Origin: Burkholderiaceae bacterium
GTDB taxonomy: Bacteria > Pseudomonadota > Gammaproteobacteria > Burkholderiales > Burkholderiaceae_E
Direction of reading: 5' to 3'
Assembly (NCBI GenBank): GCA_900299025.1
Contig: OMIE01000067.1
Span: 1-64,000 of the forward strand
DNA length: 64,000 nt
Made by a program: the position numbers and the translations under genes. Shown piece after piece: positions 1-64,000 of the stretch (the first letter of the stretch is position 1; each line of letters starts with the position of its first letter). Under the pieces are notes generated by a model that was not told the DNA's origin, did not search any database, and saw only the letters and a program-made list of their open reading frames with translations.

Positions 1-121
1 CGGCAGTCCAGCGATGTTGAAGGAAAGTGCCGACATGCTCAATCAGCGTGGCTTTCAGATCTCGCCGAGCGCAGGCGAGCAAGGCGACTACGTGATTGAA
101 AGGGCGTTTGCCGAGCGTTAG
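1..121 (+). CDS. fpr: Ferredoxin-NADP+ reductase, C-terminal end (5' end outside window)
   Basis: Only the last 39 codons are visible, read in the frame that starts at base 2 and ends with TAG at 119-121. The tail contains the segments RGFQISPS and GDYVIERAF. I recognise this ending from the bacterial ferredoxin/flavodoxin-NADP+ reductases of pseudomonads and betaproteobacteria, FAD enzymes that move electrons between NADPH and ferredoxin or flavodoxin in the cytoplasm. The stop overlaps the stop of the convergent regulator gene by 3 bases. The call rests on a short C-terminal match, so it is likely but not certain. Confidence 0.7.
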   Translation, partial: GSPAMLKESADMLNQRGFQISPSAGEQGDYVIERAFAER

Positions 122-921
122 CCCTCGAGAACACCGGAGGATTCACTAGCAGACATCCTCGGGTCAAGGATGTCCTGTGAATCGGTTTTCTCATCCTGAT
201 CGGGAATCAAGACATAGCCCACGCCCCAGACCGTTTGCAAATACCGGGGATGGTGAGGATCATCTTCCAAAAGTTTCCGTAGTCTGGAGATTTGCACATC
301 AAGACTACGATCGCTGCTTTCATAGTCGCGCCCGCGGGATAGTTGCATCAGACGTTGTCGCGACAAGGGTTCGCGCGCATGGCGCGCCAGGGCTTTGAGC
401 GTGGCGAAGTCGGATGTCGTGAGCGGAATCGCTGTGCCTGCTTTCCGAAGACTGCGTGTTGACAAATCAAGCTCGAATTGTCCAAAACGCATCCGTTGTG
501 GTTCGCTGCTTGGTGCGCCGGGCATTTCGGTCAGTCTTGATCGCCGTAAAACCGACTGAATCCTCGCTACCAGTTCCCTTGGGTTGAAGGGTTTGGCAAG
601 ATAATCGTCGGCACCTGCTTCAAGTCCAGTGATGCGGTCACTTTCGTCGCCACGTGCCGTTAGCACGATGACAGGCAGATCGGACTGTGCTGCGCGCAAG
701 CGCGAAATGACTTGCAGTCCATCTTCGCCGGGCATCATTAAGTCAAGTACCATTAAATCGAAGCGCTGATAACGCATCACGCGATTCATCGCTTGGGCAT
801 CTTCTGCAACCACGACCGCGAATCCTTGCTGGGTGAGATAGCGGCGCAAGAGGTCGCGCAGGCGAGGGTCGTCGTCGACAACCAGAACATCGGGGGGGCG
901 GGCGGCTATGTGCTGCATCAT
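118..921 (-). CDS. OmpR-family DNA-binding response regulator, orphan
   Basis: A 267-residue two-component response regulator. The N-terminal receiver domain (about residues 11-125) has the acidic triad D16-D18, phosphoacceptor D60 (LDLMMPGEDG), T88 and K110 in AKPFNP. The C-terminal winged-helix domain (about 145-250) ends with the typical RYLQTVWGVGYVLIPD. When phosphorylated such proteins bind promoter DNA as dimers, and similarity is strongest to OmpR. The gene starts with a double ATG (916-921). No histidine kinase is present: the downstream neighbour is the convergent fpr end and the upstream neighbour is the divergent AtuA gene, 88 bases away. Its partner kinase must be elsewhere, and the target cannot be read from this sequence. 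Confidence 0.9.
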   Translation of the reverse strand: MMQHIAARPPDVLVVDDDPRLRDLLRRYLTQQGFAVVVAEDAQAMNRVMRYQRFDLMVLDLMMPGEDGLQVISRLRAAQSDLPVIVLTARGDESDRITGLEAGADDYLAKPFNPRELVARIQSVLRRSRLTEMPGAPSSEPQRMRFGQFELDLSTRSLRKAGTAIPLTTSDFATLKALARHAREPLSRQRLMQLSRGRDYESSDRSLDVQISRLRKLLEDDPHHPRYLQTVWGVGYVLIPDQDEKTDSQDILDPRMSASESSGVLEG

Positions 922-1009
922 GCTGCGATGATAAAGCAGGCTTTGTGAATTTTTGAGATGGCGATGCCGGTCTCACGAATGCTTACCGCCTTTATGCGCT
1001 TATGCTTGC

Positions 1010-2389
1010 ATGATGAAATGGCAAACGAGACAAAAAGGTCCGAAGCTTCGTATTGGCGCAGGATCGGCGTGGTGGGGTGATCGGATCGAGCCCGCGCAGT
1101 GGAACGCCGAGCGCGGCGATCTGGACTTTTTATGTTTTGAGACCATGGCTGAGGCCACGGTTTCCGCTGCACAGGTCCGTGCCAGACGAGATCCAGGCTT
1201 TCCTGGCTATGACAGTTATTTGGATGATCGTCTGCGTGCAGTGTTACCTGGATGCATCGCGCATGGCACCCGCATCGTTAGTAATCAGGGGTGGATCAAC
1301 CCGGATGGCGCTGCCGAACATTGCGTGAAATTGTTGCAAGAGCTTGGATGCCGAGGGGTAAAAGTGGCCTCGGTTAATGGCAGCTTAATCACCGACCGCG
1401 TCCTGGAATGGAGCGATCGATTATTGGAAAACGGACAATCCAGTCAAACGCTTGCCGATCGAATCGTCTCGGCTGAAGCCTATCTTGGCGCTGAGCCTAT
1501 CGTCCAAGCCTTGCAAGCGGGCGCACACATTGTCTTTACCGGCAGGGTTGCTGACCCGTCGATTTTTCTTGCGCCGATGATGGCCTCTTTTGGATGGGGC
1601 AGTAGCGATTGGTCTGTCCTTGGGGCCGGTAGCGGTATCGGGCATTTGTTGGAATGCGGAGCCCAGGTGACCGGCGGCTACTTTTCCGATCCCGGCTTTA
1701 AAGATGTCGATAAGCCCTGGCACTTGGCCTTTCCGATTGCCGAGGTCGCAGAAAACGGCAGCGCTGTGATTACCAAATTAGCCGATACCGGTGGTTGTGT
1801 TGATTTTCGAACCATCAAAGAACAGATGCTCTACGAAGTTCATGATCCTGCAAACTACATCACACCTGATGTTGTTGTTGATTTTACATCGGTGAGGCTT
1901 GAGCAACATGGGCTGAATCGGATCGCAGTGAGTCATATTGGCGGAAAGCCGCGAACTGATACGCTAAAGGTGTCCATTGGATGTACTGAAGGCTATATCG
2001 GTGAGGATATGTTTTTTTACGCTGGCGAAGGCGCTTTGCGACGCGCCCAGCTTGCTCAAAAGGTGCTTGAGGAACGATTCAAGCTTGTCCATTTAAAAGC
2101 AGAAGATTTGCGTATTGATTTTCTTGGCCTCAACGCCATTCATGGTCTGGCTACCCCTGCAAATGCTCCCGAACCCTATGAAATCGCAGTGCGTGTGGCA
2201 GCACGCACAAGTACCCGTGAAGAAGCGCTTAAAGTGGGGCGTGAGATCGACGGTATGGCTGTCTCAGGTATTGCACACACGGGCAAGCGCGTTCCCCATC
2301 AGGACCGTGTACGAGAGGTGATTGGTGTCTGGTCAAGCCTCGTGCCTCGCGAAAAGGTTCAGGCAAGTCTGCGTTACTTCGAGAGCTAG
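1010..2389 (+). CDS. AtuA-family protein (DUF1446), large subunit of split module 1
   Basis: About 459 residues from ATG 1010 (a second ATG follows at 1013). An upstream in-frame start at 953 would add 19 residues not expected in the family. The protein starts with the AtuA/DUF1446 signature (RIGAGSAWWGDRIEP) and carries further family segments such as EAYLGAEPIVQAL, FTGRVADPSIFL, LLECGAQVTGGYF and EQMLYEVHDP. AtuA is known from acyclic terpene and methyl-branched acyl-CoA degradation clusters, but its reaction is not established. In many bacteria the protein carries a C-terminal ferredoxin-like domain; here that part is the separate next gene, 3 bases downstream. A thiolase follows, which fits a role in acyl-CoA breakdown. 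Confidence 0.85.
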   Translation: MMKWQTRQKGPKLRIGAGSAWWGDRIEPAQWNAERGDLDFLCFETMAEATVSAAQVRARRDPGFPGYDSYLDDRLRAVLPGCIAHGTRIVSNQGWINPDGAAEHCVKLLQELGCRGVKVASVNGSLITDRVLEWSDRLLENGQSSQTLADRIVSAEAYLGAEPIVQALQAGAHIVFTGRVADPSIFLAPMMASFGWGSSDWSVLGAGSGIGHLLECGAQVTGGYFSDPGFKDVDKPWHLAFPIAEVAENGSAVITKLADTGGCVDFRTIKEQMLYEVHDPANYITPDVVVDFTSVRLEQHGLNRIAVSHIGGKPRTDTLKVSIGCTEGYIGEDMFFYAGEGALRRAQLAQKVLEERFKLVHLKAEDLRIDFLGLNAIHGLATPANAPEPYEIAVRVAARTSTREEALKVGREIDGMAVSGIAHTGKRVPHQDRVREVIGVWSSLVPREKVQASLRYFES

Positions 2390-2392
2390 CCT

Positions 2393-2755
2393 ATGCAAGT
2401 TTCACTCCAGCACATAGCTCATGTCCGTTCTGGCGACAAAGGCGATACCTCGAATATCGCGGTATTTGCCTACCACCCAGCACTTTACCCCTTGCTTTGT
2501 GAGCAGTTGAGTGCCGAGCGAGTGAAGACCCACTACCAGGGTGCGATTCGCGGTGCGGTGATCCGCTATGAGGTCCCCGCGATCGATGCCTTAAATTTTG
2601 TCGCACAGGGCGCGCTTGGCGGCGGCGTTTCGCGAAGCCTAGCGCTTGATCAATATGGCAAGGCTTTAAGCGCAGCCTTACTTGGCTTGTGTCTTGACGT
2701 GCCGGAAACACATCGCGTTTATTTGGTTGGTTATCCATCAGCCAGGTCAACATAA
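2393..2755 (+). CDS. AtuA-like ferredoxin-fold partner protein, module 1
   Basis: A 120-residue protein starting at ATG 2393, 3 bases after the AtuA-family stop. It contains the conserved HVRSGDKGDTSNIAV start, LSAERVKTHY, ALNFVAQGALGGGVSRSL and LDQYGKALSAALL. This matches the small domain fused to the C-terminus of full-length AtuA proteins (AtuA-like, ferredoxin-fold). Split into two genes, it probably forms a complex with the large protein; this is inferred from the fused homologues. The paralogue at 9354 has the same motifs. No catalytic function is established. Confidence 0.8.
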   Translation: MQVSLQHIAHVRSGDKGDTSNIAVFAYHPALYPLLCEQLSAERVKTHYQGAIRGAVIRYEVPAIDALNFVAQGALGGGVSRSLALDQYGKALSAALLGLCLDVPETHRVYLVGYPSARST

Positions 2756-2845
2756 GGCAAGTCAACGCTGTCATGATTCATTTATCCATTCATCGACCAC
2801 TGCAATGCCTGGTTGTCAAAGATAACTTTTCAAGGAAACTCAATC

Positions 2846-4081
2846 ATGTCTGAAGCCTGGATCATCGACGCGTGCCGAAGCCCGCGGGGCATCGGTAAAC
2901 AAGGCAAGGGTGCACTCGCTGGCATGCATCCCCAGCACGTCGCTGCAAGCGTGCTTAAAGCGATCGCTTCGCGCAATCAACTTGACACGGCAGAAGTCGA
3001 CGACATTATTTGGGGAACGAGTGCTCAGGTCGGCGCGCAAAGCGGCGATTTGGCGCGCATGGCAGCGCTAGATGCTGGATACGATTTGCGCGCAAGTGGC
3101 GTCACCCTCGATCGCTTTTGTGGCTCGGGTATTACCAGTGTGAATCTGGCTGCAGGCATGGTCATGTCAGGCATGGAAGATTTACTGATCGCCGGTGGTA
3201 CCGAGATGATGTCAATGCCAGCAAGAAGGCTCGGTGATGGGCCCCCGATGATGGACAGTGGTAATTTGCGCTTGCGTGACTCACATCCGCAATCGCACCA
3301 AGGCGTATGTGCCGATGCGATCGCCACCATGGAGAAGATTTCACGGCAAGCGCTTGATGCGCTTGCTGTTGAAAGTCAGCAACGTGCTGCGGTGGCCATC
3401 GACAAGGGCTACTTCCAGCGAAGTCTTGTCCCTGTTTACCGCGAAGATGGCTCCTTAGCGCTTGATAAGGAGGAGTTTCCACGACCGGGGACCACGCTGG
3501 AGAGTCTTGCATCGCTAAAACCTGCCTTCGCAGCGATGGCCGATGCACCGCTTGATGATCGAGGCACGACTTACCGGCATTTGATTCTGAAAAAGTACCC
3601 CGGGCTTGATATCGAGTTCGTCCATCATGCGGGCAATTCCTCGGGGGTTGTAGACGGTGCTGCGGCATTACTCATCGCATCGGCTTCGTATGCGAGGAAA
3701 CGAGGCCTTAAACCACGTGCGAAAATTATAGCGATGGCTAACTTGGGCGACTGCCCGACACTGATGCTTAATGCCCCCGTTCCTGCGGCGCAAAAAGTGT
3801 TACAAAAAGCTGGTTTGAGCGTAAAGGATATCGACCTCTGGGAGATCAACGAAGCTTTTGCGGTGGTTGCCGAAAAGTTTATTCGTGATCTGAGCTTGGA
3901 CCGGGATAAGGTTAATGTGAATGGTGGCGCTATGGCCCTTGGTCACCCCATTGGAGCGACAGGGTCGATTTTAATTGGAACCTTGCTTGATGAACTTGAG
4001 CGGCGTGACGCGCGCTATGGACTTGCCACGATGTGTGCGGCCGGTGGCATGGCGCCTGCGATTATTATTGAACGAGGCTAA
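2846..4081 (+). CDS. Acetyl-CoA acetyltransferase / 3-ketoacyl-CoA thiolase
   Basis: A 411-residue thiolase from ATG 2846, preceded by AAGGAA; an in-frame start at 2813 is possible but less likely. The three active-site regions are all present: nucleophilic C92 in LDRFCGSGITSVN, the His in ALGHPIGATG, and the C-terminal Cys in TMCAAGGMAPA. The enzyme cleaves or forms 3-ketoacyl-CoA with CoA in the cytoplasm. It follows the AtuA pair after a 90-base gap in the same direction and is probably cotranscribed. That suggests the last step of a beta-oxidation-like route for a branched or isoprenoid acyl chain. Substrate length cannot be read from the sequence. Confidence 0.92.
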   Translation: MSEAWIIDACRSPRGIGKQGKGALAGMHPQHVAASVLKAIASRNQLDTAEVDDIIWGTSAQVGAQSGDLARMAALDAGYDLRASGVTLDRFCGSGITSVNLAAGMVMSGMEDLLIAGGTEMMSMPARRLGDGPPMMDSGNLRLRDSHPQSHQGVCADAIATMEKISRQALDALAVESQQRAAVAIDKGYFQRSLVPVYREDGSLALDKEEFPRPGTTLESLASLKPAFAAMADAPLDDRGTTYRHLILKKYPGLDIEFVHHAGNSSGVVDGAAALLIASASYARKRGLKPRAKIIAMANLGDCPTLMLNAPVPAAQKVLQKAGLSVKDIDLWEINEAFAVVAEKFIRDLSLDRDKVNVNGGAMALGHPIGATGSILIGTLLDELERRDARYGLATMCAAGGMAPAIIIERG

Positions 4082-4180
4082 TATATCGATCGTTTAAGTG
4101 ATGTCGTGCATCGAGCTTGGGATGCCTCGCCGTTTCTCGTCGTGATGCCCTATGAATTGTCGCAAGCGATATCTCGTGGT

Positions 4181-5488
4181 TTATCGTTGGGGCATATGCT
4201 CGGCGCCATAGCCAAGGCTAATTGTTGCGTCATGAGGTATTTCAGGCATGCTCGCGTTCCAAGCATGCCATGAGGCTTTAAGCGTTTCGAAACGATCAGC
4301 TTGTTTGTGCTTGAGCTCTGCCCGTTCTCTGCCATCCTGTGACAGATCGAACAGATATTCGTGTTGATCAACTTTTAGATACTTCCAATCACCATCACGA
4401 TAAGCTGCCTGCTGCCGGTGATTCATCCGCCAAAAGAGTGGTCGCTCAAAGCGCATACCTGGGTTTCGCAGCACACTTAAAAGGCTAATGCCGTCGAGAG
4501 GATACGAAGGGTCAGGCGGTACCGAGGCTGCTTCGAGTAAGGTGGCAGTCACATCCATCGTCATAAAATGTTGACCACTCAGGCTTGTTGCGGGTATTTG
4601 GCCAGGCCAACGCATGATCCAGGGCACTCGAATGCCGCCTTCGGTCAAGTCCATTTTGCCTCCGACATGAGGCCAGTTATCTGAGTATCGCTCACCGCCA
4701 TTATCGCTGGTGAAAACAATCAAGCTTTTATCGCGTTGACCCAGCGCATCAATTCGATCGACCAGCGCGCCTATACCCTCATCCATATGGTGAATCATGC
4801 GTCGGTAGGTCTCAATGCTGCCTCCGTCCAAATGAAAGAGATTGTTGGCAACTTGGCCGGCAAGTGCTGCGTCATCACGTGTTTCCCAGGGCCAATGAGG
4901 GGCCGTGTAGTGGACACTGAGGAAAAAGTTTTGGCCGGCTTGAATCGAACTTTCAGCAAATTCAATCGCCTTCTGAGTAATGAGGTCGGTGAGATAGCCG
5001 GCTTCGTGATGCGGTGATTCCCCGAGCCATAAATCGTGTTCTCGACGCGAGTTGCAATGACTGAAGTAGTCGACGCCACCTGCCATCGGCCCATAAAAGT
5101 ACTGATAACCCGAACGAAGCGGAGAGAAGTGCGGCAAAAAGCCGAGGTGCCACTTGCCGACAAGCCCCGTACGATACCCGGCAGCGCTGAGCAGCGAGGC
5201 AATGGTCGGATGGGCTGGCGGCAAGCCTAAAGTAGCATCTCCCATCGCTTTGCTATTGATGGGTTCTTCAGCAGCCCCTCGAAGGCGATACTGATAGCGA
5301 CCGGTCATCAGCGCAAAACGTGTGGGTGAGCAAACCGGCGAGTTGCTATAGCCGTCGCTAAACCGGATACCCTCGTGAGCAAGTCGATCTAGCCGTGGCG
5401 ACACTGGGCCGAAACTGGCATCGCGGCCACCGTAGCAGCCTAAATCAGCATAGCCAAGATCGTCAGCAACAATCCAAATGATATTCAT
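4181..5488 (-). CDS. Sulfatase (arylsulfatase type), no signal peptide
   Basis: A 435-residue member of the alkaline-phosphatase/sulfatase superfamily. The metal-binding start IWIVADDLGYADLGCYGG (D9, D10) is followed by the sulfatase signature with Cys53 in CSPTR, where Cys is converted to formylglycine. Later segments (LVGKWHLGF, FTSDNGGE) match the family. It would hydrolyse sulfate esters. The protein begins directly with the catalytic core, so no export signal is visible and it probably acts in the cytoplasm. It is the last gene of a minus-strand set with the MFS carrier (15 bases upstream) and the dehydrogenase, so a small imported sulfate ester is a plausible but unproven substrate. No formylglycine-generating enzyme is in the window. 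Confidence 0.88.
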   Translation of the reverse strand: MNIIWIVADDLGYADLGCYGGRDASFGPVSPRLDRLAHEGIRFSDGYSNSPVCSPTRFALMTGRYQYRLRGAAEEPINSKAMGDATLGLPPAHPTIASLLSAAGYRTGLVGKWHLGFLPHFSPLRSGYQYFYGPMAGGVDYFSHCNSRREHDLWLGESPHHEAGYLTDLITQKAIEFAESSIQAGQNFFLSVHYTAPHWPWETRDDAALAGQVANNLFHLDGGSIETYRRMIHHMDEGIGALVDRIDALGQRDKSLIVFTSDNGGERYSDNWPHVGGKMDLTEGGIRVPWIMRWPGQIPATSLSGQHFMTMDVTATLLEAASVPPDPSYPLDGISLLSVLRNPGMRFERPLFWRMNHRQQAAYRDGDWKYLKVDQHEYLFDLSQDGRERAELKHKQADRFETLKASWHAWNASMPEIPHDATISLGYGAEHMPQR

Positions 5489-5503
5489 CGATGTCCTTTG
5501 CCG

Positions 5504-6730
5504 TTATGCTTTGCGGATCACAGATCGAAAAGGTATTAAAGCGGCAAAGGCAGCAAGTGAGAGTGCCATGCCAATCCAAAGCGCCGATACCTGCCATTGA
5601 TCGATGGCAAGACCGAAGACCCAGGGTGCAAGTGCTTGCGTGAATCGTGATAATGCTAAGAGCTTTCCAACGCGTTCACCATAACCTGCGGCACCAAATA
5701 AAGCTAAGGGCAGGGCACCGCGGGCAATCGTTTGGGTGCCCGTGCCAAGACCATGGCAAATGGTAAAGGCGATAGCCCAAGCTGGCCCCCCTGCAAATAA
5801 CATCAGCACTGCGATGGGGTGGGTGATACTAGAGATCCACGCCGACCAAAGCGGATGCGCACGGCCAAGTGAACCTAATTGAACAAGTCTTGCCGCGACT
5901 TGAGCCGGACCGATCATCGCGCCTGCTGTGACAGCCATGGCAAGACTCGTGCCGGCTGATTGCAAAAGCGCAGGCAAGTGCGCCGCCATGGCGCTGCTTA
6001 CAAAGCCAGTAGCAGCAAAGGCAAAGACAAGTAGTGACGTAGCGTGTCGAGGAAGCTTTGCTTCGTCCTGCGCCTTTTCCTCAGCGCTCAGGTGGTGATC
6101 GGATTGATCTTGCTTATTGCTAGTGCTGACGCTTATGTCCGTCTGAGTGTTATCGCTTGCTATATCGTCCTGCACGGGGGCAGCTGGAATCATCCGATTG
6201 AGTAGGAGTCCAAGGCTCAAGTGTAAGAGCGCCCAAGCGACGAGTGCGCCTCGCCAGCCGTAGGCATTGAGCATCAAGCTGCTCAGTGGCCAGCCGACGG
6301 TACTGGCAAAGCCAGCAATTAGCGTGATGCCAGTGATAGGGCTGCGCGCTTTGAGGCCATACAGATAAACCAGCGCAGCAAAGGCTGCGTCATAAAGACC
6401 ATAACCCATAGCGATGCCAAGAACGAGCCATGCGGCAAGCAGAGTCAGGGGGCCTGTTGCAAACGCTAGCATGATGAGCCCAACTGCAAAGATGAGATTA
6501 GTCATCGGCAGTACGATTCGGCCGCCGCGTCGATCGATCCAGCGCCCTGCTTGTGGTCCGACAAGTGCGGCAATAATCAGCGCGGCACTAAAGCATAAAA
6601 AAAAGAATGGTTGACTCAAACCCAGCTCGCCCGTTATCGGGGCAGCGAGTACGGCAGGCAGGTAGTACGAAGACGCCCATGAAAGCGTTTGTGTGCTTCC
6701 AATGAGAAAAACAGTACGTAGGGTACTCAA
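5504..6730 (-). CDS. MFS transporter
   Basis: A 408-residue inner-membrane carrier with about 12 hydrophobic segments and a hydrophilic central loop rich in Asp, Gln and Ser (about residues 185-225) that separates two six-helix halves. The GRWIDRRGGR motif between helices 2 and 3 is the MFS signature. It lies between the dehydrogenase (6 bases upstream) and the sulfatase (15 bases downstream), all on the minus strand, so the three are probably one operon and the carrier may import the substrate of one of these enzymes. The substrate is unknown. Confidence 0.85.
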   Translation of the reverse strand: MSTLRTVFLIGSTQTLSWASSYYLPAVLAAPITGELGLSQPFFFLCFSAALIIAALVGPQAGRWIDRRGGRIVLPMTNLIFAVGLIMLAFATGPLTLLAAWLVLGIAMGYGLYDAAFAALVYLYGLKARSPITGITLIAGFASTVGWPLSSLMLNAYGWRGALVAWALLHLSLGLLLNRMIPAAPVQDDIASDNTQTDISVSTSNKQDQSDHHLSAEEKAQDEAKLPRHATSLLVFAFAATGFVSSAMAAHLPALLQSAGTSLAMAVTAGAMIGPAQVAARLVQLGSLGRAHPLWSAWISSITHPIAVLMLFAGGPAWAIAFTICHGLGTGTQTIARGALPLALFGAAGYGERVGKLLALSRFTQALAPWVFGLAIDQWQVSALWIGMALSLAAFAALIPFRSVIRKA

Positions 6731-6736
6731 ACCAGT

Positions 6737-7807
6737 TCAAATGGAATTGATGAGTCTGAGGGCTTCGGTGGTCACCTCACTGGTTAATGCCCTACCACCG
6801 AGATCCCTTGTGTGCCAGCGGGGTTCGACCGTTATATGCTCAATAACTTGCATCAGCTTGCTCGCCGCCGAGGACTCGCCAAGGTGCTCAAGCATCATCA
6901 CGGCGCTCCAAAAACTACCGACCGGATTGGCTAAATTTTGACCCATGATGTCAAATGCTGATCCATGGATAGGCTCAAACATGCTCGGGAAGCGACGTTC
7001 GGGGTCGATGTTGCCTGTTGGTGCGATGCCAAGACTCCCTGCGAGGGCCGCAGCAAGATCGCTCAAAATATCAGCATGGAGGTTGGTCGCCACCATGGTA
7101 TCGAGGGATTCCGGGCGATTGACCATCCGTGCGGTCGCAGCATCCACAAGTTCTTTGTCCCATTGAACCTCTGGAAACTCCTTAGCGACAGCCGCTGCGA
7201 TCTCGTCCCACATGACCATCGCATAGCGTTGGGCGTTTGACTTGGTAATCACGGTCAGCTTCTTTCGCGGTCTTGATGAAGCGGTACGAAAAGCATAGCG
7301 CATGATTCGTTCAACACCAACGCGCGTTAAAACACTGAGTTCGGTCGCAACTTCAATGGGATGACCTTGGTGTGCGCGTCCACCAACACCGGCATACTCG
7401 CCTTCGGAATTTTCGCGAATAATCAGCCAATCAAGCTGATGCGCTTGACAATGCCTCAGGGGCGATTGAATACCGGGGAGAATCCGGGTGGGCCGAACAT
7501 TTGCATACTGATCAAAGCCCTGACAAATTTTTAAGCGCAAGCCCCAAAGCGTAATGTGATCTGGAACATCAGGGTCACCAGCAGAGCCAAATAAAATCGC
7601 GTCAAATGGTTCAAGTGACTGCAAGCCATCGTCGGGCATCATCCGTCCATGAAGGCGGTACCAATCAGCACCCCAACCAAAATGCTCAAATTCAAGTTGG
7701 AACGCGTCGCTGCGGTCTGCAAGTGCCGCTAAGACTTGCTGGGTTGCAGGAATGACTTCTTTCCCTATACCGTCGCCTGGGATGGAAGCAATGCGATAAG
7801 TCTTCAT
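6737..7807 (-). CDS. Tartrate/D-malate-type dehydrogenase (isocitrate/isopropylmalate dehydrogenase family)
   Basis: A 356-residue NAD-dependent beta-decarboxylating dehydrogenase. The start at 7807 (MKTYRIASIPGDGIGKEV) places the family N-terminus correctly; a longer frame to 7852 adds non-conserved residues. Seen: RENSEGEYAGVG, the catalytic-Lys region LTVITKSNAQ, the Mg-binding region NLHADILSDLAA and the coenzyme-binding FEPIHGSAFDIMGQNLANP. This pattern is closest to tartrate dehydrogenase/decarboxylase (TtuC) and D-malate dehydrogenase (DmlA) rather than LeuB. Related enzymes oxidise and decarboxylate 2-hydroxy diacids. It is the first gene of the operon with the MFS carrier and sulfatase and is divergent from the second AtuA module. 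Confidence 0.85.
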   Translation of the reverse strand: MKTYRIASIPGDGIGKEVIPATQQVLAALADRSDAFQLEFEHFGWGADWYRLHGRMMPDDGLQSLEPFDAILFGSAGDPDVPDHITLWGLRLKICQGFDQYANVRPTRILPGIQSPLRHCQAHQLDWLIIRENSEGEYAGVGGRAHQGHPIEVATELSVLTRVGVERIMRYAFRTASSRPRKKLTVITKSNAQRYAMVMWDEIAAAVAKEFPEVQWDKELVDAATARMVNRPESLDTMVATNLHADILSDLAAALAGSLGIAPTGNIDPERRFPSMFEPIHGSAFDIMGQNLANPVGSFWSAVMMLEHLGESSAASKLMQVIEHITVEPRWHTRDLGGRALTSEVTTEALRLINSI

Positions 7808-7931
7808 GAATGACATACTGACCTTGCTGAGATGTGCATGAAAGACGCCCAATGGCTAGATCTGAAATCTTGGGCTTGATCGAACCAAGCGTGCACAGGA
7901 TCATAGCAGTGCAAACGATGGAGATTGTCTT

Positions 7932-9341
7932 TTGAAGCCACTACGCTTGGGTTGCGGTGCCGGATATGCAGGTGATCGGATTGAGCCAGCAGTTGAGCTC
8001 GCCGAATGCGGTCAGCTTGACTACCTAATTTTTGAGTGCCTTGCCGAACGGACGATTGCGCTTGCGCAACAACAAAAGCTGCGTGATCCAAGTGCCGGTT
8101 TTGATCCTTTGCTTGAGGCACGCATGCGTCGCGTGCTTATGCCTTGTGCGGTGCATGGTACGAAAATTATTACGAATATGGGTGCAGCTAATCCCTATGC
8201 TGCCGCCAAACTGACAGCAGCAATTGCCCGCGAGATGGGGCTTCACAACTTGCGGATTGCATCGATCCCTGGCGACAATGTGCTTGCTGCCGTGCTTGAG
8301 CAGAATCCACAGATGATTGAATCGGGCAGACACTTAGCCGACTATGCACCGAGACTTGTTTCAGCCAATGCCTATCTGGGTGCCGGGCCGATCGTCGAGG
8401 CGCTAAGCCAAGGCGCCGATATCGTGATCACGGGGAGGGTGGGTGATCCCGCTATGTTTCTTGCTGCGATGGTCCATGAATTTGCTTGGTCGATGCACGA
8501 CTGGGATCGACTCGGTCAAGGCACGCTGGTCGGCCATTTGCTCGAATGCGCTGGTCAGATTACAGGGGGATATTTTGCGGACCCTCTCATGAAGCCGGTT
8601 CAAGGGCTTGGGCGATTAGGTTTTCCAATTGCCGAAGTACAGCCCGACGGATCGGCAGTCATTACCAAGCTTGCAGGCTCTGGCGGTTGTGTGAATGAGC
8701 AGACTTGTAAAGAGCAAATTCTTTACGAAGTTCACGATCCGAGTGCCTACATACAGGCCGATGTTATTGCTGACTTTTCAAAGGTTCGGGTAACAGAGCT
8801 CAGTCCCGACCGCGTGCTCGTCGAAGGCGCAACTGGCCGTGCAAGAACAGGTCTATATAAAGTATCGGTCGGATATCGAGATCGTTATATTGCCGAAGGG
8901 ATGATGAGTTATGCAGGCCCGAGCGCTCAGGCACGCGCGGCGTTGGCGGCCGATATCGTTAAAGAGCGACTTGCTTTGCGAGGTATTTGGCCCGAGGAAA
9001 TCCGCTATGACTTGATCGGCATAAACGCCTTGCACGGCCATCTTGGCCAGTTCGCTGTCGAGCAAGGCCACCAAGAAGCCTATGAAGTTCGATTACGCGT
9101 CGCAGCCCGATGCAGTACCGAGGCCATGGCCTGGGACCTTGTCAACGAGGTGGAAACCCTCTATACCAATGGTCCAGCTGGTGGTGGCGGCGCGCATCGT
9201 TTGGTCAAAGAAGTAATTGCTGTAGTTTCTTGTCTGTTGCCCGAGGATCTCGTGCAAACACAGATCTATTGGTTTGGCGGCGATATGCAAGGAAAAAGGG
9301 TAGGCGTTCATCAAACCGTTCAATCATTATTTCGACCCTAG
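7932..9341 (+). CDS. AtuA-family protein (DUF1446), large subunit of split module 2
   Basis: A 469-residue AtuA-family protein beginning at a TTG codon (7932). The start is supported by a GGAG about 9 bases upstream and by the family N-terminus LRLGCGAGYAGDRIEP only a few residues in. The only nearby ATG (7918) is out of frame. Family segments shared with the paralogue at 1010 include NAYLGAGPIVEAL, TGRVGDPAMFL, LLECAGQITGGYF and EQILYEVHDP. The function of AtuA is not established; the family occurs in isoprenoid and branched acyl-CoA catabolic clusters. The small partner gene follows 12 bases later. The 124-base gap upstream separates it from the divergent dehydrogenase. Confidence 0.85.
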   Translation: MKPLRLGCGAGYAGDRIEPAVELAECGQLDYLIFECLAERTIALAQQQKLRDPSAGFDPLLEARMRRVLMPCAVHGTKIITNMGAANPYAAAKLTAAIAREMGLHNLRIASIPGDNVLAAVLEQNPQMIESGRHLADYAPRLVSANAYLGAGPIVEALSQGADIVITGRVGDPAMFLAAMVHEFAWSMHDWDRLGQGTLVGHLLECAGQITGGYFADPLMKPVQGLGRLGFPIAEVQPDGSAVITKLAGSGGCVNEQTCKEQILYEVHDPSAYIQADVIADFSKVRVTELSPDRVLVEGATGRARTGLYKVSVGYRDRYIAEGMMSYAGPSAQARAALAADIVKERLALRGIWPEEIRYDLIGINALHGHLGQFAVEQGHQEAYEVRLRVAARCSTEAMAWDLVNEVETLYTNGPAGGGGAHRLVKEVIAVVSCLLPEDLVQTQIYWFGGDMQGKRVGVHQTVQSLFRP

Positions 9342-9353
9342 GTACGAATCCTC

Positions 9354-9680
9354 ATGAAACGGCTTTACGAAATCGCGCATGCACGCGCAGGCGATAAGGG
9401 AGAGACCTCAAATATTGCTGTATTTTGTTATAAAAAAGAAGATTATAAGGTGCTTGTCGGCTGGCTTAGCGCCGAACGGGTGAAGGACTTCATGGGTGAT
9501 CTGGTTCTTGGTCCGGTTGAGCGATATCCCGTTGACAGTCTTTGTGCGATCAATTTTGTACTTCATAACACCTTAAGGGGGGGTGTGACCCGTTCGCTTG
9601 CACTCGATCCCCATGGTAAGTCGTTAAGTTCGGCATTACTGGCCATGCCGCTCGACGATTCATTGAACTGGCAAGCATGA
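9354..9680 (+). CDS. AtuA-like ferredoxin-fold partner protein, module 2
   Basis: A 108-residue protein with the same motif order as the product at 2393: IAHARAGDKGETSNIAV, WLSAERVKDF, AINFVLHNTLRGGVTRSL and LDPHGKSLSSALL. It corresponds to the C-terminal domain of fused AtuA proteins and presumably partners the large protein encoded just upstream. Its stop lies 1 base from the stop of the convergent cyclophilin gene. No function is established for the separate domain. Confidence 0.8.
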   Translation: MKRLYEIAHARAGDKGETSNIAVFCYKKEDYKVLVGWLSAERVKDFMGDLVLGPVERYPVDSLCAINFVLHNTLRGGVTRSLALDPHGKSLSSALLAMPLDDSLNWQA

Positions 9681-9681
9681 T

Positions 9682-10527
9682 TCAACGAATTCGGGTCGCC
9701 TTTTTAATCACAATGTCGTTGATCGGTACATCGCTAAATCCTGCCTGATTCGATGTCGGTTTAAGTGCGATTGCATCAATGACATCCATGCCTCTGACAA
9801 CCTCTCCGAATACCGCATAGCCTGGCGAGCTTTCGTTGCTGTAGTCAAGAAACTTGTTATCGACGAGGTTGACAAAAAATTGCGAACTTGCGCTATTGGG
9901 ATCATTGGTTCTTGCCATCGCCAGCGAGGCGCGCTTATTACTTAGCCCTCGATTGCTTTCCAATGGAATGGGTGCAAACAAGACCTTACGTTGCACCACG
10001 CCGCGCTCGTAACCACCAGCTTGCACGACGAAACCAGGCATCACCCGGTGAAAGATTAAATCCTGATAAAAACCCGCTTGCACATAGCGCAAGAAATTGT
10101 CGACCGTCATCGGTGCCGTGTTGGGGTCAAGTTCAACCTCTATTTCTCCCTCGGATACCTCAAATAAAACCCTTGGTCGGGGTACCGAAAAGGACTTGCT
10201 GTACACAAGAGATCCGTTGGCATTGATGACCTCAAGGGTTTGGTCCCCGGTTGCGGTAAGCTTGCATTGATAGATAAGTTCGGTGCTTGAACTTGGGATC
10301 GGAGCTTGATCGGATGAGCAGGACTGCACTCGTACGCTTAATCCTTCATTTAAACGGCTCACCCCAATCGTAAAGCTTGCAGTAAGACCGTAAAACAGAT
10401 TGCGGGCTTGAACGCTCGGTTCAAGCTTAGGCCCCTCGTCGGTGCAAGATAGAAGTAGCGAAGCAGCAATAAGAATGCCGGCCGTTTTCAGGGCGCTAAG
10501 CGTATGTTTTAAAAGCCTTGGTAGCAT
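9682..10527 (-). CDS. Peptidyl-prolyl cis-trans isomerase (cyclophilin), lipoprotein
   Basis: A 281-residue protein from ATG 10527; a longer frame to 10581 would place the signal peptide too far inside. A hydrophobic stretch ends in the lipobox LLSC (Cys28), so it is probably a lipid-anchored envelope protein. Residues about 35-135 form an unassigned, probably beta-rich region with two Cys. The cyclophilin domain follows, with the catalytic region DLIFHRVMPGFVVQAGG, SLAMARTNDPNSASSQFFVNL and YAVFGEVVRGMDVID. Cyclophilins catalyse proline isomerisation during folding, here presumably in the periplasm. It is a single gene, convergent with the AtuA module and divergent from the Bug gene. Confidence 0.88.
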   Translation of the reverse strand: MLPRLLKHTLSALKTAGILIAASLLLSCTDEGPKLEPSVQARNLFYGLTASFTIGVSRLNEGLSVRVQSCSSDQAPIPSSSTELIYQCKLTATGDQTLEVINANGSLVYSKSFSVPRPRVLFEVSEGEIEVELDPNTAPMTVDNFLRYVQAGFYQDLIFHRVMPGFVVQAGGYERGVVQRKVLFAPIPLESNRGLSNKRASLAMARTNDPNSASSQFFVNLVDNKFLDYSNESSPGYAVFGEVVRGMDVIDAIALKPTSNQAGFSDVPINDIVIKKATRIR

Positions 10528-10616
10528 GCGTCTCGATTCTCGCAGAATCCTCGCGCCAGGATAGGCACAGCGCAAGGACAAGTCATAAACTGTCGATCTT
10601 AAGTTCGGAGATACTC

Positions 10617-11672
10617 ATGATAAAGAAAACCGAAACACTTGCGGATCATGCTCCCTATGGCAGCCAGCGACTTTCAAATACGGGTTTCGATGCTCGCAGG
10701 CAGCTATTGCGCTGGATGCCTGGAGCACTTGGGATGGCTATGGTTGCAGCGCTCCAAATGGCTCATGCTCAGGCCTTTCCTGCCAAGCCCATCCGCTTCG
10801 TTGTTCCCTTTCCCGCTGGCGGCGGGGTTGATTTGGTGGCGAGGACGATTGGCGAGAAACTCTCTAGCCGTCTTGGTCAGTCGATTGTTATTGAAAATCG
10901 TCCTGGAGCGGGTACCGCCATTGGCACCGAAATCGTTGTGAAAAGCCCTGCCGATGGTTACACCTGGCTGGTTAGTCCGGTTGGTGGGCATGGTGTTCTA
11001 CATGCGATGAAGGCCAAGCTTCCATTTGATGCGCGTAAAGATCTCACGCCTGCAGGGAGAATTGCTTACGGAACGATTGCGCTTATCGTACCCGCATCGT
11101 CAAAGGCCAAGACGGTACAAGATCTTGTGGCAATGGCCAAGGCAAGCCCAGGTAAGATGACCTATGCATCCTCGGGCACGGGTGCTTTGATTCATCTGAC
11201 CGGCGAGATGTTTAAACTGGCCGCCCAAGTGGATATGGTTCACGTTCCATATAAAGGAACGATCCAAATTATTCCAGATTTGATCGACGGGCGAGTCGAT
11301 ATGGCGCTCGATAGCCTTCCTGCCTACTTACCGCATCTGAAAGCGGGGCGTGTGAGAGCTCTTGCGGTTGCCTCAAGGCAACGATCACAACTTTTACCCG
11401 ATCAGCCAACCATGGCCGAAGTGGGACTGCCTTCGGTTGTTTCATTCACCGATTACGGCATGTTTGCACCGGCTGGCACACCTCCTGATTACATCAATCT
11501 CATGAATCGCGAGATGCTTGTTGTGCTTGCCATGGACGATGTAAAAGCCAAGCTTGCTGCTGCGGGCATCGATATAGCAGCCAGTAATCCAGAGCAAATG
11601 CGTGCTGAATTGCTTGACGAATACAAAAAGTGGGCAGCCGTGGTTAAGGCAGCAGGTCTGAAGCCTGAGTAA
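10617..11672 (+). CDS. Bug/TctC-family periplasmic solute-binding protein
   Basis: About 351 residues from ATG 10617, with CGGAG 7 bases upstream. The N-terminus has a Tat-like RRQLLR followed by a hydrophobic segment ending AHAQA. The mature protein begins PAKPIRFVVPFPAGGGVDLVAR and continues with VIENRPGAGTAIGTE and SPADGYTWL, the hallmark segments of Bug receptors. These bind small carboxylates in the periplasm, often as orphans without a membrane partner. It is 17 bases upstream of the OxyR-type regulator gene and may be the first gene of that operon. The ligand is unknown. Confidence 0.88.
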   Translation: MIKKTETLADHAPYGSQRLSNTGFDARRQLLRWMPGALGMAMVAALQMAHAQAFPAKPIRFVVPFPAGGGVDLVARTIGEKLSSRLGQSIVIENRPGAGTAIGTEIVVKSPADGYTWLVSPVGGHGVLHAMKAKLPFDARKDLTPAGRIAYGTIALIVPASSKAKTVQDLVAMAKASPGKMTYASSGTGALIHLTGEMFKLAAQVDMVHVPYKGTIQIIPDLIDGRVDMALDSLPAYLPHLKAGRVRALAVASRQRSQLLPDQPTMAEVGLPSVVSFTDYGMFAPAGTPPDYINLMNREMLVVLAMDDVKAKLAAAGIDIAASNPEQMRAELLDEYKKWAAVVKAAGLKPE

Positions 11673-11689
11673 AAAAGGGCTTGTAATTT

Positions 11690-12607
11690 GTGGCCTTCTT
11701 GCCTTCGCTGCGCCAATTGCAATACTTGGTTGTGCTCGCTGAGCACAAGCACTTTACAAGAGCGGCCGAGGCTTGCTTTGTTACCCAATCAACGCTTAGC
11801 GCAGGGATCAAGGAATTAGAGCAATCGCTGGGCGTGGTTTTGTTCGAGAGAGATCGCCAGCACGTCGCGCTGAGCCCTGCAGGCGAAGCGGTAATTGAAA
11901 AAGCTCAGGCGCTTATAGCGGCTGCCGGTGATTTAGCCGATACTGCCAAAGCGCTATCGTTACCCTTAAGTGGCGTGATTCGACTGGGGATTATTCCAAC
12001 CATTGCACCTTTCATCCTACCGAGTTGGCTCGATACCTGGCGCCATGCTTTTCCAAATTTAAGATTTCAACTGCGCGAGGCGATGACGCATGAGCTTCTC
12101 GAGGATCTTAAGCATCGAAGGATTGATGCTGCACTGCTTGCTTTACCCATCGACCAGCAAGGCCTTCGAAGTCTGGCCATTCATGACGATGAATTCTGGT
12201 TAGTTGGCAAAGCCAACGATCCAGTGTTTCGCGCACAGGCACTTGACTGGCCCAAGCTTTCGTTGGACCGGCTTTTATTGTTGCAAGAGGGGCATTGTTT
12301 GAGAGACCACAGCATTGCTGCCTGCGGCGAGCGGCCATCGGCGGGTTTCCAAGGCTTAGAGGCGAGCAGTCTTCTAACCTTAATTCAGATGGCCCAGGCT
12401 GATATGGGACTTGCGCTACTGCCAGAACTTGCAGTGAAATCAGGTTTATTGCGTCATAGCGATTTGATTGCCAGACCGCTCGCAGCGCCTGCACCACGGC
12501 GTCAAATTGCTTTTCTGGCTCGATCAAGCAGCGCACGCTGGTCTGATCTGGAAGCGCTGGCCAACTGTATCCAAGCAGTCCGGCGGCAACGCATCCATAA
12601 CAAGTGA
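11690..12607 (+). CDS. oxyR: OxyR-type LysR-family regulator with both redox cysteines
   Basis: A 305-residue LysR-family regulator starting at GTG 11690. The N-terminal helix-turn-helix (FTRAAEACFVTQSTLSAGI) and the effector domain align by eye with OxyR throughout (LGIIPTIAPFILP, LQEGHCLRDHSIAAC). C203 and C212 are nine residues apart, as are C199 and C208 of E. coli OxyR, and the His, Arg and Asp around the peroxidatic Cys are kept. It should therefore sense hydrogen peroxide by disulfide formation. The unusual point is its place: it overlaps the tungstate-type permease gene by GTGA and leads a coupled run ending in a ferritin-like protein. An antioxidant regulon target is not visible here. 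Confidence 0.85.
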   Translation: MAFLPSLRQLQYLVVLAEHKHFTRAAEACFVTQSTLSAGIKELEQSLGVVLFERDRQHVALSPAGEAVIEKAQALIAAAGDLADTAKALSLPLSGVIRLGIIPTIAPFILPSWLDTWRHAFPNLRFQLREAMTHELLEDLKHRRIDAALLALPIDQQGLRSLAIHDDEFWLVGKANDPVFRAQALDWPKLSLDRLLLLQEGHCLRDHSIAACGERPSAGFQGLEASSLLTLIQMAQADMGLALLPELAVKSGLLRHSDLIARPLAAPAPRRQIAFLARSSSARWSDLEALANCIQAVRRQRIHNK

Positions 12608-13308
12608 GTGAGGCAAGCCTTCAGGCTTTGGGCCTATTGATGTCGGGCGATCCCGCGCTCTGGGCGGTGATTGGTCGATCATTGTGGGTGAGCTCCCTGG
12701 CAACCTTGTTAGCAGCCATCTTGGGCATACTTTTAGCCTTTGTGCTCATGCAGTTTGTGGGGCGGTTGCGAAGCGTTCTCACGGTCTTGCTTAACACTTA
12801 TGTAGCAATTCCTGCGGTATTGGTGGGCTTGCTAACCTACCTCTTGCTTTCACGCAGTGGCCCGCTTGGTGATTTGGGCTGGCTGTTTACTGTCAAGGCC
12901 ATGGTGCTAGCGCAAACATTGTTATTAATTCCACTTGCCTGTACCTTGGTTCATCGACTACTGCAGGATGCTGACGAAACACAGGGTGAGTCGCTCCGGG
13001 TTATGGGGGCAAAGCCATGGATGCGTTATCTTTTTTTGCTGTTTCATGATCGTCATGCTTTATTACACATGCTCATCACATGTTTTGGCCGTGGTATCGC
13101 AGAGGTTGGCACGGTGATGGTGGTAGGCGGGAACATCGAAGGCTTTACCCGGGTAATGACAACAGCCATTGCGCTTGAAACCACAAAGGGAGATCTCCCG
13201 ATGGCATTAGCCCTCGGCATGGTCTTGCTATTCCTTGTTTTGGTCCTGAATTTGCTCATTGCATTATTGCCGTGGTGGCGTGATCGATTGACCGGGGCTC
13301 TTCGATGA
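12604..13308 (+). CDS. tupB: ABC transporter permease, tungstate (TupB) type
   Basis: A 234-residue inner-membrane permease with about five to six hydrophobic segments, starting at GTG 12604 and overlapping the regulator stop (GTGA). The cytoplasmic coupling loop and the following GRGIAEVGTVMVVGGNIEGFTRVMTTAIALETTKGD are typical of TupB/WtpB tungstate-molybdate permeases. It should form the channel through which the oxyanion passes. The ATPase is the next gene. No TupA-type binding protein is found in the window, so the substrate call rests on the permease alone. Confidence 0.78.
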   Translation: MSEASLQALGLLMSGDPALWAVIGRSLWVSSLATLLAAILGILLAFVLMQFVGRLRSVLTVLLNTYVAIPAVLVGLLTYLLLSRSGPLGDLGWLFTVKAMVLAQTLLLIPLACTLVHRLLQDADETQGESLRVMGAKPWMRYLFLLFHDRHALLHMLITCFGRGIAEVGTVMVVGGNIEGFTRVMTTAIALETTKGDLPMALALGMVLLFLVLVLNLLIALLPWWRDRLTGALR

Positions 13309-13413
13309 GGCAACTGAAGACCACCAAGCGCAACAGCACAGCAGCATGGGCTCATGTGAGCATCAACCATGAAAGCAATGCAGCATACGCATCCAGTGCG
13401 CGACCGAGCCAAC

Positions 13414-14010
13414 ATGATTAAGCTATCCAATCTGGAATTTGTAAGAGACGGAAAGCTTTGGCTTCGCGTACCCCAATTTTCTTGCGGACCCGGAGAGCGG
13501 GTGGCCTTAATGGGGCCAAGTGGTTCAGGCAAGACAAGCCTTTTGCGAGCCATGCTTGGCCTTTTATTGCCTACGCGCGGTGAGCTTGAACTCAAGCAGC
13601 AAGCAACCATGCTCTTTCAAAAGCCAGCGCTTTTGCGCTGCTCAGTGTTAAACAATCTTCGCATTGCTGCTTTTTTGGCGGGTTTGTCCAGACGCGAAGG
13701 GATTCGTCAAGCCATGATATGGCTGGAGCGCCTCCACATCGACGAGCTTGCTTATCAGCAGGCTTATCGGCTCTCTGGGGGACAGCAGCAGCGTGTTGCC
13801 TTTGCCCGCGCTATGCTCAAGCCCTCGGCAATTGTCTTGCTTGACGAACCGGGTGCAAACTTGGACCGTCAGGCACAGGATCGACTTGAAGCTTGTCTTG
13901 ATCGCCAATACAGCGTTGTCTTCAGCTCCCATGATCATCAGCAAGTGAAACGTTGGGCAGATCGCGTTTATCAGGTTGATGAAGGCATCGTTCTAGAACG
14001 TACTTTATGA
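13414..14010 (+). CDS. tupC: ABC transporter ATP-binding protein, TupC-like
   Basis: About 198 residues if read from ATG 13414 (MIKLSNLEFV); an earlier in-frame ATG lies at 13369. The Walker A GPSGSGKTS, Q-loop region MLFQKPALL, signature LSGGQQQRVAFARA, Walker B AIVLLDEPGANLD and switch His in SSHDHQ are all present. It is short for an ABC ATPase but complete in motifs. It should energise the TupB-like permease encoded 105 bases upstream. That gap holds no gene; it contains a short inverted repeat GCTCA-TG-TGAGC at 13350-13361. The stop overlaps the start of the DUF455 gene by ATGA. Confidence 0.8.
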   Translation: MIKLSNLEFVRDGKLWLRVPQFSCGPGERVALMGPSGSGKTSLLRAMLGLLLPTRGELELKQQATMLFQKPALLRCSVLNNLRIAAFLAGLSRREGIRQAMIWLERLHIDELAYQQAYRLSGGQQQRVAFARAMLKPSAIVLLDEPGANLDRQAQDRLEACLDRQYSVVFSSHDHQQVKRWADRVYQVDEGIVLERTL

Positions 14011-14891
14011 AGGCTATAGCGATTAAGGCCTTTGAAGCCCAAACGATCGAAGACAAGCTGGGCTTTATGAATGCTTTGTCTCGCATGCTCGATGCGTATC
14101 GTACCGGCTCGCACGGCGAAGTAGTCGTCAGGCAAAGTCAAACGCTTGATGATGGACTGGACCCGTGCTTGCCCCCGTGGGGATCGGTGGCACGATTTCC
14201 TAGCTACCCCCAAGGGCTTGAGCTCGTATCACCGCAGCAGGTCGGGCGTAGGCGACTCGGCTCACCGCGAGGCAGGGCCGAACTGCTTCATGCCATTGCT
14301 CATATCGAGTGGCATGCTATCCATTTAGCGCTCGATGCTGCGCTTCGGTTCGAATCGATGCCATCCGATTTTTTACTTGATTGGTTGGGCGTTGCGGTTG
14401 AGGAAGCGTCTCACTTCTCGATACTCAATCAGCATCTTCAAAGCCACTACCGAGTCAGTTACGGTGATTTTCCCGCGCATGCAGGCATGTGGGACATGGC
14501 AAGGCAAACCGAGCTCGATGTCGTCGCACGCATGGCCCTCGTTCCAAGGGTGCTTGAAGCACGCGGTCTTGACGTTACTCCAGCGATGATTCTCGCCTTG
14601 AGACAACAAGGCGATTCAAAAGGCGCCGACTGCCTTCAAACGATTCTTGATGAGGAGGTGAGACATGTGGGCCTGGGGACATACTGGTATCGCCAAGCCT
14701 GTCGAATGCAAGGTTTAGAGCCTGAGACCCATTTTTTAGATTTGCTCAAAACATCTCGGGTTGCGAGGGTTCGCGGGGTACTCAACATCCATGCACGTCA
14801 ACAGGCCGGCTTTAGCCAATTCGAGCTCGATCAACTCGCCTTACTAGCTTCGCCAGGAGAGGGAAAGAAATCGACTGGTGTCATCAATTGA
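14007..14891 (+). CDS. DUF455 ferritin-like diiron protein
   Basis: A 294-residue DUF455-family protein. The four-helix ferritin-like core is visible with a plausible dimetal ligand set: E101 (HIEWHAIHL), E133-x-x-H136 (VEEASHF), E184 and E217-x-x-H220 (LDEEVRHVG). The family is annotated only as ferritin-like and I know of no established reaction. The start ATG overlaps the TupC stop (ATGA), so it is translationally coupled to the transporter and belongs to the OxyR-TupBC operon. That context suggests a role in metal handling or in an oxygen- or peroxide-linked reaction, which is inference. The 3' end overlaps the convergent NIPSNAP gene by 61 bases. Confidence 0.85.
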   Translation: MKAIAIKAFEAQTIEDKLGFMNALSRMLDAYRTGSHGEVVVRQSQTLDDGLDPCLPPWGSVARFPSYPQGLELVSPQQVGRRRLGSPRGRAELLHAIAHIEWHAIHLALDAALRFESMPSDFLLDWLGVAVEEASHFSILNQHLQSHYRVSYGDFPAHAGMWDMARQTELDVVARMALVPRVLEARGLDVTPAMILALRQQGDSKGADCLQTILDEEVRHVGLGTYWYRQACRMQGLEPETHFLDLLKTSRVARVRGVLNIHARQQAGFSQFELDQLALLASPGEGKKSTGVIN

Positions 14892-15172
14892 TTGCGCTGG
14901 CTCTCCAGGGCACCCAGTTTGGCACTTTCCGCTAAATAGGCTTGCCATCCCGGGTCCGCCTGCATCGCTGCTCTTCGGCTTGCTCGATCTGCAGCGTCCT
15001 TATACATCCATATATGGATGTACTCGTTGGGGTTACCTGATTCGGTGATCAAGTAGGCGAGGGGCATACCGAGATGGCGGGTTTGCACCGCTTTGCCCAT
15101 TTGTTCATAAAGGGCGAGATGCTTTTTGATCGTGCCAGGTCGGCAAACATAGGTTCGATGGTCGAGTAACAT
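14831..15172 (-). CDS. NIPSNAP-family protein
   Basis: About 113 residues from ATG 15172 (MLLDHRTYVCRPG), chosen because the family begins at the first beta-strand; an upstream frame to 15202 adds non-conserved residues. The segments YEQMGKAV, GMPLAYLITESGNPNEYIHIWMY and a Trp-containing LAESAKLG region are typical of the NIPSNAP dimeric alpha/beta-barrel family. Family members appear in many catabolic clusters without a settled function. It is convergent with, and overlaps, the DUF455 gene, and divergent from the tctC gene. Confidence 0.82.
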   Translation of the reverse strand: MLLDHRTYVCRPGTIKKHLALYEQMGKAVQTRHLGMPLAYLITESGNPNEYIHIWMYKDAADRASRRAAMQADPGWQAYLAESAKLGALESQRNQLMTPVDFFPSPGEASKAS

Positions 15173-15267
15173 AATGGTGCGATCTCCTTGTTGTGCTTGC
15201 AAAAAAGTCTGGGAAAGAAGTCCTTCATGGAAAGAAAGCTAAAGTCGAAATCTTGCCTGATTTCTTT

Positions 15268-15302
15268 GCCAAGGAAATGCTGGGCTTTTCGGTTTCCTTG
15301 GC
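15268..15302. promoter_or_regulatory. Inverted repeat between NIPSNAP and tctC genes
   Basis: Perfect 10-base arms GCCAAGGAAA (15268-15277) and TTTCCTTGGC (15293-15302) are separated by 15 bases in the 163-base divergent region. The repeat ends 33 bases before the tctC ATG and 20 bases before its Shine-Dalgarno AAGGAGA. The position suits an operator for a dimeric regulator; a hairpin is also possible, but no T-run follows. Confidence 0.5.
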
Positions 15303-15335
15303 TTTAAGATCGGGTTTCTTTGTAAGGAGATCGTG

Positions 15336-16298
15336 ATGTTTCAATCAAAAATGACGAAAACCGTGATGACTTGGGTCTTTGGGCTGGGCTGTTTGTCCGC
15401 ATCAGGTTTAGCGCAAGCCTACCCGGATCGACCCATCAAACTGATCGTGCCTTGGGCTGCGGGTGGTGATACCGACAATATTTTCAGACCCTTTGCACCC
15501 GGCCTGCAAAAGCACCTAGGGCAACCCGTCGTCATAGCCAACGTGGGTGGCGCATCGGGTATGAAAGGAGCCAAAGAGGCTAAAGACGCGCCAGCCGATG
15601 GCTACACGCTTTACGCAGTTCACGACTATATCCATTCGGCTTATTACACGGGTGTGGGCGATGTGAAGTACACCGACTTTGAGCCGATTTGTATGATTTC
15701 TGCGACCCCTTCGGTGCTGACTTCGAGCGCAAAAACAGCCTGGAAAGATTGGGCCGGTATGCTGGCTGATGCAAAGGCTAGACCAGGTGCGATTAGCGTT
15801 GGTGCAACGCTTGGCTCAACAAGTCATTTCTTTCCTGCCATGGTCGAAAAGGCAGCAGGCATCAAGTTCAAATATGTTTCTTATGACGGTCTTGCACCGA
15901 GGATGAATGCAATTCTTGGCGGCCATATTGATCTGACCGACTCAAATATGACCCAAAAAGGCAAAGTCGAAGCGGGTCAGTTGCGCTTTATTGCGATTGC
16001 GAGCGAAAAACGTAGTGCTGAAATGCCAAGCGTTCCAACACTTAAAGAGTTGGGGGTTAATGTGGTGTTTGAAGTGAGCCGAGGATTACTTGCGCCCAAG
16101 GGTACGCCGGCAGCAGTCATGACAAAACTAGAGTCAGCTTGTGCAGCGGCAACCAAGGAATCGGCTTATGCGGATTCGATGAAAAAGCAAGCTACCGAAG
16201 TCAAGTTTTTAAATCGTTCTCAATATGCCAACTGGTTAAAGTCGACCGATGACGATAACGCAGCATTGGCTAAAGACCTCGGCTTGATGCGTCGTTAA
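15336..16298 (+). CDS. tctC: Tripartite tricarboxylate transporter, substrate-binding protein TctC
   Basis: A 320-residue periplasmic protein. ATG 15336 is chosen over GTG 15333 because AAGGAGA lies 6 bases upstream. The signal peptide ends near LAQA; the mature part begins YPDRPIKLIVPWAAGGDTDN, then QPVVIANVGGASG and APADGYTLYAVHDY, typical of the TctC/Bug fold. Unlike the two Bug genes elsewhere in the window it is followed directly by tctB and tctA, so it is the receptor of a complete tripartite secondary carrier. The ligand is probably a di- or tricarboxylate, but this is not determined by sequence. The stop TAA overlaps the tctB start (TAATG). Confidence 0.9.
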   Translation: MFQSKMTKTVMTWVFGLGCLSASGLAQAYPDRPIKLIVPWAAGGDTDNIFRPFAPGLQKHLGQPVVIANVGGASGMKGAKEAKDAPADGYTLYAVHDYIHSAYYTGVGDVKYTDFEPICMISATPSVLTSSAKTAWKDWAGMLADAKARPGAISVGATLGSTSHFFPAMVEKAAGIKFKYVSYDGLAPRMNAILGGHIDLTDSNMTQKGKVEAGQLRFIAIASEKRSAEMPSVPTLKELGVNVVFEVSRGLLAPKGTPAAVMTKLESACAAATKESAYADSMKKQATEVKFLNRSQYANWLKSTDDDNAALAKDLGLMRR

Positions 16299-16807
16299 TG
16301 AGTTCGGAGCGCTCTTTTTTGGGTAAGGATGGTTGGGCAGGACTTGTCGTTCTGATTTTCAGTTCGGTATTGTTTTTGCTCACCATCGGCCTGCCGGACA
16401 TGCCCTTGGTTCCGGTTGGGCCGGGCTTTTACCCCAGAATTGTGCTGGGTTTGACGGCCTTCTTAGGCCTTTGGCTGCTGATTGCTGATTACAGGCTTCA
16501 GCAGCGACATGACGCCCAAGCGAGGTTGTCAACATTCCGGTGGATTTCAATCCTTAGTCCCTATAAAGCGGTTGTGATGCATTTCGCGCTATTTGCCGTT
16601 TACATTGCGGCGATGGCGCCCTTTGGATTTCGACTTTCAAGCTTTGCCTATGTGGCGGCATCGAGCTGTTTGTTGGATCCGCCCAAATCGGCGAAGGCTT
16701 GGCTTCGCGTGCTTGTGCTTGCAAGCGTAGCCGCCTTTGTGACCTTCTTCATTTTTGAGCGCTACCTCGCTGTCTTGCTGCCCAGGGGCCGTTGGACATC
16801 ATTTTGA
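16298..16807 (+). CDS. tctB: Tripartite tricarboxylate transporter, small membrane subunit TctB
   Basis: A 169-residue membrane protein with four predicted helices (about residues 12-32, 45-63, 90-110, 133-155). It contains the TctB-like GPGFYPRIV segment after helix 1. TctB supports the large TctA channel subunit in the inner membrane. It starts within the tctC stop (TAATG) and ends 40 bases before the chosen tctA ATG, all in one operon. Confidence 0.87.
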   Translation: MSSERSFLGKDGWAGLVVLIFSSVLFLLTIGLPDMPLVPVGPGFYPRIVLGLTAFLGLWLLIADYRLQQRHDAQARLSTFRWISILSPYKAVVMHFALFAVYIAAMAPFGFRLSSFAYVAASSCLLDPPKSAKAWLRVLVLASVAAFVTFFIFERYLAVLLPRGRWTSF

Positions 16808-16847
16808 GGTCTCGACTCGGAGTCTCCCATCACTTACCAGGCCCGAT

Positions 16848-18380
16848 ATGTCTGAGTTACTAGGCAATGGTATTGCCACCCTTATGGACCTGAAGTATTT
16901 GGTTCCACTTGTCATCGGAACCTTCATTGGCGTTATCGGTGGCGCTTTGCCTGGCATTACCATCACGATGACGATTATCGTTGTATTACCTTTCACCTTT
17001 GGCCTTGAGCCCTTGCAGGGCCTTGCAGCGATGATTGGGGTGTATGTGGGTGGCGAAACAGGCGGTCTCATCACGTCTTGTCTTTTGGGGATTCCGGGTA
17101 AGCCGTCCTCGGTAGCGACCATGTTTGATGGCTTTCCGATGAGTCGTCGGGGCGAGCCAGGGCGTGCCGTGTGGCTCGGTGTTTATGCTTCACTGATAGG
17201 TGGCTTACTCGGCGCCGTGGTCTTGGTGGCAAGCACTGGACCGCTTGCTCGCTTAGCACTCGAGTTTGGCCCTTGGGAGTATTTTTCGCTCTTTATTCTG
17301 GCGCTCTCCATGGTCGCAGGACTTGTCGAGTCATCAATGGTCAAGGGCTTGATTGCAGGGGGGCTCGGCCTTGTGGTGACCGTGTTGGGCAACGACCCGG
17401 TGATGGGTAAGGAGAGACTCACCTTAGGCATCCCGACCCTAGAGGGTGGTATTCCTTTTTTGCCCGTTCTGATTGGGACTTTCGCTTTTGCGCAGATCAT
17501 GAGCGACATCGAAAAGCTTGGCTCCGCGCAGCAACTGCAAACCGAGGCAGCACAAAAACTTAACCTCGCAGTCAGCCACATCAAGGTTATATGGGAGATC
17601 CTCACTCGACCGTTCGTTCTACTCTGGGCGTCATTTATAGGACTTGTGGTCGGCGTTTTGCCAGCGATTGGTGGCAGCGCGGCCAACATGCTCGCCTACG
17701 ATCAAGCCAAGAAGTTTTCTAAAACGCCAGAACAGTTCGGCAAAGGCGCACCCGAAGGTATCATCGCTTCGGAGGCTTCCAACAACGCTAATGTTGCTGG
17801 CTCACTGGTTACGATCATGGCCTTTGGCATACCTGGCGATGCGGTGACCGCGGTCATGCTTGGTGCACTCACGATTCATGGCATTCAGTCAGGACCATTG
17901 TTTGTTACACAAAATGGCCCATTAGCCTATGGCATGTTTGCTGCCTATATTCTTGCGCATCCTGTGGTTTTAATCATTCTCGCAGTCCTCATGCGGTGGA
18001 TGATTCGTATCGTGACCGTTCCAAAGTCAGTGCTATTCCCGATGGTCCTGGTACTTTGCGTGATTGGCGCCTACGCACTTGGCAACACCATGTCATCGGT
18101 TTGGATCTTGTTGGTGTTTGGCGTGTTTGGCTATGTGATGGTGAAGCTTGGATTTCCACTGGCGCCGTTTATCCTGGGCGTGATTCTGGGCGATCAAATT
18201 GAAATCAATATGATTCGCGCCTTGATGACCGACCCAGATCCGATGCAATTTTTCTTAAGACCTATTTCAGGCGGTTTATTGCTTGCTTCAGTGCTATCGG
18301 TTGCAGCAGCGATCTGGCAGCATATGCGACAACAGCGGCGTGGTGGGAATCTGCCACAGGAAGCAGATGCAGATTTTTAA
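16848..18380 (+). CDS. tctA: Tripartite tricarboxylate transporter, large membrane subunit TctA
   Basis: A 510-residue membrane protein starting at ATG 16848; a longer reading from 16755 overlaps tctB and adds unrelated residues. The conserved TctA segments are clear: GGALPGITITMTIIVVLPFTFGL, GVYVGGETGGLITSCLLGIPG, VLPAIGGSAANMLAY and GIIASEASNNANVAGSLVTIMAFGIPGDAVTAVMLGAL, along with about 10-12 hydrophobic helices. TctA forms the ion-coupled channel in the inner membrane. The RraA-family gene follows 24 bases later, so the carrier and that enzyme probably serve the same compound. Confidence 0.93.
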   Translation: MSELLGNGIATLMDLKYLVPLVIGTFIGVIGGALPGITITMTIIVVLPFTFGLEPLQGLAAMIGVYVGGETGGLITSCLLGIPGKPSSVATMFDGFPMSRRGEPGRAVWLGVYASLIGGLLGAVVLVASTGPLARLALEFGPWEYFSLFILALSMVAGLVESSMVKGLIAGGLGLVVTVLGNDPVMGKERLTLGIPTLEGGIPFLPVLIGTFAFAQIMSDIEKLGSAQQLQTEAAQKLNLAVSHIKVIWEILTRPFVLLWASFIGLVVGVLPAIGGSAANMLAYDQAKKFSKTPEQFGKGAPEGIIASEASNNANVAGSLVTIMAFGIPGDAVTAVMLGALTIHGIQSGPLFVTQNGPLAYGMFAAYILAHPVVLIILAVLMRWMIRIVTVPKSVLFPMVLVLCVIGAYALGNTMSSVWILLVFGVFGYVMVKLGFPLAPFILGVILGDQIEINMIRALMTDPDPMQFFLRPISGGLLLASVLSVAAAIWQHMRQQRRGGNLPQEADADF

Positions 18381-18404
18381 GCGGCATTAAAAAGGTGATT
18401 ACCT

Positions 18405-19157
18405 ATGGCAAAGACAAAGCAAACGGCCCGACCGAACGAAGGTGCAGAGCAAGTAGCCCTGGACGCAAAAACACTCAAGTTACTTCAAGGCTTTGATACG
18501 CCAACGATTTGTAACGCTCTTGAGATAATTACACCAGAGCGCCGTCTTTATGGATATACGGTTGAACCCCTAAGCTGCATTTACCCTGATTTGCCGCCCA
18601 TGGTCGGCTACGCCCGAACCTGCACGATTCGTTCTGTAGAGCCATCGCAGCGAAGCCCTGCTGCTGATCGCGAGACGCGCGTCAATTGGTATCGCTATGT
18701 TGACGAAGGTGGACCTAAACCAAGCATTGTGGTGATGCAAGATATCGACGGTGCTCGAGCGGGCTATGGTTCGTTTTGGGGTGAGGTCAACTCACATGTA
18801 CACCGTGGACTCGGTGCGCTCGGCGTGATCACCAATGGATGTATACGCGATGTACCGATGAATGCGAAGGGATTCCAAATGCTCGCAGGAAGCGTCAAGC
18901 CTAGCCATGCTCATGTTCATGTGGTCGACATGGCTGTGGCTGTGAGTGTTTCTGGTATGTCGGTACGATCGGGTGATCTTATCCATGCTGATATGCATGG
19001 CGCTGTCGTCATTCCCCACCAAGCCGCCGGCCAAATTGCAAACGCTGTCAAGCTTTTGACCCGGCGCGAGGCAGTGATTATCGGAGCCTCCAAACGCAAA
19101 GGCTTTAATTGGCAGGTGCTGCGCGAAGCCCTTCAAGAAGCATCAGATATTCATTGA
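18405..19157 (+). CDS. RraA-family protein (aldolase/decarboxylase-like)
   Basis: A 250-residue protein of the RraA/demethylmenaquinone-methyltransferase-like family. FDTPTICNALE begins the fold and VITNGCIRDVPM holds the Arg-Asp pair that binds substrate and divalent metal in 4-hydroxy-4-methyl-2-oxoglutarate aldolase and oxaloacetate decarboxylase relatives. HADMHGAVVIP closes the active-site region. It sits 24 bases after tctA in the same direction, which argues for a catabolic aldolase or decarboxylase acting on the carboxylate imported by TctCBA rather than for the RNase E-regulator role of RraA. The substrate is unknown. Confidence 0.82.
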   Translation: MAKTKQTARPNEGAEQVALDAKTLKLLQGFDTPTICNALEIITPERRLYGYTVEPLSCIYPDLPPMVGYARTCTIRSVEPSQRSPAADRETRVNWYRYVDEGGPKPSIVVMQDIDGARAGYGSFWGEVNSHVHRGLGALGVITNGCIRDVPMNAKGFQMLAGSVKPSHAHVHVVDMAVAVSVSGMSVRSGDLIHADMHGAVVIPHQAAGQIANAVKLLTRREAVIIGASKRKGFNWQVLREALQEASDIH

Positions 19158-19217
19158 TTGCTTGGAAGCTTACGCGGCCGAAAAACTGGGTCGCTGCCCC
19201 GCGAAGGGATTCTGTAC

Positions 19218-21074
19218 TCAGCTACCAATCGGCAATCCTTGTTTGTGGCGGATCGCGACCGTTGCCGATCGCGGCCGCCGTCCTGGTCCGTCAGGCCAAT
19301 TTGATACGGCACCTGGATCACCTTCGCCTGCTTTAAAGCGGTGGCCTTCTCCGGGATGTTGGATGTTTACAAAAAGTGTGGTGAGTTCCGGATTTGTAAT
19401 GGCACCTGTGATTTCGCAACCAGCAGGCCCTACCAAAAAGCGTTTGCACTGTCCGGTAAGCGGATCGGCAGCAAGTAGTGCATTATTTCCCAAGCCTTGT
19501 TGATCAGCCCTTGCTTGAGTCGACTGACTCATATCGGTTTGAACCCAAAGAAAGCCTCGTGGGTCAAACCATAGCCCATCTGCCGAAGCAAAGCCATCGC
19601 CTTTCATTGATCCGCGCAGCGCTTCATCATGATGTTCAGGCGTGCCACCGTGCAAAAAGATATCCCATTGGAATGCTTCGGCATCGAAATCACCCGACTC
19701 ACGCCAGCGAATGATATGGCCGGTGCGGTTAGGCCCTCTGGGGTTGGCAGCGTCTACCGGGGGAAATCCCTCCAGGCCACGTTGCCGATTATTCGTAAGT
19801 GTAACGTAACAGGTTTTAGTTTCTGGATCGACAGCTATCCATTCCGGGCGATCCATCCGTGTAGCACCTAGCACCTCACTGGCCAATCGGCTCTCGATCA
19901 GCACTTCGGCTTGCGAGGCAAAGCCAGCACTTGCATTGAGTGGGCCCTGACCGAAGACCAGAGGCAACCATCGCCCTTTACCATCCGCATCGAATCGCGC
20001 AACAAAAAGCGTGCCGTGATCAAGCGCATGCCGATTAGTTCGGTAGCCTCCTTCTCGCACGGGATCACGCGATACAAATTTGTATATGTATTGAAAAGCC
20101 GCATCTTCGCCCATATAAACAACAACACGCTTATCACGACACTGAACGACGGTTGCACCTTCTCTAGAGGCTCTACCAAGCGCAGTACGCTTTATCGGTA
20201 TACTTTTCGGATCCATCGGGTCGATTTCAACGACCCACCCGAATCGATTGACTTCCTGTGGGTGTTGGCGCAAATCGAAACGGGGTTCAAATTCATGCCA
20301 CCGAACCCATGCCTCTTCGCGGATTCCCCAGCGTGGTTCATGACTTTCCGGTGATCGATTACCTTGAAAGTAATACTGCCAATTTTCTTCACAAGTCAGG
20401 TAAGTGCCCCAAGGTGTAAACCCGTGTGCGCAGTTGGCAAAGGTTCCTATAACTTGGGTTCCAGATGGGTCAGCTGCAGTTTTCATAAGCCGATGGCCTG
20501 CAGCAGGTCCTGAAAGTCGCATCGGGCTCAGCGCAGTGATCCGTCTCGCATAAGTTGAGGGTCGGACAAGCTCCCAATGCCGATCTTTCAGGCGAACTTC
20601 AACAATCGACACGCCGTGCGCTGCCATGGATTTAAGCACTTTGTCTCTTGACCAATGCTTCGTTCCGTCTGGATAAAGCAATTCGTGATCGACATACTCG
20701 TGGTTGAGAACGAGCAGACCCTTATGCTTCTCGCGCAAGGGGAAAAAGTGCATCCCGTCATGGTGCATCCCTGCTTGAAGCGCTTGCTCGGCAGCGCTAT
20801 TTGAGGCATCAGAACGAAAAAGCGGCATCTTTCCTGGAACGCCAACGGGATCACCCCAGGCCAGCAGGATTTGAACTTCATAATGTTCGGGTACAACAAG
20901 TGCATTGGCTTGTTGTGTGGCCTCAACCGACTTAAAACTTATAGCGTCCCAGGCACGGGATCTCAAAGGCTGTATGGGGGCGTTACTGCTTGCTTCGACG
21001 CTTCTGGTTGCAAGCGCTTGTATAAGGCCAAGACTAAGTGATTGACCAAGCCAACGGCGACGTGGTGTTTGCAT
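19218..21074 (-). CDS. PhoX-family phosphatase-like protein (DUF839), Tat signal
   Basis: A 618-residue protein with a twin-arginine type N-terminus (PRRRWLGQSL) and a hydrophobic segment, so it is probably exported folded. Segments LLVLNHEYVDHELLYPDG, TYLTCEENWQYYFQG, GRASREGATVVQ, VVYMGEDAAFQYIYKFV and RMDRPEWIAVDPETKTCYVTLTN are characteristic of the PhoX/DUF839 beta-propeller family. Members include Ca2+- and Fe-dependent alkaline phosphatases and proteins without known activity. It lies 17 bases downstream of the enoyl-CoA hydratase gene on the same strand and faces the RraA gene convergently. Phosphatase activity is likely but not certain. Confidence 0.86.
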   Translation of the reverse strand: MQTPRRRWLGQSLSLGLIQALATRSVEASSNAPIQPLRSRAWDAISFKSVEATQQANALVVPEHYEVQILLAWGDPVGVPGKMPLFRSDASNSAAEQALQAGMHHDGMHFFPLREKHKGLLVLNHEYVDHELLYPDGTKHWSRDKVLKSMAAHGVSIVEVRLKDRHWELVRPSTYARRITALSPMRLSGPAAGHRLMKTAADPSGTQVIGTFANCAHGFTPWGTYLTCEENWQYYFQGNRSPESHEPRWGIREEAWVRWHEFEPRFDLRQHPQEVNRFGWVVEIDPMDPKSIPIKRTALGRASREGATVVQCRDKRVVVYMGEDAAFQYIYKFVSRDPVREGGYRTNRHALDHGTLFVARFDADGKGRWLPLVFGQGPLNASAGFASQAEVLIESRLASEVLGATRMDRPEWIAVDPETKTCYVTLTNNRQRGLEGFPPVDAANPRGPNRTGHIIRWRESGDFDAEAFQWDIFLHGGTPEHHDEALRGSMKGDGFASADGLWFDPRGFLWVQTDMSQSTQARADQQGLGNNALLAADPLTGQCKRFLVGPAGCEITGAITNPELTTLFVNIQHPGEGHRFKAGEGDPGAVSNWPDGPGRRPRSATVAIRHKQGLPIGS

Positions 21075-21091
21075 GATAACGATATAAATAA

Positions 21092-21961
21092 TTACTTATT
21101 ACGTTTGCGATTGAGGAATTGGTTCATGTAGTGCTGAGGTTCACCACTTGCGTAGGCTTTTGCAAACTCGCCGATGCTCTCTTCGATGGCAGTCCTTAGC
21201 GGCTGTTCCTGCCAGCTTCGCATCATGCGCTTTTGCTGTCTGAGAACTGCTGGTCCCATGCTGGCCAGGCTGCGGGCACGCGACCAAATCATCGCCTCGA
21301 GCTGCTCTGGTGGATAAACTTCATGAACAAGACCCCAGTTGAGGGCTGTGTCGGCATCGATCAATTCGCCACTTAAAAGCATCCAGCTGCTTCGCGATAG
21401 GCCAACAAGTCTGGGCAAAAGGCTAGCATGGATGACCGAAGGAATCCCGACTTTGACCTCAGGCATACCCACCTTAGCGTCTCGGCTTGCGATTCGTAGA
21501 TCGCAAGCCATTGCGACTTCCAGTCCTCCGCCAAGGCAATAGCCGGACAGCCTTGCAATGACTGGCGCTGGAAAATGATAAAAAGCATCGCATAAGTCTC
21601 GCAGATGGCTTATGAAAATCGAGGCGGTTTGGGGGCTGAGTTTTTGCATTTCGTGAATATCTGCACCGCCAATCAAAGCGCGTTCTCCATGACCGCGAAA
21701 GAGAAGTACTTTGACTTCAGCAAGCGAAGCGAGCCAATTGACCTTGGTGCTGATCTGCCGCATCAAACTGGTATCGATGATGTTCAAGTTGCCATTGCCC
21801 CGTACGCTTAGCAGGGCAATCCCCCCTTGATCAATGACAACACTTACCGGATCGCTGAGCGCAGGAGCCCAAGGAGTCGGCCGATCGCTCTCAGCGGCAG
21901 CGTCGCTAGGACCGTCGTGGGAGAATAAGGGTTGGTCCGGTTGGTTTTCAGGCGTTTGCAT
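21092..21961 (-). CDS. Enoyl-CoA hydratase/isomerase family protein
   Basis: About 289 residues if started at ATG 21961; longer in-frame readings (21988, 22078) overlap the divergent LysE gene. The first ~35 residues are Pro/Asp-rich and not part of the fold. The crotonase core shows the oxyanion-hole segments GHGERALIGGADIHEM and GYCLGGGLEVAMACDLRIA, and MPEVKVGIPSVIHASLLPRLVG around the usual Glu. It should hydrate, isomerise or hydrolyse an acyl-CoA thioester. It lies immediately upstream of the PhoX-family gene, an unexplained pairing. No good Shine-Dalgarno is seen, so the start is uncertain. Confidence 0.85.
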   Translation of the reverse strand: MQTPENQPDQPLFSHDGPSDAAAESDRPTPWAPALSDPVSVVIDQGGIALLSVRGNGNLNIIDTSLMRQISTKVNWLASLAEVKVLLFRGHGERALIGGADIHEMQKLSPQTASIFISHLRDLCDAFYHFPAPVIARLSGYCLGGGLEVAMACDLRIASRDAKVGMPEVKVGIPSVIHASLLPRLVGLSRSSWMLLSGELIDADTALNWGLVHEVYPPEQLEAMIWSRARSLASMGPAVLRQQKRMMRSWQEQPLRTAIEESIGEFAKAYASGEPQHYMNQFLNRKRNK

Positions 21962-21978
21962 GTTGACGAGGGGCTCTT

Positions 21979-22617
21979 TTGCTTGCATTGATTGATCAGT
22001 TGGGTGTTCGTGATTATCAGGCCTTTGTGATCGCAGTGATTGTTTTTCTACTTGTGCCCGGTCCGGGAAACCTCGCACTGATTACATCAACAAGTCTTGC
22101 GGGCGTACGCGGTGGGCTTGCGGCTACGCTCGGCGTGATTGTCGGCGATCAATGTTTGATAGCGCTTGCCATGGCGGGTATGGCCGCCGTGTTGCTTGCG
22201 TATCCGACTGCTTTTCATGCCTTGCAATGGCTTGGCGCAGCCTACTTGATGTGGCTCGGCGCAAACATGCTATTCACCAAGTCCGGTGCAAAGCCAATCA
22301 TTGAAATTCGAGCAGGTCATTACTTTAGGCAGGCTTGGTTGATCACCGTGTTCAATCCAAAGGCCATTGTTTTTTATATGGCATTTTTTCCGCTTTTTAT
22401 TCAAGCACACCATAGTCTCGCCTGGTTAGGTTTGGGCCTGCTTGCGCTAACGGTTGCTTGCCTGACTTTTCTCTACGGGCTTTGCCTATCAGTGATTGTG
22501 ATTCGACTTGCCGAACAATTTCAAGAGCATGGAAGAATAGTCTGGGTTCTAGAAAAAACAGCAGGTCTGTTGATGATGGCCTTTGCCATAAGACTTGCGA
22601 TGTCAGGCACTAGCTAG
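21979..22617 (+). CDS. LysE/RhtB-family amino-acid exporter
   Basis: A 212-residue inner-membrane protein with about six hydrophobic segments. It starts at TTG 21979, 5 bases after GAGGGG; another TTG lies at 21988. The N-terminal FLLVPGPGNLALITSTSLAGVRGGLAATLGVIVGD and the later FNPKAIVFYMAFFPLFI are hallmarks of LysE/RhtB carriers, which export amino acids or related small molecules. Its 5' end is only 17 bases from the divergent enoyl-CoA hydratase start, and its 3' end overlaps the convergent MFS gene by 8 bases. The substrate is unknown. Confidence 0.87.
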   Translation: MLALIDQLGVRDYQAFVIAVIVFLLVPGPGNLALITSTSLAGVRGGLAATLGVIVGDQCLIALAMAGMAAVLLAYPTAFHALQWLGAAYLMWLGANMLFTKSGAKPIIEIRAGHYFRQAWLITVFNPKAIVFYMAFFPLFIQAHHSLAWLGLGLLALTVACLTFLYGLCLSVIVIRLAEQFQEHGRIVWVLEKTAGLLMMAFAIRLAMSGTS

Positions 22618-23782
22618 CTGTGCTTTTTGCGGGATGTGGAAGCCTCAGCGCCATAGCCATAGCAAGTAGATTGACCGAGCCGGCAATAAGAACAGCGCTG
22701 CGGTAATTGCCGCTTACGTCGTACAGGCCGGCTGCGAGGACTGGAAGGCAAATCGCTGCAACACACCAGCCGATATAAAGTCGACTTGCTACAAGACCGA
22801 ACAAGCGCTGTGGCCAGCACTGGGCGATTGCGCCAGCCGAGGCGCCTGATATCAGGCCATAGCCCATACCAATCATGGCAAGACCGGGAAGGGCGCTTTG
22901 GGGGCTTGGCCACATACTGAGTAATATCGCACCCAAAAGTGCCCAGAGCTGTGCACCAGCCATCACAAAGTCAAGGCGATAGCGATCGATCAGCCAACCC
23001 CCGCCGATTCGTGCTGCGGCGATCGATCCAGTGATCAGCGTTGTGGCGCCCAACGCAGTACCAAGACCAGCACCGTAGGCTTGCATAATGCCTGCGGCCT
23101 GACTCATGACCATCAAGCCCGCCGACGCGGCAAGTGTAAAGACCGCGCTCAAATGCAAAAACAAGGGCCAATGGGTCATGCTTTCAGTCTGGCGAGTCGA
23201 TTGATTGGTCGGATCACGGTGCGTCGCCGCCTCTCGAATCAATAGGCTTGCCACGATACCGCTGCATGCAATCACCGCGGCTAGCAGGCCTAAGGTTTGA
23301 CGTAAACCAAGCGTCTCAATGGACCATCCCATGAGCGGCGCGCCAAACATGGCGCCCAAGGGGTAGAGGCTTACCACATAGCCGTTAACAAGGCCTCGAT
23401 GCTTAAAGTGGTACTGATTGACAAGTTGCTGAACGCAAGTGAAGACAATGCCACCGCCTAAACCAAATAGAACACTATAAGAAAAAATCAAGCCTATTCT
23501 GCTTTGTGCGACTGCGGTTAAACCCAATCCGATGGCAGAAATTAGGCTTGCCGTGGCAATTAAAAGCGGTATCGAAAGATGCCGATAAAGGCTGGGAGCT
23601 ATATTCATTCCTAGCGTTAGCACAATGCTTGCTAGGCCAAAGACAAGCGTCATGTCAGCCCTTTGCAACGACAGTGCTGATTCCATCGGCTTGAGCAATA
23701 CGCTAAACGCGTAAATCGTCCCAAAGGGAAGATTGGCAAGACTTGCTGCAATGAGAAGCTGTTTTGAACCTGAAGTGCTCAC
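22610..23782 (-). CDS. MFS transporter, monocarboxylate/oxalate-formate type
   Basis: A 390-residue carrier with about 12 helices. The N-terminus LANLPFGTIYAFSVLLKPME and the loop HFKHRGLVNGYVVSLYPLGAMFGAPLMGW resemble the oxalate/formate antiporter and monocarboxylate carrier groups of the major facilitator superfamily. It is divergent from the small barrel-protein and hydroxy-acid-oxidase genes across a 95-base gap, so it may bring in the hydroxy acid that the oxidase uses; this is inference from position. Confidence 0.83.
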   Translation of the reverse strand: MSTSGSKQLLIAASLANLPFGTIYAFSVLLKPMESALSLQRADMTLVFGLASIVLTLGMNIAPSLYRHLSIPLLIATASLISAIGLGLTAVAQSRIGLIFSYSVLFGLGGGIVFTCVQQLVNQYHFKHRGLVNGYVVSLYPLGAMFGAPLMGWSIETLGLRQTLGLLAAVIACSGIVASLLIREAATHRDPTNQSTRQTESMTHWPLFLHLSAVFTLAASAGLMVMSQAAGIMQAYGAGLGTALGATTLITGSIAAARIGGGWLIDRYRLDFVMAGAQLWALLGAILLSMWPSPQSALPGLAMIGMGYGLISGASAGAIAQCWPQRLFGLVASRLYIGWCVAAICLPVLAAGLYDVSGNYRSAVLIAGSVNLLAMAMALRLPHPAKSTAS

Positions 23783-23877
23783 ATAGATGCTTTCGGAACT
23801 CCATGCTCCGGCGAAGTCTTCAAGTCTAGTTCAGAATTCAAGCCACAGGCTTTCCGGTTTTTATAAAGGAGTCCGAA

Positions 23878-24240
23878 ATGAGTCGTTATCAGTTTTTTGT
23901 TTCGATGGATGTACAAAGCGACAAAGAAGCCCTATTCAACGAAGTGTATGACAGTGAGCATGTCCCAGAGCTCTTAAAGGTGCCTGGCGTGTTGCGCGTT
24001 GAGCGTTCCAAACTTATTGATGGCGCTGTTTTGATCGGTGGTGTGAAGAAGGCCCTGGCAAACGAGGGCATTGCGCGCTATCTGGCGGTTTACACCTTAA
24101 GCAGTCCCGACGTTATCCATTCAGAGGCATGGGCAGTTGCCGTGGAAAAGGGGCGTTGGCCTGATGCGGTCAGACCTTATACGTCTAATCGGCAACATCT
24201 ATTGCGCGAAATCATTGCCCAGGCTTCTGCGCCTGTTTAA
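23878..24240 (+). CDS. Small dimeric alpha/beta-barrel family protein
   Basis: A 120-residue protein preceded by a strong AAAGGAG 8 bases upstream of ATG 23878. The pattern YQFFVSMDV, FNEVYDSEHVPELLKVPGVLRVERS and YLAVYTLSSPDVIHSEAW resembles dimeric ferredoxin-like barrel proteins (EthD/DUF4286-like) that often accompany catabolic genes. I cannot name a reaction. It is 17 bases upstream of the hydroxy-acid-oxidase gene, so the two are probably cotranscribed. Confidence 0.7.
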   Translation: MSRYQFFVSMDVQSDKEALFNEVYDSEHVPELLKVPGVLRVERSKLIDGAVLIGGVKKALANEGIARYLAVYTLSSPDVIHSEAWAVAVEKGRWPDAVRPYTSNRQHLLREIIAQASAPV

Positions 24241-24257
24241 CCAAGGACTGAGTCACG

Positions 24258-25355
24258 ATGTCATTTCCAATCACCGGTGAATTCTTAACGCTTCATGAAA
24301 TTGTCCGCAAGGCAAGGCAAAACCTCAATGAGAATCACTGGCAATATATAGTGGGTGGTACCGAGACCGAGGCAACACTGCGCCGCAACCGTTGGTCGAT
24401 TGATCGGCTGGCTTTGCGGCCTCGAGTACTTCGCGATGTCAGCAAAGTGGACCCAGGCATAGACTGGTTCGGACAGCGCTTGAATTTACCTATTGTTTTT
24501 GCACCGGTCGGTGGATTAGAGCATTTCTGGGAGACAGGGCCTTTACCAGTTACCCAAGCGGCCGGTGAGTTTGGGGTGGCTCATATGCTGAGCTCGGTTT
24601 GTGCGTGTGACTTTGCTCAAGTTGCCGCTGCCTCGCCGGAGGCTTTAAAAATTTTCCAGCTTTATGTTCACGGTGATTCGCAATGGGTTGACGAGATTGC
24701 CGATCGGGTCATTGGTCTTGGCTTTAGCCAGTTCTGCCTCACGGTAGACAGCGCGGTCTATAGTCGTCGTGAGCGCGATCTAGCCCAGCGCAATATAAGG
24801 CGTGCCAATGTGCCGGGCCGCGAATGGCAGGCAAGATTGACTTGGAATGATGTGATGCGAATTCGCAAGCGCCTTAAGGTGCCGCTCATGCTTAAAGGTA
24901 TAGCGACTGCTGAAGACGCAAGGATTGCGCTTGATCATGGTATCGATGTGATTTATGTATCGAATCATGGCGGCCGCCAACTTGATCAAGGTCAGGGGGC
25001 CATGGAGGTTTTGCCAGAGATTGTCAAGGCTGTCGACGCTAAGGCTAAGATAATTATCGATGGCGGGTTTTGTCGTGGAACCGATGTCGTCAAGGCTGTC
25101 GCTGCAGGTGCTGATATGGTCGCTATGGGCCGCATGCAATGTATCGCGCTTGCTGCGGGCGGCAAGTCAGCCCTGGTTCGTATGCTCGAATTAGTCGATG
25201 CTGAAATTCGTATAGCGATGGCTCTTTGCGGCGTCAACACACTTGCTGAGCTCAATCCGAGTTATTTGTGCCCAAGTGAGCCGGTTCTTGCCCCACATAC
25301 CTGGGGTGCTTTTCCGCTCCTTGACGACAGCCTTGCCTTTCAGCGTAAGTCTTAA
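24258..25355 (+). CDS. FMN-dependent alpha-hydroxy-acid oxidase/dehydrogenase
   Basis: A 365-residue TIM-barrel flavoenzyme. WQYIVGGTETEATLRRN and RLALRPRVLRDVS match the family N-terminus; LPIVFAPVGG, IFQLYVHGD, CLTVDSAVYSRRERD, LMLKGIATAEDARIALDHGIDVIYVSNHGGRQLD and IIIDGGFCRGTDVVKAVAAGADMVAMGR give the FMN site, the catalytic His (SNHGGRQ) and the substrate Arg. It oxidises 2-hydroxy acids such as lactate or mandelate to 2-oxo acids; which one is not determined. It is downstream of the small barrel-protein gene and convergent with the acyl-CoA ligase gene. Confidence 0.92.
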   Translation: MSFPITGEFLTLHEIVRKARQNLNENHWQYIVGGTETEATLRRNRWSIDRLALRPRVLRDVSKVDPGIDWFGQRLNLPIVFAPVGGLEHFWETGPLPVTQAAGEFGVAHMLSSVCACDFAQVAAASPEALKIFQLYVHGDSQWVDEIADRVIGLGFSQFCLTVDSAVYSRRERDLAQRNIRRANVPGREWQARLTWNDVMRIRKRLKVPLMLKGIATAEDARIALDHGIDVIYVSNHGGRQLDQGQGAMEVLPEIVKAVDAKAKIIIDGGFCRGTDVVKAVAAGADMVAMGRMQCIALAAGGKSALVRMLELVDAEIRIAMALCGVNTLAELNPSYLCPSEPVLAPHTWGAFPLLDDSLAFQRKS

Positions 25356-25376
25356 ACGACACGGCATTCATCAACT

Positions 25377-25391
25377 TGCATGCATGCATGC
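25377..25391. repeat. Short TGCA tetranucleotide repeat
   Basis: Three and three-quarter copies of the self-complementary unit TGCA lie in the 87-base convergent gap between the hydroxy-acid-oxidase and acyl-CoA ligase genes. The gap holds no clear terminator hairpin with a T-run. The repeat is too short to assign a role. Confidence 0.5.
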
Positions 25392-25442
25392 GGATCAACA
25401 TGCATCGACATCGATGGCTTGGGATGATGTTGCCAGGGTGCC

Positions 25443-27170
25443 CTAAGATCCAGCCGGGAGCTGCGCTTCAAGCACTAGCCTAAGTTGTCGCTTGAGTAAC
25501 TTGCCGTTTGCATTGCGCGGTAAGGCCTCTGGGTACAGCAGGATCGACTCGGGTACTTTGTAATCGGCTAGCTTTTGTCTGCAATGCTTGGTGATTGCCT
25601 CAATTACCTCCGATTGCTTAGCAAGGTTATCGCTTTGAAGATCGGGGGCGTAGATCACTGCATGGACTCGCTCGCCTAAAACCGGGCAAGGTCGTGAGAT
25701 GACGGCAGCTTCGATAATGCCGCTATAGCTCATCAAACAATGCTCAACCTCAACTGAAAATATTTTATAACCACCACGGTTAATCATATCTTTGAGTCGG
25801 TCGTGGATATAAACAAAGCCTTCAGCATCGATGGACCCAAGGTCGCCAGAATGCCAAAAGCCATCCGTAAAGTTAGCGCCGTTAGCCTCAGGATTATTCC
25901 AGTAGCCAGGAATCACCATCGGGCCTCGTATCCACAGTTCGCCGCTTTCACCGGCAGGAAGGACTTCACCTCGGTCGTTGACCACCCTCACCTCGGCACA
26001 TGGCAAGACAAAACCAACAGAATCGGCATGAGCGCGCGTATGAATGGCTGGCATGATGGTTGTAGGCGAGCATGTCTCAGTGGCGCCGTAGGCGTTCATT
26101 AGCTGTAATCCTGGCAGGCGGGAGGCCAATTCATCGATGGTCGACACCGGCATGGGAGCGCCGCCATAGCCGCCGACCCGCCAGTGACTTAAATCAAGCT
26201 GCTCGAAGTGATCATCCATGAGGCATAACTTGTACATGGCTGGAACCAGGATGCTGTACTCAACCTTCTCCCGAGCCGCAAGCTTGAGATAGTCTGCAGC
26301 TTTGAATTGCGACATGATGATGCTTGTGCCCGCGCAGCCGATCACGCTGGCGATATTTGCGATCAATCCAGTGACATGACTTGCTGGTACAGCAAGTATG
26401 GAGCGCACGCCGTCGCGAAGCGGCATGCAATACTGAAAATGCATAATCGAATGTATAACATTTAGATGACTGAGCATGGCACCTTTGGGCTTGCCGGTGG
26501 TCCCTGAGGTGTAAAGGATGAATGCACAAGCTTCCTCGTTGACCTCAGCAGGCGCGATATCCTCGGCAAGTAGGTCTTGCTCACGGCCTTCGCTCAAAGC
26601 ATCAAGGTGCTGATCAGTGTGAAAACGAAAGTCCGAGCTAGCGGCATCGTTGAGACCATATACAAACGATAGGGCATGCAGCGTTGGCTCGTTGGCAAGA
26701 TAATTGCGAAGGTCTTCGATGACCTGGCTTAAGCAATCATCGATAAGCACAGCGCTGGCCTCGCATTGATGAATGATGTAAATCAGGCCACTAGCTTGTT
26801 CGCGAATGCTGACTGGAACCGCGATGGCGGCAATACGTTGTAGCGCTAGCATGATCACAACAAACTCGATGCGGTTAGCAATTTGCATCACCACCCGATC
26901 CCCAGCTTTGATGCCGATGGCTTGAAAGCGTCGCGCTGACCGCATGACGAGTCTGCGCAAATCCTGATAGCTGATGCGATGTGCATCGTGCACAAGCGCC
27001 TCGCGATGCGGATATAAACGACAGGCGCGTTCAAATAAACGATCAAGCGATTGGGCTCGATCACCAAAGCAATTCACTACCCGATCCCCAAAATGGGATT
27101 CAGGGCGAATCGGGGGAAGGGCACAGCTACTCCAGTGCGTCATCGTTGCGGTTTGCATTGCTTTACTCAT
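25443..27170 (-). CDS. Acyl-CoA synthetase (AMP-forming)
   Basis: A 575-residue adenylate-forming ligase. The P-loop FILYTSGTTGKPKGAMLSH, GGYGGAPMP, the A5 motif MNAYGATETCSPT, A7/A8 (FWHSGDLGSIDAEGFVYIHDRLKDMINRGGYK region) and the C-terminal catalytic Lys in NANGKLLKR are all present. It activates a carboxylic acid to an acyl-AMP and then an acyl-CoA in the cytoplasm. It lies 54 bases downstream of the ammonia-lyase/hydrolase fusion gene on the same strand, so it may activate a carboxylate formed by that pathway. The acid cannot be inferred. Start ATG 27170; a further in-frame ATG lies at 27143. Confidence 0.9.
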   Translation of the reverse strand: MSKAMQTATMTHWSSCALPPIRPESHFGDRVVNCFGDRAQSLDRLFERACRLYPHREALVHDAHRISYQDLRRLVMRSARRFQAIGIKAGDRVVMQIANRIEFVVIMLALQRIAAIAVPVSIREQASGLIYIIHQCEASAVLIDDCLSQVIEDLRNYLANEPTLHALSFVYGLNDAASSDFRFHTDQHLDALSEGREQDLLAEDIAPAEVNEEACAFILYTSGTTGKPKGAMLSHLNVIHSIMHFQYCMPLRDGVRSILAVPASHVTGLIANIASVIGCAGTSIIMSQFKAADYLKLAAREKVEYSILVPAMYKLCLMDDHFEQLDLSHWRVGGYGGAPMPVSTIDELASRLPGLQLMNAYGATETCSPTTIMPAIHTRAHADSVGFVLPCAEVRVVNDRGEVLPAGESGELWIRGPMVIPGYWNNPEANGANFTDGFWHSGDLGSIDAEGFVYIHDRLKDMINRGGYKIFSVEVEHCLMSYSGIIEAAVISRPCPVLGERVHAVIYAPDLQSDNLAKQSEVIEAITKHCRQKLADYKVPESILLYPEALPRNANGKLLKRQLRLVLEAQLPAGS

Positions 27171-27224
27171 GCACTTAGTCGGTGATTCATGGTTGGGTTG
27201 GAATGCGGATGAGGTTCGCCGATC

Positions 27225-29375
27225 TCAGTCAACCTCACAGAGCTCGCGCAGGAGCGCGTAGAGTAATTGCAAACCTGCATCAATAGCTTCAGCGTGGCTG
27301 TAATCGGCAGGGTTATGACTGAGTCCTCTAGCGCTCGATATAACAATCATGGCAGTCGGGCATACGCGCGCGAGGATTTGGGCATCATGGCCTGCCCCAT
27401 AGATGATTCGCTGATAAGTAAGTCGATGTGCTTGCGCTAAACGTTCTATGCTGTTGATCAAATCAAGATCGAATGCCACAGGTATTGGGGTCGTACCAGC
27501 ATGGTTAGACTGACCAACGATTTCCAGGCCTTGCCAGGAAATGCCTTCAACCCCTTCAACCCCTTGAACCCCTTGAACCACGCCAATTTGACAGCCCGCC
27601 TGCTCGAGAATCGGCCCGTGTGCCATATGCAGTTCAATGAATGCTTTCGCTTTGATGTGACCGGGCTTGCATGGGCCTGCATAGCCGATCCTGGCGAGTT
27701 CTTCGCCGAGTAATGAGCCGTCGACGCCCACAACGCGAAGGGCTTGTTCGAGGGCCATGGCTTGAGCAAAGACAAGAGAACCCAGCATGTCAGGTCCATA
27801 GCGTGCACCCTCGTCATTGGTGAAGGCGCACACGACTAAGGACCGGCGCGGCTTGATCCCCGCCGCCTGCATGCACCGAATGATCTCTAAGCCAGCGAGA
27901 ACGCCAAGACATCCGTCATCGCGACCAACTGTTCTCACGGTGTCGATCTGAGATCCAGTCATGATCGGGTCGAGTTCGGGTTCGGCACCTTCAAAGATGC
28001 CGAATAGATTGCCGATCTGGTCGATTTGTACATTTAAATCGAGGGACTTCATCACGTCGACAAGCCAATCCCGGCCGATCCGATCTTGATCGGTTAGGGC
28101 AAGTCTGGCGCATGCCCCATCGTCTTGTAAGCCGATCTGGGCAAGTGCATGAAGCTGCTCTAAAAGATAGTCTGTTCTAGGTTGGGGAGGCTGGTGGATG
28201 ATTGCTCGATAGATCTCCGGATCAGTATTTCCTTCACTACCAATAATCAGAACACGTGAATGAGCGTCAAGACCAAGCACTTGGGCAAGATGGGGCATCG
28301 CCTGACTGGCTTGCAAGAGTGCGAGACCTGCTGCCCCGGTCTCGCCTGAAATCACCGAGGGGTCACTGCTCTCGCCTCGGTGGAGCGATCTCATCGCTTC
28401 GCGGACATCGTCCTCGCAGACCACACATGCATCGTCCGCGGCACGGCTCAATATCTGCCAGGCAATCGGTGATACTTCGCCGCAAGCAAGCCCCGCCATG
28501 ATGGTTTGCAGGGAGCCCGTGACCGCAACAGGATGCCCCGCGCTGATCGATTGAAAGTAGCAATCAGCAAGCATAGGCTCAACGAGAACAAACCGAGGTC
28601 GCTTTGTTCCCCAGCGATACCAGAAGTAAGCGCATAGCGAGGCTGCGAGTGCGCCAACGCCAGCTTGAACAACGACATGGCTTGGTGCTTCAGCCAACTG
28701 ATCACAAATCTCCTGCGCCATGAGTCCGTAGCCGTGCATCACTTTACACGGTATATCGATATAGCCTTGATAGCTTGTATCGGAAACCACATGCCAACAA
28801 TTCGCTTCAGCCTGACGTTGAGCCTCGCGGACCGAATCGTCATAATTGCCTTTAACCCGGGAAACTTTGGCTCCAAAGGCCGCTATAGCCTCGCACCGCG
28901 CTTGGCTGACCGTCTCATGAACAAAGATGACGCAGCTCGCGCCGAAAAGCTCAGCGCCCCATGCGACCGATCGACCGTGATTGCCGTCTGTGGCGCAACA
29001 TACCGTGATAGCCTTAGCTGCTTTTCTGGTTGCTTGATCAGTCCAAAGTAAAGAACCATCGCCTAATTGCAGCTTTTCTCGAAGTAGTGCATAAACAGCA
29101 TAAGCACCACCAAGTGCTTTAAAGCTGCCGAGGCCAAATCGGGCCGATTCATCCTTGTAAAAGACTTCTCCAAGTCCTAACCGCCCGGCCTGTCCCGAAA
29201 GATGATGTAAAGGGCTTGGCGTGTAAGCAGGCCAAGTCTTAATGGTTTGAGCGGCGACTGCGAAGCCCTGAGGGTTGATGTGCTCGCTAGGCAGGTCGTC
29301 AGCAATCAGTCGATTGGCAACAAAGCCTGCCCTGGGACTTCGAAAGCCCGCTCTTTCCAGCACGGCCAAACTCAC
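27225..29375 (-). CDS. Fusion: diaminopropionate ammonia-lyase plus degenerate M20-type amidohydrolase
   Basis: One 716-codon frame starting at GTG 29375. Residues about 20-395 are a PLP enzyme of the diaminopropionate ammonia-lyase family: KDESARFGLGSFKALGGAYAV with PLP Lys86, DGNHGRSVAWGAELFG and the phosphate-binding QAGVGALA. It would convert 2,3-diaminopropionate to pyruvate and ammonia. Residues about 401-716 match N-carbamoyl-amino-acid hydrolase/allantoate amidohydrolase (GNLFGIFEG, GVLAGLEIIR, NHAGTTP, GAGHDAQ, LSHNPAD). The hydrolase half looks impaired: the metal His of GSHLD is Gln476, HIEQGP reads HMAHGP, and about 100 residues of the lid/dimerisation domain between NHAGTTP (624-630) and GAGHDA (660-665) are absent. 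E. coli keeps ygeX and ygeY, of the same two families, as separate adjacent genes. A Bug gene lies upstream and an acyl-CoA ligase downstream. Confidence 0.85.
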   Translation of the reverse strand: MSLAVLERAGFRSPRAGFVANRLIADDLPSEHINPQGFAVAAQTIKTWPAYTPSPLHHLSGQAGRLGLGEVFYKDESARFGLGSFKALGGAYAVYALLREKLQLGDGSLLWTDQATRKAAKAITVCCATDGNHGRSVAWGAELFGASCVIFVHETVSQARCEAIAAFGAKVSRVKGNYDDSVREAQRQAEANCWHVVSDTSYQGYIDIPCKVMHGYGLMAQEICDQLAEAPSHVVVQAGVGALAASLCAYFWYRWGTKRPRFVLVEPMLADCYFQSISAGHPVAVTGSLQTIMAGLACGEVSPIAWQILSRAADDACVVCEDDVREAMRSLHRGESSDPSVISGETGAAGLALLQASQAMPHLAQVLGLDAHSRVLIIGSEGNTDPEIYRAIIHQPPQPRTDYLLEQLHALAQIGLQDDGACARLALTDQDRIGRDWLVDVMKSLDLNVQIDQIGNLFGIFEGAEPELDPIMTGSQIDTVRTVGRDDGCLGVLAGLEIIRCMQAAGIKPRRSLVVCAFTNDEGARYGPDMLGSLVFAQAMALEQALRVVGVDGSLLGEELARIGYAGPCKPGHIKAKAFIELHMAHGPILEQAGCQIGVVQGVQGVEGVEGISWQGLEIVGQSNHAGTTPIPVAFDLDLINSIERLAQAHRLTYQRIIYGAGHDAQILARVCPTAMIVISSARGLSHNPADYSHAEAIDAGLQLLYALLRELCEVD
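27543..27578 (-). repeat. Four tandem 9-base repeats inside the fusion gene
   Basis: On the plus strand the unit CCTTCAACC/CCTTGAACC occurs four times in a row, two of each version. It encodes VQG-VQG-VEG-VEG (residues about 600-611) just after GVV in the hydrolase half, where relatives have a single VQG. It is an in-frame expansion that could vary in copy number. Confidence 0.8.
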
Positions 29376-29415
29376 TGACGCTTATTCACTGACTTTTGTT
29401 CATCGGCTCTGTTCA

Positions 29416-30432
29416 TTAGTCGAGTTTGATACCAAGCTTGCCTGCTATGTCAATCCAGACTGCGCTTTCTTCCTTCCAGCGTTTGCGACTTTCTTCGAGT
29501 GCTGTTGGCTTATTGGGAATCGCAAAGGCATCACGAATTGCAGCCATTCGCGGCGTTTCAGAAGCTTCTTGAATCGCTTCAGCCATTTTGACCACGATGT
29601 CTTGCGGTGTTGCCGCCGGTGCTACAAATGGAATCCATCCCTCGAGACCATAAACCGGCGCGGAAAAGCCCTGCTCGATGAACGTGGGTAGCTGAGGCAG
29701 CTTTGGGCAACGTAGATTACCGATGGCAGCGATCGCACGAATGCTTCCCTTTCCTAGATAATTATTGATGCCAAGAAAACTGCCCATCGCCGCTTGAACC
29801 TGGCCCGTACTGGCATCAACCCACATCGGTGTTTCACCGCGATAGTGAACTGGCGTAAGCTTCGCCGAAGCACGTTCGTTTAAGTCATTAATCACCATAT
29901 GCGGCCAGGATCCTGCTCCGTAAGTGCCATAAGCGGCGGGTTTGTTGCGGCTCATCTCGACAAATTCCCTCACGTCCTTCACACCGAGCGAGGAAGGTAC
30001 ACCCATAATCAGAGCGCCACTGGGAAAGAGCGAAATTGGCGTAAAGTCACGCTCGCCCTGATAAGGCATTTTCGTATAAAGCACCTTCGCATGCCACATG
30101 GGGGTGGAGGTTGTGATCAGAAATGTATAACCATCTGCTGGTGCTTTCGCAACCGCATCAGCGCCGATGAGACCGCCCGCGCCGGGCCGGTTTTCGACGA
30201 CGAATGATTGACCGAATTTTTTGGAAAAAAACTCAGCATAGGCTCTCGCATAAGAGTCGGTGAGCCCCCCTGGCGGAAAGTTACAGACAATTTTCACCGT
30301 CTGCTTGCTCGGCCAGCTCGCTTGAGCAAAGACCAGAGGACTAAGAGAAGCGCTAGCGATTGCGCAAGTACCGGAAAGTCCCTGCTTTAGGATGGCGCGG
30401 CGTCGGTTAAAGTCTCGATGGTCCATTTGCAT
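29416..30432 (-). CDS. Bug/TctC-family periplasmic solute-binding protein
   Basis: A 338-residue protein from ATG 30432, preceded by AAGGGAGAC. The N-terminus has a twin-arginine-like NRRRAILKQG followed by a hydrophobic segment ending VFAQA. The mature part shows IVCNFPPGGLTDSYAR, FVVENRPGAGGLIGADAVAKAPADGYTFL and LPTFIEQGF, typical of Bug receptors. It lies 40 bases upstream of the ammonia-lyase fusion gene and probably shares its transcript, so its ligand may be the amino-acid-like substrate of that pathway. No TctA/TctB partner is adjacent. Confidence 0.88.
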   Translation of the reverse strand: MQMDHRDFNRRRAILKQGLSGTCAIASASLSPLVFAQASWPSKQTVKIVCNFPPGGLTDSYARAYAEFFSKKFGQSFVVENRPGAGGLIGADAVAKAPADGYTFLITTSTPMWHAKVLYTKMPYQGERDFTPISLFPSGALIMGVPSSLGVKDVREFVEMSRNKPAAYGTYGAGSWPHMVINDLNERASAKLTPVHYRGETPMWVDASTGQVQAAMGSFLGINNYLGKGSIRAIAAIGNLRCPKLPQLPTFIEQGFSAPVYGLEGWIPFVAPAATPQDIVVKMAEAIQEASETPRMAAIRDAFAIPNKPTALEESRKRWKEESAVWIDIAGKLGIKLD

Positions 30433-30438
30433 GTCTCC

Positions 30439-30456
30439 CTTGTTGTAATCAGCAAG
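30439..30456. promoter_or_regulatory. Inverted repeat in the divergent Bug/CoA-transferase region
   Basis: Arms CTTGTTG and CAGCAAG (6 of 7 positions complementary) flank TAAT in the 57-base gap between the divergent Bug gene and CoA-transferase gene. It touches the Shine-Dalgarno of the Bug gene. Position and symmetry suit a regulator site acting on both genes, but there is no second copy to support it. Confidence 0.3.
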
Positions 30457-30489
30457 TGTTTTGAGTGATGTCTATTTTGAGTTTAACCA

Positions 30490-31704
30490 ATGTTTTCAAA
30501 ATTGCATGAAGGCCTAGCCCGACGATCCTTTGATGCCGAAGCCCAAGGGCCGCTTGCCGATATTCGTGTCCTTGACCTGTCTCGATTGGTGGCAGGCAAT
30601 ATGCTTAGTCATGTTCTTGCCGATTTTGGTGCAGATGTGATTAAGGTCGAGCATCCGGAGGGGGGCGATGACTTACGAAAATGGCGTGAGCAGGGCCATG
30701 CTTTGCACTGGAAGCTATACGGGCGCAATAAACGTTCCTGGGCCCTGGACTTGCGTGAGCCGCAATCGCTCGACCGGCTCATAAGCATACTGCCCCACTG
30801 TCAAGTCTTGATTGAGAACTTTGTGCCCGGAGGCTTAGAAAAGTTAGGCTTGGAACCAGAGCGTCTTTGGACCGTAAATCCTGCACTAATCTTGGTGAGG
30901 ATCTCGGGCTGGGGGCAGGACGGGCCTTATGCCAAGCGTCCAGGCTTCGGTACGCTTGTTGAAGCCATGTCGGGCTTCGCCTACCTCAATGGATTTCCTG
31001 ATCGCCCACCCTCGCTGCCGCCGCTTGCGCTGGCAGATATGGTCGCTGGTCTGTATGGCGCATCAGCCGTGCAAACCGCCTTGCGCGTCGCTGAGAAAAC
31101 CGGCAAAGGCCAGTGCCTCGATCTATCCTTATTCGAGCCTATCCTGTCTGTGATCGCCTCAGAGGCCGCCAAATCTGCGCTCACAGGCCTTGCAACCCTA
31201 AGAGCCGGCAATCAGTCGAGCCACACCGCACCGCGCAATGTGTATCGCTGTGCAGATGGCGGCTTTCTTGCGCTTTCAGGATCGATGCAGTCGATGGCGA
31301 TGCGCTTGTTTGATGCTATCGATCGATCAGATTTAAAGACCGATCCGCGATTTATATCAAATGACGCTCGTGTCGAGCATCGCGACGCACTCGATGCGAT
31401 TCTGTCTGATTTTATAGGCTCAAAAACACTTGCAGAAAACCTAGCGCTATTCGAGCAGGCCAAGGTTACGGCCGGGCCCGTGTGTTCGGTGCTTGATCTG
31501 CTTGATCACCCCTATGTTGCGGGCCGAGAAAGCCTGGTGCGATTACCCGATGATGACTTGGGGGAGGTGGTCATGCATGAGGTCTTGCCACGTTTATCGC
31601 AAACACCAGGGGGGTTTCGAAGACCTGCCCCTACGCTTGGTCAGCATACGCAAGAAATTGAACAATGGCTTGAGTCGCTTGCTAATCAAAAGGAAGACAA
31701 ATGA
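30490..31704 (+). CDS. CaiB/BaiF (class III) CoA-transferase
   Basis: A 404-residue class III CoA-transferase. ADIRVLDLSRLVAGNMLSHVLADFGADVIKVEHP opens the fold, with NKRSWALDL, LIENFVPGGLEKLGL, ISGWGQDGPYAKRPGFG and the catalytic Asp in LALADMVAG. It moves CoA from a donor thioester to a free acid. The gene overlaps the CitE-type lyase gene by ATGA at 31701-31704. That pairing is known for succinyl-CoA:citramalate-type transferases followed by citramalyl-CoA or malyl-CoA lyases, so a small hydroxy-dicarboxylate is the likely acceptor (inference). No clear Shine-Dalgarno precedes ATG 30490, so the start is less certain. Confidence 0.9.
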   Translation: MFSKLHEGLARRSFDAEAQGPLADIRVLDLSRLVAGNMLSHVLADFGADVIKVEHPEGGDDLRKWREQGHALHWKLYGRNKRSWALDLREPQSLDRLISILPHCQVLIENFVPGGLEKLGLEPERLWTVNPALILVRISGWGQDGPYAKRPGFGTLVEAMSGFAYLNGFPDRPPSLPPLALADMVAGLYGASAVQTALRVAEKTGKGQCLDLSLFEPILSVIASEAAKSALTGLATLRAGNQSSHTAPRNVYRCADGGFLALSGSMQSMAMRLFDAIDRSDLKTDPRFISNDARVEHRDALDAILSDFIGSKTLAENLALFEQAKVTAGPVCSVLDLLDHPYVAGRESLVRLPDDDLGEVVMHEVLPRLSQTPGGFRRPAPTLGQHTQEIEQWLESLANQKEDK

Positions 31705-32711
31705 TGGAAGCAACACGAAACACGCCGGCGAATTCAACACAGAATGGACCGCTAATTCCAGCGCATAAGGCACAGCCGATTTCAGAGCATACGGCAATGC
31801 CGATTTGGCGATCAATTCTTTTTGTACCTGCAAGCAGTCCTCGCTTTATAGAAAGTGCAACCCGGCAAGCTGCTGATGTCTTACAAATCGATCTGGAAGA
31901 TAGTGTTTCACCCTCGGACAAGGCGTCTGCAAGGCTATCGGTACCGAAGATAGCCCAAGGGTTTACACAAGCTGGGAAGGAGGTGATTGTTCGTGTCAAT
32001 CGACCCTGGAGGCTGCTGCTTCGCGATTTGGAGGCTTCGGTCTGCGGGGCGGTTTCTGCGATCTCCCTCCCGAAGGTGCCTGATGCGGGCTTTATCAAGT
32101 CAGTTGCTGAGGTCTTGACTGAGCTTGAGTTTGAGCGGGGACTGCTTCAAGGCCACACAAGACTGATTGCGATGATTGAGGATCCCGAAGGCTTGCATCA
32201 TATTGATGCAATTGCTCAATCTCACACCCGCATGCTCGGATTGATCGTCGGAGCAGAGGATTTGGCCGTTTCAATGGGTATGGCGGTCAATGAAGATTCG
32301 CTCTATACCCCGAATATCATGGCACTAATGGCAGCGCGTCGTGCTGGACTTATGCCACTGGGGTTCATTGGTAGCGTTGCCGATTACAAAGATCAGAACG
32401 CCTTCCGCAAACGTATCGAACGTGCTCGGGCGCTAGGCTTTGAGGGAGCATTCTGCGTTCACCCTTCACAGGTGGCGATTATTAACGAAGGATTCGCGCC
32501 GCAGCCTGACGAAGTCGAACACGCTACGGGCCTTATGCTAGCCTTTGAAGAAGCTCAAAAGCAACGAAAAGCGGCCTTTGCGTACAAGGGCCGCATGGTG
32601 GATCTACCTGTCGTCGAGCAAGCAAGAAGGCTGCTTGCTAAGCATGAAAAGCTCAAGCAGCTTGAAAGATCCAGGGCCGCTCACTTTTCATCTTTTCCTG
32701 ATAAGCCTTGA
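31701..32711 (+). CDS. CitE-like CoA-ester lyase (HpcH/HpaI aldolase family)
   Basis: A 336-residue TIM-barrel lyase preceded by AAAGGAAG. The first ~35 residues are low in conservation. The core shows RSILFVPASSPRFIESA, LQIDLEDSVSPSDK, VIVRVNRPW, ISLPKVPDAG, IAMIEDPEGLHH, GLIVGAEDLAVSMGM and FCVHPSQVAIINEGF, including the acidic residues that bind Mg2+ and the Arg of the active site. Members cleave citramalyl-CoA, malyl-CoA or 3-hydroxy-3-methylglutaryl-type thioesters into acetyl- or propionyl-CoA plus a 2-oxo acid. It is translationally coupled to the CoA-transferase, whose product it probably cleaves. Its 3' end overlaps the convergent leuD-like gene by 59 bases. Confidence 0.88.
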   Translation: MMEATRNTPANSTQNGPLIPAHKAQPISEHTAMPIWRSILFVPASSPRFIESATRQAADVLQIDLEDSVSPSDKASARLSVPKIAQGFTQAGKEVIVRVNRPWRLLLRDLEASVCGAVSAISLPKVPDAGFIKSVAEVLTELEFERGLLQGHTRLIAMIEDPEGLHHIDAIAQSHTRMLGLIVGAEDLAVSMGMAVNEDSLYTPNIMALMAARRAGLMPLGFIGSVADYKDQNAFRKRIERARALGFEGAFCVHPSQVAIINEGFAPQPDEVEHATGLMLAFEEAQKQRKAAFAYKGRMVDLPVVEQARRLLAKHEKLKQLERSRAAHFSSFPDKP

Positions 32712-33288
32712 TGCGCTCCCGCCGCGAGAGCGTAAGTTCAATCTCGTCAAGGCCTTCAAGCAGGGCTTTACGGATCGGGGCATCGATCGAAAATGATTTC
32801 TTGCTTCCATCGGGTAATTGCACTTGGTTGAGCATAAGATCCACGCTGAAAGGGCCCTGATCGGCCATGGCTTGCATCGCTTGAATCTCATCTGCGCTGA
32901 ACTGGAGTACCAATAAACCGTTCTGAAAACAATTGGAACGAAAGATATCGCCAAAACTTGAACCGATCAGGCATCGCACACCTAGCTCCTGGATCGCCCA
33001 TACAGCCATTTCTCGCGACGATCCACAGCCGAAGTTAGCGGCTGTTATGAGTATTTTCGCTTCACGAAATGGTTTCTGATTCAGGATGAAGTCTGGGTTT
33101 TCCTCACCGTTGTTCCGATAGCGAAGGGGCTCGAAGGCCCATGGGCCAAGCTGGCCTCGGGGAAGTTGTGAGAGTCTTTCTATTCTTATAATGATATCGG
33201 TATCAAGATTGATGAGATCGATTGGAGCAGCAAGGCTTTCGAGCTTGGTAAATGGCTTGCGTCGGAAATCTAGATCACTAGGTACCAT
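32653..33288 (-). CDS. LeuD-type hydro-lyase small subunit
   Basis: A 211-residue swivel-domain protein of the aconitase superfamily: NLDTDIIIRIERL, FILNQKPFREAKILITAANFGCGSSREMAVWAIQELGVRCLIGSSFGDIFRSNCFQNGLL and a C-terminal LDEIELTLSRRERIKAYQEK, as in 3-isopropylmalate dehydratase small subunits. It completes the hydro-lyase with the LeuC-type protein encoded 20 bases upstream. Here it is the last gene of a transporter-lyase operon with no leuB or leuA, so the pair probably acts on another diacid such as citraconate, mesaconate or dimethylmaleate rather than in leucine synthesis (inference). It overlaps the convergent CitE-like gene by 59 bases. Confidence 0.88.
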   Translation of the reverse strand: MVPSDLDFRRKPFTKLESLAAPIDLINLDTDIIIRIERLSQLPRGQLGPWAFEPLRYRNNGEENPDFILNQKPFREAKILITAANFGCGSSREMAVWAIQELGVRCLIGSSFGDIFRSNCFQNGLLVLQFSADEIQAMQAMADQGPFSVDLMLNQVQLPDGSKKSFSIDAPIRKALLEGLDEIELTLSRRERIKAYQEKMKSERPWIFQAA

Positions 33289-33308
33289 TGATGAATACTT
33301 CTTGGCGC

Positions 33309-34727
33309 TCAGGTAGCTATAACACCGGCAAGCGCACTTCGCACCGCTGTGTAAGGGCTTGCGAGATGGGTTCGTGCGCCAGGCCCCTGACGCCCGACAA
33401 AATTGCGGTTTGACGTCGACACCGAGCGCTCTTTAGGCTTGAGTTGTTCTCCATTGGCACCTACGCAGAGCGAGCAACCCGGCTCACGCCACTGGAATCC
33501 CGCGTCTTTAAAACGTCGGTCAAGCCCTTCGGCCTGGGCTTGTTGAGCCACTTCATAAGATCCCGGTACAACCCAAGCCTCAACCCGATTAGCAACCCGA
33601 CCCGATCCAATGGCTTCGGCCGCTCGCCTGAGATCAGATAATCGTCCGTTGGTGCAAGAACCAATGAACACTCGGTCAATTGGGGTTCCAGCGATCGCTG
33701 CGCCTGCGCGAAGGCCCATATAGTCAAGCGTATCTTGGATGGCCTGAGCACGTGATGCGTCGGAAGCATGGGCCGGATCAGGAATGCGTCCATCGATCGC
33801 TATACATTGTTCAGGGGAAGTACCCCAGGTAATTTGTGGCCTGATCGTTGCGATGTTGAGGGTTTCATAACGATCAAAACGGGCCTGCTTATCTGAGCTG
33901 AGGTCTTGCCAGTGCTTGATGGCCTGCTCCCAATGTGGACCCTTTGGTGAAAATGGTCGATTTTCTAGATATGAGAAGGTTGTATCGTCTGGAGCAATCA
34001 GACCTATGCGTGCTCCCCATTCTATCGACATATTGCATAGCGTCATCCGTGCCTCCATGGGCATCGCCGCAATGACATCACCCACATATTCAACAGCAAA
34101 ACCACTGCCCGCTGAGGCGCCGAGTTGGCTAATCAACCAGAGAATTAAGTCTTTAGCTTCAACGCCCGGGGCAAGGTGGCCCTCGAAACGCAGCTGCATT
34201 TGTTTGGGTTTTTTCTGAACCAAACATTGCGTGGCCATGACGTGGACGATTTCACTGGCGCCAATGCCAAAGGCCAGTGCGCCCATGGCGCCGTGGGTTG
34301 CGGTGTGGCTATCGCCACAGACAATCAGCGTGCCCGGGAGACTCAAGCCAAGTTCCGGCCCAATCACATGGACGATCCCCTGGCCTGGCTTGCCGACATC
34401 AAATAGCCGGATACTTCGTTTGGCGGTGCCGAGTCGCAGGCCATCGATGAGCTTATTAGCCCAATCGTGTTCGCTACCCATTCTTCCTGGTGCAGACGAA
34501 ACCACATGGTCGGGAACCGCAAACGTGAGCTCGGGAGCCGCAATCTCGAGGCCTCGCTTTTCGAGCTCGTAGAACGCGCCTGGCCCACCCAGATCATGAA
34601 CCAAGTGGCGATCCACATGTAACAGCGAGTAGCCGTCACCTAAGTCCTCCACGATATGATCGTTCCAAATACGATCAATGATCGATAGACCAGAGCGTTT
34701 GCCAGGTTGAGATTCGGATGCGTTCAT
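33309..34727 (-). CDS. LeuC-type hydro-lyase large subunit (4Fe-4S)
   Basis: About 472 residues from ATG 34727, which overlaps the upstream lyase stop (ATGA). Aconitase-superfamily segments are complete: LLHVDRHLVHDLGGPGAFYELEKRG, VCGDSHTATHGAMGALAFGIGASEI, VFIGSCTNGRLSDLRRAA and the CxxC region in EPGCSLCVGANGEQ, giving the three cluster-binding Cys. With the small subunit it should add or remove water on an unsaturated dicarboxylate. Family members include isopropylmalate dehydratase, citraconase and dimethylmaleate hydratase. Operon context with a C-C lyase and an importer favours a catabolic diacid hydratase. Confidence 0.9.
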   Translation of the reverse strand: MNASESQPGKRSGLSIIDRIWNDHIVEDLGDGYSLLHVDRHLVHDLGGPGAFYELEKRGLEIAAPELTFAVPDHVVSSAPGRMGSEHDWANKLIDGLRLGTAKRSIRLFDVGKPGQGIVHVIGPELGLSLPGTLIVCGDSHTATHGAMGALAFGIGASEIVHVMATQCLVQKKPKQMQLRFEGHLAPGVEAKDLILWLISQLGASAGSGFAVEYVGDVIAAMPMEARMTLCNMSIEWGARIGLIAPDDTTFSYLENRPFSPKGPHWEQAIKHWQDLSSDKQARFDRYETLNIATIRPQITWGTSPEQCIAIDGRIPDPAHASDASRAQAIQDTLDYMGLRAGAAIAGTPIDRVFIGSCTNGRLSDLRRAAEAIGSGRVANRVEAWVVPGSYEVAQQAQAEGLDRRFKDAGFQWREPGCSLCVGANGEQLKPKERSVSTSNRNFVGRQGPGARTHLASPYTAVRSALAGVIAT

Positions 34728-35605
34728 GATTCTACAAATTGCTTCTCGAAAGCCCAAACTTCATCAAAACCCACAAGTTCGTGAAGTTGTGCCATGTTGT
34801 ATGCGGCGACAGGCGATTGGCTCGTGCTCCCGGCATTGAAAAGGTGTCTGAAATTCGCTTCCACAGCGGCACAGGCAACAGCCATTCCCGCTGACGGATA
34901 AATCGCCAAATCAAAGCCGTAGCGAATCAAATCTGCACGCTCAATCACGGGTGATTTGCCGCTTGGCACCATATTCGCGATTAGCCAGGCGTCGATACTC
35001 GATCCGACACGTTCAAATTCCTCAGCCGATTCGGGTGCTTCAATAAATATAATGTCAGCACCTGCCTTCGCGAACGCCTTTCCACGAGCAATCGCTTCAT
35101 CCAAACCAAGTCCTGTTCTTGCGTCGGTTCGAGCGATGATTAAGGTGTCATCGCGGCGTCTTGCATCAACAGCTACTTCGATACGGCGCACAGCGTCTTT
35201 AAGGGGGACGACACGCCGATTAGGAGTATGGCCACACTTCTTCGGCATTTCCTGATCTTCAATTTGAATCGCTTGCACACCAGCAGCCTCGTAGCCTCGG
35301 ATGGTATGCCTTATGTTGAGCAAGCCGCCAAAACCAGTGTCTGCGTCGGCGATCAAGGGTTTTGATGAACCCTCTGCGATACATCTTGCGCGGCTCACCA
35401 TATCGGTATAACTGACCAAACCCGCATCTGCCAGGCCTAGATAAGATCCTGAGATGCCGTAGCCTGTCATATACAAGGCCTCAAAAGGCAAACGATCGGC
35501 GATTCTTGTCGAAAACATATCGAACACACCAGGAGCGAGGATAAAGCGACCCTCAAGCAATTTGCGTCTAAGTTCTCCCGGGGTCGCTGCGATGCCATGT
35601 GTCAT
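34724..35605 (-). CDS. Isocitrate lyase/PEP-mutase superfamily C-C lyase
   Basis: A 293-residue TIM-barrel protein. FILAPGVFDMFSTRIADRL, ALYMTGYGISGSYLG, IADADTGFGG (metal Asp residues), QIEDQEMPKKCGH with the KKCGH loop Cys of true lyases, and IARTDARTG are visible. Relatives include 2-methylisocitrate lyase, 2,3-dimethylmalate lyase and oxaloacetate decarboxylase. It starts directly after the permease stop (TAA then ATG) and overlaps the LeuC-type gene, so uptake, hydration and cleavage are encoded in one run. The order hydratase plus this lyase matches the DmdAB-Dml step of nicotinate fermentation in Eubacterium barkeri, which makes a 2-methyl or 2,3-dimethylmalate-like substrate plausible but unproven. 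Confidence 0.87.
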   Translation of the reverse strand: MTHGIAATPGELRRKLLEGRFILAPGVFDMFSTRIADRLPFEALYMTGYGISGSYLGLADAGLVSYTDMVSRARCIAEGSSKPLIADADTGFGGLLNIRHTIRGYEAAGVQAIQIEDQEMPKKCGHTPNRRVVPLKDAVRRIEVAVDARRRDDTLIIARTDARTGLGLDEAIARGKAFAKAGADIIFIEAPESAEEFERVGSSIDAWLIANMVPSGKSPVIERADLIRYGFDLAIYPSAGMAVACAAVEANFRHLFNAGSTSQSPVAAYNMAQLHELVGFDEVWAFEKQFVES

Positions 35606-36385
35606 TTAGTGTCTCCCTGCGTCGTGGCGATGATGAAGTCGTTGTTCCATGCTCAATAAACCGATGCTACTCATGCTTGCGACCACAAGTAGCAATAAGG
35701 CTAGCGCCATGATTGACAAGATGTCATTCAGTTCCATAGCTTTCAATAGCAAGTGACCGATACCCCGCTGCGAAGCAAACATTTCGCCAATGAGTGTGCC
35801 AAGCAGGGTCAGCGAGAAGCCAATTCGAAAGCCTGAAACAATCTCGGGGACGCACGCAGGCCCCATGATGTATCTCGCCGTTTGCGCCGGGGTCAGTCGC
35901 ATCGACTTCGCAGCCCGCAGCCAAATATGAGGTAAGTGCCTTACCGCATTCATTGTAAAAAGTATCACGGGGACACTGCCGTGCATGACGCCAAAGGCGA
36001 TCTTCGCTGAGATACCTAGTCCAAAAAGTAATAGCACAATGGGGTAGAGTGCTATCTTTGGGATCGAATAAAGCGCTACGAGAATCGGCTCGCAGACTTC
36101 GCCACTCAGGCGATGAGCACCCAGTGCGATGCCAATTAACAGTCCACCAAACCAGGAAATCATGAGTGCCGCCACGAATGCACGTAGTGTTTCCCAAGCG
36201 TGTTTGGCGAAGTCATCGCTTTGGATGATCGACAGCAATTTAACCAAAGACGCTGAAGGCGAGGGCAGTACTGCATCGCCCCATAGGGCACTGCCAACAA
36301 ACCAGGCGCCAAGCATGAGCGCCAGTAAGCCAATCCGGTCAATGAGTTTTTTTGATGAAGCGTTTTCCAAACTTGCACCTTGCAT
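35606..36385 (-). CDS. ABC transporter permease 2 (SsuC/TauC type)
   Basis: A 259-residue inner-membrane permease with about six helices. The coupling-loop region (HIWLRAAKSMRLTPAQTARYIMGP) and GFRIGFSLTLLGTLIGEMFASQRGIGHLL match the nitrate/taurine/sulfonate-type permease family. It begins in the stop of the first permease gene (TAATG), so the transporter probably has a heterodimeric channel. The lyase gene follows with no gap. Confidence 0.87.
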   Translation of the reverse strand: MQGASLENASSKKLIDRIGLLALMLGAWFVGSALWGDAVLPSPSASLVKLLSIIQSDDFAKHAWETLRAFVAALMISWFGGLLIGIALGAHRLSGEVCEPILVALYSIPKIALYPIVLLLFGLGISAKIAFGVMHGSVPVILFTMNAVRHLPHIWLRAAKSMRLTPAQTARYIMGPACVPEIVSGFRIGFSLTLLGTLIGEMFASQRGIGHLLLKAMELNDILSIMALALLLLVVASMSSIGLLSMEQRLHHRHDAGRH

Positions 36386-37137
36386 TAGCGACCGCCCCTG
36401 CGCTCATGAATCAGGCGCTCCCATCGATAAAGGCTGAGGTTAAGTCCGCCAACGCCGCCGATGAGCAGGAGTAAGAGGCCATACATGGTGGCGTTATCAA
36501 AGGCGTTGTAGGCGAAGGCAATGCGATAGCCGAAGCCAGCGCCGGCCAGGACGAATTCACCAGCGATGACCCCGATGAAGGCATAAACCACGGCAAGTTT
36601 TACGCCTGTGAACAAATAGGGGGCTGCAGCAGGCAATTGAATGAATCGCATGCGCTGCCATGCCGTTAGGTTCATGCTTTGACCAACGCGCATGAAGACT
36701 TTGGGAACTCGGCTTAGGCCATCGACAGTGTTGATCGCCATCGCTATAAATGAAAAAACGAAGCCAATCGCAACTAAGGGCCAACGGTTAAGACCAAACA
36801 TCACGATGAAAAGTGGATAAAACATAAACATCGGTATGGCGTAATAGCTAGCCAGGAAGGGATCTGCTGCCGACTTAAGCCTTGGCAAACGATATAAGAG
36901 CAGTCCAAGCAAAAAACCGGTGAACACAGAAATTACAAGTGCCGCGGCAACGGTTTGGAGGGTGAGCAGAAGGTCGGCACTGTATTGGCCCGATGCAAGC
37001 AGGCTCACAGCGCCTTGGACCATTTTTGACGGGGCGATCACGGCGATAGGATCAATCCATCCGATGCGGCATGCAAATTCGAGGGCAGCAACTGCGGTTG
37101 CGATAAGTGCGAGTCGATAAGTGGCGGCGCGACTCAT
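36385..37137 (-). CDS. ABC transporter permease 1 (SsuC/TauC type)
   Basis: A 250-residue permease with about six helices. VPKVFMRVGQSMNLTAWQRMRFIQLPAAAPYLFTGVKLAVVYAFIGVIAGEFVLAGAGFGYRI contains the coupling motif and the family C-terminus. It is divergent enough from permease 2 to be a separate subunit rather than a recent duplicate. It lies 40 bases downstream of the ATPase gene and should pair with permease 2 in the inner membrane. Confidence 0.87.
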   Translation of the reverse strand: MSRAATYRLALIATAVAALEFACRIGWIDPIAVIAPSKMVQGAVSLLASGQYSADLLLTLQTVAAALVISVFTGFLLGLLLYRLPRLKSAADPFLASYYAIPMFMFYPLFIVMFGLNRWPLVAIGFVFSFIAMAINTVDGLSRVPKVFMRVGQSMNLTAWQRMRFIQLPAAAPYLFTGVKLAVVYAFIGVIAGEFVLAGAGFGYRIAFAYNAFDNATMYGLLLLLIGGVGGLNLSLYRWERLIHERRGGR

Positions 37138-37177
37138 GCTTTACAAATCACATCTACGTTGGTTTGATCGAAATGGC

Positions 37178-37975
37178 TCATCGTGCAGGCATCGCCTTTA
37201 AGGACTCTGCTCGTAAACGCTCCCAGAGTCTTGCAGTAATTGCTCCAAATTTTGGATCTGATACATTTCGACTGTCTCTGGATGCTGGCCAACCTGTCTC
37301 AATCATGTCAATGAATCGTCCTGGCCTTGCCGACATGACAGCGACGCGATCTGAAAGCATGGCGGCTTCATCCAAGGCATGAGTGATAAGCAGAACGGTC
37401 GCTTTGGTATCTCGCCAAATACGCAATAACTCATCGCCCATCAGCAATCGGGTTTGTTGATCAAGTGCACCAAATGGTTCATCGAGCAGCAGCAGTCTTG
37501 GGCGCATGACGAGTGTGCGCGCGATACACAGCCTTTGGCGCATGCCGCCTGATAGTTGCGCTGGATAGCTCGAGGCAAAGGCCTCGAGACCGACCATCGC
37601 CAATGCCTCATCGACAAGTCGCTTAACCTCAGGCTCGGCAAATCCGTGTCTGCGAAGGCCAAAGCTCGCGTTGTCACGAACAGTCAGCCAGGGAAAACTC
37701 GAATCCTCTTGAAAGACAACGCCAACACCTTCTGGTACTTCCGACTTTAGTGAGCGTCCTTCAAAGTGGACCTCACCACTTGTTGCCGTGGCCAGACCTG
37801 CCAGCACATCCAATAGTGTCGACTTGCCGCAACCCGAAGGACCCACCACCGAAAAAAATTCGCCCTTTCTCAGTGATAAATCAATCGGACCCAATGCGTG
37901 TACCGCTTGTTGTTTACCTATTGCTGGGTAAATTCGCTCAACAGCCTGTAGCGATGCAACAATGGCTTCGCTCAT
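37178..37975 (-). CDS. ABC transporter ATP-binding protein (SsuB/TauB type)
   Basis: A 265-residue ATPase with Walker A GPSGCGKSTLLD, Q-loop VVFQEDSSFPW, signature LSGGMRQRLCIART, Walker B LLLLDEPFGALDQQTR and switch His in LLITHALDEA. This is the pattern of the nitrate/sulfonate/taurine importer group. Its start overlaps the stop of the binding-protein gene by ATGA at 37972-37975. It powers the two permeases encoded downstream. Confidence 0.92.
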   Translation of the reverse strand: MSEAIVASLQAVERIYPAIGKQQAVHALGPIDLSLRKGEFFSVVGPSGCGKSTLLDVLAGLATATSGEVHFEGRSLKSEVPEGVGVVFQEDSSFPWLTVRDNASFGLRRHGFAEPEVKRLVDEALAMVGLEAFASSYPAQLSGGMRQRLCIARTLVMRPRLLLLDEPFGALDQQTRLLMGDELLRIWRDTKATVLLITHALDEAAMLSDRVAVMSARPGRFIDMIETGWPASRDSRNVSDPKFGAITARLWERLRAESLKAMPAR

Positions 37976-38976
37976 TTTGCAGTGCGTAAATCCGCAGGTA
38001 ATAAGCTATCGTTGATGACCTTACTCCAGTCAAAAGGCCCCTCTGGAATCGCTTTTACCAGCTGAAGGCCTCGTAGCATGGTACCCATCCCTTCAAAATC
38101 AAAGCCCCCCGGGCTCCAATACTGACCTTTTACCTTAAGAATATTTTCAATGGCAGATTTTGCGTGGACGGTCTCAATCTTGTACTCCCTGGCAAGAATT
38201 TGCGCGGCTTCAGCCGGATTGCTTTGAATAAATTCGACGCCCTTGCGCCGAGCGGCAATGATGCCTTGAATCACTTTCGGGTTCTTTTTTAGAAAGTCGG
38301 TTTTTACGATACCCACCGTTTGAGTCACCCTTGGTGCGATGTCGGTCGACACCCATGCCAGTCGATAGTTAGCCTTCTCTTTGCTCCACACCGGCTCGGT
38401 CACATAAGTCATATCGACCAAGCCCTCGCGCAAAGCGGTCAAACCTGCCGAAATTGACCCGATCGCTTTACGTTCGACTTTGCCGGTGAGCTTGTTCGCC
38501 TCAAGCATCATGGTGGTAATCATGTCAGTCACCGACCGAGGACTCGAATAACCTAACTTTTTTCCAGCGAGATCAGCAAATGTTTTGATACTTTGATCAT
38601 TGTTGCGAGTAATCCAAACCTGGTCGGCGACTGAGGCAACGCCGGCATGGACAATGCTGAGTTCAACGCCTTGCTGAATGGCGGCAATGGCAGCAGGTAC
38701 GGCAACTTCGCCGTAGGGAATGTCCGATGCCAGTGCATTTCGGATTGTTGTGCCTCCTCCCGCTGAAGTAATAAAGCCACTCACATCAAGGCCTGCCATC
38801 TCTTTGAACCAACCCTTATCCTTGGCAACTGCAAAGGGCACCCCATACATGCCCTGACCAAAGTGAGTAACTGTGAGATCGATGGCATAGGCAAGCGTGC
38901 TATGCGCAAAGCAGGTCGCACCCGCAGACCATGCGATTGTATGTTTCATAAATTGCCGACGGGATGATGCTTGCAT
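37972..38976 (-). CDS. ABC transporter substrate-binding protein (NMT1/THI5-like)
   Basis: A 334-residue periplasmic protein with a twin-arginine signal (SRRQFMKHTIAW, cleavage near TLAYA). FGQGMYGVPFAVAKDKGWFKEMAGLDV, AIQQGVELSIVHAG, FADLAGKKLGYSSPRSVTDMI and FLKKNPKVIQGIIAARRKGVEFIQSNPAEAAQILA fit the SsuA/TauA/NMT1 group. It is the first gene of the operon; a 179-base gap separates it from the divergent CoA-transferase. Linked enzymes for diacids suggest an organic-acid ligand, although this family also binds sulfonates, taurine and pyrimidines. Confidence 0.88.
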   Translation of the reverse strand: MQASSRRQFMKHTIAWSAGATCFAHSTLAYAIDLTVTHFGQGMYGVPFAVAKDKGWFKEMAGLDVSGFITSAGGGTTIRNALASDIPYGEVAVPAAIAAIQQGVELSIVHAGVASVADQVWITRNNDQSIKTFADLAGKKLGYSSPRSVTDMITTMMLEANKLTGKVERKAIGSISAGLTALREGLVDMTYVTEPVWSKEKANYRLAWVSTDIAPRVTQTVGIVKTDFLKKNPKVIQGIIAARRKGVEFIQSNPAEAAQILAREYKIETVHAKSAIENILKVKGQYWSPGGFDFEGMGTMLRGLQLVKAIPEGPFDWSKVINDSLLPADLRTAK

Positions 38977-39102
38977 GGGCTTGGCTCCTGAAGTTAGTGG
39001 TTTACGATGAAAGCGCAGCGTCTTTACGGCCCAATCAATGCGTCTTGTGGGATGCTTCGCATCGTAGCCTGACTAAGCCAAGTGGTTAAGTCCTTGGGCT
39101 AA

Positions 39103-39114
39103 TTGTGCATACAA
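39103..39114. promoter_or_regulatory. GntR-type operator-like palindrome
   Basis: TTGTGCATACAA is close to the TTGTATACAA-like sites of FadR-subfamily GntR regulators. It lies in the 179-base divergent region, 42 bases before the CoA-transferase ATG. A second near-palindrome, AACGG-TG-CCGTT (39114-39125), adjoins it. Single occurrence and short length make this tentative. Confidence 0.3.
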
Positions 39115-39155
39115 ACGGTGCCGTTCGTGGAACATTATTGAAGGAGGTTTAAATC

Positions 39156-40361
39156 ATGGCATTGCCCTTGGAAGGCGTTCGAGTGCTTGATCTAACGAGT
39201 GTGATGGCTGGACCTTATTGCAGCATGCTGCTTGGCGATATGGGGGCAGACGTTATTAAAATCGAATCGTTTCCGGATGGCGATACGTCGCGTGGCTTCG
39301 TCCCTCAAATCCGCGGTGAATCCTATTGCTTCACGGTCTTAAATCGAAATAAACGAAGCCTTGCGATCGATATGAAATCAGCAAAGGGCCGCGACATTGT
39401 GCAGCAACTCGCCAAGCGCGCCGACATCATCACCGAGAACTTTCGTCCAGGCGTGGTCAAAAAGCTTGGCCTCGACTATGAATCGCTGCACTTAGCCAAT
39501 CCCGGTCTCGTTTATGCCTCGATGTCGGGATTCGGGCAAACTGGACCTTATGCTGGCCGTGGAGGCTACGACATCATCGCCCAGGGCATGTCGGGCATCA
39601 TGATGATGACGGGTGAGCCAGGCGGCAGGCCAGCCAAGGTTGGCATCGCGATGAATGATATAGCGAGCGGTGTGACCGCACTTTATGCGATTTTGGGGGC
39701 ATACATTAGTCGTCTGCGAAGTGGTCAGGGGCAGTATGTTGAGACTTCCTTGCTCGAGGCAGGGCTAGCCTGGTCACAATGGGAGTTCGGTGCATTTTTT
39801 GGTGCCGGCGAATTACCGGCTCCCATGGGTACAAGACATCGCCGTGCTGCGCCCTATCAGGCTTACCGGACCAGCGATGGTTATGTAACGGTTGGTGCAA
39901 ACAACGAAAAGCTCTGGCGGGCCTTTTGTGAGCAGGTTTGCGCAAGCCCGCATTGGTTATCAGATCCGCGCTATGCAAGCAATGCACTTCGTGTGCAGCA
40001 TGCCGATGCTTTGCAGGCAGACATCGAGGCGGTGTTCACAAGCCATCCTACTGCGCATTGGGTTGAAGCGCTTGATGCTGCCGCTGTGCCTGGCGGTCCC
40101 GTTTATAGCTACCAGCAAGTCTTTAATGACCCACATGTCAAAGCTAGAGCAATGGTGGTTGAGATGGAACATCCGATCATGGGCACGATCAAGACCTTTG
40201 GTTCACCTGTTAAGAGCAGTGGCGAGTTGGTTTCAATCCGCCGGGCAGCGCCATGGTTGGGGCAGCACAGTGAAGAAATCGTACGCTCGCTCGGCATTGC
40301 CGAGGACGAAGTGAAGTCCTTGTTTGATGAGGCCATTATCTTTGACCGACAACGTGTTTAG
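39156..40361 (+). CDS. CaiB/BaiF (class III) CoA-transferase
   Basis: A 401-residue class III CoA-transferase with an unusually strong Shine-Dalgarno, AAGGAGGT at 39141-39148, 7 bases before ATG 39156. VRVLDLTSVMAGPYCSMLLGDMGADVIKIE, NRNKRSLAIDMK, ENFRPGVVKKLGLDYE, SMSGFGQTGPYAGRGGYDIIAQGMSG and the catalytic Asp in AMNDIASG are visible. It differs clearly from the enzyme at 30490 and is nearer to formyl-/succinyl-CoA-dependent members that act on dicarboxylates. It is divergent from the ABC-transporter operon and may share its control. The MATE gene starts directly after its stop. Confidence 0.92.
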   Translation: MALPLEGVRVLDLTSVMAGPYCSMLLGDMGADVIKIESFPDGDTSRGFVPQIRGESYCFTVLNRNKRSLAIDMKSAKGRDIVQQLAKRADIITENFRPGVVKKLGLDYESLHLANPGLVYASMSGFGQTGPYAGRGGYDIIAQGMSGIMMMTGEPGGRPAKVGIAMNDIASGVTALYAILGAYISRLRSGQGQYVETSLLEAGLAWSQWEFGAFFGAGELPAPMGTRHRRAAPYQAYRTSDGYVTVGANNEKLWRAFCEQVCASPHWLSDPRYASNALRVQHADALQADIEAVFTSHPTAHWVEALDAAAVPGGPVYSYQQVFNDPHVKARAMVVEMEHPIMGTIKTFGSPVKSSGELVSIRRAAPWLGQHSEEIVRSLGIAEDEVKSLFDEAIIFDRQRV

Positions 40362-41705
40362 ATGCGACTAGCGCTTCCGCTGCTGCTCGAGCTCAGCTTG
40401 GGCGTGGCTGCAGGTGTTCTCGGAACCGTTCTGGCAGGGCAAATCGCTGATGCTTCGGCAGCGGCGTTTGCGTTGTCGATGCAGTTTTTCCACACCGCCT
40501 TTTTGCTTTTTCGCATCGTCGGTGCAGGCATTAGTGTGGTGCTGTCTCAACAGCTTGGTTATAACAATCCGATCGCTGTAGAAACTGCTGCGAGAACAGC
40601 CTTGCTGGCAAGTTTTGTCATGGGCTTAATTGCTGCTGCTGTGCTGTGGTTTGGGTCAGACCGCTTGCTCTTGCACTTTGAAGTACCCGAAGAGGTCCGG
40701 TTGCAGGCTAAGCCGCTCATGCTTTGGCTCGCCCCTTGTGTGCTCTTGGACGCCTTGGTTGTTGCTATGGCCTCGGTCATGCGCGCGCATCTGTTCGCGG
40801 CCCAAAGCTTACGCGTCATGATGTTGATGCACTTATGCCATTGGGGCCTGGCGTGGCTGCTTATGTCGGGGAGCTTTGGTCTGAGCGGTTTTGCCATGGC
40901 ATCGCTAGTCTCAAGAATCTTAAGCCTTGTATTGCTCACCCGATGTTGGGATCGCTACCTGGGTATTAAGACCGTTTGGCTAACCCGGCCGACGCTGGAT
41001 CAAGCCTCGTTTCAGGCAATTTTGCGGATTGGACTACCGGGTGCGGCCGAGAATGCTGTTTGGCGCTTGGGGTTCATGGCATCGGTTGCGGCGGCGTCGC
41101 AACTGGGCACAACAGCACTTGCAACCCAGGCTTATGTTCTTCAATTTAATACCGTGATTTTGTTAGCTGGTTTCTCCATGGGCCTGGCGGCAGAGATCTT
41201 GGTTGGCCGCTTGCTGGGCGAGGGCAATCTTCGTGAGGCGCATGGGCTTGTCAAGCGGGTCACATGGATGAGTTTGGCGATATCGGGCGCCGTTTCAGTC
41301 GTTGTAGCGCTCGCAGGTCCATGGCTTGTTCCGCTATTGACTGACGACCAGACCATTCATGGTGAAGCTATCCGATTATTATGGATTTCGGTAATTCTTG
41401 AAACGGGGCGCAGCTTTAACCTCGTACTCATCGGATCCTTACGTGCGGTAGGAGATGTTCGCTATCCGCTGTATTCGGGGCTGCCTTCCGTGCTCGTCTT
41501 GCTTGCAGGCGGAAGCTGGCTTTTCGGGGTGCACTGGGGCTGGGGGCTTAGCGGGATTTGGCTTGCATACGCAGCCGATGAGTGGGCGCGCGGCTTGTTG
41601 GTCTGGCGACGATGGCTAAAACTGCAATGGTTATCCGCGGCACGACACAGTCTTCAACGCATCCGCTCTGAAAAAAGGGGGCCTGAAGTCCAGGCCCCCG
41701 AATGA
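40362..41705 (+). CDS. MATE-family efflux transporter
   Basis: A 447-residue membrane protein with about 12 helices, beginning directly after the CoA-transferase stop (TAG then ATG). The N-terminus is short for the family (MRLALPLLLELSLG opens helix 1). GLPGAAENAVWRLGFM and FSMGLAAEILVGRLLGEG mark the start of the second half, as in DinF/NorM-type Na+- or H+-coupled exporters. The C-terminal dozen codons overlap a strong hairpin that looks like the terminator of the opposite GST gene. The cargo is unknown. Confidence 0.85.
   Translation: MRLALPLLLELSLGVAAGVLGTVLAGQIADASAAAFALSMQFFHTAFLLFRIVGAGISVVLSQQLGYNNPIAVETAARTALLASFVMGLIAAAVLWFGSDRLLLHFEVPEEVRLQAKPLMLWLAPCVLLDALVVAMASVMRAHLFAAQSLRVMMLMHLCHWGLAWLLMSGSFGLSGFAMASLVSRILSLVLLTRCWDRYLGIKTVWLTRPTLDQASFQAILRIGLPGAAENAVWRLGFMASVAAASQLGTTALATQAYVLQFNTVILLAGFSMGLAAEILVGRLLGEGNLREAHGLVKRVTWMSLAISGAVSVVVALAGPWLVPLLTDDQTIHGEAIRLLWISVILETGRSFNLVLIGSLRAVGDVRYPLYSGLPSVLVLLAGGSWLFGVHWGWGLSGIWLAYAADEWARGLLVWRRWLKLQWLSAARHSLQRIRSEKRGPEVQAPE
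41671..41699 (-). terminator. Intrinsic terminator for the GST gene, inside the MATE coding end
   Basis: A 9-base-pair stem GGGGGCCTG (41677-41685) / CAGGCCCCC (41691-41699) with loop AAGTC. Read on the minus strand it is followed by six T residues (A-run 41671-41676). It lies 144 bases past the GST stop. No T-run follows it on the plus strand, so it is oriented to stop minus-strand transcription. Confidence 0.75.
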
Positions 41706-41770
41706 TCGCTTTTCCCGCGATACAGCCTCGGCGCAACAGCATGCTCGCGTCTCATGCAGACGCCGGACGA

Positions 41771-41789
41771 CCAACGCCAGGGGCGTTGG
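41771..41789. terminator. Strong short hairpin in the MATE/GST convergent gap
   Basis: Perfect stem CCAACGCC (41771-41778) / GGCGTTGG (41782-41789) with a 3-base loop. It follows the MATE stop by 65 bases. The T-run after it is weak (TTAAAG), so it may be a plus-strand terminator of low strength or an RNA 3'-end stabiliser. Apart from the two hairpins I see nothing else in this 137-base gap. Confidence 0.4.
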
Positions 41790-41842
41790 TTAAAGACTGC
41801 GAGTCAAGTGTAACCAAAGTTAAGCAAATGTAAAATAACCGT

Positions 41843-42472
41843 TTACTTCAAAGGGACGGCGAAGCCTCGTTGAACCGCAGGTCGATCCATCATGCGCTGG
41901 TACCAAGCCTGAACCTTGGGGAATTCTGCCAAATCAACCTGATGACGTGGATGGCGCCAAACCCAGCCTAGAATCGCGAAGTCCGCAACCGAGAGTTCTT
42001 GGGCAAAGTAGGGGACTTCAGCCAGACGGCGATCCATGACGCCATAAAGTCTGCGAGTTTCACGACTGAAGCGTTGCAAACCGTAGCGTTGGTCTTCGAT
42101 CTTTTCGAGTCCGAGAAAATGGTGTACCTGCCCAGGCATCGGGCCAAAGCCGCCCATTTGGAACATGAGCCATTCGTAGGCCTGGATGCGCTGCCTCGGG
42201 TCATGCGGCAAAAATCGCTTGGTCTTCTCGGCGAGATAAAGAAGTATGGCTCCCGACTCGAACACATGGATCGGCTCGCCGGCAGGACCGTCAAGATCGG
42301 TTATGGCAGGGATTTTATTGTTGGGGCTAATCGCCAAAAAGCTGGGTTTGAACTGCTCGTCCTTGGTGATGTTAACCACCTCGACCCGGTAGTCGAGTTC
42401 CATTTCCTCGAGCGCGACCGAAATCTTGCGAGCGTTTGGGGTGTCAAAAGCAAAAAGCGTTATACGTGCCAC
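41843..42472 (-). CDS. Glutathione S-transferase family protein
   Basis: A 209-residue two-domain protein. The thioredoxin-like N-domain has ITLFAFDTPNARKISVALEEMELDY, the cis-Pro region NKIPAI and the glutathione-binding FESGAILLYLAEK. The helical C-domain has YEWLMFQMGGFGPMPGQVHHF and LSVADFAILGWVWRH. The Asn in TPNARK and the MFQMGGFGPM segment resemble the YfcG/YghU (Nu-class) group, which has disulfide-reductase activity. It is divergent from the split transketolase and convergent with the MATE gene. Confidence 0.92.
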   Translation of the reverse strand: MARITLFAFDTPNARKISVALEEMELDYRVEVVNITKDEQFKPSFLAISPNNKIPAITDLDGPAGEPIHVFESGAILLYLAEKTKRFLPHDPRQRIQAYEWLMFQMGGFGPMPGQVHHFLGLEKIEDQRYGLQRFSRETRRLYGVMDRRLAEVPYFAQELSVADFAILGWVWRHPRHQVDLAEFPKVQAWYQRMMDRPAVQRGFAVPLK

Positions 42473-42549
42473 GTGGATTTCCTTGATGATGCAAACAAGT
42501 GCGCATGCTAACGCTTTGCGCGATGATCGTTGCTACGGAGATCACACCC

Positions 42550-43392
42550 ATGGACTTGAGGGCAGAAAGGAAGCTTGAGCAATTGTGCTCGCATGCACGC
42601 GACATACGCTGTGCCTCGATGCGCGCCTTAAGGGCAGCTGGATCTGGCCATGTGGGCGGTGCCATGTCAGCCGCCGATCTATTAGCCGCGCTTTACTTCG
42701 ATTGGCTAAGGATTGACCCAAGCCAGCCCGATTGGACCGATCGTGATCGATTTGTGCTGTCAAAAGGGCATGGCAACGCAGCGCTGTCGGCCGTGCTTGC
42801 GCTTGCTGGCTTTTTCCCGCTTGAAGACTTGGATCGTTTCTACGGCATGGCTTCACCGCTTGGTATGCATCCTGATATCAAGGTGCCAGGTATGGAAATG
42901 AGTACCGGCGGCTTAGGGCACGGACTCTCGATTGGCGTGGGCATGGCACTTGGTGCAGCGCGACAGGCAAGGGCATTTCGTACGGTGGTGATGCTCGGTG
43001 ACGGTGAACTTCAAGAGGGCTCAAACTGGGAGGCAGCGATGAGTGCGGCACATTTCAAGCTCAATCAATTGCTTGCGATTGTCGACTTCAACAAGGTCCA
43101 ACAAAGTGGCGATGTAGCCACGATGATGCAACTCGAACCGCTCGATGCAAAGTGGTCCTCATTCGGATGGGCGGTCAAACGCATTGACGGTCATGACATG
43201 GGAGCGATTGTCGATGCACTTGACGCATTCCCCTGGGGGGGCGATAAACCCTGCGTGCTTATCGCCGACACCGTGAAAGGAAAGGGTTTGAGCTTCGCTG
43301 AACATCGCTACGAATGGCATAGCAATAACGTCACTGAAGCTATTTACCAGCAAGCAATCAATGAATTGGAGCGAAGCCATGTCAGCGCATAA
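42550..43392 (+). CDS. Transketolase N-terminal subunit (TPP-binding)
   Basis: About 280 residues from ATG 42550, with CGGAG upstream; an in-frame GTG/ATG region begins at 42499. It covers only the first third of a transketolase: SGHVGGAMSAADLLAALYF, RFVLSKGHGNAALSAVLA, GGLGHGLSIGVGMALGAA and the TPP motif GDGELQEGSNWEAAM...IVDFNKVQQSG. Together with the next gene it makes a full ketol-transferring enzyme. The two genes overlap by 14 bases. Split transketolases are common outside the pentose-phosphate pathway, in sugar-acid and apiose routes; here a class II aldolase follows. Confidence 0.9.
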   Translation: MDLRAERKLEQLCSHARDIRCASMRALRAAGSGHVGGAMSAADLLAALYFDWLRIDPSQPDWTDRDRFVLSKGHGNAALSAVLALAGFFPLEDLDRFYGMASPLGMHPDIKVPGMEMSTGGLGHGLSIGVGMALGAARQARAFRTVVMLGDGELQEGSNWEAAMSAAHFKLNQLLAIVDFNKVQQSGDVATMMQLEPLDAKWSSFGWAVKRIDGHDMGAIVDALDAFPWGGDKPCVLIADTVKGKGLSFAEHRYEWHSNNVTEAIYQQAINELERSHVSA

Positions 43393-44404
43393 CCCTATGG
43401 GTCCTGACTTGGTCCAAGCTGAATCGGCGCCAACAGCGGCCAAAGGTCCTCGACCTGAGCGCTTTGTAGGCCAAAGCCGCCTCGCTTTTGGCGCTGCAGT
43501 TCACGATTTGGCGTTAGCCGATGGGGCGGTCTACGCCATATCGGCCGACACGCTTGATCTTATGGGGTTTAGACTGCTACAACAATCATTACCCGAGCGA
43601 GTTATCGAATGCGGTATTGCCGAGCAAAACGCCATGGGTATTGCCAGTGGTCTTGCGAGCACCGGCTTGAGGCCCTTTCTTGGAGGCTATGCACCTTTTA
43701 TTACGGCACGATCGATGGAGCAGCTTCGAAACGATGTGTCGTACGCTCAACAACGCGTTGTGATTGGTGGGGCTGCAAGTGGCATAAGTCTCGGTGTTGC
43801 GGGTGGCACCCATCATGCGCTCGAAGATCTTGCCATCATGCAATGCCTGCCTCATATGACAGCCGTTGTGCCCGCGGATCCTTTGCAGGCCTACTGGGCC
43901 GTGATGGCCTCCAACGAAGTCGATGGCCCCATGTATATCCGTTTGGGCGGACGGGTACAGGAAATGGAACTTCCTGCTAACCAGGGCATGCCATGGCAGC
44001 TCGGCAAGGCGCAAACCCTGCGTGAGGGCAGTGACCTAAGCGTGATTGCCTGTGGCGTCATGGTGCAAAAAGCGCTTGACGCAGCAAGGCAGCTTGAGCT
44101 TCAAGGCCTGAGCCTGCGTGTTATCAATATGCATACGATTAAGCCACTTGACTTGCAAGCGATCGAGCGTGCGGCCACTGAAACAGGTGGCATTGTGACC
44201 GCGGAGGAGCACCGTTTAAGTGGCGGCCTCGGAAGCGCGGTGGCTCAGTGGCTCGCTTGCCATCTGCCGACAAGGATGCGCATGATCGGGATGCCTGATC
44301 AATATGCCATGGTCGGTCCAACCGAGCCGCTCCGCGAACACTATGGCTTGAGTGCCAAGGCCATTGAGATAGCTTGTTTAAACTTGTTAAAGGATAGGGT
44401 ATGA
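43379..44404 (+). CDS. Transketolase C-terminal subunit
   Basis: About 341 residues from ATG 43379 with GGAGCG upstream. The pyrimidine-binding domain shows FGAAVHDLALADG, PERVIECGIAEQNAMGIASGLASTGLRPFLGGYAPFI (catalytic Glu in GIAEQN) and YAQQRVVIGGAASGISLGVAGGTHHALEDLAIM. The C-terminal domain shows LSVIACGVMVQKALDAARQL and VTAEEHRLSGGLGSAVAQWL. It partners the subunit encoded just upstream and overlaps the aldolase gene by ATGA, so all three are coupled. Confidence 0.9.
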   Translation: MSAHNPMGPDLVQAESAPTAAKGPRPERFVGQSRLAFGAAVHDLALADGAVYAISADTLDLMGFRLLQQSLPERVIECGIAEQNAMGIASGLASTGLRPFLGGYAPFITARSMEQLRNDVSYAQQRVVIGGAASGISLGVAGGTHHALEDLAIMQCLPHMTAVVPADPLQAYWAVMASNEVDGPMYIRLGGRVQEMELPANQGMPWQLGKAQTLREGSDLSVIACGVMVQKALDAARQLELQGLSLRVINMHTIKPLDLQAIERAATETGGIVTAEEHRLSGGLGSAVAQWLACHLPTRMRMIGMPDQYAMVGPTEPLREHYGLSAKAIEIACLNLLKDRV

Positions 44405-45147
44405 AGACCGAGTGCTCTGACTTGGAATGGACATTGCGTTGTGATCTGGCGGCTTGTTATCGCTTAATCGCTTTACATGGTTGGGATGATTTAGTGTTCA
44501 CCCACATTTCCGCTCGTATCCCAGAAACTGATCATCATTTTTTGATCAATCCCTACGGCATGATGTTTGAAGAAATCACAGCCTCGAGTCTTGTCAAGGT
44601 TGATATGACGGGCCAGCCCATCGGGCCGAGTGCTTATCCAGTGAATCCAGCAGGTTTTGTCATCCACTCAGCGATTCATGCCGCACGCGACGATGTGATC
44701 TGCGTTTTGCATACCCATACGACGGCTGGCGTTGCGGTTGCCGCGCAAACCCAAGGGCTGTTGGCGATTTCTCAGCAGGCCTCGGTCATTTTGCCGATGC
44801 TCGCTTACCATGACTATGAAGGGCTCGCCGTTCGAGACGATGAGAAAAGGCGATTGCAGACCAATTTGGGCTCAAAGCAAGCGATGATTCTGAGAAATCA
44901 CGGTTTATTAACGGTTGGTAGCAGCATGGCCGCAGCCTTTTTGCTGATGTTTACCCTAGAGCGTGCTTGTCAAATTCAGATTGCTGCTCAGGCGGGTGGA
45001 AGCTCCTTAGAAACCATTAGACGCCACATTCTCGAAGGAACCGAGGTGGCAGTGACCAAAGCGACCGGAGGTATGGATGCGAGTGTCTTGGTCTGGCCTG
45101 CACTGTTACGTCGTTTAAATCGGTTGAATCCTGGCTACGATCAGTGA
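44401..45147 (+). CDS. Class II aldolase/adducin-family protein
   Basis: A 248-residue protein preceded by AGGATAGGG. Segments GWDDLVFTHISARIPETDHHFLINPYGMMFEEI, HSAIHAARDDVICVLHTHTTAGVAVAAQ (zinc-binding HTH) and MILRNHGLLTVGSSMAAAF (third His) are typical of the fuculose-phosphate aldolase/adducin fold. The fourth family gene types vary from aldolases and epimerases to decarboxylases. Being coupled to a split transketolase suggests that it prepares or uses a sugar-like intermediate; no sugar kinase is nearby, so the pathway is unclear. The gene ends 1 base from the convergent luciferase-like gene. Confidence 0.88.
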   Translation: MKTECSDLEWTLRCDLAACYRLIALHGWDDLVFTHISARIPETDHHFLINPYGMMFEEITASSLVKVDMTGQPIGPSAYPVNPAGFVIHSAIHAARDDVICVLHTHTTAGVAVAAQTQGLLAISQQASVILPMLAYHDYEGLAVRDDEKRRLQTNLGSKQAMILRNHGLLTVGSSMAAAFLLMFTLERACQIQIAAQAGGSSLETIRRHILEGTEVAVTKATGGMDASVLVWPALLRRLNRLNPGYDQ

Positions 45148-45148
45148 A

Positions 45149-46189
45149 TCAGGCAATGGCTCGCAGCGCTGGCTTTGTGTTTAAACCAAAGGCTTCGGCG
45201 ATCAGTGCGTATGAGTGTTTGCGTGCCTGGTGATCGTGAGTCCAGGTGTTGATCACGATCTCCTGAAGACCGAGTTCCCCAGCAAGCTTACTTATCTTGT
45301 CGGCAACCTGGCTCGCGTCTCCGACCATTGCCTTTCGCCTTAACGCGTCAACAGTAGCCTGCTCAGCCATGTTGTACGGGTAGCGTTCGGCTTCCTCAGG
45401 CGAGACGAGGGGGTTTCGTTTACCTTGCTCAAAACCGACACGCCATAGTTCTCTTGTCTTTAGCAAATGCCTGGCTTCAGCCTCGGTATTGGCTGCAAGT
45501 GCCCACACACAAATCGTTGGGCAGGGCTCGGGAAATCGCTCGCTGGGTCGATAATTGCGTCGGTATAAATCCAAGGCAAGTTCCACACCACGCCCTTCGG
45601 AAAAGAAGTAGGCAAAGGCATAGGGAAGCCCCAGGTAGGCAGCAAGCTGAGCGCCATAATCAGAACTTCCAAGAATCCACATCTCTGGCCAGCTTGGACC
45701 TTGTGGGTGGGCCTTGACACTGCCAAAGGGATGATCGGGCAATAGTGGCTTGCCGCTGACCCAGGCCTGTAAATCGAGAACCTGGTTGGGAAATTGATCT
45801 GCGCTTAAGCCGTAGGGATTAAGTGCCATGGCAGTGAGTTGATCAGATCCTGGAGCACGCCCTAAGCCTAGGTCGATTCGTCCCGGTGCCAGCGCCTCAA
45901 GCACACGGAACTGTTCTGCAACCTTGAGCGATGAATAGTGCGGCAGCATGACGCCTGCACTACCAATGCGAATATGGGATGTCCTTGCAGCGATGGCCGC
46001 CATCAAGACTTCGGGTGCGCTGCCAACAATGCTATCGCTGTTGTGATGCTCTGAGACCCAGTATCGTTTGTAGCCAAGGGTTTCACAATGTTGTGCGAGA
46101 TCGAGGCTGTTGACAATCGCTTGCGAGGGTGGTGCTGCGGCAATCGCAATACTCTGATCTAGAACTGATAAGGCTAGTGGCTTTCCCAT
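45149..46189 (-). CDS. Luciferase-like (LLM-class) flavin-dependent oxidoreductase
   Basis: A 346-residue TIM-barrel protein: LALSVLDQSIA, YWVSEHHNSDSIVGSAPEVLMAAIAARTSHIRIGSAGVMLPHYSSLKVAEQFRVLEALAPGRIDLGLGRAPGSD and VADKISKLAGELGLQEIVINTWTHDH. This is the MsnO8-like LLM group of the bacterial luciferase family, which uses reduced flavin and oxygen or F420-like chemistry. It is the last gene of the long minus-strand run from the maltodextrin locus, 21 bases after the LAB_N gene. Its substrate is unknown. Confidence 0.88.
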   Translation of the reverse strand: MGKPLALSVLDQSIAIAAAPPSQAIVNSLDLAQHCETLGYKRYWVSEHHNSDSIVGSAPEVLMAAIAARTSHIRIGSAGVMLPHYSSLKVAEQFRVLEALAPGRIDLGLGRAPGSDQLTAMALNPYGLSADQFPNQVLDLQAWVSGKPLLPDHPFGSVKAHPQGPSWPEMWILGSSDYGAQLAAYLGLPYAFAYFFSEGRGVELALDLYRRNYRPSERFPEPCPTICVWALAANTEAEARHLLKTRELWRVGFEQGKRNPLVSPEEAERYPYNMAEQATVDALRRKAMVGDASQVADKISKLAGELGLQEIVINTWTHDHQARKHSYALIAEAFGLNTKPALRAIA

Positions 46190-46210
46190 AAGACGGTTTA
46201 CAGATAAAGC

Positions 46211-46540
46211 TTAATGTTGTGTTGGGGGGTCGGGTGGGCCGAGATCACGTGCTTTTTCGTCTTGGCTTTGGCTGTCGCGCTCACGCCTTATCAAGAGCAA
46301 ATTTCTTATATAGACAATCAAACCAAAGCCTTGTCCGACCATAAACACCGGATCTTGGCGCCAAACCGCGTAAGCAAACAGAGTAGCACCCCCTGCGATA
46401 CTGAAATACCAAAATAATTTCGGTACCACGCTTTTTCGCGCTCGCTCACTGGCAATCCATTGAATGAGAAAGCGAGCAGAGAAAAGCGCTTGGCCCGCAA
46501 AGCCGATAGCAATCCAAAAAGTTTGGGCTGAGAGGTTCAT
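46211..46540 (-). CDS. LAB_N (lipid A biosynthesis N-terminal) domain membrane protein
   Basis: A 109-residue protein with three hydrophobic helices (about residues 7-25, 42-60, 68-88). FWIAIGFAGQALFSARFLIQWIASERARKSVVPKLFWYFSIAGG is the LAB_N signature. The C-terminal 20 residues are charged and Pro-rich. Free-standing LAB_N proteins occur near glycolipid and lipid A genes; the exact role is unknown. Its start overlaps the cupin stop (ATGA). Confidence 0.87.
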   Translation of the reverse strand: MNLSAQTFWIAIGFAGQALFSARFLIQWIASERARKSVVPKLFWYFSIAGGATLFAYAVWRQDPVFMVGQGFGLIVYIRNLLLIRRERDSQSQDEKARDLGPPDPPTQH

Positions 46541-46875
46541 GTTGGGACGATGTGCGTTTGTGTGAGCTCGACTTCGACGAAGGCGATCGGCTGATCGCTG
46601 CCGTTGATCACATTATGTGCAACCCCGGCTTTGCGGAAATAAGACTGGCCGAGCTTGAGCGGGTAGCGAAACTGTTCTGTTTCGGTTTCGATAATTAATT
46701 CACCGTCCGCGGCTGGCACCACGAGGTAGTCATGTTGATGGACATGCCAACCTGTTTCAGCACCGACTTCGAAGGACCAAAGCGTCGATCGTAACTGTTG
46801 TTCGTCGACTTGGACACTTGCCGAAGCCTGGGGGCGGCCGCTTGAAGCTTTGCCCTGATTGCATGCATGCGTCAT
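46537..46875 (-). CDS. Small cupin-domain protein
   Basis: About 112 residues. ATG 46875 is chosen because it overlaps the TonB-receptor stop (ATGA at 46872-46875); earlier in-frame ATGs lie at 46890 and 46902. The single cupin domain shows GAETGWHVHQHDYLVVPAADGEL (cupin motif 1, with three His) and LGQSYFRKAGVAHNVINGSDQPIAFVEVEL (motif 2, one His). It can bind a metal and may be an isomerase, dioxygenase or sensor; the sequence does not decide. Confidence 0.82.
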   Translation of the reverse strand: MTHACNQGKASSGRPQASASVQVDEQQLRSTLWSFEVGAETGWHVHQHDYLVVPAADGELIIETETEQFRYPLKLGQSYFRKAGVAHNVINGSDQPIAFVEVELTQTHIVPT

Positions 46876-49145
46876 AATTTTAACTCCCATTGAATTCGCC
46901 AATTGATATAGGATTGATTAAAGCTGCTGATCTCCTGCCTTAAGGGGCCAACAATCTGCGATCGCATCGAGATGAAGTCGATGGGATGCAAATTGCTACC
47001 ACTTAGGCGTAACTGGGCGTTAGGCGAAAATATCCATAAAGCATAAGCATCCCAAACCCGTTTCAAACCAGAGCGAAGCACCGCGTCGTCGTCTGTGCGT
47101 GTTACAAATTGCGGTGTGTAATTCAGATTACCTCCTAAGCGCAGTGGGGCTTGCCGAAATCGATGGTCAAGGCCAAAATTTCCGGTAAAACGAGGTTGCT
47201 GGTCTAGTCGATTATCAGGTCCTGGTACCGATTTCACTTCGGAGTTGAAGCGGCTCAGATTGCTGCGGATCTCCGTGCGGGGTGCGCCTGGCCACACTTG
47301 ATCGAGACGGAATTTAGCTTCGAATTCGATGCCTTGCGTGAAAGCATCGCCGACATTTTGGGTGCGACTCACCCATCGCGGAAATGCTGACCAACTAACG
47401 GTTTCAAGCCTTGTTACGTTTCGCATGTAGTCTTGAATTTCGCGATGAAAAAGGTTGACACTCACACTACCCCCGTCGCGCAGGTAGCTCTCAAAGGCTA
47501 GATCGATGCCTTTAGCAAGTTCAGGGCGCAGCTCAGGGTTGCCCGCACGGTCTGGATTGACCACCGTGTTTGCGCCGCTTACCGGGTAGCGCGAATCGAC
47601 GCTGGGACGCGCAATGAGCGACGAGAGCGTTGGCGATTTATAACTTCGCGTGAGGCTTAGCCGGATCTGATCCCTTGCCTTTTCGTTTGGCTTCCAGACC
47701 GTGTGAAAAAGAGGTGTCCAAACCGAAGACTGATTCTCAGGAGCATAGCCCGATGCGGCTTCGCCCCTGGTTCGGATGCCTTCCCAGCGCATCCCGGCAT
47801 GCGCCGCCCAACGCGGCGAGATTGCCCATTCGTCTTGTGCATACGCAGCCACGCGCTGGCTGCTCGCTTTCAGATTCTCGCCGAACTCGGTAAGAATGAG
47901 CGCACCGTCTTGGCTTTGGCGTTTGGACTCCTCTCGCCAGGAGGGAGCCCATTCAAGGCCTGCAACCAGGCTATGGTCATTATCTAAGACCTTGGAGAGC
48001 TTGCCACTCAGGGTAAAGCTTTGCTCTTCGATCCGGCTGTCATCTTGGGCGCTGCGCAATAGCATCCCAGCACGGTTGAACTCCTGCCTTGAGTTCTCGC
48101 TCCGGTTGACCCATGCTGAACTCGCTCCAGTCAGTTCAAGCCTTGTCCCTTGCCCGAGACTTCGTCGAAGTGTTGCATTGAGCCTGCCCACGGTAAAGTC
48201 GCTACTTCCAGCACTTTGACCAAGATCGTAAAAAGGTGAGGCGGCTGGATCGGGCGTGCCACTGAGCTGGCTCAGGCTAAACGCGCGCTTGCTATCGCCT
48301 TGTGCGTGAAAGATCGAGGGTACGAGTAAAAAGGTCTCGCCCATGCCGCCACGCTGCTGAAGACGGGCTGTCAGATTCAGGCCATAGCGCTGATTGACGC
48401 TATAGGTTTCTGATCGCTGTGCTCGAATCACCTGCTCGTCATCGAGGCGCACATCGCGAAGCTCAGCAGCGTCGCGTTCTTCTCTGTTTGCAAAAAAGCT
48501 ACTCAGTGAAAGGTTATAAATCCAACGATCGTTACTGTTATTGTATGTCCAAGAAAGGCCTGGCGATGCCCGGCCATTTTCCAATCCCATGCCAAGTCTT
48601 AAGTCATTGAGGCGTCGCACAAAGCCTTCGCGAGTGATGATGTTGATAGTTCCGCCGATCGCGCGTGCTCCCGTCTCAGCGGTGGGTGCGCGCAAGATCT
48701 CGATTCTTTCAACCTGTTCGGGCGTTAATGAGTCAATGGAAAAGCCTGGCGGCGTGCGCTGCCCATCGATCAATATTTGGGTGTAGCCTGCACCTAAGCC
48801 TCGCATGCGCGGAGGCCCCCCGCGACCCGGAGCACCACCGAGTGTGATGCCTGGGAGCCGGCGCAAGACCTCGGAAACGCTCGAATCACCAAACTGCTCG
48901 ATTTGTTCTCGACCGATAACGATTTTGGCCGCTGTTGAAAACCGCCGTTGGTCGTCGTCGCTAAGCCCCTGACCTCGCACCTCAACCCGATTTGCTTGCT
49001 GTGGCGCTGCTGATGGCGACTTTTGCTCGTTGTTCGGAGAAGCTGCCGTCGGCTGGTTCGGAGCATCACCACTTTGTGCCAGGCCGTGAAGCGGCAGAAG
49101 CGTGGCAATCAATACCAACGATGCCTTGATGCGGGAAACGCGCAT
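46872..49145 (-). CDS. TonB-dependent outer-membrane receptor
   Basis: About 757 residues from ATG 49145, with a signal peptide ending near GLAQ. A low-complexity Asn/Pro/Ala linker precedes a TonB-box-like VEVRGQ, then the plug domain (VSEVLRRLPGITLGGAPGRGG, RMRGLGAGYTQILIDGQRTPPGF, VERIEILRAPTAETGARAIGGTINIITREGF). The rest is a 22-strand type barrel. The very Gly-rich plug loop and short size resemble siderophore or vitamin-type rather than SusC-type receptors. It lies 40 bases after malK and is coupled to the cupin gene. Confidence 0.92.
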   Translation of the reverse strand: MRVSRIKASLVLIATLLPLHGLAQSGDAPNQPTAASPNNEQKSPSAAPQQANRVEVRGQGLSDDDQRRFSTAAKIVIGREQIEQFGDSSVSEVLRRLPGITLGGAPGRGGPPRMRGLGAGYTQILIDGQRTPPGFSIDSLTPEQVERIEILRAPTAETGARAIGGTINIITREGFVRRLNDLRLGMGLENGRASPGLSWTYNNSNDRWIYNLSLSSFFANREERDAAELRDVRLDDEQVIRAQRSETYSVNQRYGLNLTARLQQRGGMGETFLLVPSIFHAQGDSKRAFSLSQLSGTPDPAASPFYDLGQSAGSSDFTVGRLNATLRRSLGQGTRLELTGASSAWVNRSENSRQEFNRAGMLLRSAQDDSRIEEQSFTLSGKLSKVLDNDHSLVAGLEWAPSWREESKRQSQDGALILTEFGENLKASSQRVAAYAQDEWAISPRWAAHAGMRWEGIRTRGEAASGYAPENQSSVWTPLFHTVWKPNEKARDQIRLSLTRSYKSPTLSSLIARPSVDSRYPVSGANTVVNPDRAGNPELRPELAKGIDLAFESYLRDGGSVSVNLFHREIQDYMRNVTRLETVSWSAFPRWVSRTQNVGDAFTQGIEFEAKFRLDQVWPGAPRTEIRSNLSRFNSEVKSVPGPDNRLDQQPRFTGNFGLDHRFRQAPLRLGGNLNYTPQFVTRTDDDAVLRSGLKRVWDAYALWIFSPNAQLRLSGSNLHPIDFISMRSQIVGPLRQEISSFNQSYINWRIQWELKL

Positions 49146-49185
49146 GGAACACCTAACAATGAGCCAAGGAGGCCGCATTGTGGCA

Positions 49186-50343
49186 CTAATCGCGTGAGGA
49201 GAGCTCCGCGGTTCGCCTTAAAGCCTTGCCCGATTCGGTAAACAAGTGCAAGTGTTCGGGTGGGCACTGCAAGTTCCAACGTGTACCCGGCTCGAGCACG
49301 CAATCGCCTTCTAGGCGAGCCGTGAGCAAGGACGAAAGATGCGCATGGCGCAGATAGGCGAGGGTTGAATCACCGAGACGCTCAACATGCTCGAGCGTCA
49401 CTGCTAAGTCTGGGTTGTCGCCGCTTGAGCCCAGCCGGCAATGCTCCGGGCGTATCCCGAGCGTGAGCTTGCTACCGCGTGAAAGGCCTTCGGCTTTGAC
49501 ATGGGCCTTGAGCTGAAGACTTTCGTTGCCGAGGTCGATCGCTACCGTGCAGGCCTGATCCCGTGCCTCAATCATGCGAGCGGGCAACATATTCATGCGA
49601 GGAGAGCCAATGAACTCAGCCACAAAGCGACTTGCAGGATGATGATAAAGCGTCATAGGGCTGGCATGCTGGGCAACACTTCCCTCGCGTTCGATTGCAT
49701 CGCCGGTATGTAAGAGCACAATGCGATCTGCCAGGGTCATCGCCTCAACCTGGTCATGTGTTACATAAATCATACTTGAGCTGCCAATTGACCGGTGCAA
49801 TTGGGCAATCTCAAGCCGGGTTTGTACCCGCAAAGCAGCATCAAGATTTGATAGCGGCTCATCAAATAAGAATAGTTTTGGTTCCTTGACGATCGCTCGG
49901 CCAATCGCCACTCGTTGGCGTTGCCCGCCTGAAAGCTCCCTTGGTAGCCGATGAAGATAAGGTTCAAGCTGCAGTCTTTTGGCGGCCTGCTCAACTTTGG
50001 CCTTGATAGCCTTACGGTCAGCGCCAAATACTTGAAGGCCAAACGACATATTCTCTGAAACCGTCATATGTGGATACAAAGCATAACTTTGAAACACCAT
50101 CGCAACGCCCCGCTTTGCCGGCGGCACATCGTTGATTCGAACCTCATCGATGTATAGGTCCCCTTCGCTGATGACCTCAAGTCCTGCGATCATGCGAAGA
50201 AGGCTCGACTTGCCGCATCCAGAGGGTCCGACGAAAACGCAAAACTCACCCGGTGCAACGCTTAGATTGACGCCTTTCACGCTTGCATGCGAAGCCTTCG
50301 GGTAGCGCTTTGTGAGTTGATGCAGGCGAAGTCGGGTCATCAT
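49186..50343 (-). CDS. malK: Sugar ABC transporter ATP-binding protein (MalK/UgpC type)
   Basis: About 385 residues from ATG 50343, which overlaps the glucosidase stop (ATGA). Walker A GPSGCGKSSLLRM, Q-loop MVFQSYALYPHMTV, signature ELSGGQRQRVAIGRAI, Walker B LFLFDEPLSNLDAALR and switch His in YVTHDQVEAM are present. The C-terminal regulatory (TOBE) domain from about residue 240 includes VAEFIGSPRMNMLPAR and LGIRPEHCRL, as in MalK and related sugar ATPases. It should energise the MalFG-type permeases encoded upstream in the same run. Confidence 0.92.
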   Translation of the reverse strand: MMTRLRLHQLTKRYPKASHASVKGVNLSVAPGEFCVFVGPSGCGKSSLLRMIAGLEVISEGDLYIDEVRINDVPPAKRGVAMVFQSYALYPHMTVSENMSFGLQVFGADRKAIKAKVEQAAKRLQLEPYLHRLPRELSGGQRQRVAIGRAIVKEPKLFLFDEPLSNLDAALRVQTRLEIAQLHRSIGSSSMIYVTHDQVEAMTLADRIVLLHTGDAIEREGSVAQHASPMTLYHHPASRFVAEFIGSPRMNMLPARMIEARDQACTVAIDLGNESLQLKAHVKAEGLSRGSKLTLGIRPEHCRLGSSGDNPDLAVTLEHVERLGDSTLAYLRHAHLSSLLTARLEGDCVLEPGTRWNLQCPPEHLHLFTESGKALRRTAELSSRD

Positions 50344-52064
50344 CGGCATGCCGGATGAGCGCTGATGTCAAGAACACCGCAGCCCCAGGCGCTTAGGCTC
50401 AGGCCTTGATCTGACATCGTTAAACCACTGAGGGGTGAAGGCAAGAGCTTCGCATGCTTGAGTTTTGATTCGGAAAAGTCAAGCTGCTTGTCATCAAGTT
50501 GTTGGCTAAAGCCTGAGAGATTAAAAACGCAAAGCAATGCTTGCGACTCAGACTGACGAATAAAGGCAAGGCAGTGTGGATGTTCTTGACACAATCTCAT
50601 GCTGCCCGACACCAAGGCGCGCCATTGCTTACGCCAGGTCAAAAGCAATCGGTAAAAATTCAGCAAGGACTTGGCGTCGGCGACCTGTCGATTAACGGCA
50701 AGGTTTTGGTGGCTTGGACTCATCGGCAGCCATGGCTTTTTATTGCTTGTGCCAAAGCCAAGATGGCGCGCCTCACTATGCCACGGCATCGGGGTGCGGC
50801 AGCCATCGCGCCCTTTAAATTCGGGCCACATGGTCATGCCATAAGGATCTTGTAAATCCTCAAAGTTGACTTCTGCCTCAGGCAGTCCGAGCTCATCACC
50901 CTGATAAATGCAAGGACTGCCGCGCAAGCACATTTGCAGTGCAGCGATAAGTCGCAATTTCGCCTGGCGCTCACGCTTGGGGAGTTGCTGACAATGCCAG
51001 CGGCTGGCGAGCCTCACCACATCGTGATTACTTATGGCCCAACTTGGCCAGCCGTCACCCACGATCGACTCAAAACGAGACAGCGTCCGATGCAAAAATG
51101 GGGCGTCGTGGCTCGGGCCGAGCAAGTCGAAGCTATAGGCCATGTGAAGCTTGTCGTTGCCTTCGGTGTACTGGGCCATCCGAGCCAGTCCGTCATCATC
51201 ACCGATTTCACCCACCATCGTCGTGTGAGGATAAGTGTCGAGTAAGCACCTCAGTTCGCGAAGAAATTGAAGGTTTTCAGGTCTGCTTTTGTCAAACAAA
51301 TGCATTTGGTACATGTAGGGGTTGAAATCGCCTACGCTCATGTCGGCCGCTGTACGCAGGCGGTCCCGAGGCGGGTTATTGCGAAGCTGCTGATCGTGAT
51401 AATAAAAATTTGCGGTATCAAGGCGATAGCCATCCACCCCTAAGTCGAGCCAAAAGCGAACGCTCTGCAAAATAGCCTTGCGTACCGGCTCATGGTGAAA
51501 ATTTAAGTCGGGTTGTGAGCCAAGAAAATTATGTAAATAATATTGGCCGCGCCGTGTATCCCATTGCCAAGCGCTGCCGCCAAAAATCGAGAGCCAGTTA
51601 TTGGGCGGCGTTCCATCGGCTTGAGCATCTGCCCAAACATACCAGTCCGCTTTGGGGTTTGAACGATTGCGCCTACTCTCGATAAACCAGGGGTGCTGAT
51701 CGGAGGTATGCGAAAGGACCTGATCGATCATGACCTTAAGACCTAGTTGATGAGCGCGCTCGACCAGTTCTTTGAAGTCTTGCAGGTTTCCGAACAAAGG
51801 GTCGACGTCGCAATAGTCGCTCACGTCGTAGCCGAAATCTTTCATCGGACTCTTGAAAAACGGCGAGAGCCAAATAGCGTCAACACCTAATTCAGAGACG
51901 TAATCGAGCTTTTCCGTAATGCCTTTTAGATCACCGACGCCGTCGCCATTGCTATCGACAAAAGAACGCGGGTAGATCTGATAGATAACCCCACCTCGCC
52001 ACCATTGATTATTAGGGGCTTTGGCTTGGGTTTTTATGGCAGTTTTCTTTTTCGGTGTTGTCAT
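50340..52064 (-). CDS. GH13 alpha-glucosidase (cytoplasmic)
   Basis: A 574-residue glycoside hydrolase family 13 enzyme. Catalytic regions: WWRGGVIYQIYPRSFVDSNGDGVGDLKGI at the N-terminus, LKVMIDQVLSHTSDQHPWF (region I), GVDGYRLDTANFYYHD (region II, nucleophile Asp), TMVGEIGDDDG (region III, acid/base Glu) and WAISNHDVVR (region IV). This is the alpha-glucosidase/oligo-1,6-glucosidase subgroup. The first ~18 residues are Lys-rich and there is no signal peptide, so it degrades imported maltodextrins in the cytoplasm. It is encoded between malG (70 bases upstream) and malK. Confidence 0.92.
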   Translation of the reverse strand: MTTPKKKTAIKTQAKAPNNQWWRGGVIYQIYPRSFVDSNGDGVGDLKGITEKLDYVSELGVDAIWLSPFFKSPMKDFGYDVSDYCDVDPLFGNLQDFKELVERAHQLGLKVMIDQVLSHTSDQHPWFIESRRNRSNPKADWYVWADAQADGTPPNNWLSIFGGSAWQWDTRRGQYYLHNFLGSQPDLNFHHEPVRKAILQSVRFWLDLGVDGYRLDTANFYYHDQQLRNNPPRDRLRTAADMSVGDFNPYMYQMHLFDKSRPENLQFLRELRCLLDTYPHTTMVGEIGDDDGLARMAQYTEGNDKLHMAYSFDLLGPSHDAPFLHRTLSRFESIVGDGWPSWAISNHDVVRLASRWHCQQLPKRERQAKLRLIAALQMCLRGSPCIYQGDELGLPEAEVNFEDLQDPYGMTMWPEFKGRDGCRTPMPWHSEARHLGFGTSNKKPWLPMSPSHQNLAVNRQVADAKSLLNFYRLLLTWRKQWRALVSGSMRLCQEHPHCLAFIRQSESQALLCVFNLSGFSQQLDDKQLDFSESKLKHAKLLPSPLSGLTMSDQGLSLSAWGCGVLDISAHPACR

Positions 52065-52134
52065 AGCGCAGGTATGGATGAATCGGCTTACATGGATTGA
52101 AAGATAAGGTTTTGATTGATTCGACCGCGATTAA

Positions 52135-52977
52135 TTAGCCCTTAATGGCGCCAGCCGTGAGCCCAGAGACAATACGTTGCTGAAAAACAAGGACCAAGGC
52201 GAGCAAGGGTAAGGTTACAATAATTGATGCGGCCATGATCGTGCCCCAAGGGATCTCAAACGATGAATTGCCTGTGATCATCGAAATACCAACCGGTACC
52301 GTGCGTTGGTCATCCCCAATCATGAAGCTTAAGGCAAATAAAAATTCGTTCCAGGCACCGATAAATGCGAGTAAGCCTGTCGATGCCATAGCCGGCCAAA
52401 GCAGGGGCATGAATACCTTCATTATGATTCGGAAGGGCCCGCAACCATCCATGATCGCAGCCTCCTCGAGCTCAAGCGGAAGCTCACGCATGAAGGTCGT
52501 GAGAATCCAGACTGTGAAAGGAAGTGTGAATACAGCGTAGGGGACTACGAGGCCTACGGCACGGTTATAAAGTCCGAGCATTTGCATCAGTTCAAACATA
52601 CCCGATAGCACGGCAACTTGTGGAAACATCGAAACCGCAAGAATCGTCATCAGTAGTAATGACTTGCCGGCAAAATGAACGCGTCCGAGCGCAAAGGCGG
52701 CTCCAAGACTTAGAAGCAGGCAAGCAGTCACCGTGAGGCTTGCGACCATGATCGAGTTAATCAAATGCCGACCAAAACTTTGTCCGCTAGAAAATAGTGC
52801 TCGATAGTTCTCCAGACTCGCTTGACTTGGCAAGAGTGCGCTTGAAAACAACTCGCTTCCTGTCTTAAGCGACGTGAGCAAGGCATAAAGCAATGGAAAA
52901 AGACAAATGCAAACCGCGAGCGCGGCTAAGCCGATCGACAGTAGGCTTGCTAGTTTGCTGCTTTGTGATCCCATCAA
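52135..52977 (-). CDS. malG: Sugar ABC transporter permease (MalG type)
   Basis: A 280-residue inner-membrane protein with six helices. LLYALLTSLKTGSELF follows helix 1, and the coupling motif is LEEAAIMDGCGPFRIIMKVFMPLLWPAMAST. The family-typical NEFLFALSFM and C-terminal VFQQRIVSGLTAGAIKG are present. It overlaps the malF stop by ATGA at 52974-52977 and forms the channel with it. Confidence 0.92.
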   Translation of the reverse strand: MMGSQSSKLASLLSIGLAALAVCICLFPLLYALLTSLKTGSELFSSALLPSQASLENYRALFSSGQSFGRHLINSIMVASLTVTACLLLSLGAAFALGRVHFAGKSLLLMTILAVSMFPQVAVLSGMFELMQMLGLYNRAVGLVVPYAVFTLPFTVWILTTFMRELPLELEEAAIMDGCGPFRIIMKVFMPLLWPAMASTGLLAFIGAWNEFLFALSFMIGDDQRTVPVGISMITGNSSFEIPWGTIMAASIIVTLPLLALVLVFQQRIVSGLTAGAIKG

Positions 52978-53888
52978 ACGCGCTCAGCAAGGCGCAACCG
53001 ACTTGCTCGTACAAAAACAATAGCAGTTAGAAGGATAATCAGAAACAAAGAGCTCGAAGCCGCGGAACCGAAACCAATATGGCCATGGTCAATCATCTCG
53101 CGTCGAACAAACCCTGACATAGTCAGGGTGTCAGTGCTGTTCGCTGTTAGTATAAAAACAAGATCAAAAATCCTCAAGGCATCGAGTAGTCGAAACATGA
53201 TCGCCACCATCAGGGCAGGGCGGATCAGCGGTAGGGTTACTCTTAAGAAAAGTCGCAGCGGATGAACGCCGTCAATCTTGGCTGCTTCGTAGCAGTCTTT
53301 CGGAAGCGACTGAAGTGCTGCGAGAATTAGCAGCGCCATAAACGGCGTTGTCTTCCAAACATCAACCGCCACGACGGTCCAAAAGGCATAGGTCGGATCT
53401 GCGGTGAAGGCAATCTTTTCATCGACAATTCCTAAGTCCAAAAGCCAGGCGTTGATGACACCGAACTGATCGTGCAGCATCCAATGCCACATTTTGGCGG
53501 ACACCACGGTTGGTAGTGCCCAGGGCACGAGCACGGCCGTACGAACCAGTGCACGGCCCGGAAACTCACGATGGAGCAATAGCGCAACAAAAAGACCGAA
53601 TATCGTTTCCAAACTAACCGATATCAACGCGAAGGCAAAGGTGTTTCGAATCGAAATCCCCCAATCACCTAGCCAAAATCCATCTACATCATTCGGATTA
53701 AAAAATAGACCGTATTCACCGATATAGTTTTCTAAGCCAACCCAACGGCTCACCGACAAGTCATTGATATTGGTTTCGGTAAAGCCAAACCATAAGGATC
53801 TGGCTAGCGGCCATATCGCAACCATCAACATAAGTAATAGTGCTGGGCCAAGCAGTAAAGCGACCGAGCGGAGTTTGGCAGTCATCAT
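52974..53888 (-). CDS. malF: Sugar ABC transporter permease (MalF type)
   Basis: A 304-residue permease with six helices; it lacks the large extra periplasmic loop of E. coli MalF, as usual for this shorter subgroup. The coupling motif is CYEAAKIDGVHPLRLFLRVTLPLIRPALMV. It starts at a double ATG (53883-53888), 23 bases downstream of the halogenase stop. With MalG and MalK it imports maltodextrins delivered by the binding protein encoded at 58441. Confidence 0.92.
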   Translation of the reverse strand: MMTAKLRSVALLLGPALLLMLMVAIWPLARSLWFGFTETNINDLSVSRWVGLENYIGEYGLFFNPNDVDGFWLGDWGISIRNTFAFALISVSLETIFGLFVALLLHREFPGRALVRTAVLVPWALPTVVSAKMWHWMLHDQFGVINAWLLDLGIVDEKIAFTADPTYAFWTVVAVDVWKTTPFMALLILAALQSLPKDCYEAAKIDGVHPLRLFLRVTLPLIRPALMVAIMFRLLDALRIFDLVFILTANSTDTLTMSGFVRREMIDHGHIGFGSAASSSLFLIILLTAIVFVRASRLRLAERV

Positions 53889-53911
53889 CAGCCGGGTGAA
53901 TCCCTTGTCCC

Positions 53912-55444
53912 CTAGGCAGTAACTTGGATCTTACTTTTGCAGTGCTGATTAATATAATCTGCGTGCGTGGGCATCAGATCGACACAGTTGGCAATTGTTT
54001 GTCTGATATGTTCTAGAAACTCGCTTACCTCTTTTTCGCTATAAATCGATGCGAGTGGGTGTGCTCGTCGCGCCTTAAGGCCCTGGCCATGCATGACCTG
54101 TAACCAGGCTAGCTCTGAAAACAGCTCATTCGACTCTCGGATAATCCTGCCGTGGCTTTGGTAAAGATTAATCTTTTCTTGCAGACGCTCCGGAATCGGC
54201 ATCGTTGCACAATGCTTCCAGAAGGCTGAGTCTTCGCGTTGATTGAGTTTGTAGTGCAGAATGATGAAGTCCCGAATGGTAGAAAACTCGAAGTCCATTT
54301 GCCGGTTAAAGGCCTCGATGTCTGCAGGATCAAGATGGCGGTCAGGGAAAAAGCTAATAAATTTTGCAATCGTGCTCTGAATTAAGTGAATGCTGGTTGA
54401 CTCAAGCGGTTCGAGAAAGCCGCTTGAAAGTCCTATCGCAAGCACATTGCGATGCCAGAGCTTTTTCCTTTTCCCTGTAACAAAGCGCAGCGGACGTGGC
54501 TCGGCCGTTGGTCGACCATCAAGATTTGAAAGCAGTAGGGACCTTGCTTCATCGTCGCTTAGGAAGTTGCTGCTATAAACAATGCCGTTACCGGTACGGT
54601 GCTGCAGTGGAATACGCCACTGCCAACCCACTCGCTGCGCTGTTGCCCGCGTGTAAGGCGTAAAGTCAGAAGAGCGTTCACATGGAACTGCAATGGCTCG
54701 ATTCGCGGGAAGCCATTCCGACCAATCCTCGTAACCTGTCTTTAGGCTTTGTTCGATGAGCAGTCCGCGAAATCCTGTGCAATCAATGAAAAAGTCACCT
54801 GCAATCACCTGACCTGAACCGAGCTTTACGGACTTAATGTGGCCTTGATGGGGTTCTTGCTCGACCGCGTCGATCATACCCTCGATGCGCTTCACGCCTC
54901 TTGATTCAGCAAGTTTGCGCAAATACTTTGCATACAGACCGGCATCGAAGTGAAATGCATGGACAATTTGTCCTAGCGGCGAGTTGGGTCGCTGGGGATC
55001 AGCACGCATACATCGTCCGGCTTTGCAAGCCATTCGATTGATGGAGTAAGCCTCAAGATCGAATGCCTTTTGCTCCAGCCAAAGCCTCAACCAGTACTGA
55101 TAAAAATCGACGGTCCATGCTTCTTGACCAAAGTTACCAAAGGCATGAATGTATCGGTCACCGAGCCGACCCCAATTAACAAACTCAATCCCAAGTTTGA
55201 AGCTTGCCTGGGTTTCGCGCATAAACTCATTTTCATCGATGCCGACGACTTGGTTAAATAGCTGAATCATCGGAATCGTTGCCTCGCCAACCCCGACGGT
55301 TCCTATCTCATCAGATTCAACCAGTGTGATAGTGATCGACTGGTTAAGAATTTTGGATAAGGCAGCGGCGGTCATCCATCCGGCTGTCCCACCGCCGACG
55401 ATGACCAATTCGCTGATACATCCATCAGGCCTGCTTTGATTCAT
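53912..55444 (-). CDS. Flavin-dependent halogenase (tryptophan halogenase family)
   Basis: About 510 residues. ATG 55444 is chosen because GGAG lies 7 bases upstream; a TTG at 55459 is also in frame. Residues 13-25 (IVGGGTAGWMTAA) bind FAD. Lys83 in ASFKLGIEFVNWG corresponds to the catalytic Lys79 of PrnA, and GWQWRIPLQHRTGNG holds the WxWxIP motif that marks the family. The enzyme uses reduced FAD, oxygen and a halide. Relatives next to TonB receptors (such as BrvH) brominate indole in vitro, but their natural substrates are unknown. Here the gene sits between a TonB receptor and malF. Confidence 0.9.
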   Translation of the reverse strand: MNQSRPDGCISELVIVGGGTAGWMTAAALSKILNQSITITLVESDEIGTVGVGEATIPMIQLFNQVVGIDENEFMRETQASFKLGIEFVNWGRLGDRYIHAFGNFGQEAWTVDFYQYWLRLWLEQKAFDLEAYSINRMACKAGRCMRADPQRPNSPLGQIVHAFHFDAGLYAKYLRKLAESRGVKRIEGMIDAVEQEPHQGHIKSVKLGSGQVIAGDFFIDCTGFRGLLIEQSLKTGYEDWSEWLPANRAIAVPCERSSDFTPYTRATAQRVGWQWRIPLQHRTGNGIVYSSNFLSDDEARSLLLSNLDGRPTAEPRPLRFVTGKRKKLWHRNVLAIGLSSGFLEPLESTSIHLIQSTIAKFISFFPDRHLDPADIEAFNRQMDFEFSTIRDFIILHYKLNQREDSAFWKHCATMPIPERLQEKINLYQSHGRIIRESNELFSELAWLQVMHGQGLKARRAHPLASIYSEKEVSEFLEHIRQTIANCVDLMPTHADYINQHCKSKIQVTA

Positions 55445-55451
55445 GGCAACT

Positions 55452-55497
55452 CCAAACAAAAGCCTCTGAGACCTTACGGCCGCAGAGGCTCTTTAAC
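55452..55497 (-). terminator. Intrinsic terminator/attenuator after TonB receptor 1
   Basis: On the minus strand the stem AGCCTCTG (55490-55483) / CAGAGGCT (55468-55461), extended by a G-U and two A-U pairs, has a 14-base loop and is followed by TTTTGTTT. It lies between the TonB-receptor stop and the halogenase ATG. It probably stops part of transcription, giving more receptor than downstream products. Confidence 0.7.
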
Positions 55498-55515
55498 GAC
55501 ATACTTCCGCGAACA

Positions 55516-58284
55516 TTACATCTTATAAGACAGTCCAATCAAGAAGGTCTTTCCGTATTTTACCGATTCGATTACGTTGCTCGGCTCCTCACGATAACGC
55601 TCAAACTTCGCATTGGTCATGTTGATGCCTTGGAACAGTATCGAGAGATTTTGTTTGCCTGCAAGCTTTAAGTTATAGCTAAGTTGCAAATCAACGATCG
55701 ATTCACCTTTGATGTAGGTGAGTTGACGATCACCGGCGAAATTGGTGACTTCACCCACAAAATCAGAACGTGATCGTTGCGCCACCCGAGCGCCGAAACC
55801 ATCTTTTTCGTAGTACACCACGAGGTTGCTGACCCGCTTGGACAGACCGGGCAATTCGATCGTGCTTTTCTTGGCGGCGTCAACGCCATCCAAATTAAAG
55901 CCTGCGGTCGAAAGGTCAATGGCACTTGATGTATTGCTATAACTTGCCTGCATACCGAAACCACTCAATGGTTTGGCAATCATCTCAAACGGAAACACCG
56001 CCGCAAGCTCGAGTCCTTTGATAGAGCCGCCCGATCCATTGACCGGCATATTCATAAGTCCAATCGTTGATCCGCCTGCAGGCAGCTTCATCGATGGGCT
56101 TAGCAAGGACCTGAAGTCGTAGCTGACATTTTGGCGAAGCACATAAGTATCGAGGTCTTTGTAAAAACCAGCCAAACTCACGATGGCGCCGCGGCCAAAG
56201 TAGCGCTCATAGGACACGTCTAATGCGTTTGCCCGGAAGGGTTCAAGCTGCGGATTGCCGCCGTCGCCCGTTAAGACGTTTTTCGCTGCGTCATAAGAAA
56301 CGCTCTTACTTGCCCGCATATCGTTCATCGTTGGTCTGGCCATGACCTTCGCAGCGCCGACTCGTAATAGCTGGCTTTGTCCGAGGTCAAAGGCAAGGTT
56401 CACACTCGGAAGTACGTCGTTATAACTTGCGCCCTGTGCCACACTGCTGCCCGGGCAGGTCGCCGGCGTATCGCCCGTACAGTTGCCTCGGTCGACATTA
56501 AACGCTGCTGAGGACTGCTCAGTCTTCACGAATTGCAAACCGACATTACCCCGCACATTGCGTGACATCAGTTTCCCGTCGATATCGCCTTTGATGTAGG
56601 CGGTGTTGACTTTTTCCTTGACGGTCCAGTCTTTGTTATAAATATCGGGATGCACCTTCGTGGCGACCTGATAAATCGAACCCACCGATGAACTTGGATC
56701 GAAAGTCGCGATCGGTATGCCGGCAATCGTTGTGGTCCCGCTGCCAGGCATCGCTGCAGAACCAAGTCCTGTTGTATCGCCAAGAATCACAAGACGGCCT
56801 TCCTTAAAGGCGCGAACTTTCTCGCGGTCGGTGCTGTTATAGCCACCTTCGATCGCGGAGAACATGCCGCCGCTCAACTCCTTTTTAAGGCTTAAACGCC
56901 CAGCGCTAAGCTCATCACTGACGCTCGGTAATTTGGAGTAGCCGGCTTGGGGTGAGCCCACGCCACCTCCCCAACCTTGCACATCGGTCAATCGGACAAT
57001 CGAGCGGTTGGTGTAATCAAGTCCAGGTGTGAACTGTCTGGCATCGGTAAATTTGATGCTGTCAAGCTGCGCCTTTCCAAGCTGACTTTGAACTGTGCCT
57101 GCGGTGGTTTCAATAATCCCACCGGTTCGCTCGGCCGACGACTTGTTGAAGTCGGCAACCAGGCTCAAATCTTTGTCGAGCTTAAAGCGATTATTCCAGC
57201 CTAGAGATTTGACATCGTCAAAGGTAGAGGTCGCATCATTGCGAATAACAGCTCGAACATTATTGAATGTACCTGCAGTCACTTTCGAGCCACTGAGCGT
57301 TGCAGCGGTTAGCACGCCTGCGCTGTCATAGTTGCCGGCAGCCGGATTCCACGAGTCATTCAAGGGCGCCTGAAATCCTTTCGTGGCGCTAATTTTGTCG
57401 AAGGATGACTTGAAATAGTCGATTGTTGTCTCATAACGGTCTGAGGGCCTCAGTTGCAAGACTGCCATCGCCCCTTCGCGGCGCTGGGTTGTCTGATCTT
57501 GGAAGTATCCAAAACCGTTGTATGGCACTTGCAGGTCTGATCCTGCGCCATTAAGTTTGGCGCTGCCACCGCCCCAACTATCGAAACGCTCAGTTTTTGG
57601 ACCCGTTTCATCGAGACGGGCAAAGCCAAGTGCAATACCGATTTTTCGATCGGCAAATGAGTCGACATAACTAACACTCATGCGATCGCCATGACCGGGA
57701 TTGCCTGTGTTTTGGCCCAGAAATGCTTTGCGATACCCAGCAGCGAATCCGCGGTTTGCCTCCAGGGGGCGAACGGTTTGTAAATCGACCGTACCTGATA
57801 AGCCTTGACCAAGCAGGCCACCATCGGGGGTTTTGTACACGACGACGCGATGCAATAGCTCGGAGGGGTACTGGTCAAACTCAACGCCACGGCTGTCACC
57901 CGTGGTGACCTGCTCGCGGCCGTTGAGCAGTGCGGTTGCGAAATCGGGGCCAAGGCCTCGGATCGAAATCTGTTGGGCGCGTCCACCTGTACGTTGTGAT
58001 GTGATCCCTGGAAGCCGCGATAAGCCCTCGGCAACGCTCGTGTCTGGGAGCTTACCCAAATCCTCGGCACTGATCACTTCGACAATATTGTCGGACTCAC
58101 GCTTTATATTCACGGCGCTCTCAAGCGCACCGCGAATGCCAGTGACGGTCACGCTCGCATTTGAGGCTTGTTGGGCCTGGAGCTGTGAGCTCAGGGCGAG
58201 ACCAAGACATGCCGCTGCAAGTGGCGTTAAGTGGAAAGCTGAAACGCGAGTGCTCGGGCGACGCCCGGACGAACGGGATTGCAT
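55516..58284 (-). CDS. TonB-dependent receptor, Xanthomonas/Caulobacter carbohydrate type (MalA-like)
   Basis: A 922-residue outer-membrane protein. The signal peptide ends near LQAQ, followed by a TonB-box-like VTVTGIRGALESAVNIKRESDNIVEVISAEDLGKLPDTSVAEGLSRLPGI, the start pattern of the TonB-Xanth-Caul subfamily. RISIRGLGP-type and DGGLLGQGLSGTVDLQT segments complete the plug; the rest is a long beta-barrel ending YGKTFLIGLSYKM. In Caulobacter and Xanthomonas such receptors import maltodextrins and other oligosaccharides, which fits this locus. An operator-like repeat and a likely promoter lie 61-88 bases upstream. Confidence 0.92.
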   Translation of the reverse strand: MQSRSSGRRPSTRVSAFHLTPLAAACLGLALSSQLQAQQASNASVTVTGIRGALESAVNIKRESDNIVEVISAEDLGKLPDTSVAEGLSRLPGITSQRTGGRAQQISIRGLGPDFATALLNGREQVTTGDSRGVEFDQYPSELLHRVVVYKTPDGGLLGQGLSGTVDLQTVRPLEANRGFAAGYRKAFLGQNTGNPGHGDRMSVSYVDSFADRKIGIALGFARLDETGPKTERFDSWGGGSAKLNGAGSDLQVPYNGFGYFQDQTTQRREGAMAVLQLRPSDRYETTIDYFKSSFDKISATKGFQAPLNDSWNPAAGNYDSAGVLTAATLSGSKVTAGTFNNVRAVIRNDATSTFDDVKSLGWNNRFKLDKDLSLVADFNKSSAERTGGIIETTAGTVQSQLGKAQLDSIKFTDARQFTPGLDYTNRSIVRLTDVQGWGGGVGSPQAGYSKLPSVSDELSAGRLSLKKELSGGMFSAIEGGYNSTDREKVRAFKEGRLVILGDTTGLGSAAMPGSGTTTIAGIPIATFDPSSSVGSIYQVATKVHPDIYNKDWTVKEKVNTAYIKGDIDGKLMSRNVRGNVGLQFVKTEQSSAAFNVDRGNCTGDTPATCPGSSVAQGASYNDVLPSVNLAFDLGQSQLLRVGAAKVMARPTMNDMRASKSVSYDAAKNVLTGDGGNPQLEPFRANALDVSYERYFGRGAIVSLAGFYKDLDTYVLRQNVSYDFRSLLSPSMKLPAGGSTIGLMNMPVNGSGGSIKGLELAAVFPFEMIAKPLSGFGMQASYSNTSSAIDLSTAGFNLDGVDAAKKSTIELPGLSKRVSNLVVYYEKDGFGARVAQRSRSDFVGEVTNFAGDRQLTYIKGESIVDLQLSYNLKLAGKQNLSILFQGINMTNAKFERYREEPSNVIESVKYGKTFLIGLSYKM

Positions 58285-58344
58285 GAAGTTGGCTCCTAGT
58301 TCTTAAGATCTTGGCCGCCTGAGTGGGCCCGTACAGCTCAACTT

Positions 58345-58372
58345 AGTGTAGCAAAACTACATACGGGCTCAA
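58345..58372 (-). promoter_or_regulatory. Likely promoter with overlapping TGTAG-N5-CTACA operator upstream of TonB receptor 1
   Basis: On the minus strand TTGAGC (58372-58367) and TACACT (58350-58345) form a sigma-70-like pair with a 16-base spacer. The perfect inverted repeat TGTAG-CAAAA-CTACA (58347-58361) covers the spacer and part of the -10 box, so a bound protein would block transcription. A one-mismatch copy lies at 62550-62564. The size and symmetry suit a LacI-family sugar repressor; no such gene is in the window. The rest of this 156-base gap shows nothing else. Confidence 0.6.
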
Positions 58373-58440
58373 GGTCAAAGTCTTGCCGTTTGGCCGCGAG
58401 CCCATTCCATTTGTCTGCGGCCTTTTGATCGTATACCCCG

Positions 58441-59691
58441 CTACCAGGACCGACGTTTGATTTGCTTGAGCTTGGCATCAAGCTTCTTCAAGGCGCTTGG
58501 GGCATCAGTCTTACCAGAGAGTACAGCATGGGTGGTATCCCAGAACGCTTGACTGACTTGGGGGTATTTCAGGCCGGTTTGGGCTGCCGGGCGTGAGACC
58601 GCTTCTGCAAAGACCAAGCCGAGCTCTGCCATGAATCGGTTGTTGCTCAGGATATCTTCGTCCTGGTAAAGCTGAGGCCGCGTTGGATTAAAACTACCCT
58701 TTATCGCTCTTTCTTTTTGAATCGCGGCACTGCTAAGGTACATCACGAGATCGGCGGCAAGCGCCGGATGCGTTGAGTATCGGCTAATGCCCAATTGCCA
58801 GCCTCCAAGGGCGGCAGCGTGCCGACCGTTTGCCGACTGCGGCAGCAAGGCAACACCGATACGGTCCCGAATGGGGCTGTCAGATTGCTGAGCAAGTGCC
58901 CATGCATAGGGCCAATTACGCATAAATAATGCTTTGCCACTCTGAAAGACGCCGCGGGCCTCTTCCTCAGCATAGTTCAACACGCCACGGGGTGCGATGG
59001 TTCCGATCCAGCGCGCAGCCATGCTGAGCGCTTGTTCAGCGGCCGGGTTATGAATGCTGATGCGGCCATCTGTTTCTACGATCTGGCCGCCGCCGAAGCT
59101 TGCAATCCATTCGAGCGCATTGCAGCTCAATCCCTCATAGGCTTTGGCTTGAAATACAAATCCATGGAAGTCTGAGTTACCGCGCTCGCGCTCAGCCTTT
59201 TGGACATATTGCGCGGTGCGCTCAAGTTCGTCCCAAGTTTTGGGTACCGAAAGCTTATAACGTTCGAGCATATCCTTGCGATAAAACAGCAAGCCCGCAT
59301 CAACGTACCATGGCATCGCGAGCAGTCTTTCATTCACCGTATTATTGGCGATAATGGCTGGGAAGTGCTCGCGCTCCTGGCCTTTGCTGAAGGGGCGTAA
59401 GTCAATAAGGTGGTCACGAATGACGCCTGGCCACACTGCATCAATCACGATTACATCGATATCAGCCGATCGTGCGGCAAATAATTGCCGATAAAGCGCA
59501 AGCTTTTCTGTAGGGCTGCTTGGTGGTGAAAAAAAACGCACTTCGTGTCCGCGAGCTTTGGCCCAGTCTTGCGCATGGCGCTTGCAAAGCTGACCTTCGA
59601 TGCCTGTGCTGTCACAAGAAATCGTAATGGTTGCCGCGTCCGCTGCGCAAAAAGTTAATAAAAAAATTAACGTTAAAAACCGTATAAACAC
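58441..59691 (-). CDS. Sugar ABC transporter substrate-binding protein (trehalose/maltose type)
   Basis: About 416 residues from GTG 59691, chosen because AAGGA lies 6 bases upstream and a clean signal peptide follows (FIRFLTLIFLLTFCAADA). A TTG at 59709 would overlap the pullulanase gene. ITISCDSTGIEGQLCKRHAQDWAKARGHEVRFF, IDVIVIDAVWPG, LLAMPWYVDAGLLFYRKDMLERY, GLSCNALEWIASFGGGQIV and ALGGWQLGISRYSTHP match the group-1 sugar-binding family near ThuE/MalE. It collects malto-oligosaccharides in the periplasm for MalFGK. It begins 4 bases after the pullulanase stop. Confidence 0.9.
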   Translation of the reverse strand: MFIRFLTLIFLLTFCAADAATITISCDSTGIEGQLCKRHAQDWAKARGHEVRFFSPPSSPTEKLALYRQLFAARSADIDVIVIDAVWPGVIRDHLIDLRPFSKGQEREHFPAIIANNTVNERLLAMPWYVDAGLLFYRKDMLERYKLSVPKTWDELERTAQYVQKAERERGNSDFHGFVFQAKAYEGLSCNALEWIASFGGGQIVETDGRISIHNPAAEQALSMAARWIGTIAPRGVLNYAEEEARGVFQSGKALFMRNWPYAWALAQQSDSPIRDRIGVALLPQSANGRHAAALGGWQLGISRYSTHPALAADLVMYLSSAAIQKERAIKGSFNPTRPQLYQDEDILSNNRFMAELGLVFAEAVSRPAAQTGLKYPQVSQAFWDTTHAVLSGKTDAPSALKKLDAKLKQIKRRSW

Positions 59692-59695
59692 ACGC

Positions 59696-62521
59696 TTAGT
59701 CCTTGTCAAAAAAGAGCAGGGCGCTCTGTCGGGGAATGGTCAGTACGCCGCGTTTAGCATCCCAAGCCGGCCGGTCAGTATCGCGCGGCTCTGAGGCTGC
59801 CGATGCTTTTAACCTAGGGTGAAGGCTGAGCGTTCGCCCCTTGAGTGCGTTGATCTGAATCCGTTGTGTTTCAAAGCTGCCATTCACCATAAAGGCGATT
59901 CCGCGGTATGTTGGGCTGTCTAATTTGGCTTTGCTATGAGTTTGATGGTTGTCTCGATTTGCAGCAATGTGCGCGGCAATCAATAGCTGTGACTTGGATG
60001 GATCGAATGCACGCTGGGTTTGACCCAGTATGTCGAAGTCTAAAAACTTCAGCTGTTTTTGGACGGCTTTTGCGCTTTCAAGTCTCAACTCTGGAATGCT
60101 TCGCCGAATGTGTACCCAATCCAAAAAACTTCTTAAGGATCTTGCGATGTGTTCGGGTTTTGGGCGCACGAGTGGCTGATTAAGCAAGGGCAGCATACTG
60201 GCGTAGTCCTTGCCGTTTTCCGCGGCTGGTGGCAAGCCGCTACCAAAGGCGTGGCTTTTGCCGCTCCAGTCGATGCGATTGAACCAATCGCCTGAATCAA
60301 AGCTGTTGCGATCCATCGATTTGGAGCGCATGAGTTCGCCGCCTGCATGGAAGTACGCAATCCCTTGGCTGAGGCTGTTGATTGCAAAGCCGAGTACTTG
60401 GGCACGTAGCCGATCATCAGGCGAGGCACTCGCTGGAAGCCTGTAAACATTGATGTCAAAGAGCGTGTGATTGTCATGATTTTCAACATAGTTCACAACT
60501 TCACCTGGCTCTGCAACGTAGCCACAAGGTTGACCTTTATAGTCTATGTCACGAAGACTTCGTGGGCTACGCTCTAGTGATGGCTCAGCGAGCGTTCGCC
60601 ACTGAAGCAGTTCAAAATCGCTTAGGCTTCCTGCTAGTCCGCAAAGTAGCCAGCTTCGGATCTCAGGATTGCTGCGCCCATGTAAGAAACCAGCGTTGTC
60701 CAATAAGGCCTGAGAAGCGTCGCCTGCACTTCCTCCGCGCAGTGCATCGCGTGCACGATCGCTAAAGCTGGCGATACCACTACCTGCGAGTGCTAGTTGC
60801 GACGCCTGTTCAAATCGCTGGTGATTGGCAACCTCACCGAAATTCCATCCCTCGCCGATAAAGGGGACGGGCCGCTTCGCGATAGCTTGCAGGGCCTCCT
60901 GGATCGCCAGCATGGTGGACTTAGGCTGATGACCCATCAAGTCGAAGCGGAACGAATCGATGCGGTAATCCTTCGCCCAAGTGATCAGGCTGTCTTGCAT
61001 CAACTTAGCCATCATCGCATGCTCGGTTGCCGTATTATCGCAACAGGTAGACCGTTCTACTTCGCCGGTCGCATTGAGGCGGTGGTAGTAACCCGGCACA
61101 ATGCGGTCAAGCACCGACTGCGGGTGTTGCCCTGAAGCCGACATATGGTTATAGACAACATCCATACCCACCCGCAATCCGATGCGATGCATGGCCTGCA
61201 CGAAGGTGCGAAACTCTCTAATTCTTGAGCCAGCTTTATCAGGGTTTAACGCATAGCTGCCCTCCGGCACTTGAAAATGCAAGGGGTCATAGCCCCAGTT
61301 GAAGCAGTCGGTGGAAGCGTCGTTGCTGATCAACGCTTGTGGGGTCGGATCGGCTGGGTAGGCTGCTTTGACGGCTGTACTGGTGCAAGCGTCTTCTGGT
61401 ACGGTTGCAAAGTCAAAGACGGGTAATAAGTGAAGATCGCTGATGCCGGCCTGAGCAAGTCGCCTCAGGTGTTGCATACCCCAACTGTCTTTGCTAAGGG
61501 CGGCTAGATATTTACCCCGTAATTTAGCAGGAACCTTGTCATCGGCTACAGAAAAGTCCCGCAGGTGCAATTCATAGATCAGCATCTGGGTTTGTGCGCT
61601 TACCGCTTGCGGCCTACGTGCTTTGTCCCATCCCTTGGGTTTGGTTCGCGGATTATCGAGCCAGACGATGCGACTTTGTTTGGAATTCGCCGTTAGGTCA
61701 AGCGCGTAGGGATCGGTCACTTTATTGATCACGAGGCCATGCGAGGCTGTCCAAACTTCTACCAGATAGTGATAAGGCGTCCCAAACCAGGCTGGCTCAG
61801 GTCTTTTTTCTAGATCGATTTGCCATATGCCCAGATGATCGATGCGCTTCATGGGAAGCAGTAGCGGCTCATGTTCTCCGATGCATAGCCAAACCGAGAT
61901 GGCAGTGGGTGCCCACAAGCGCAAACTCGGTTGGGGCATGGTCGCTGATCCTGCGACGCTAAGACCGAGTGGTTGGGAACGGGCTGCCTCAGCGTAGAGG
62001 CGATCGAGCAAGCTCGCGATCTGAATGCGCGATTGCCATTGGACTTTATCTTGCAGGTCATAGGCGATAACGACCAAGTCTTCTCGCAATCGTTGGCGGA
62101 TTGCTGCGCGGTCTTTCAGCGAAGCATCGTCGGGAAGCGAAAGTTCATAGCTCTCACCGAGGTAAGCCTTGTCGCCGACCGGAACCATTTTGCTTTGCTT
62201 GAGTGATAGTACCCATTCCTTAAACTGCAGCTTGTTTGAATCTGCACGAAGCTCGCTCGCTCTCAAGACAAAGCGAACTTGCGCCATTCGCCCCCTGAGT
62301 GATTCGGGCAAGGCCATCTCAGGCAGCAAGAGCGAATCGAAGGTATGCCAATGCAGCGCGGCTGACAACTTCTCTGTGGATGCTTGGATGGACCTGAAGC
62401 TCTGCTCCGATCGGCAATCCTCCGGCAAGGCGCGCGCCTGGCTCATCGTTGGTAACCAAGCAAGCAAGCAACACATCAGCAAGCCAGCGCGTCGAAAGCG
62501 AGCATTCAAGATCTTGAGCAT
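59696..62521 (-). CDS. pulA: Secreted pullulanase-type GH13 enzyme
   Basis: About 941 residues from ATG 62521; a longer frame to 62704 would overlap the divergent gene. A hydrophobic signal peptide ends near SQARA. N-terminal carbohydrate-binding and linker domains are followed by LRLWAPTAISVWLCIGEH and NKVTDPYALDLTANSKQSRIVWLDNP, typical of GH13 pullulanases. The catalytic regions are LRVGMDVVYNHM (I), YRIDSFRFDLMGHQ (II, nucleophile), PFIGEGWNFGEV (III) and VVNYVENHDNHTLFD (IV). It cleaves alpha-1,6 branches of pullulan, starch or glycogen outside the inner membrane. Its stop is 4 bases before the binding-protein start. Confidence 0.92.
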   Translation of the reverse strand: MLKILNARFRRAGLLMCCLLAWLPTMSQARALPEDCRSEQSFRSIQASTEKLSAALHWHTFDSLLLPEMALPESLRGRMAQVRFVLRASELRADSNKLQFKEWVLSLKQSKMVPVGDKAYLGESYELSLPDDASLKDRAAIRQRLREDLVVIAYDLQDKVQWQSRIQIASLLDRLYAEAARSQPLGLSVAGSATMPQPSLRLWAPTAISVWLCIGEHEPLLLPMKRIDHLGIWQIDLEKRPEPAWFGTPYHYLVEVWTASHGLVINKVTDPYALDLTANSKQSRIVWLDNPRTKPKGWDKARRPQAVSAQTQMLIYELHLRDFSVADDKVPAKLRGKYLAALSKDSWGMQHLRRLAQAGISDLHLLPVFDFATVPEDACTSTAVKAAYPADPTPQALISNDASTDCFNWGYDPLHFQVPEGSYALNPDKAGSRIREFRTFVQAMHRIGLRVGMDVVYNHMSASGQHPQSVLDRIVPGYYHRLNATGEVERSTCCDNTATEHAMMAKLMQDSLITWAKDYRIDSFRFDLMGHQPKSTMLAIQEALQAIAKRPVPFIGEGWNFGEVANHQRFEQASQLALAGSGIASFSDRARDALRGGSAGDASQALLDNAGFLHGRSNPEIRSWLLCGLAGSLSDFELLQWRTLAEPSLERSPRSLRDIDYKGQPCGYVAEPGEVVNYVENHDNHTLFDINVYRLPASASPDDRLRAQVLGFAINSLSQGIAYFHAGGELMRSKSMDRNSFDSGDWFNRIDWSGKSHAFGSGLPPAAENGKDYASMLPLLNQPLVRPKPEHIARSLRSFLDWVHIRRSIPELRLESAKAVQKQLKFLDFDILGQTQRAFDPSKSQLLIAAHIAANRDNHQTHSKAKLDSPTYRGIAFMVNGSFETQRIQINALKGRTLSLHPRLKASAASEPRDTDRPAWDAKRGVLTIPRQSALLFFDKD

Positions 62522-62549
62522 GTGAAAAGTTTTCAGGTAATCTGCTTCA

Positions 62550-62564
62550 TGTAATTTTGCTACA
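62550..62564. promoter_or_regulatory. Operator-like repeat between pullulanase and amylase genes
   Basis: TGTAA-TTTTG-CTACA; on the other strand TGTAG-CAAAA-TTACA. It differs by one base from the perfect repeat at 58347-58361 and has the same spacer. It lies in the 70-base gap between the divergent pullulanase and amylase starts, so one bound protein could control both genes. Confidence 0.6.
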
Positions 62565-62591
62565 TCTTGCAGTAAGCCAAGGAATTCACTG

Positions 62592-64000
62592 ATGCAAGCA
62601 TTCAAACGACGTACGAGTTGGTCGTTAAGGACGAGCTGGCCTCTGAACTGGTCGGCTTGCCTTCTCCATGTGTTGATGCTTGGCTGCGGATCCGAGTCTG
62701 GCATCGCTGCTTCAAGTTCGCCCAGCGCCGCATCCGTTTCGATCGTATCGCCAGGCTCAACCGAGTCTGGCGTAAAACCGGGGTCGATCTTAAGTGATCA
62801 AGCCGACGTGGGTTTTCTCGATCCAGGATCAAAGCTTTCCCCGGGATGGCGCCACCAGACATTCATGCAGGTCTACGTCCGCGCATACAGGGATAGCAAC
62901 GGCGATGGCGTGGGTGACCTTCAAGGGCTGATACAAAGCTTAGATTACCTTCAATGGTTAGGCATCCGAGCGCTCTGGTTGATGCCTATTACTCAAAGTC
63001 AGGATCGTGATCATGGCTATGCAGTAAGCGACTTTCGTCAAATTGAAACTGACTATGGAAGTCTTGACGATTTCGACGAGTTGATCAAGCAGGCGCACGC
63101 ACGAGGCATCGCAGTCGTCATCGATCATGTCATTAACCATAGCGCAGCGACGCATCCGGCTTTTATGGATGCACGTTCAAATGCTCATAGTCCTTTTCGT
63201 TCATGGTATGTGTTTCAGAACACGCCGTCGCCGTCCTGGCAAATTTTTGGTTCAAACCCTTGGCGTCAGGCCTCACTTGATGCTTCGTCTGCTTATTACT
63301 TTGCTGCATTTTCACCGACGATGCCCGAGTTTGACTGGCGTAACCCAGCAATGCTTCAGTGGCATCTGGCGCATATGCGGTTTTGGCTCAATCGCGGGGT
63401 CGATGGATTCCGACTCGACGCAGTCAGCCATCTTGTTGAAAACGGCCCCAACGACTGGTACGACCAGGAGGAAAACCATCGCATCCTGGCGCAAGTTCGG
63501 GCAGAGATATCGCGCTATGACAATCGCTATCTTGTCTGCGAAGCTGTCGGCAAGCCACTGCGTTATGCAGCACAAGATTCTTGCGGCAGGGCCTTTGCAT
63601 TCGGTTTCGGTCCCTTAGTCCTGCGTGCGGCTCGGGGAGACAAGACCGCCATTGAGCCGCTCGTACACTACCTAAGAAACATGCCTAGCGATGGCGCACT
63701 CGCTACGATGCTGGCAAACCATGATGCCTTTGCCGGTGACAGGGTCTGGGATCAGTTAAGGGGCGATCAAACGGCCTACCGGCTTGCCGCCGCGCTCTAT
63801 CTCCTGCAACTTGGCACGCCATTCATATATTACGGCGAGGAAATCGGCCTTTCCGGCGGACAGGGATTAAGCGGTGATCCAAGCTTGAGAACACCGATGG
63901 TTTGGCATTCAAAGGCACCGCTTTATGGATTTAGCGACGCAGGCAAACCCTTTCGGAACTTTTCAAGCAATGCGGCTGATCGCTCGGTAGAAAGCCAGAT
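62592..64000 (+). CDS. GH13 alpha-amylase, probable lipoprotein (3' end outside window)
   Basis: An open frame from ATG 62592 (AAGGAA 8 bases upstream) to the window edge, 469 codons visible with no stop. The N-terminus is basic, then hydrophobic, with a lipobox-like LMLGC (Cys32) and a Ser/Ala/Gly/Pro-rich linker to about residue 75. The GH13 core follows: MQVYVRAYRDSNGDGVGDLQGL, D178-H183 DHVINH (region I), GFRLDAVSH with nucleophile D276 (II), CEAVG with acid/base E317 (III) and LANHDAF with D378 (IV). It probably hydrolyses alpha-1,4-glucans at the cell envelope. It is divergent from the pullulanase gene and shares the operator-like repeat. Confidence 0.88.
   Translation, partial: MQAFKRRTSWSLRTSWPLNWSACLLHVLMLGCGSESGIAASSSPSAASVSIVSPGSTESGVKPGSILSDQADVGFLDPGSKLSPGWRHQTFMQVYVRAYRDSNGDGVGDLQGLIQSLDYLQWLGIRALWLMPITQSQDRDHGYAVSDFRQIETDYGSLDDFDELIKQAHARGIAVVIDHVINHSAATHPAFMDARSNAHSPFRSWYVFQNTPSPSWQIFGSNPWRQASLDASSAYYFAAFSPTMPEFDWRNPAMLQWHLAHMRFWLNRGVDGFRLDAVSHLVENGPNDWYDQEENHRILAQVRAEISRYDNRYLVCEAVGKPLRYAAQDSCGRAFAFGFGPLVLRAARGDKTAIEPLVHYLRNMPSDGALATMLANHDAFAGDRVWDQLRGDQTAYRLAAALYLLQLGTPFIYYGEEIGLSGGQGLSGDPSLRTPMVWHSKAPLYGFSDAGKPFRNFSSNAADRSVESQ

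Follow-up and report, generated by a model that had tools for sequence, protein, structure and literature searches.

The fused gene and its lyase half

The window, that is, the whole 64,000-nucleotide stretch of DNA analyzed here, carries on its minus strand a gene that joins a diaminopropionate ammonia-lyase (DAL) to a hydrolase of the AllC-type hydantoinase/carbamoylase family. Neither stop nor frameshift interrupts the frame, and the lyase precedes the hydrolase, in agreement with the first-pass annotation, which had proposed a single unbroken fusion of 716 codons. The locus comprises the following features:

25443..27170 (-): downstream AMP-forming acyl-CoA ligase (PF00501)
27200..27233 (no strand): rearrangement point; a 9.55-kb cluster lies here in the relative G002 and on other contigs in the window genome
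27225..29375 (-): fusion gene, 716 codons plus stop, GTG start, single open frame
27228..28166 (-): remnant hydantoinase/carbamoylase (M20, AllC type), residues 404-716; TIGR01879 in two stretches, PF01546 without PF07687
27482..27483 (-): junction of a 282-bp (94-codon) in-frame deletion, from alignment with G001 and G002, Pfam and mapping to AllC
27486..27602 (-): lid stub, residues 592-630, predicted to be disordered (AlphaFold2, pLDDT <50)
27546..27563 (-): 18-bp in-frame expansion (six extra residues) beside the lost lid, from alignment with G001 and G002
27813..27815 (-): Asp521 replacing the catalytic-base Glu (AllC Glu126), from alignment
27948..27950 (-): Gln476 replacing a metal-ligand His (AllC His81), from alignment
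28167..28187 (-): short linker, residues 397-403, the gap between the lyase and hydrolase family matches
28188..29375 (-): DAL half, residues 1-396; NF006058, and PDB 5ygr/4d9g by sequence and fold
28779-28781 (-): Asp199, mapped to YgeX D189
28986-28988 (-): Asp130, mapped to YgeX D120
29118-29120 (-): Schiff-base Lys86, mapped to YgeX K77
29416..30432 (-): upstream gene for a TctC/Bug-type solute receptor (PF03401)

The window genome (G000) is a draft of 180 contigs, and the 282-bp deletion was seen in this one assembly. A search of its contigs with the fusion protein returned C67:27228-29375 as the best match and found no second or intact copy. The fusion as such is not confined to one assembly, being present also in two genomes of the same genus (G001 and G002).

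Profile searches of the lyase half yielded scores above the cut-offs of NF006058 (467 versus 276 bits) and TIGR01747 (320 versus 274 bits). Sequence relatives in the PDB (5ygr, 4d9g) and the structure predicted with AlphaFold2, in which this half has a pLDDT of about 90, gave the same assignment. It shares with Escherichia coli YgeX 41% identity, the fold, the Schiff-base Lys and both Asp residues, and differs from YgeX-type DALs by a C-terminal extension of 300 residues and by missing the TIGR03528 equivalog cut-off (343 versus 532 bits). Lys86, Asp130, and Asp199 were invariant among 84 aligned relatives; in YgeX, Lys77 and Asp120 have been named as catalytic residues (PMC4000059). The complete-looking PLP ammonia-lyase with Lys86 read here by the first-pass annotation is thus upheld by the NF006058 score and by the retention of all catalytic residues. 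Judged from its sequence, this half is intact and can be expected to convert diaminopropionate to pyruvate.

Losses in the hydrolase half

The family of the second half had also been named correctly, as a carbamoyl-amino-acid/allantoate amidohydrolase type, since TIGR01879 scored 251 bits over a cut-off of 204. This match was split into two stretches, and nearly all the family models listed likewise matched in two pieces. Sequence relatives in the PDB (5thw, 5tp4, 8apz) and the predicted structure agree on the assignment. What did not hold was the completeness attributed to this half. The Pfam search revealed no match to the dimerization domain PF07687 in the window protein, whereas this domain was found in the fusion proteins of G001 and G002 and of two genomes outside the genus, G075 and G413. 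The window genome has ten PF07687 matches, all of them on contigs other than that of the window. Alignment with G001 and G002, which have the missing stretch of 94 codons, placed its loss between residues 631 and 632; the stretch accounts for most of the lid/dimerization domain, including a conserved Arg (AllC Arg288).

In this family, as is established, the metal site (AllC numbering) is formed by H81, D92, E127, the His of ELHIEQG, and H382, with E126 as the catalytic base. Four of the five metal-site residues are kept in the window protein (Asp487, Glu522, His583, and His687), the exception being the H81 position, at which the 38 other aligned hydrolases and G002 all have His. Besides Gln476 and Asp521, the window protein has His586 at the position of AllC Gln193. 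H81, E126, Q193, and Arg288 were all invariant in those 38 hydrolases. Compared with the AllC/TIGR01879 family (PDB 5thw, 8apz, 1z2l), the window copy therefore shares the sequence family and the core fold and differs in having lost one metal ligand and most of the lid/dimerization domain; both are retained in the fused relatives G002, G075, and G413, as in the AllC family. In the AlphaFold2 model of the window protein a metal-site loop, like the lid stub, has a pLDDT below 50, and the region matching the stub is ordered in the predicted structure of the G001 fusion.

The two halves have also been under unequal constraint. Between G000 and G002, dN/dS was 0.13 for the lyase and 0.38 for the hydrolase, rising to 0.44 over residues 567-716; the hydrolase value is below 1 but pools both branches. 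The last part of the hydrolase showed no nonsynonymous difference between G001 and G002. At columns at least 90% conserved in the outgroups, 12 of 114 were changed in the hydrolase half of G000 and one in that of G002, versus none of 112 in the lyase half. Of the differences, 13 of 41 in the hydrolase fell at conserved columns versus 0 of 29 in the lyase (Fisher p = 0.0004). Both hydrolase indels are multiples of three. The open frame itself is weak evidence either way, because about 24% of the hydrolase halves simulated with 45 neutral changes also kept it open.

Relatives, origin, and surroundings of the fusion

The G002 fusion is intact, with the lid present and every metal ligand kept. That of G001 is nearly so: it spans 812 codons and keeps the lid, but the His-to-Gln and Glu-to-Asp replacements are already present. 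With the lid present in both relatives and every ligand retained in G002, the window copy would be a decayed derivative. The order of the losses is not firm, because the G001 gene (on contig C35 of that genome) is a mosaic, 96-100% like the window in its middle and 94-100% like G002 in its flanks, arising either from recombination or from an assembly chimera. Two G002 contigs overlap within the fusion gene, with three mismatches over 276 bases.

The first-pass annotation knew of no described example of such a fusion and had advised looking for others in databases. Within the literature accessible to search, we likewise found no described DAL fusion or bifunctional DAL apart from artificial tag fusions. 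Database searches retrieved the fusions of G001, G002, G075, and G413 and indicated that the arrangement is rare. Among the 80 loci of GTDB whose lyases are nearest, none was fused, and 37 had a hydrolase gene on the same strand, nearly always directly downstream; two genes are thus taken as the ancestral state. Searches through family, order, class, and phylum recovered G075 and G413 as the intact fusions beyond the genus, and more may exist, as the wider of these searches took samples and applied strict score limits. The G075 and G413 proteins, from different families of the order, are 67-75% identical across the two halves. In the lyase tree, G000, G001, and G002 on the one hand and G075 and G413 on the other fall into separate supported clades, and the unfused species G359 is nested within the latter. 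This topology rules out a single origin of all fusions, and on these phylogenies the fusion arose at least twice, yet is rare. The hydrolase tree, built by a quick method, is less decisive than that of the lyase.

Direct homologs of the two halves also occur unfused, mostly in this order, as a DAL–Zn-dependent hydrolase operon in rhizobia, Burkholderia, Alcaligenaceae, and others. Unlike the window locus, it consists of two genes, frequently accompanied by an Lrp/AsnC regulator and at times by a second, adjoining M20 aminoacylase. The pair is common on plasmids of rhizobia and Burkholderia and has the same companions there. Rhizobium leguminosarum pR132501 and Burkholderia vietnamiensis pBVIE01, for instance, carry the unfused pair with the Lrp/AsnC regulator, and a further amidohydrolase/M20-type gene lay near the pair in three of the four plasmid loci viewed. 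Literature searches on albizziine catabolism and on DAL with allantoate amidohydrolase or hydantoinase found no function for this operon.

The gene order around the fusion differs within the genus. The TctC/Bug-type receptor gene lies upstream in G001 and G002 as well, whereas the acyl-CoA ligase is a direct neighbor only in the window genome. In G002 (contig C3), fusion and ligase genes are separated by about 9.55 kb of a catabolic and peptide-transport cluster, giving the order fusion, Amidohydro_3 gene, amidase, nitrilase-family amidohydrolase, oligopeptide (Dpp)-type ABC transporter, and acyl-CoA ligase. Pieces of this cluster occur in the window genome at C113:10843-12316 and C58:1-3986, with DNA identity of 89-92%, and on C113 the cluster borders sequence for which none of the three remaining genomes of the genus gave a match. 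Either the fusion became separated from its probable pathway genes in the window genome or, as the less likely course, it was joined to them in the other genomes. In Zeimonas-type relatives the split pair has nitrilase and Dpp genes next to it, which suggests, though it does not prove the polarity, that linkage of the fusion to the cluster is the older state. On the upstream side, genes for a CoA-transferase III, an HpcH/CitE-type lyase, a LeuC/LeuD-like dehydratase pair, and a PrpB-like lyase adjoin at 30490-35605 of the window; this set looks like a catabolic route for branched dicarboxylic acids, possibly of the dimethylmalate or itaconate kind.

Likely chemistry and readings of the locus

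In E. coli, YgeY and YgeX together turn albizziin (3-ureido-2-aminopropionate) into pyruvate, with diaminopropionate as the intermediate (PMC12507026, 2025; PMC12990295). The ygeX-ygeY pair resembles the fusion in combining a DAL with an M20-clan hydrolase, and its chemistry is the likely one of the intact fusions. It differs in that YgeY belongs to another M20 branch, the two proteins are separate, and their genes are part of a uric acid cluster (reductive uric acid pathway). The first-pass annotation had named ygeX and ygeY as the E. coli counterparts; this is right for YgeX and wrong for YgeY, which gave no significant BLASTP match to the fusion of the window (best E 0.11) or to that of G001, and a weak one to that of G413 (E 4e-4). 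YgeY is thereby ruled out as the fused partner. Nor would a two-step conversion of an N-substituted diaminopropionate be a new activity, as had been suggested, since YgeY and YgeX, as separate proteins, have been shown to carry it out on albizziin (PMC12507026).

The intact fusions are guessed to perform the same two-step conversion because the hydantoinase/carbamoylase family removes carbamoyl groups. The most economical guess, by this analogy, is that their AllC-type domain performs the first step, on N-carbamoyl or possibly also N-acyl derivatives. It is possible, and we propose it only tentatively, that the intact fusions of G002, G075, and G413 are bifunctional enzymes that take N-carbamoyl-2,3-diaminopropionate (e.g., albizziin) directly to pyruvate by a YgeY-independent route, which would reveal the function of the widespread proteobacterial DAL/AllC-type operon. 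Two or more origins of the fusion tie DAL to the AllC-type hydrolase, and this tie suggests N-carbamoyl-diaminopropionates as the substrate class of the operon common in rhizobia and Burkholderia. These rare intact fusions are a more interesting object than the window copy.

As for the window gene, we consider it probable that it is an operon-derived fusion that now consists of a working lyase and a catalytically dead, decaying hydrolase half. The fusion, its losses, the intact relatives, and the unequal constraint are read from the sequence; what follows is the course of events that they would fit. A two-gene operon, with DAL followed by the AllC-type carbamoylase, would have become a single gene in the ancestor of the three species of the genus. 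The ancestral protein presumably decarbamoylated an N-carbamoyl-2,3-diaminopropionate, and its lyase half would have taken over the resulting diaminopropionate, yielding pyruvate and ammonia. In the lineage of the window genome the lyase half would then have been kept, while in the hydrolase a metal ligand and the catalytic-base Glu were replaced and the 94 residues with most of the lid and dimer interface were deleted, and the locus came to be separated from the amidohydrolase/amidase/transporter cluster. If this is true, the window copy shows the decay of a fusion after the loss of its pathway, and it carries a caution, namely that a second activity should not be concluded from an open frame and a family match.

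A channelled or regulated two-step route in the window genome, as the first-pass annotation envisaged, is very unlikely. A single chain does hold both enzyme families, and other genomes have intact versions, but the loss of the metal-ligand His, the catalytic-base Glu, the dimer interface, and the lid Arg, together with the unequal constraint on the two halves, leaves this reading next to no probability, and on the missing ligand, base, and lid we rejected an active bifunctional enzyme here. Retention of the lidless half as a non-catalytic pseudo-enzyme domain that stabilizes or regulates the lyase is unlikely, if the strongest of the competing explanations. It would account for 716 codons remaining open despite two in-frame indels and for a hydrolase core predicted to be folded, with most blocks at pLDDT 80-97. 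However, of roughly 33 attributable changes, 12 fell at conserved positions, which make up 38% of sites, as expected with no constraint; moreover, the lid stub is predicted to be disordered, and the lidless form is known here from one sequence. We regard as less probable still, and as quite improbable, that assembly or strain mixture produced the deletion and some of the other changes as artefacts and that the living organism has an intact fusion. The mosaic of window-like and G002-like sequence in G001 and the mismatches between the overlapping G002 contigs do indicate that these draft assemblies combine strains or copies. Against this explanation, a block of H-to-Q, Y-to-D, and E-to-D changes recurs in two separate assemblies (G000 and G001), the window genome has no second copy of the fusion, and divergence extends across the whole hydrolase half rather than being limited to the junction. 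A decaying, catalytically dead hydrolase half attached to a working lyase is hence the reading that we retain.

The window genome further encodes, at C97:31897-33105, a stand-alone hydrolase of full length from the same family, 40% identical to the fused half; it is also present in G001 and G002 and might cover the lost hydrolase activity.
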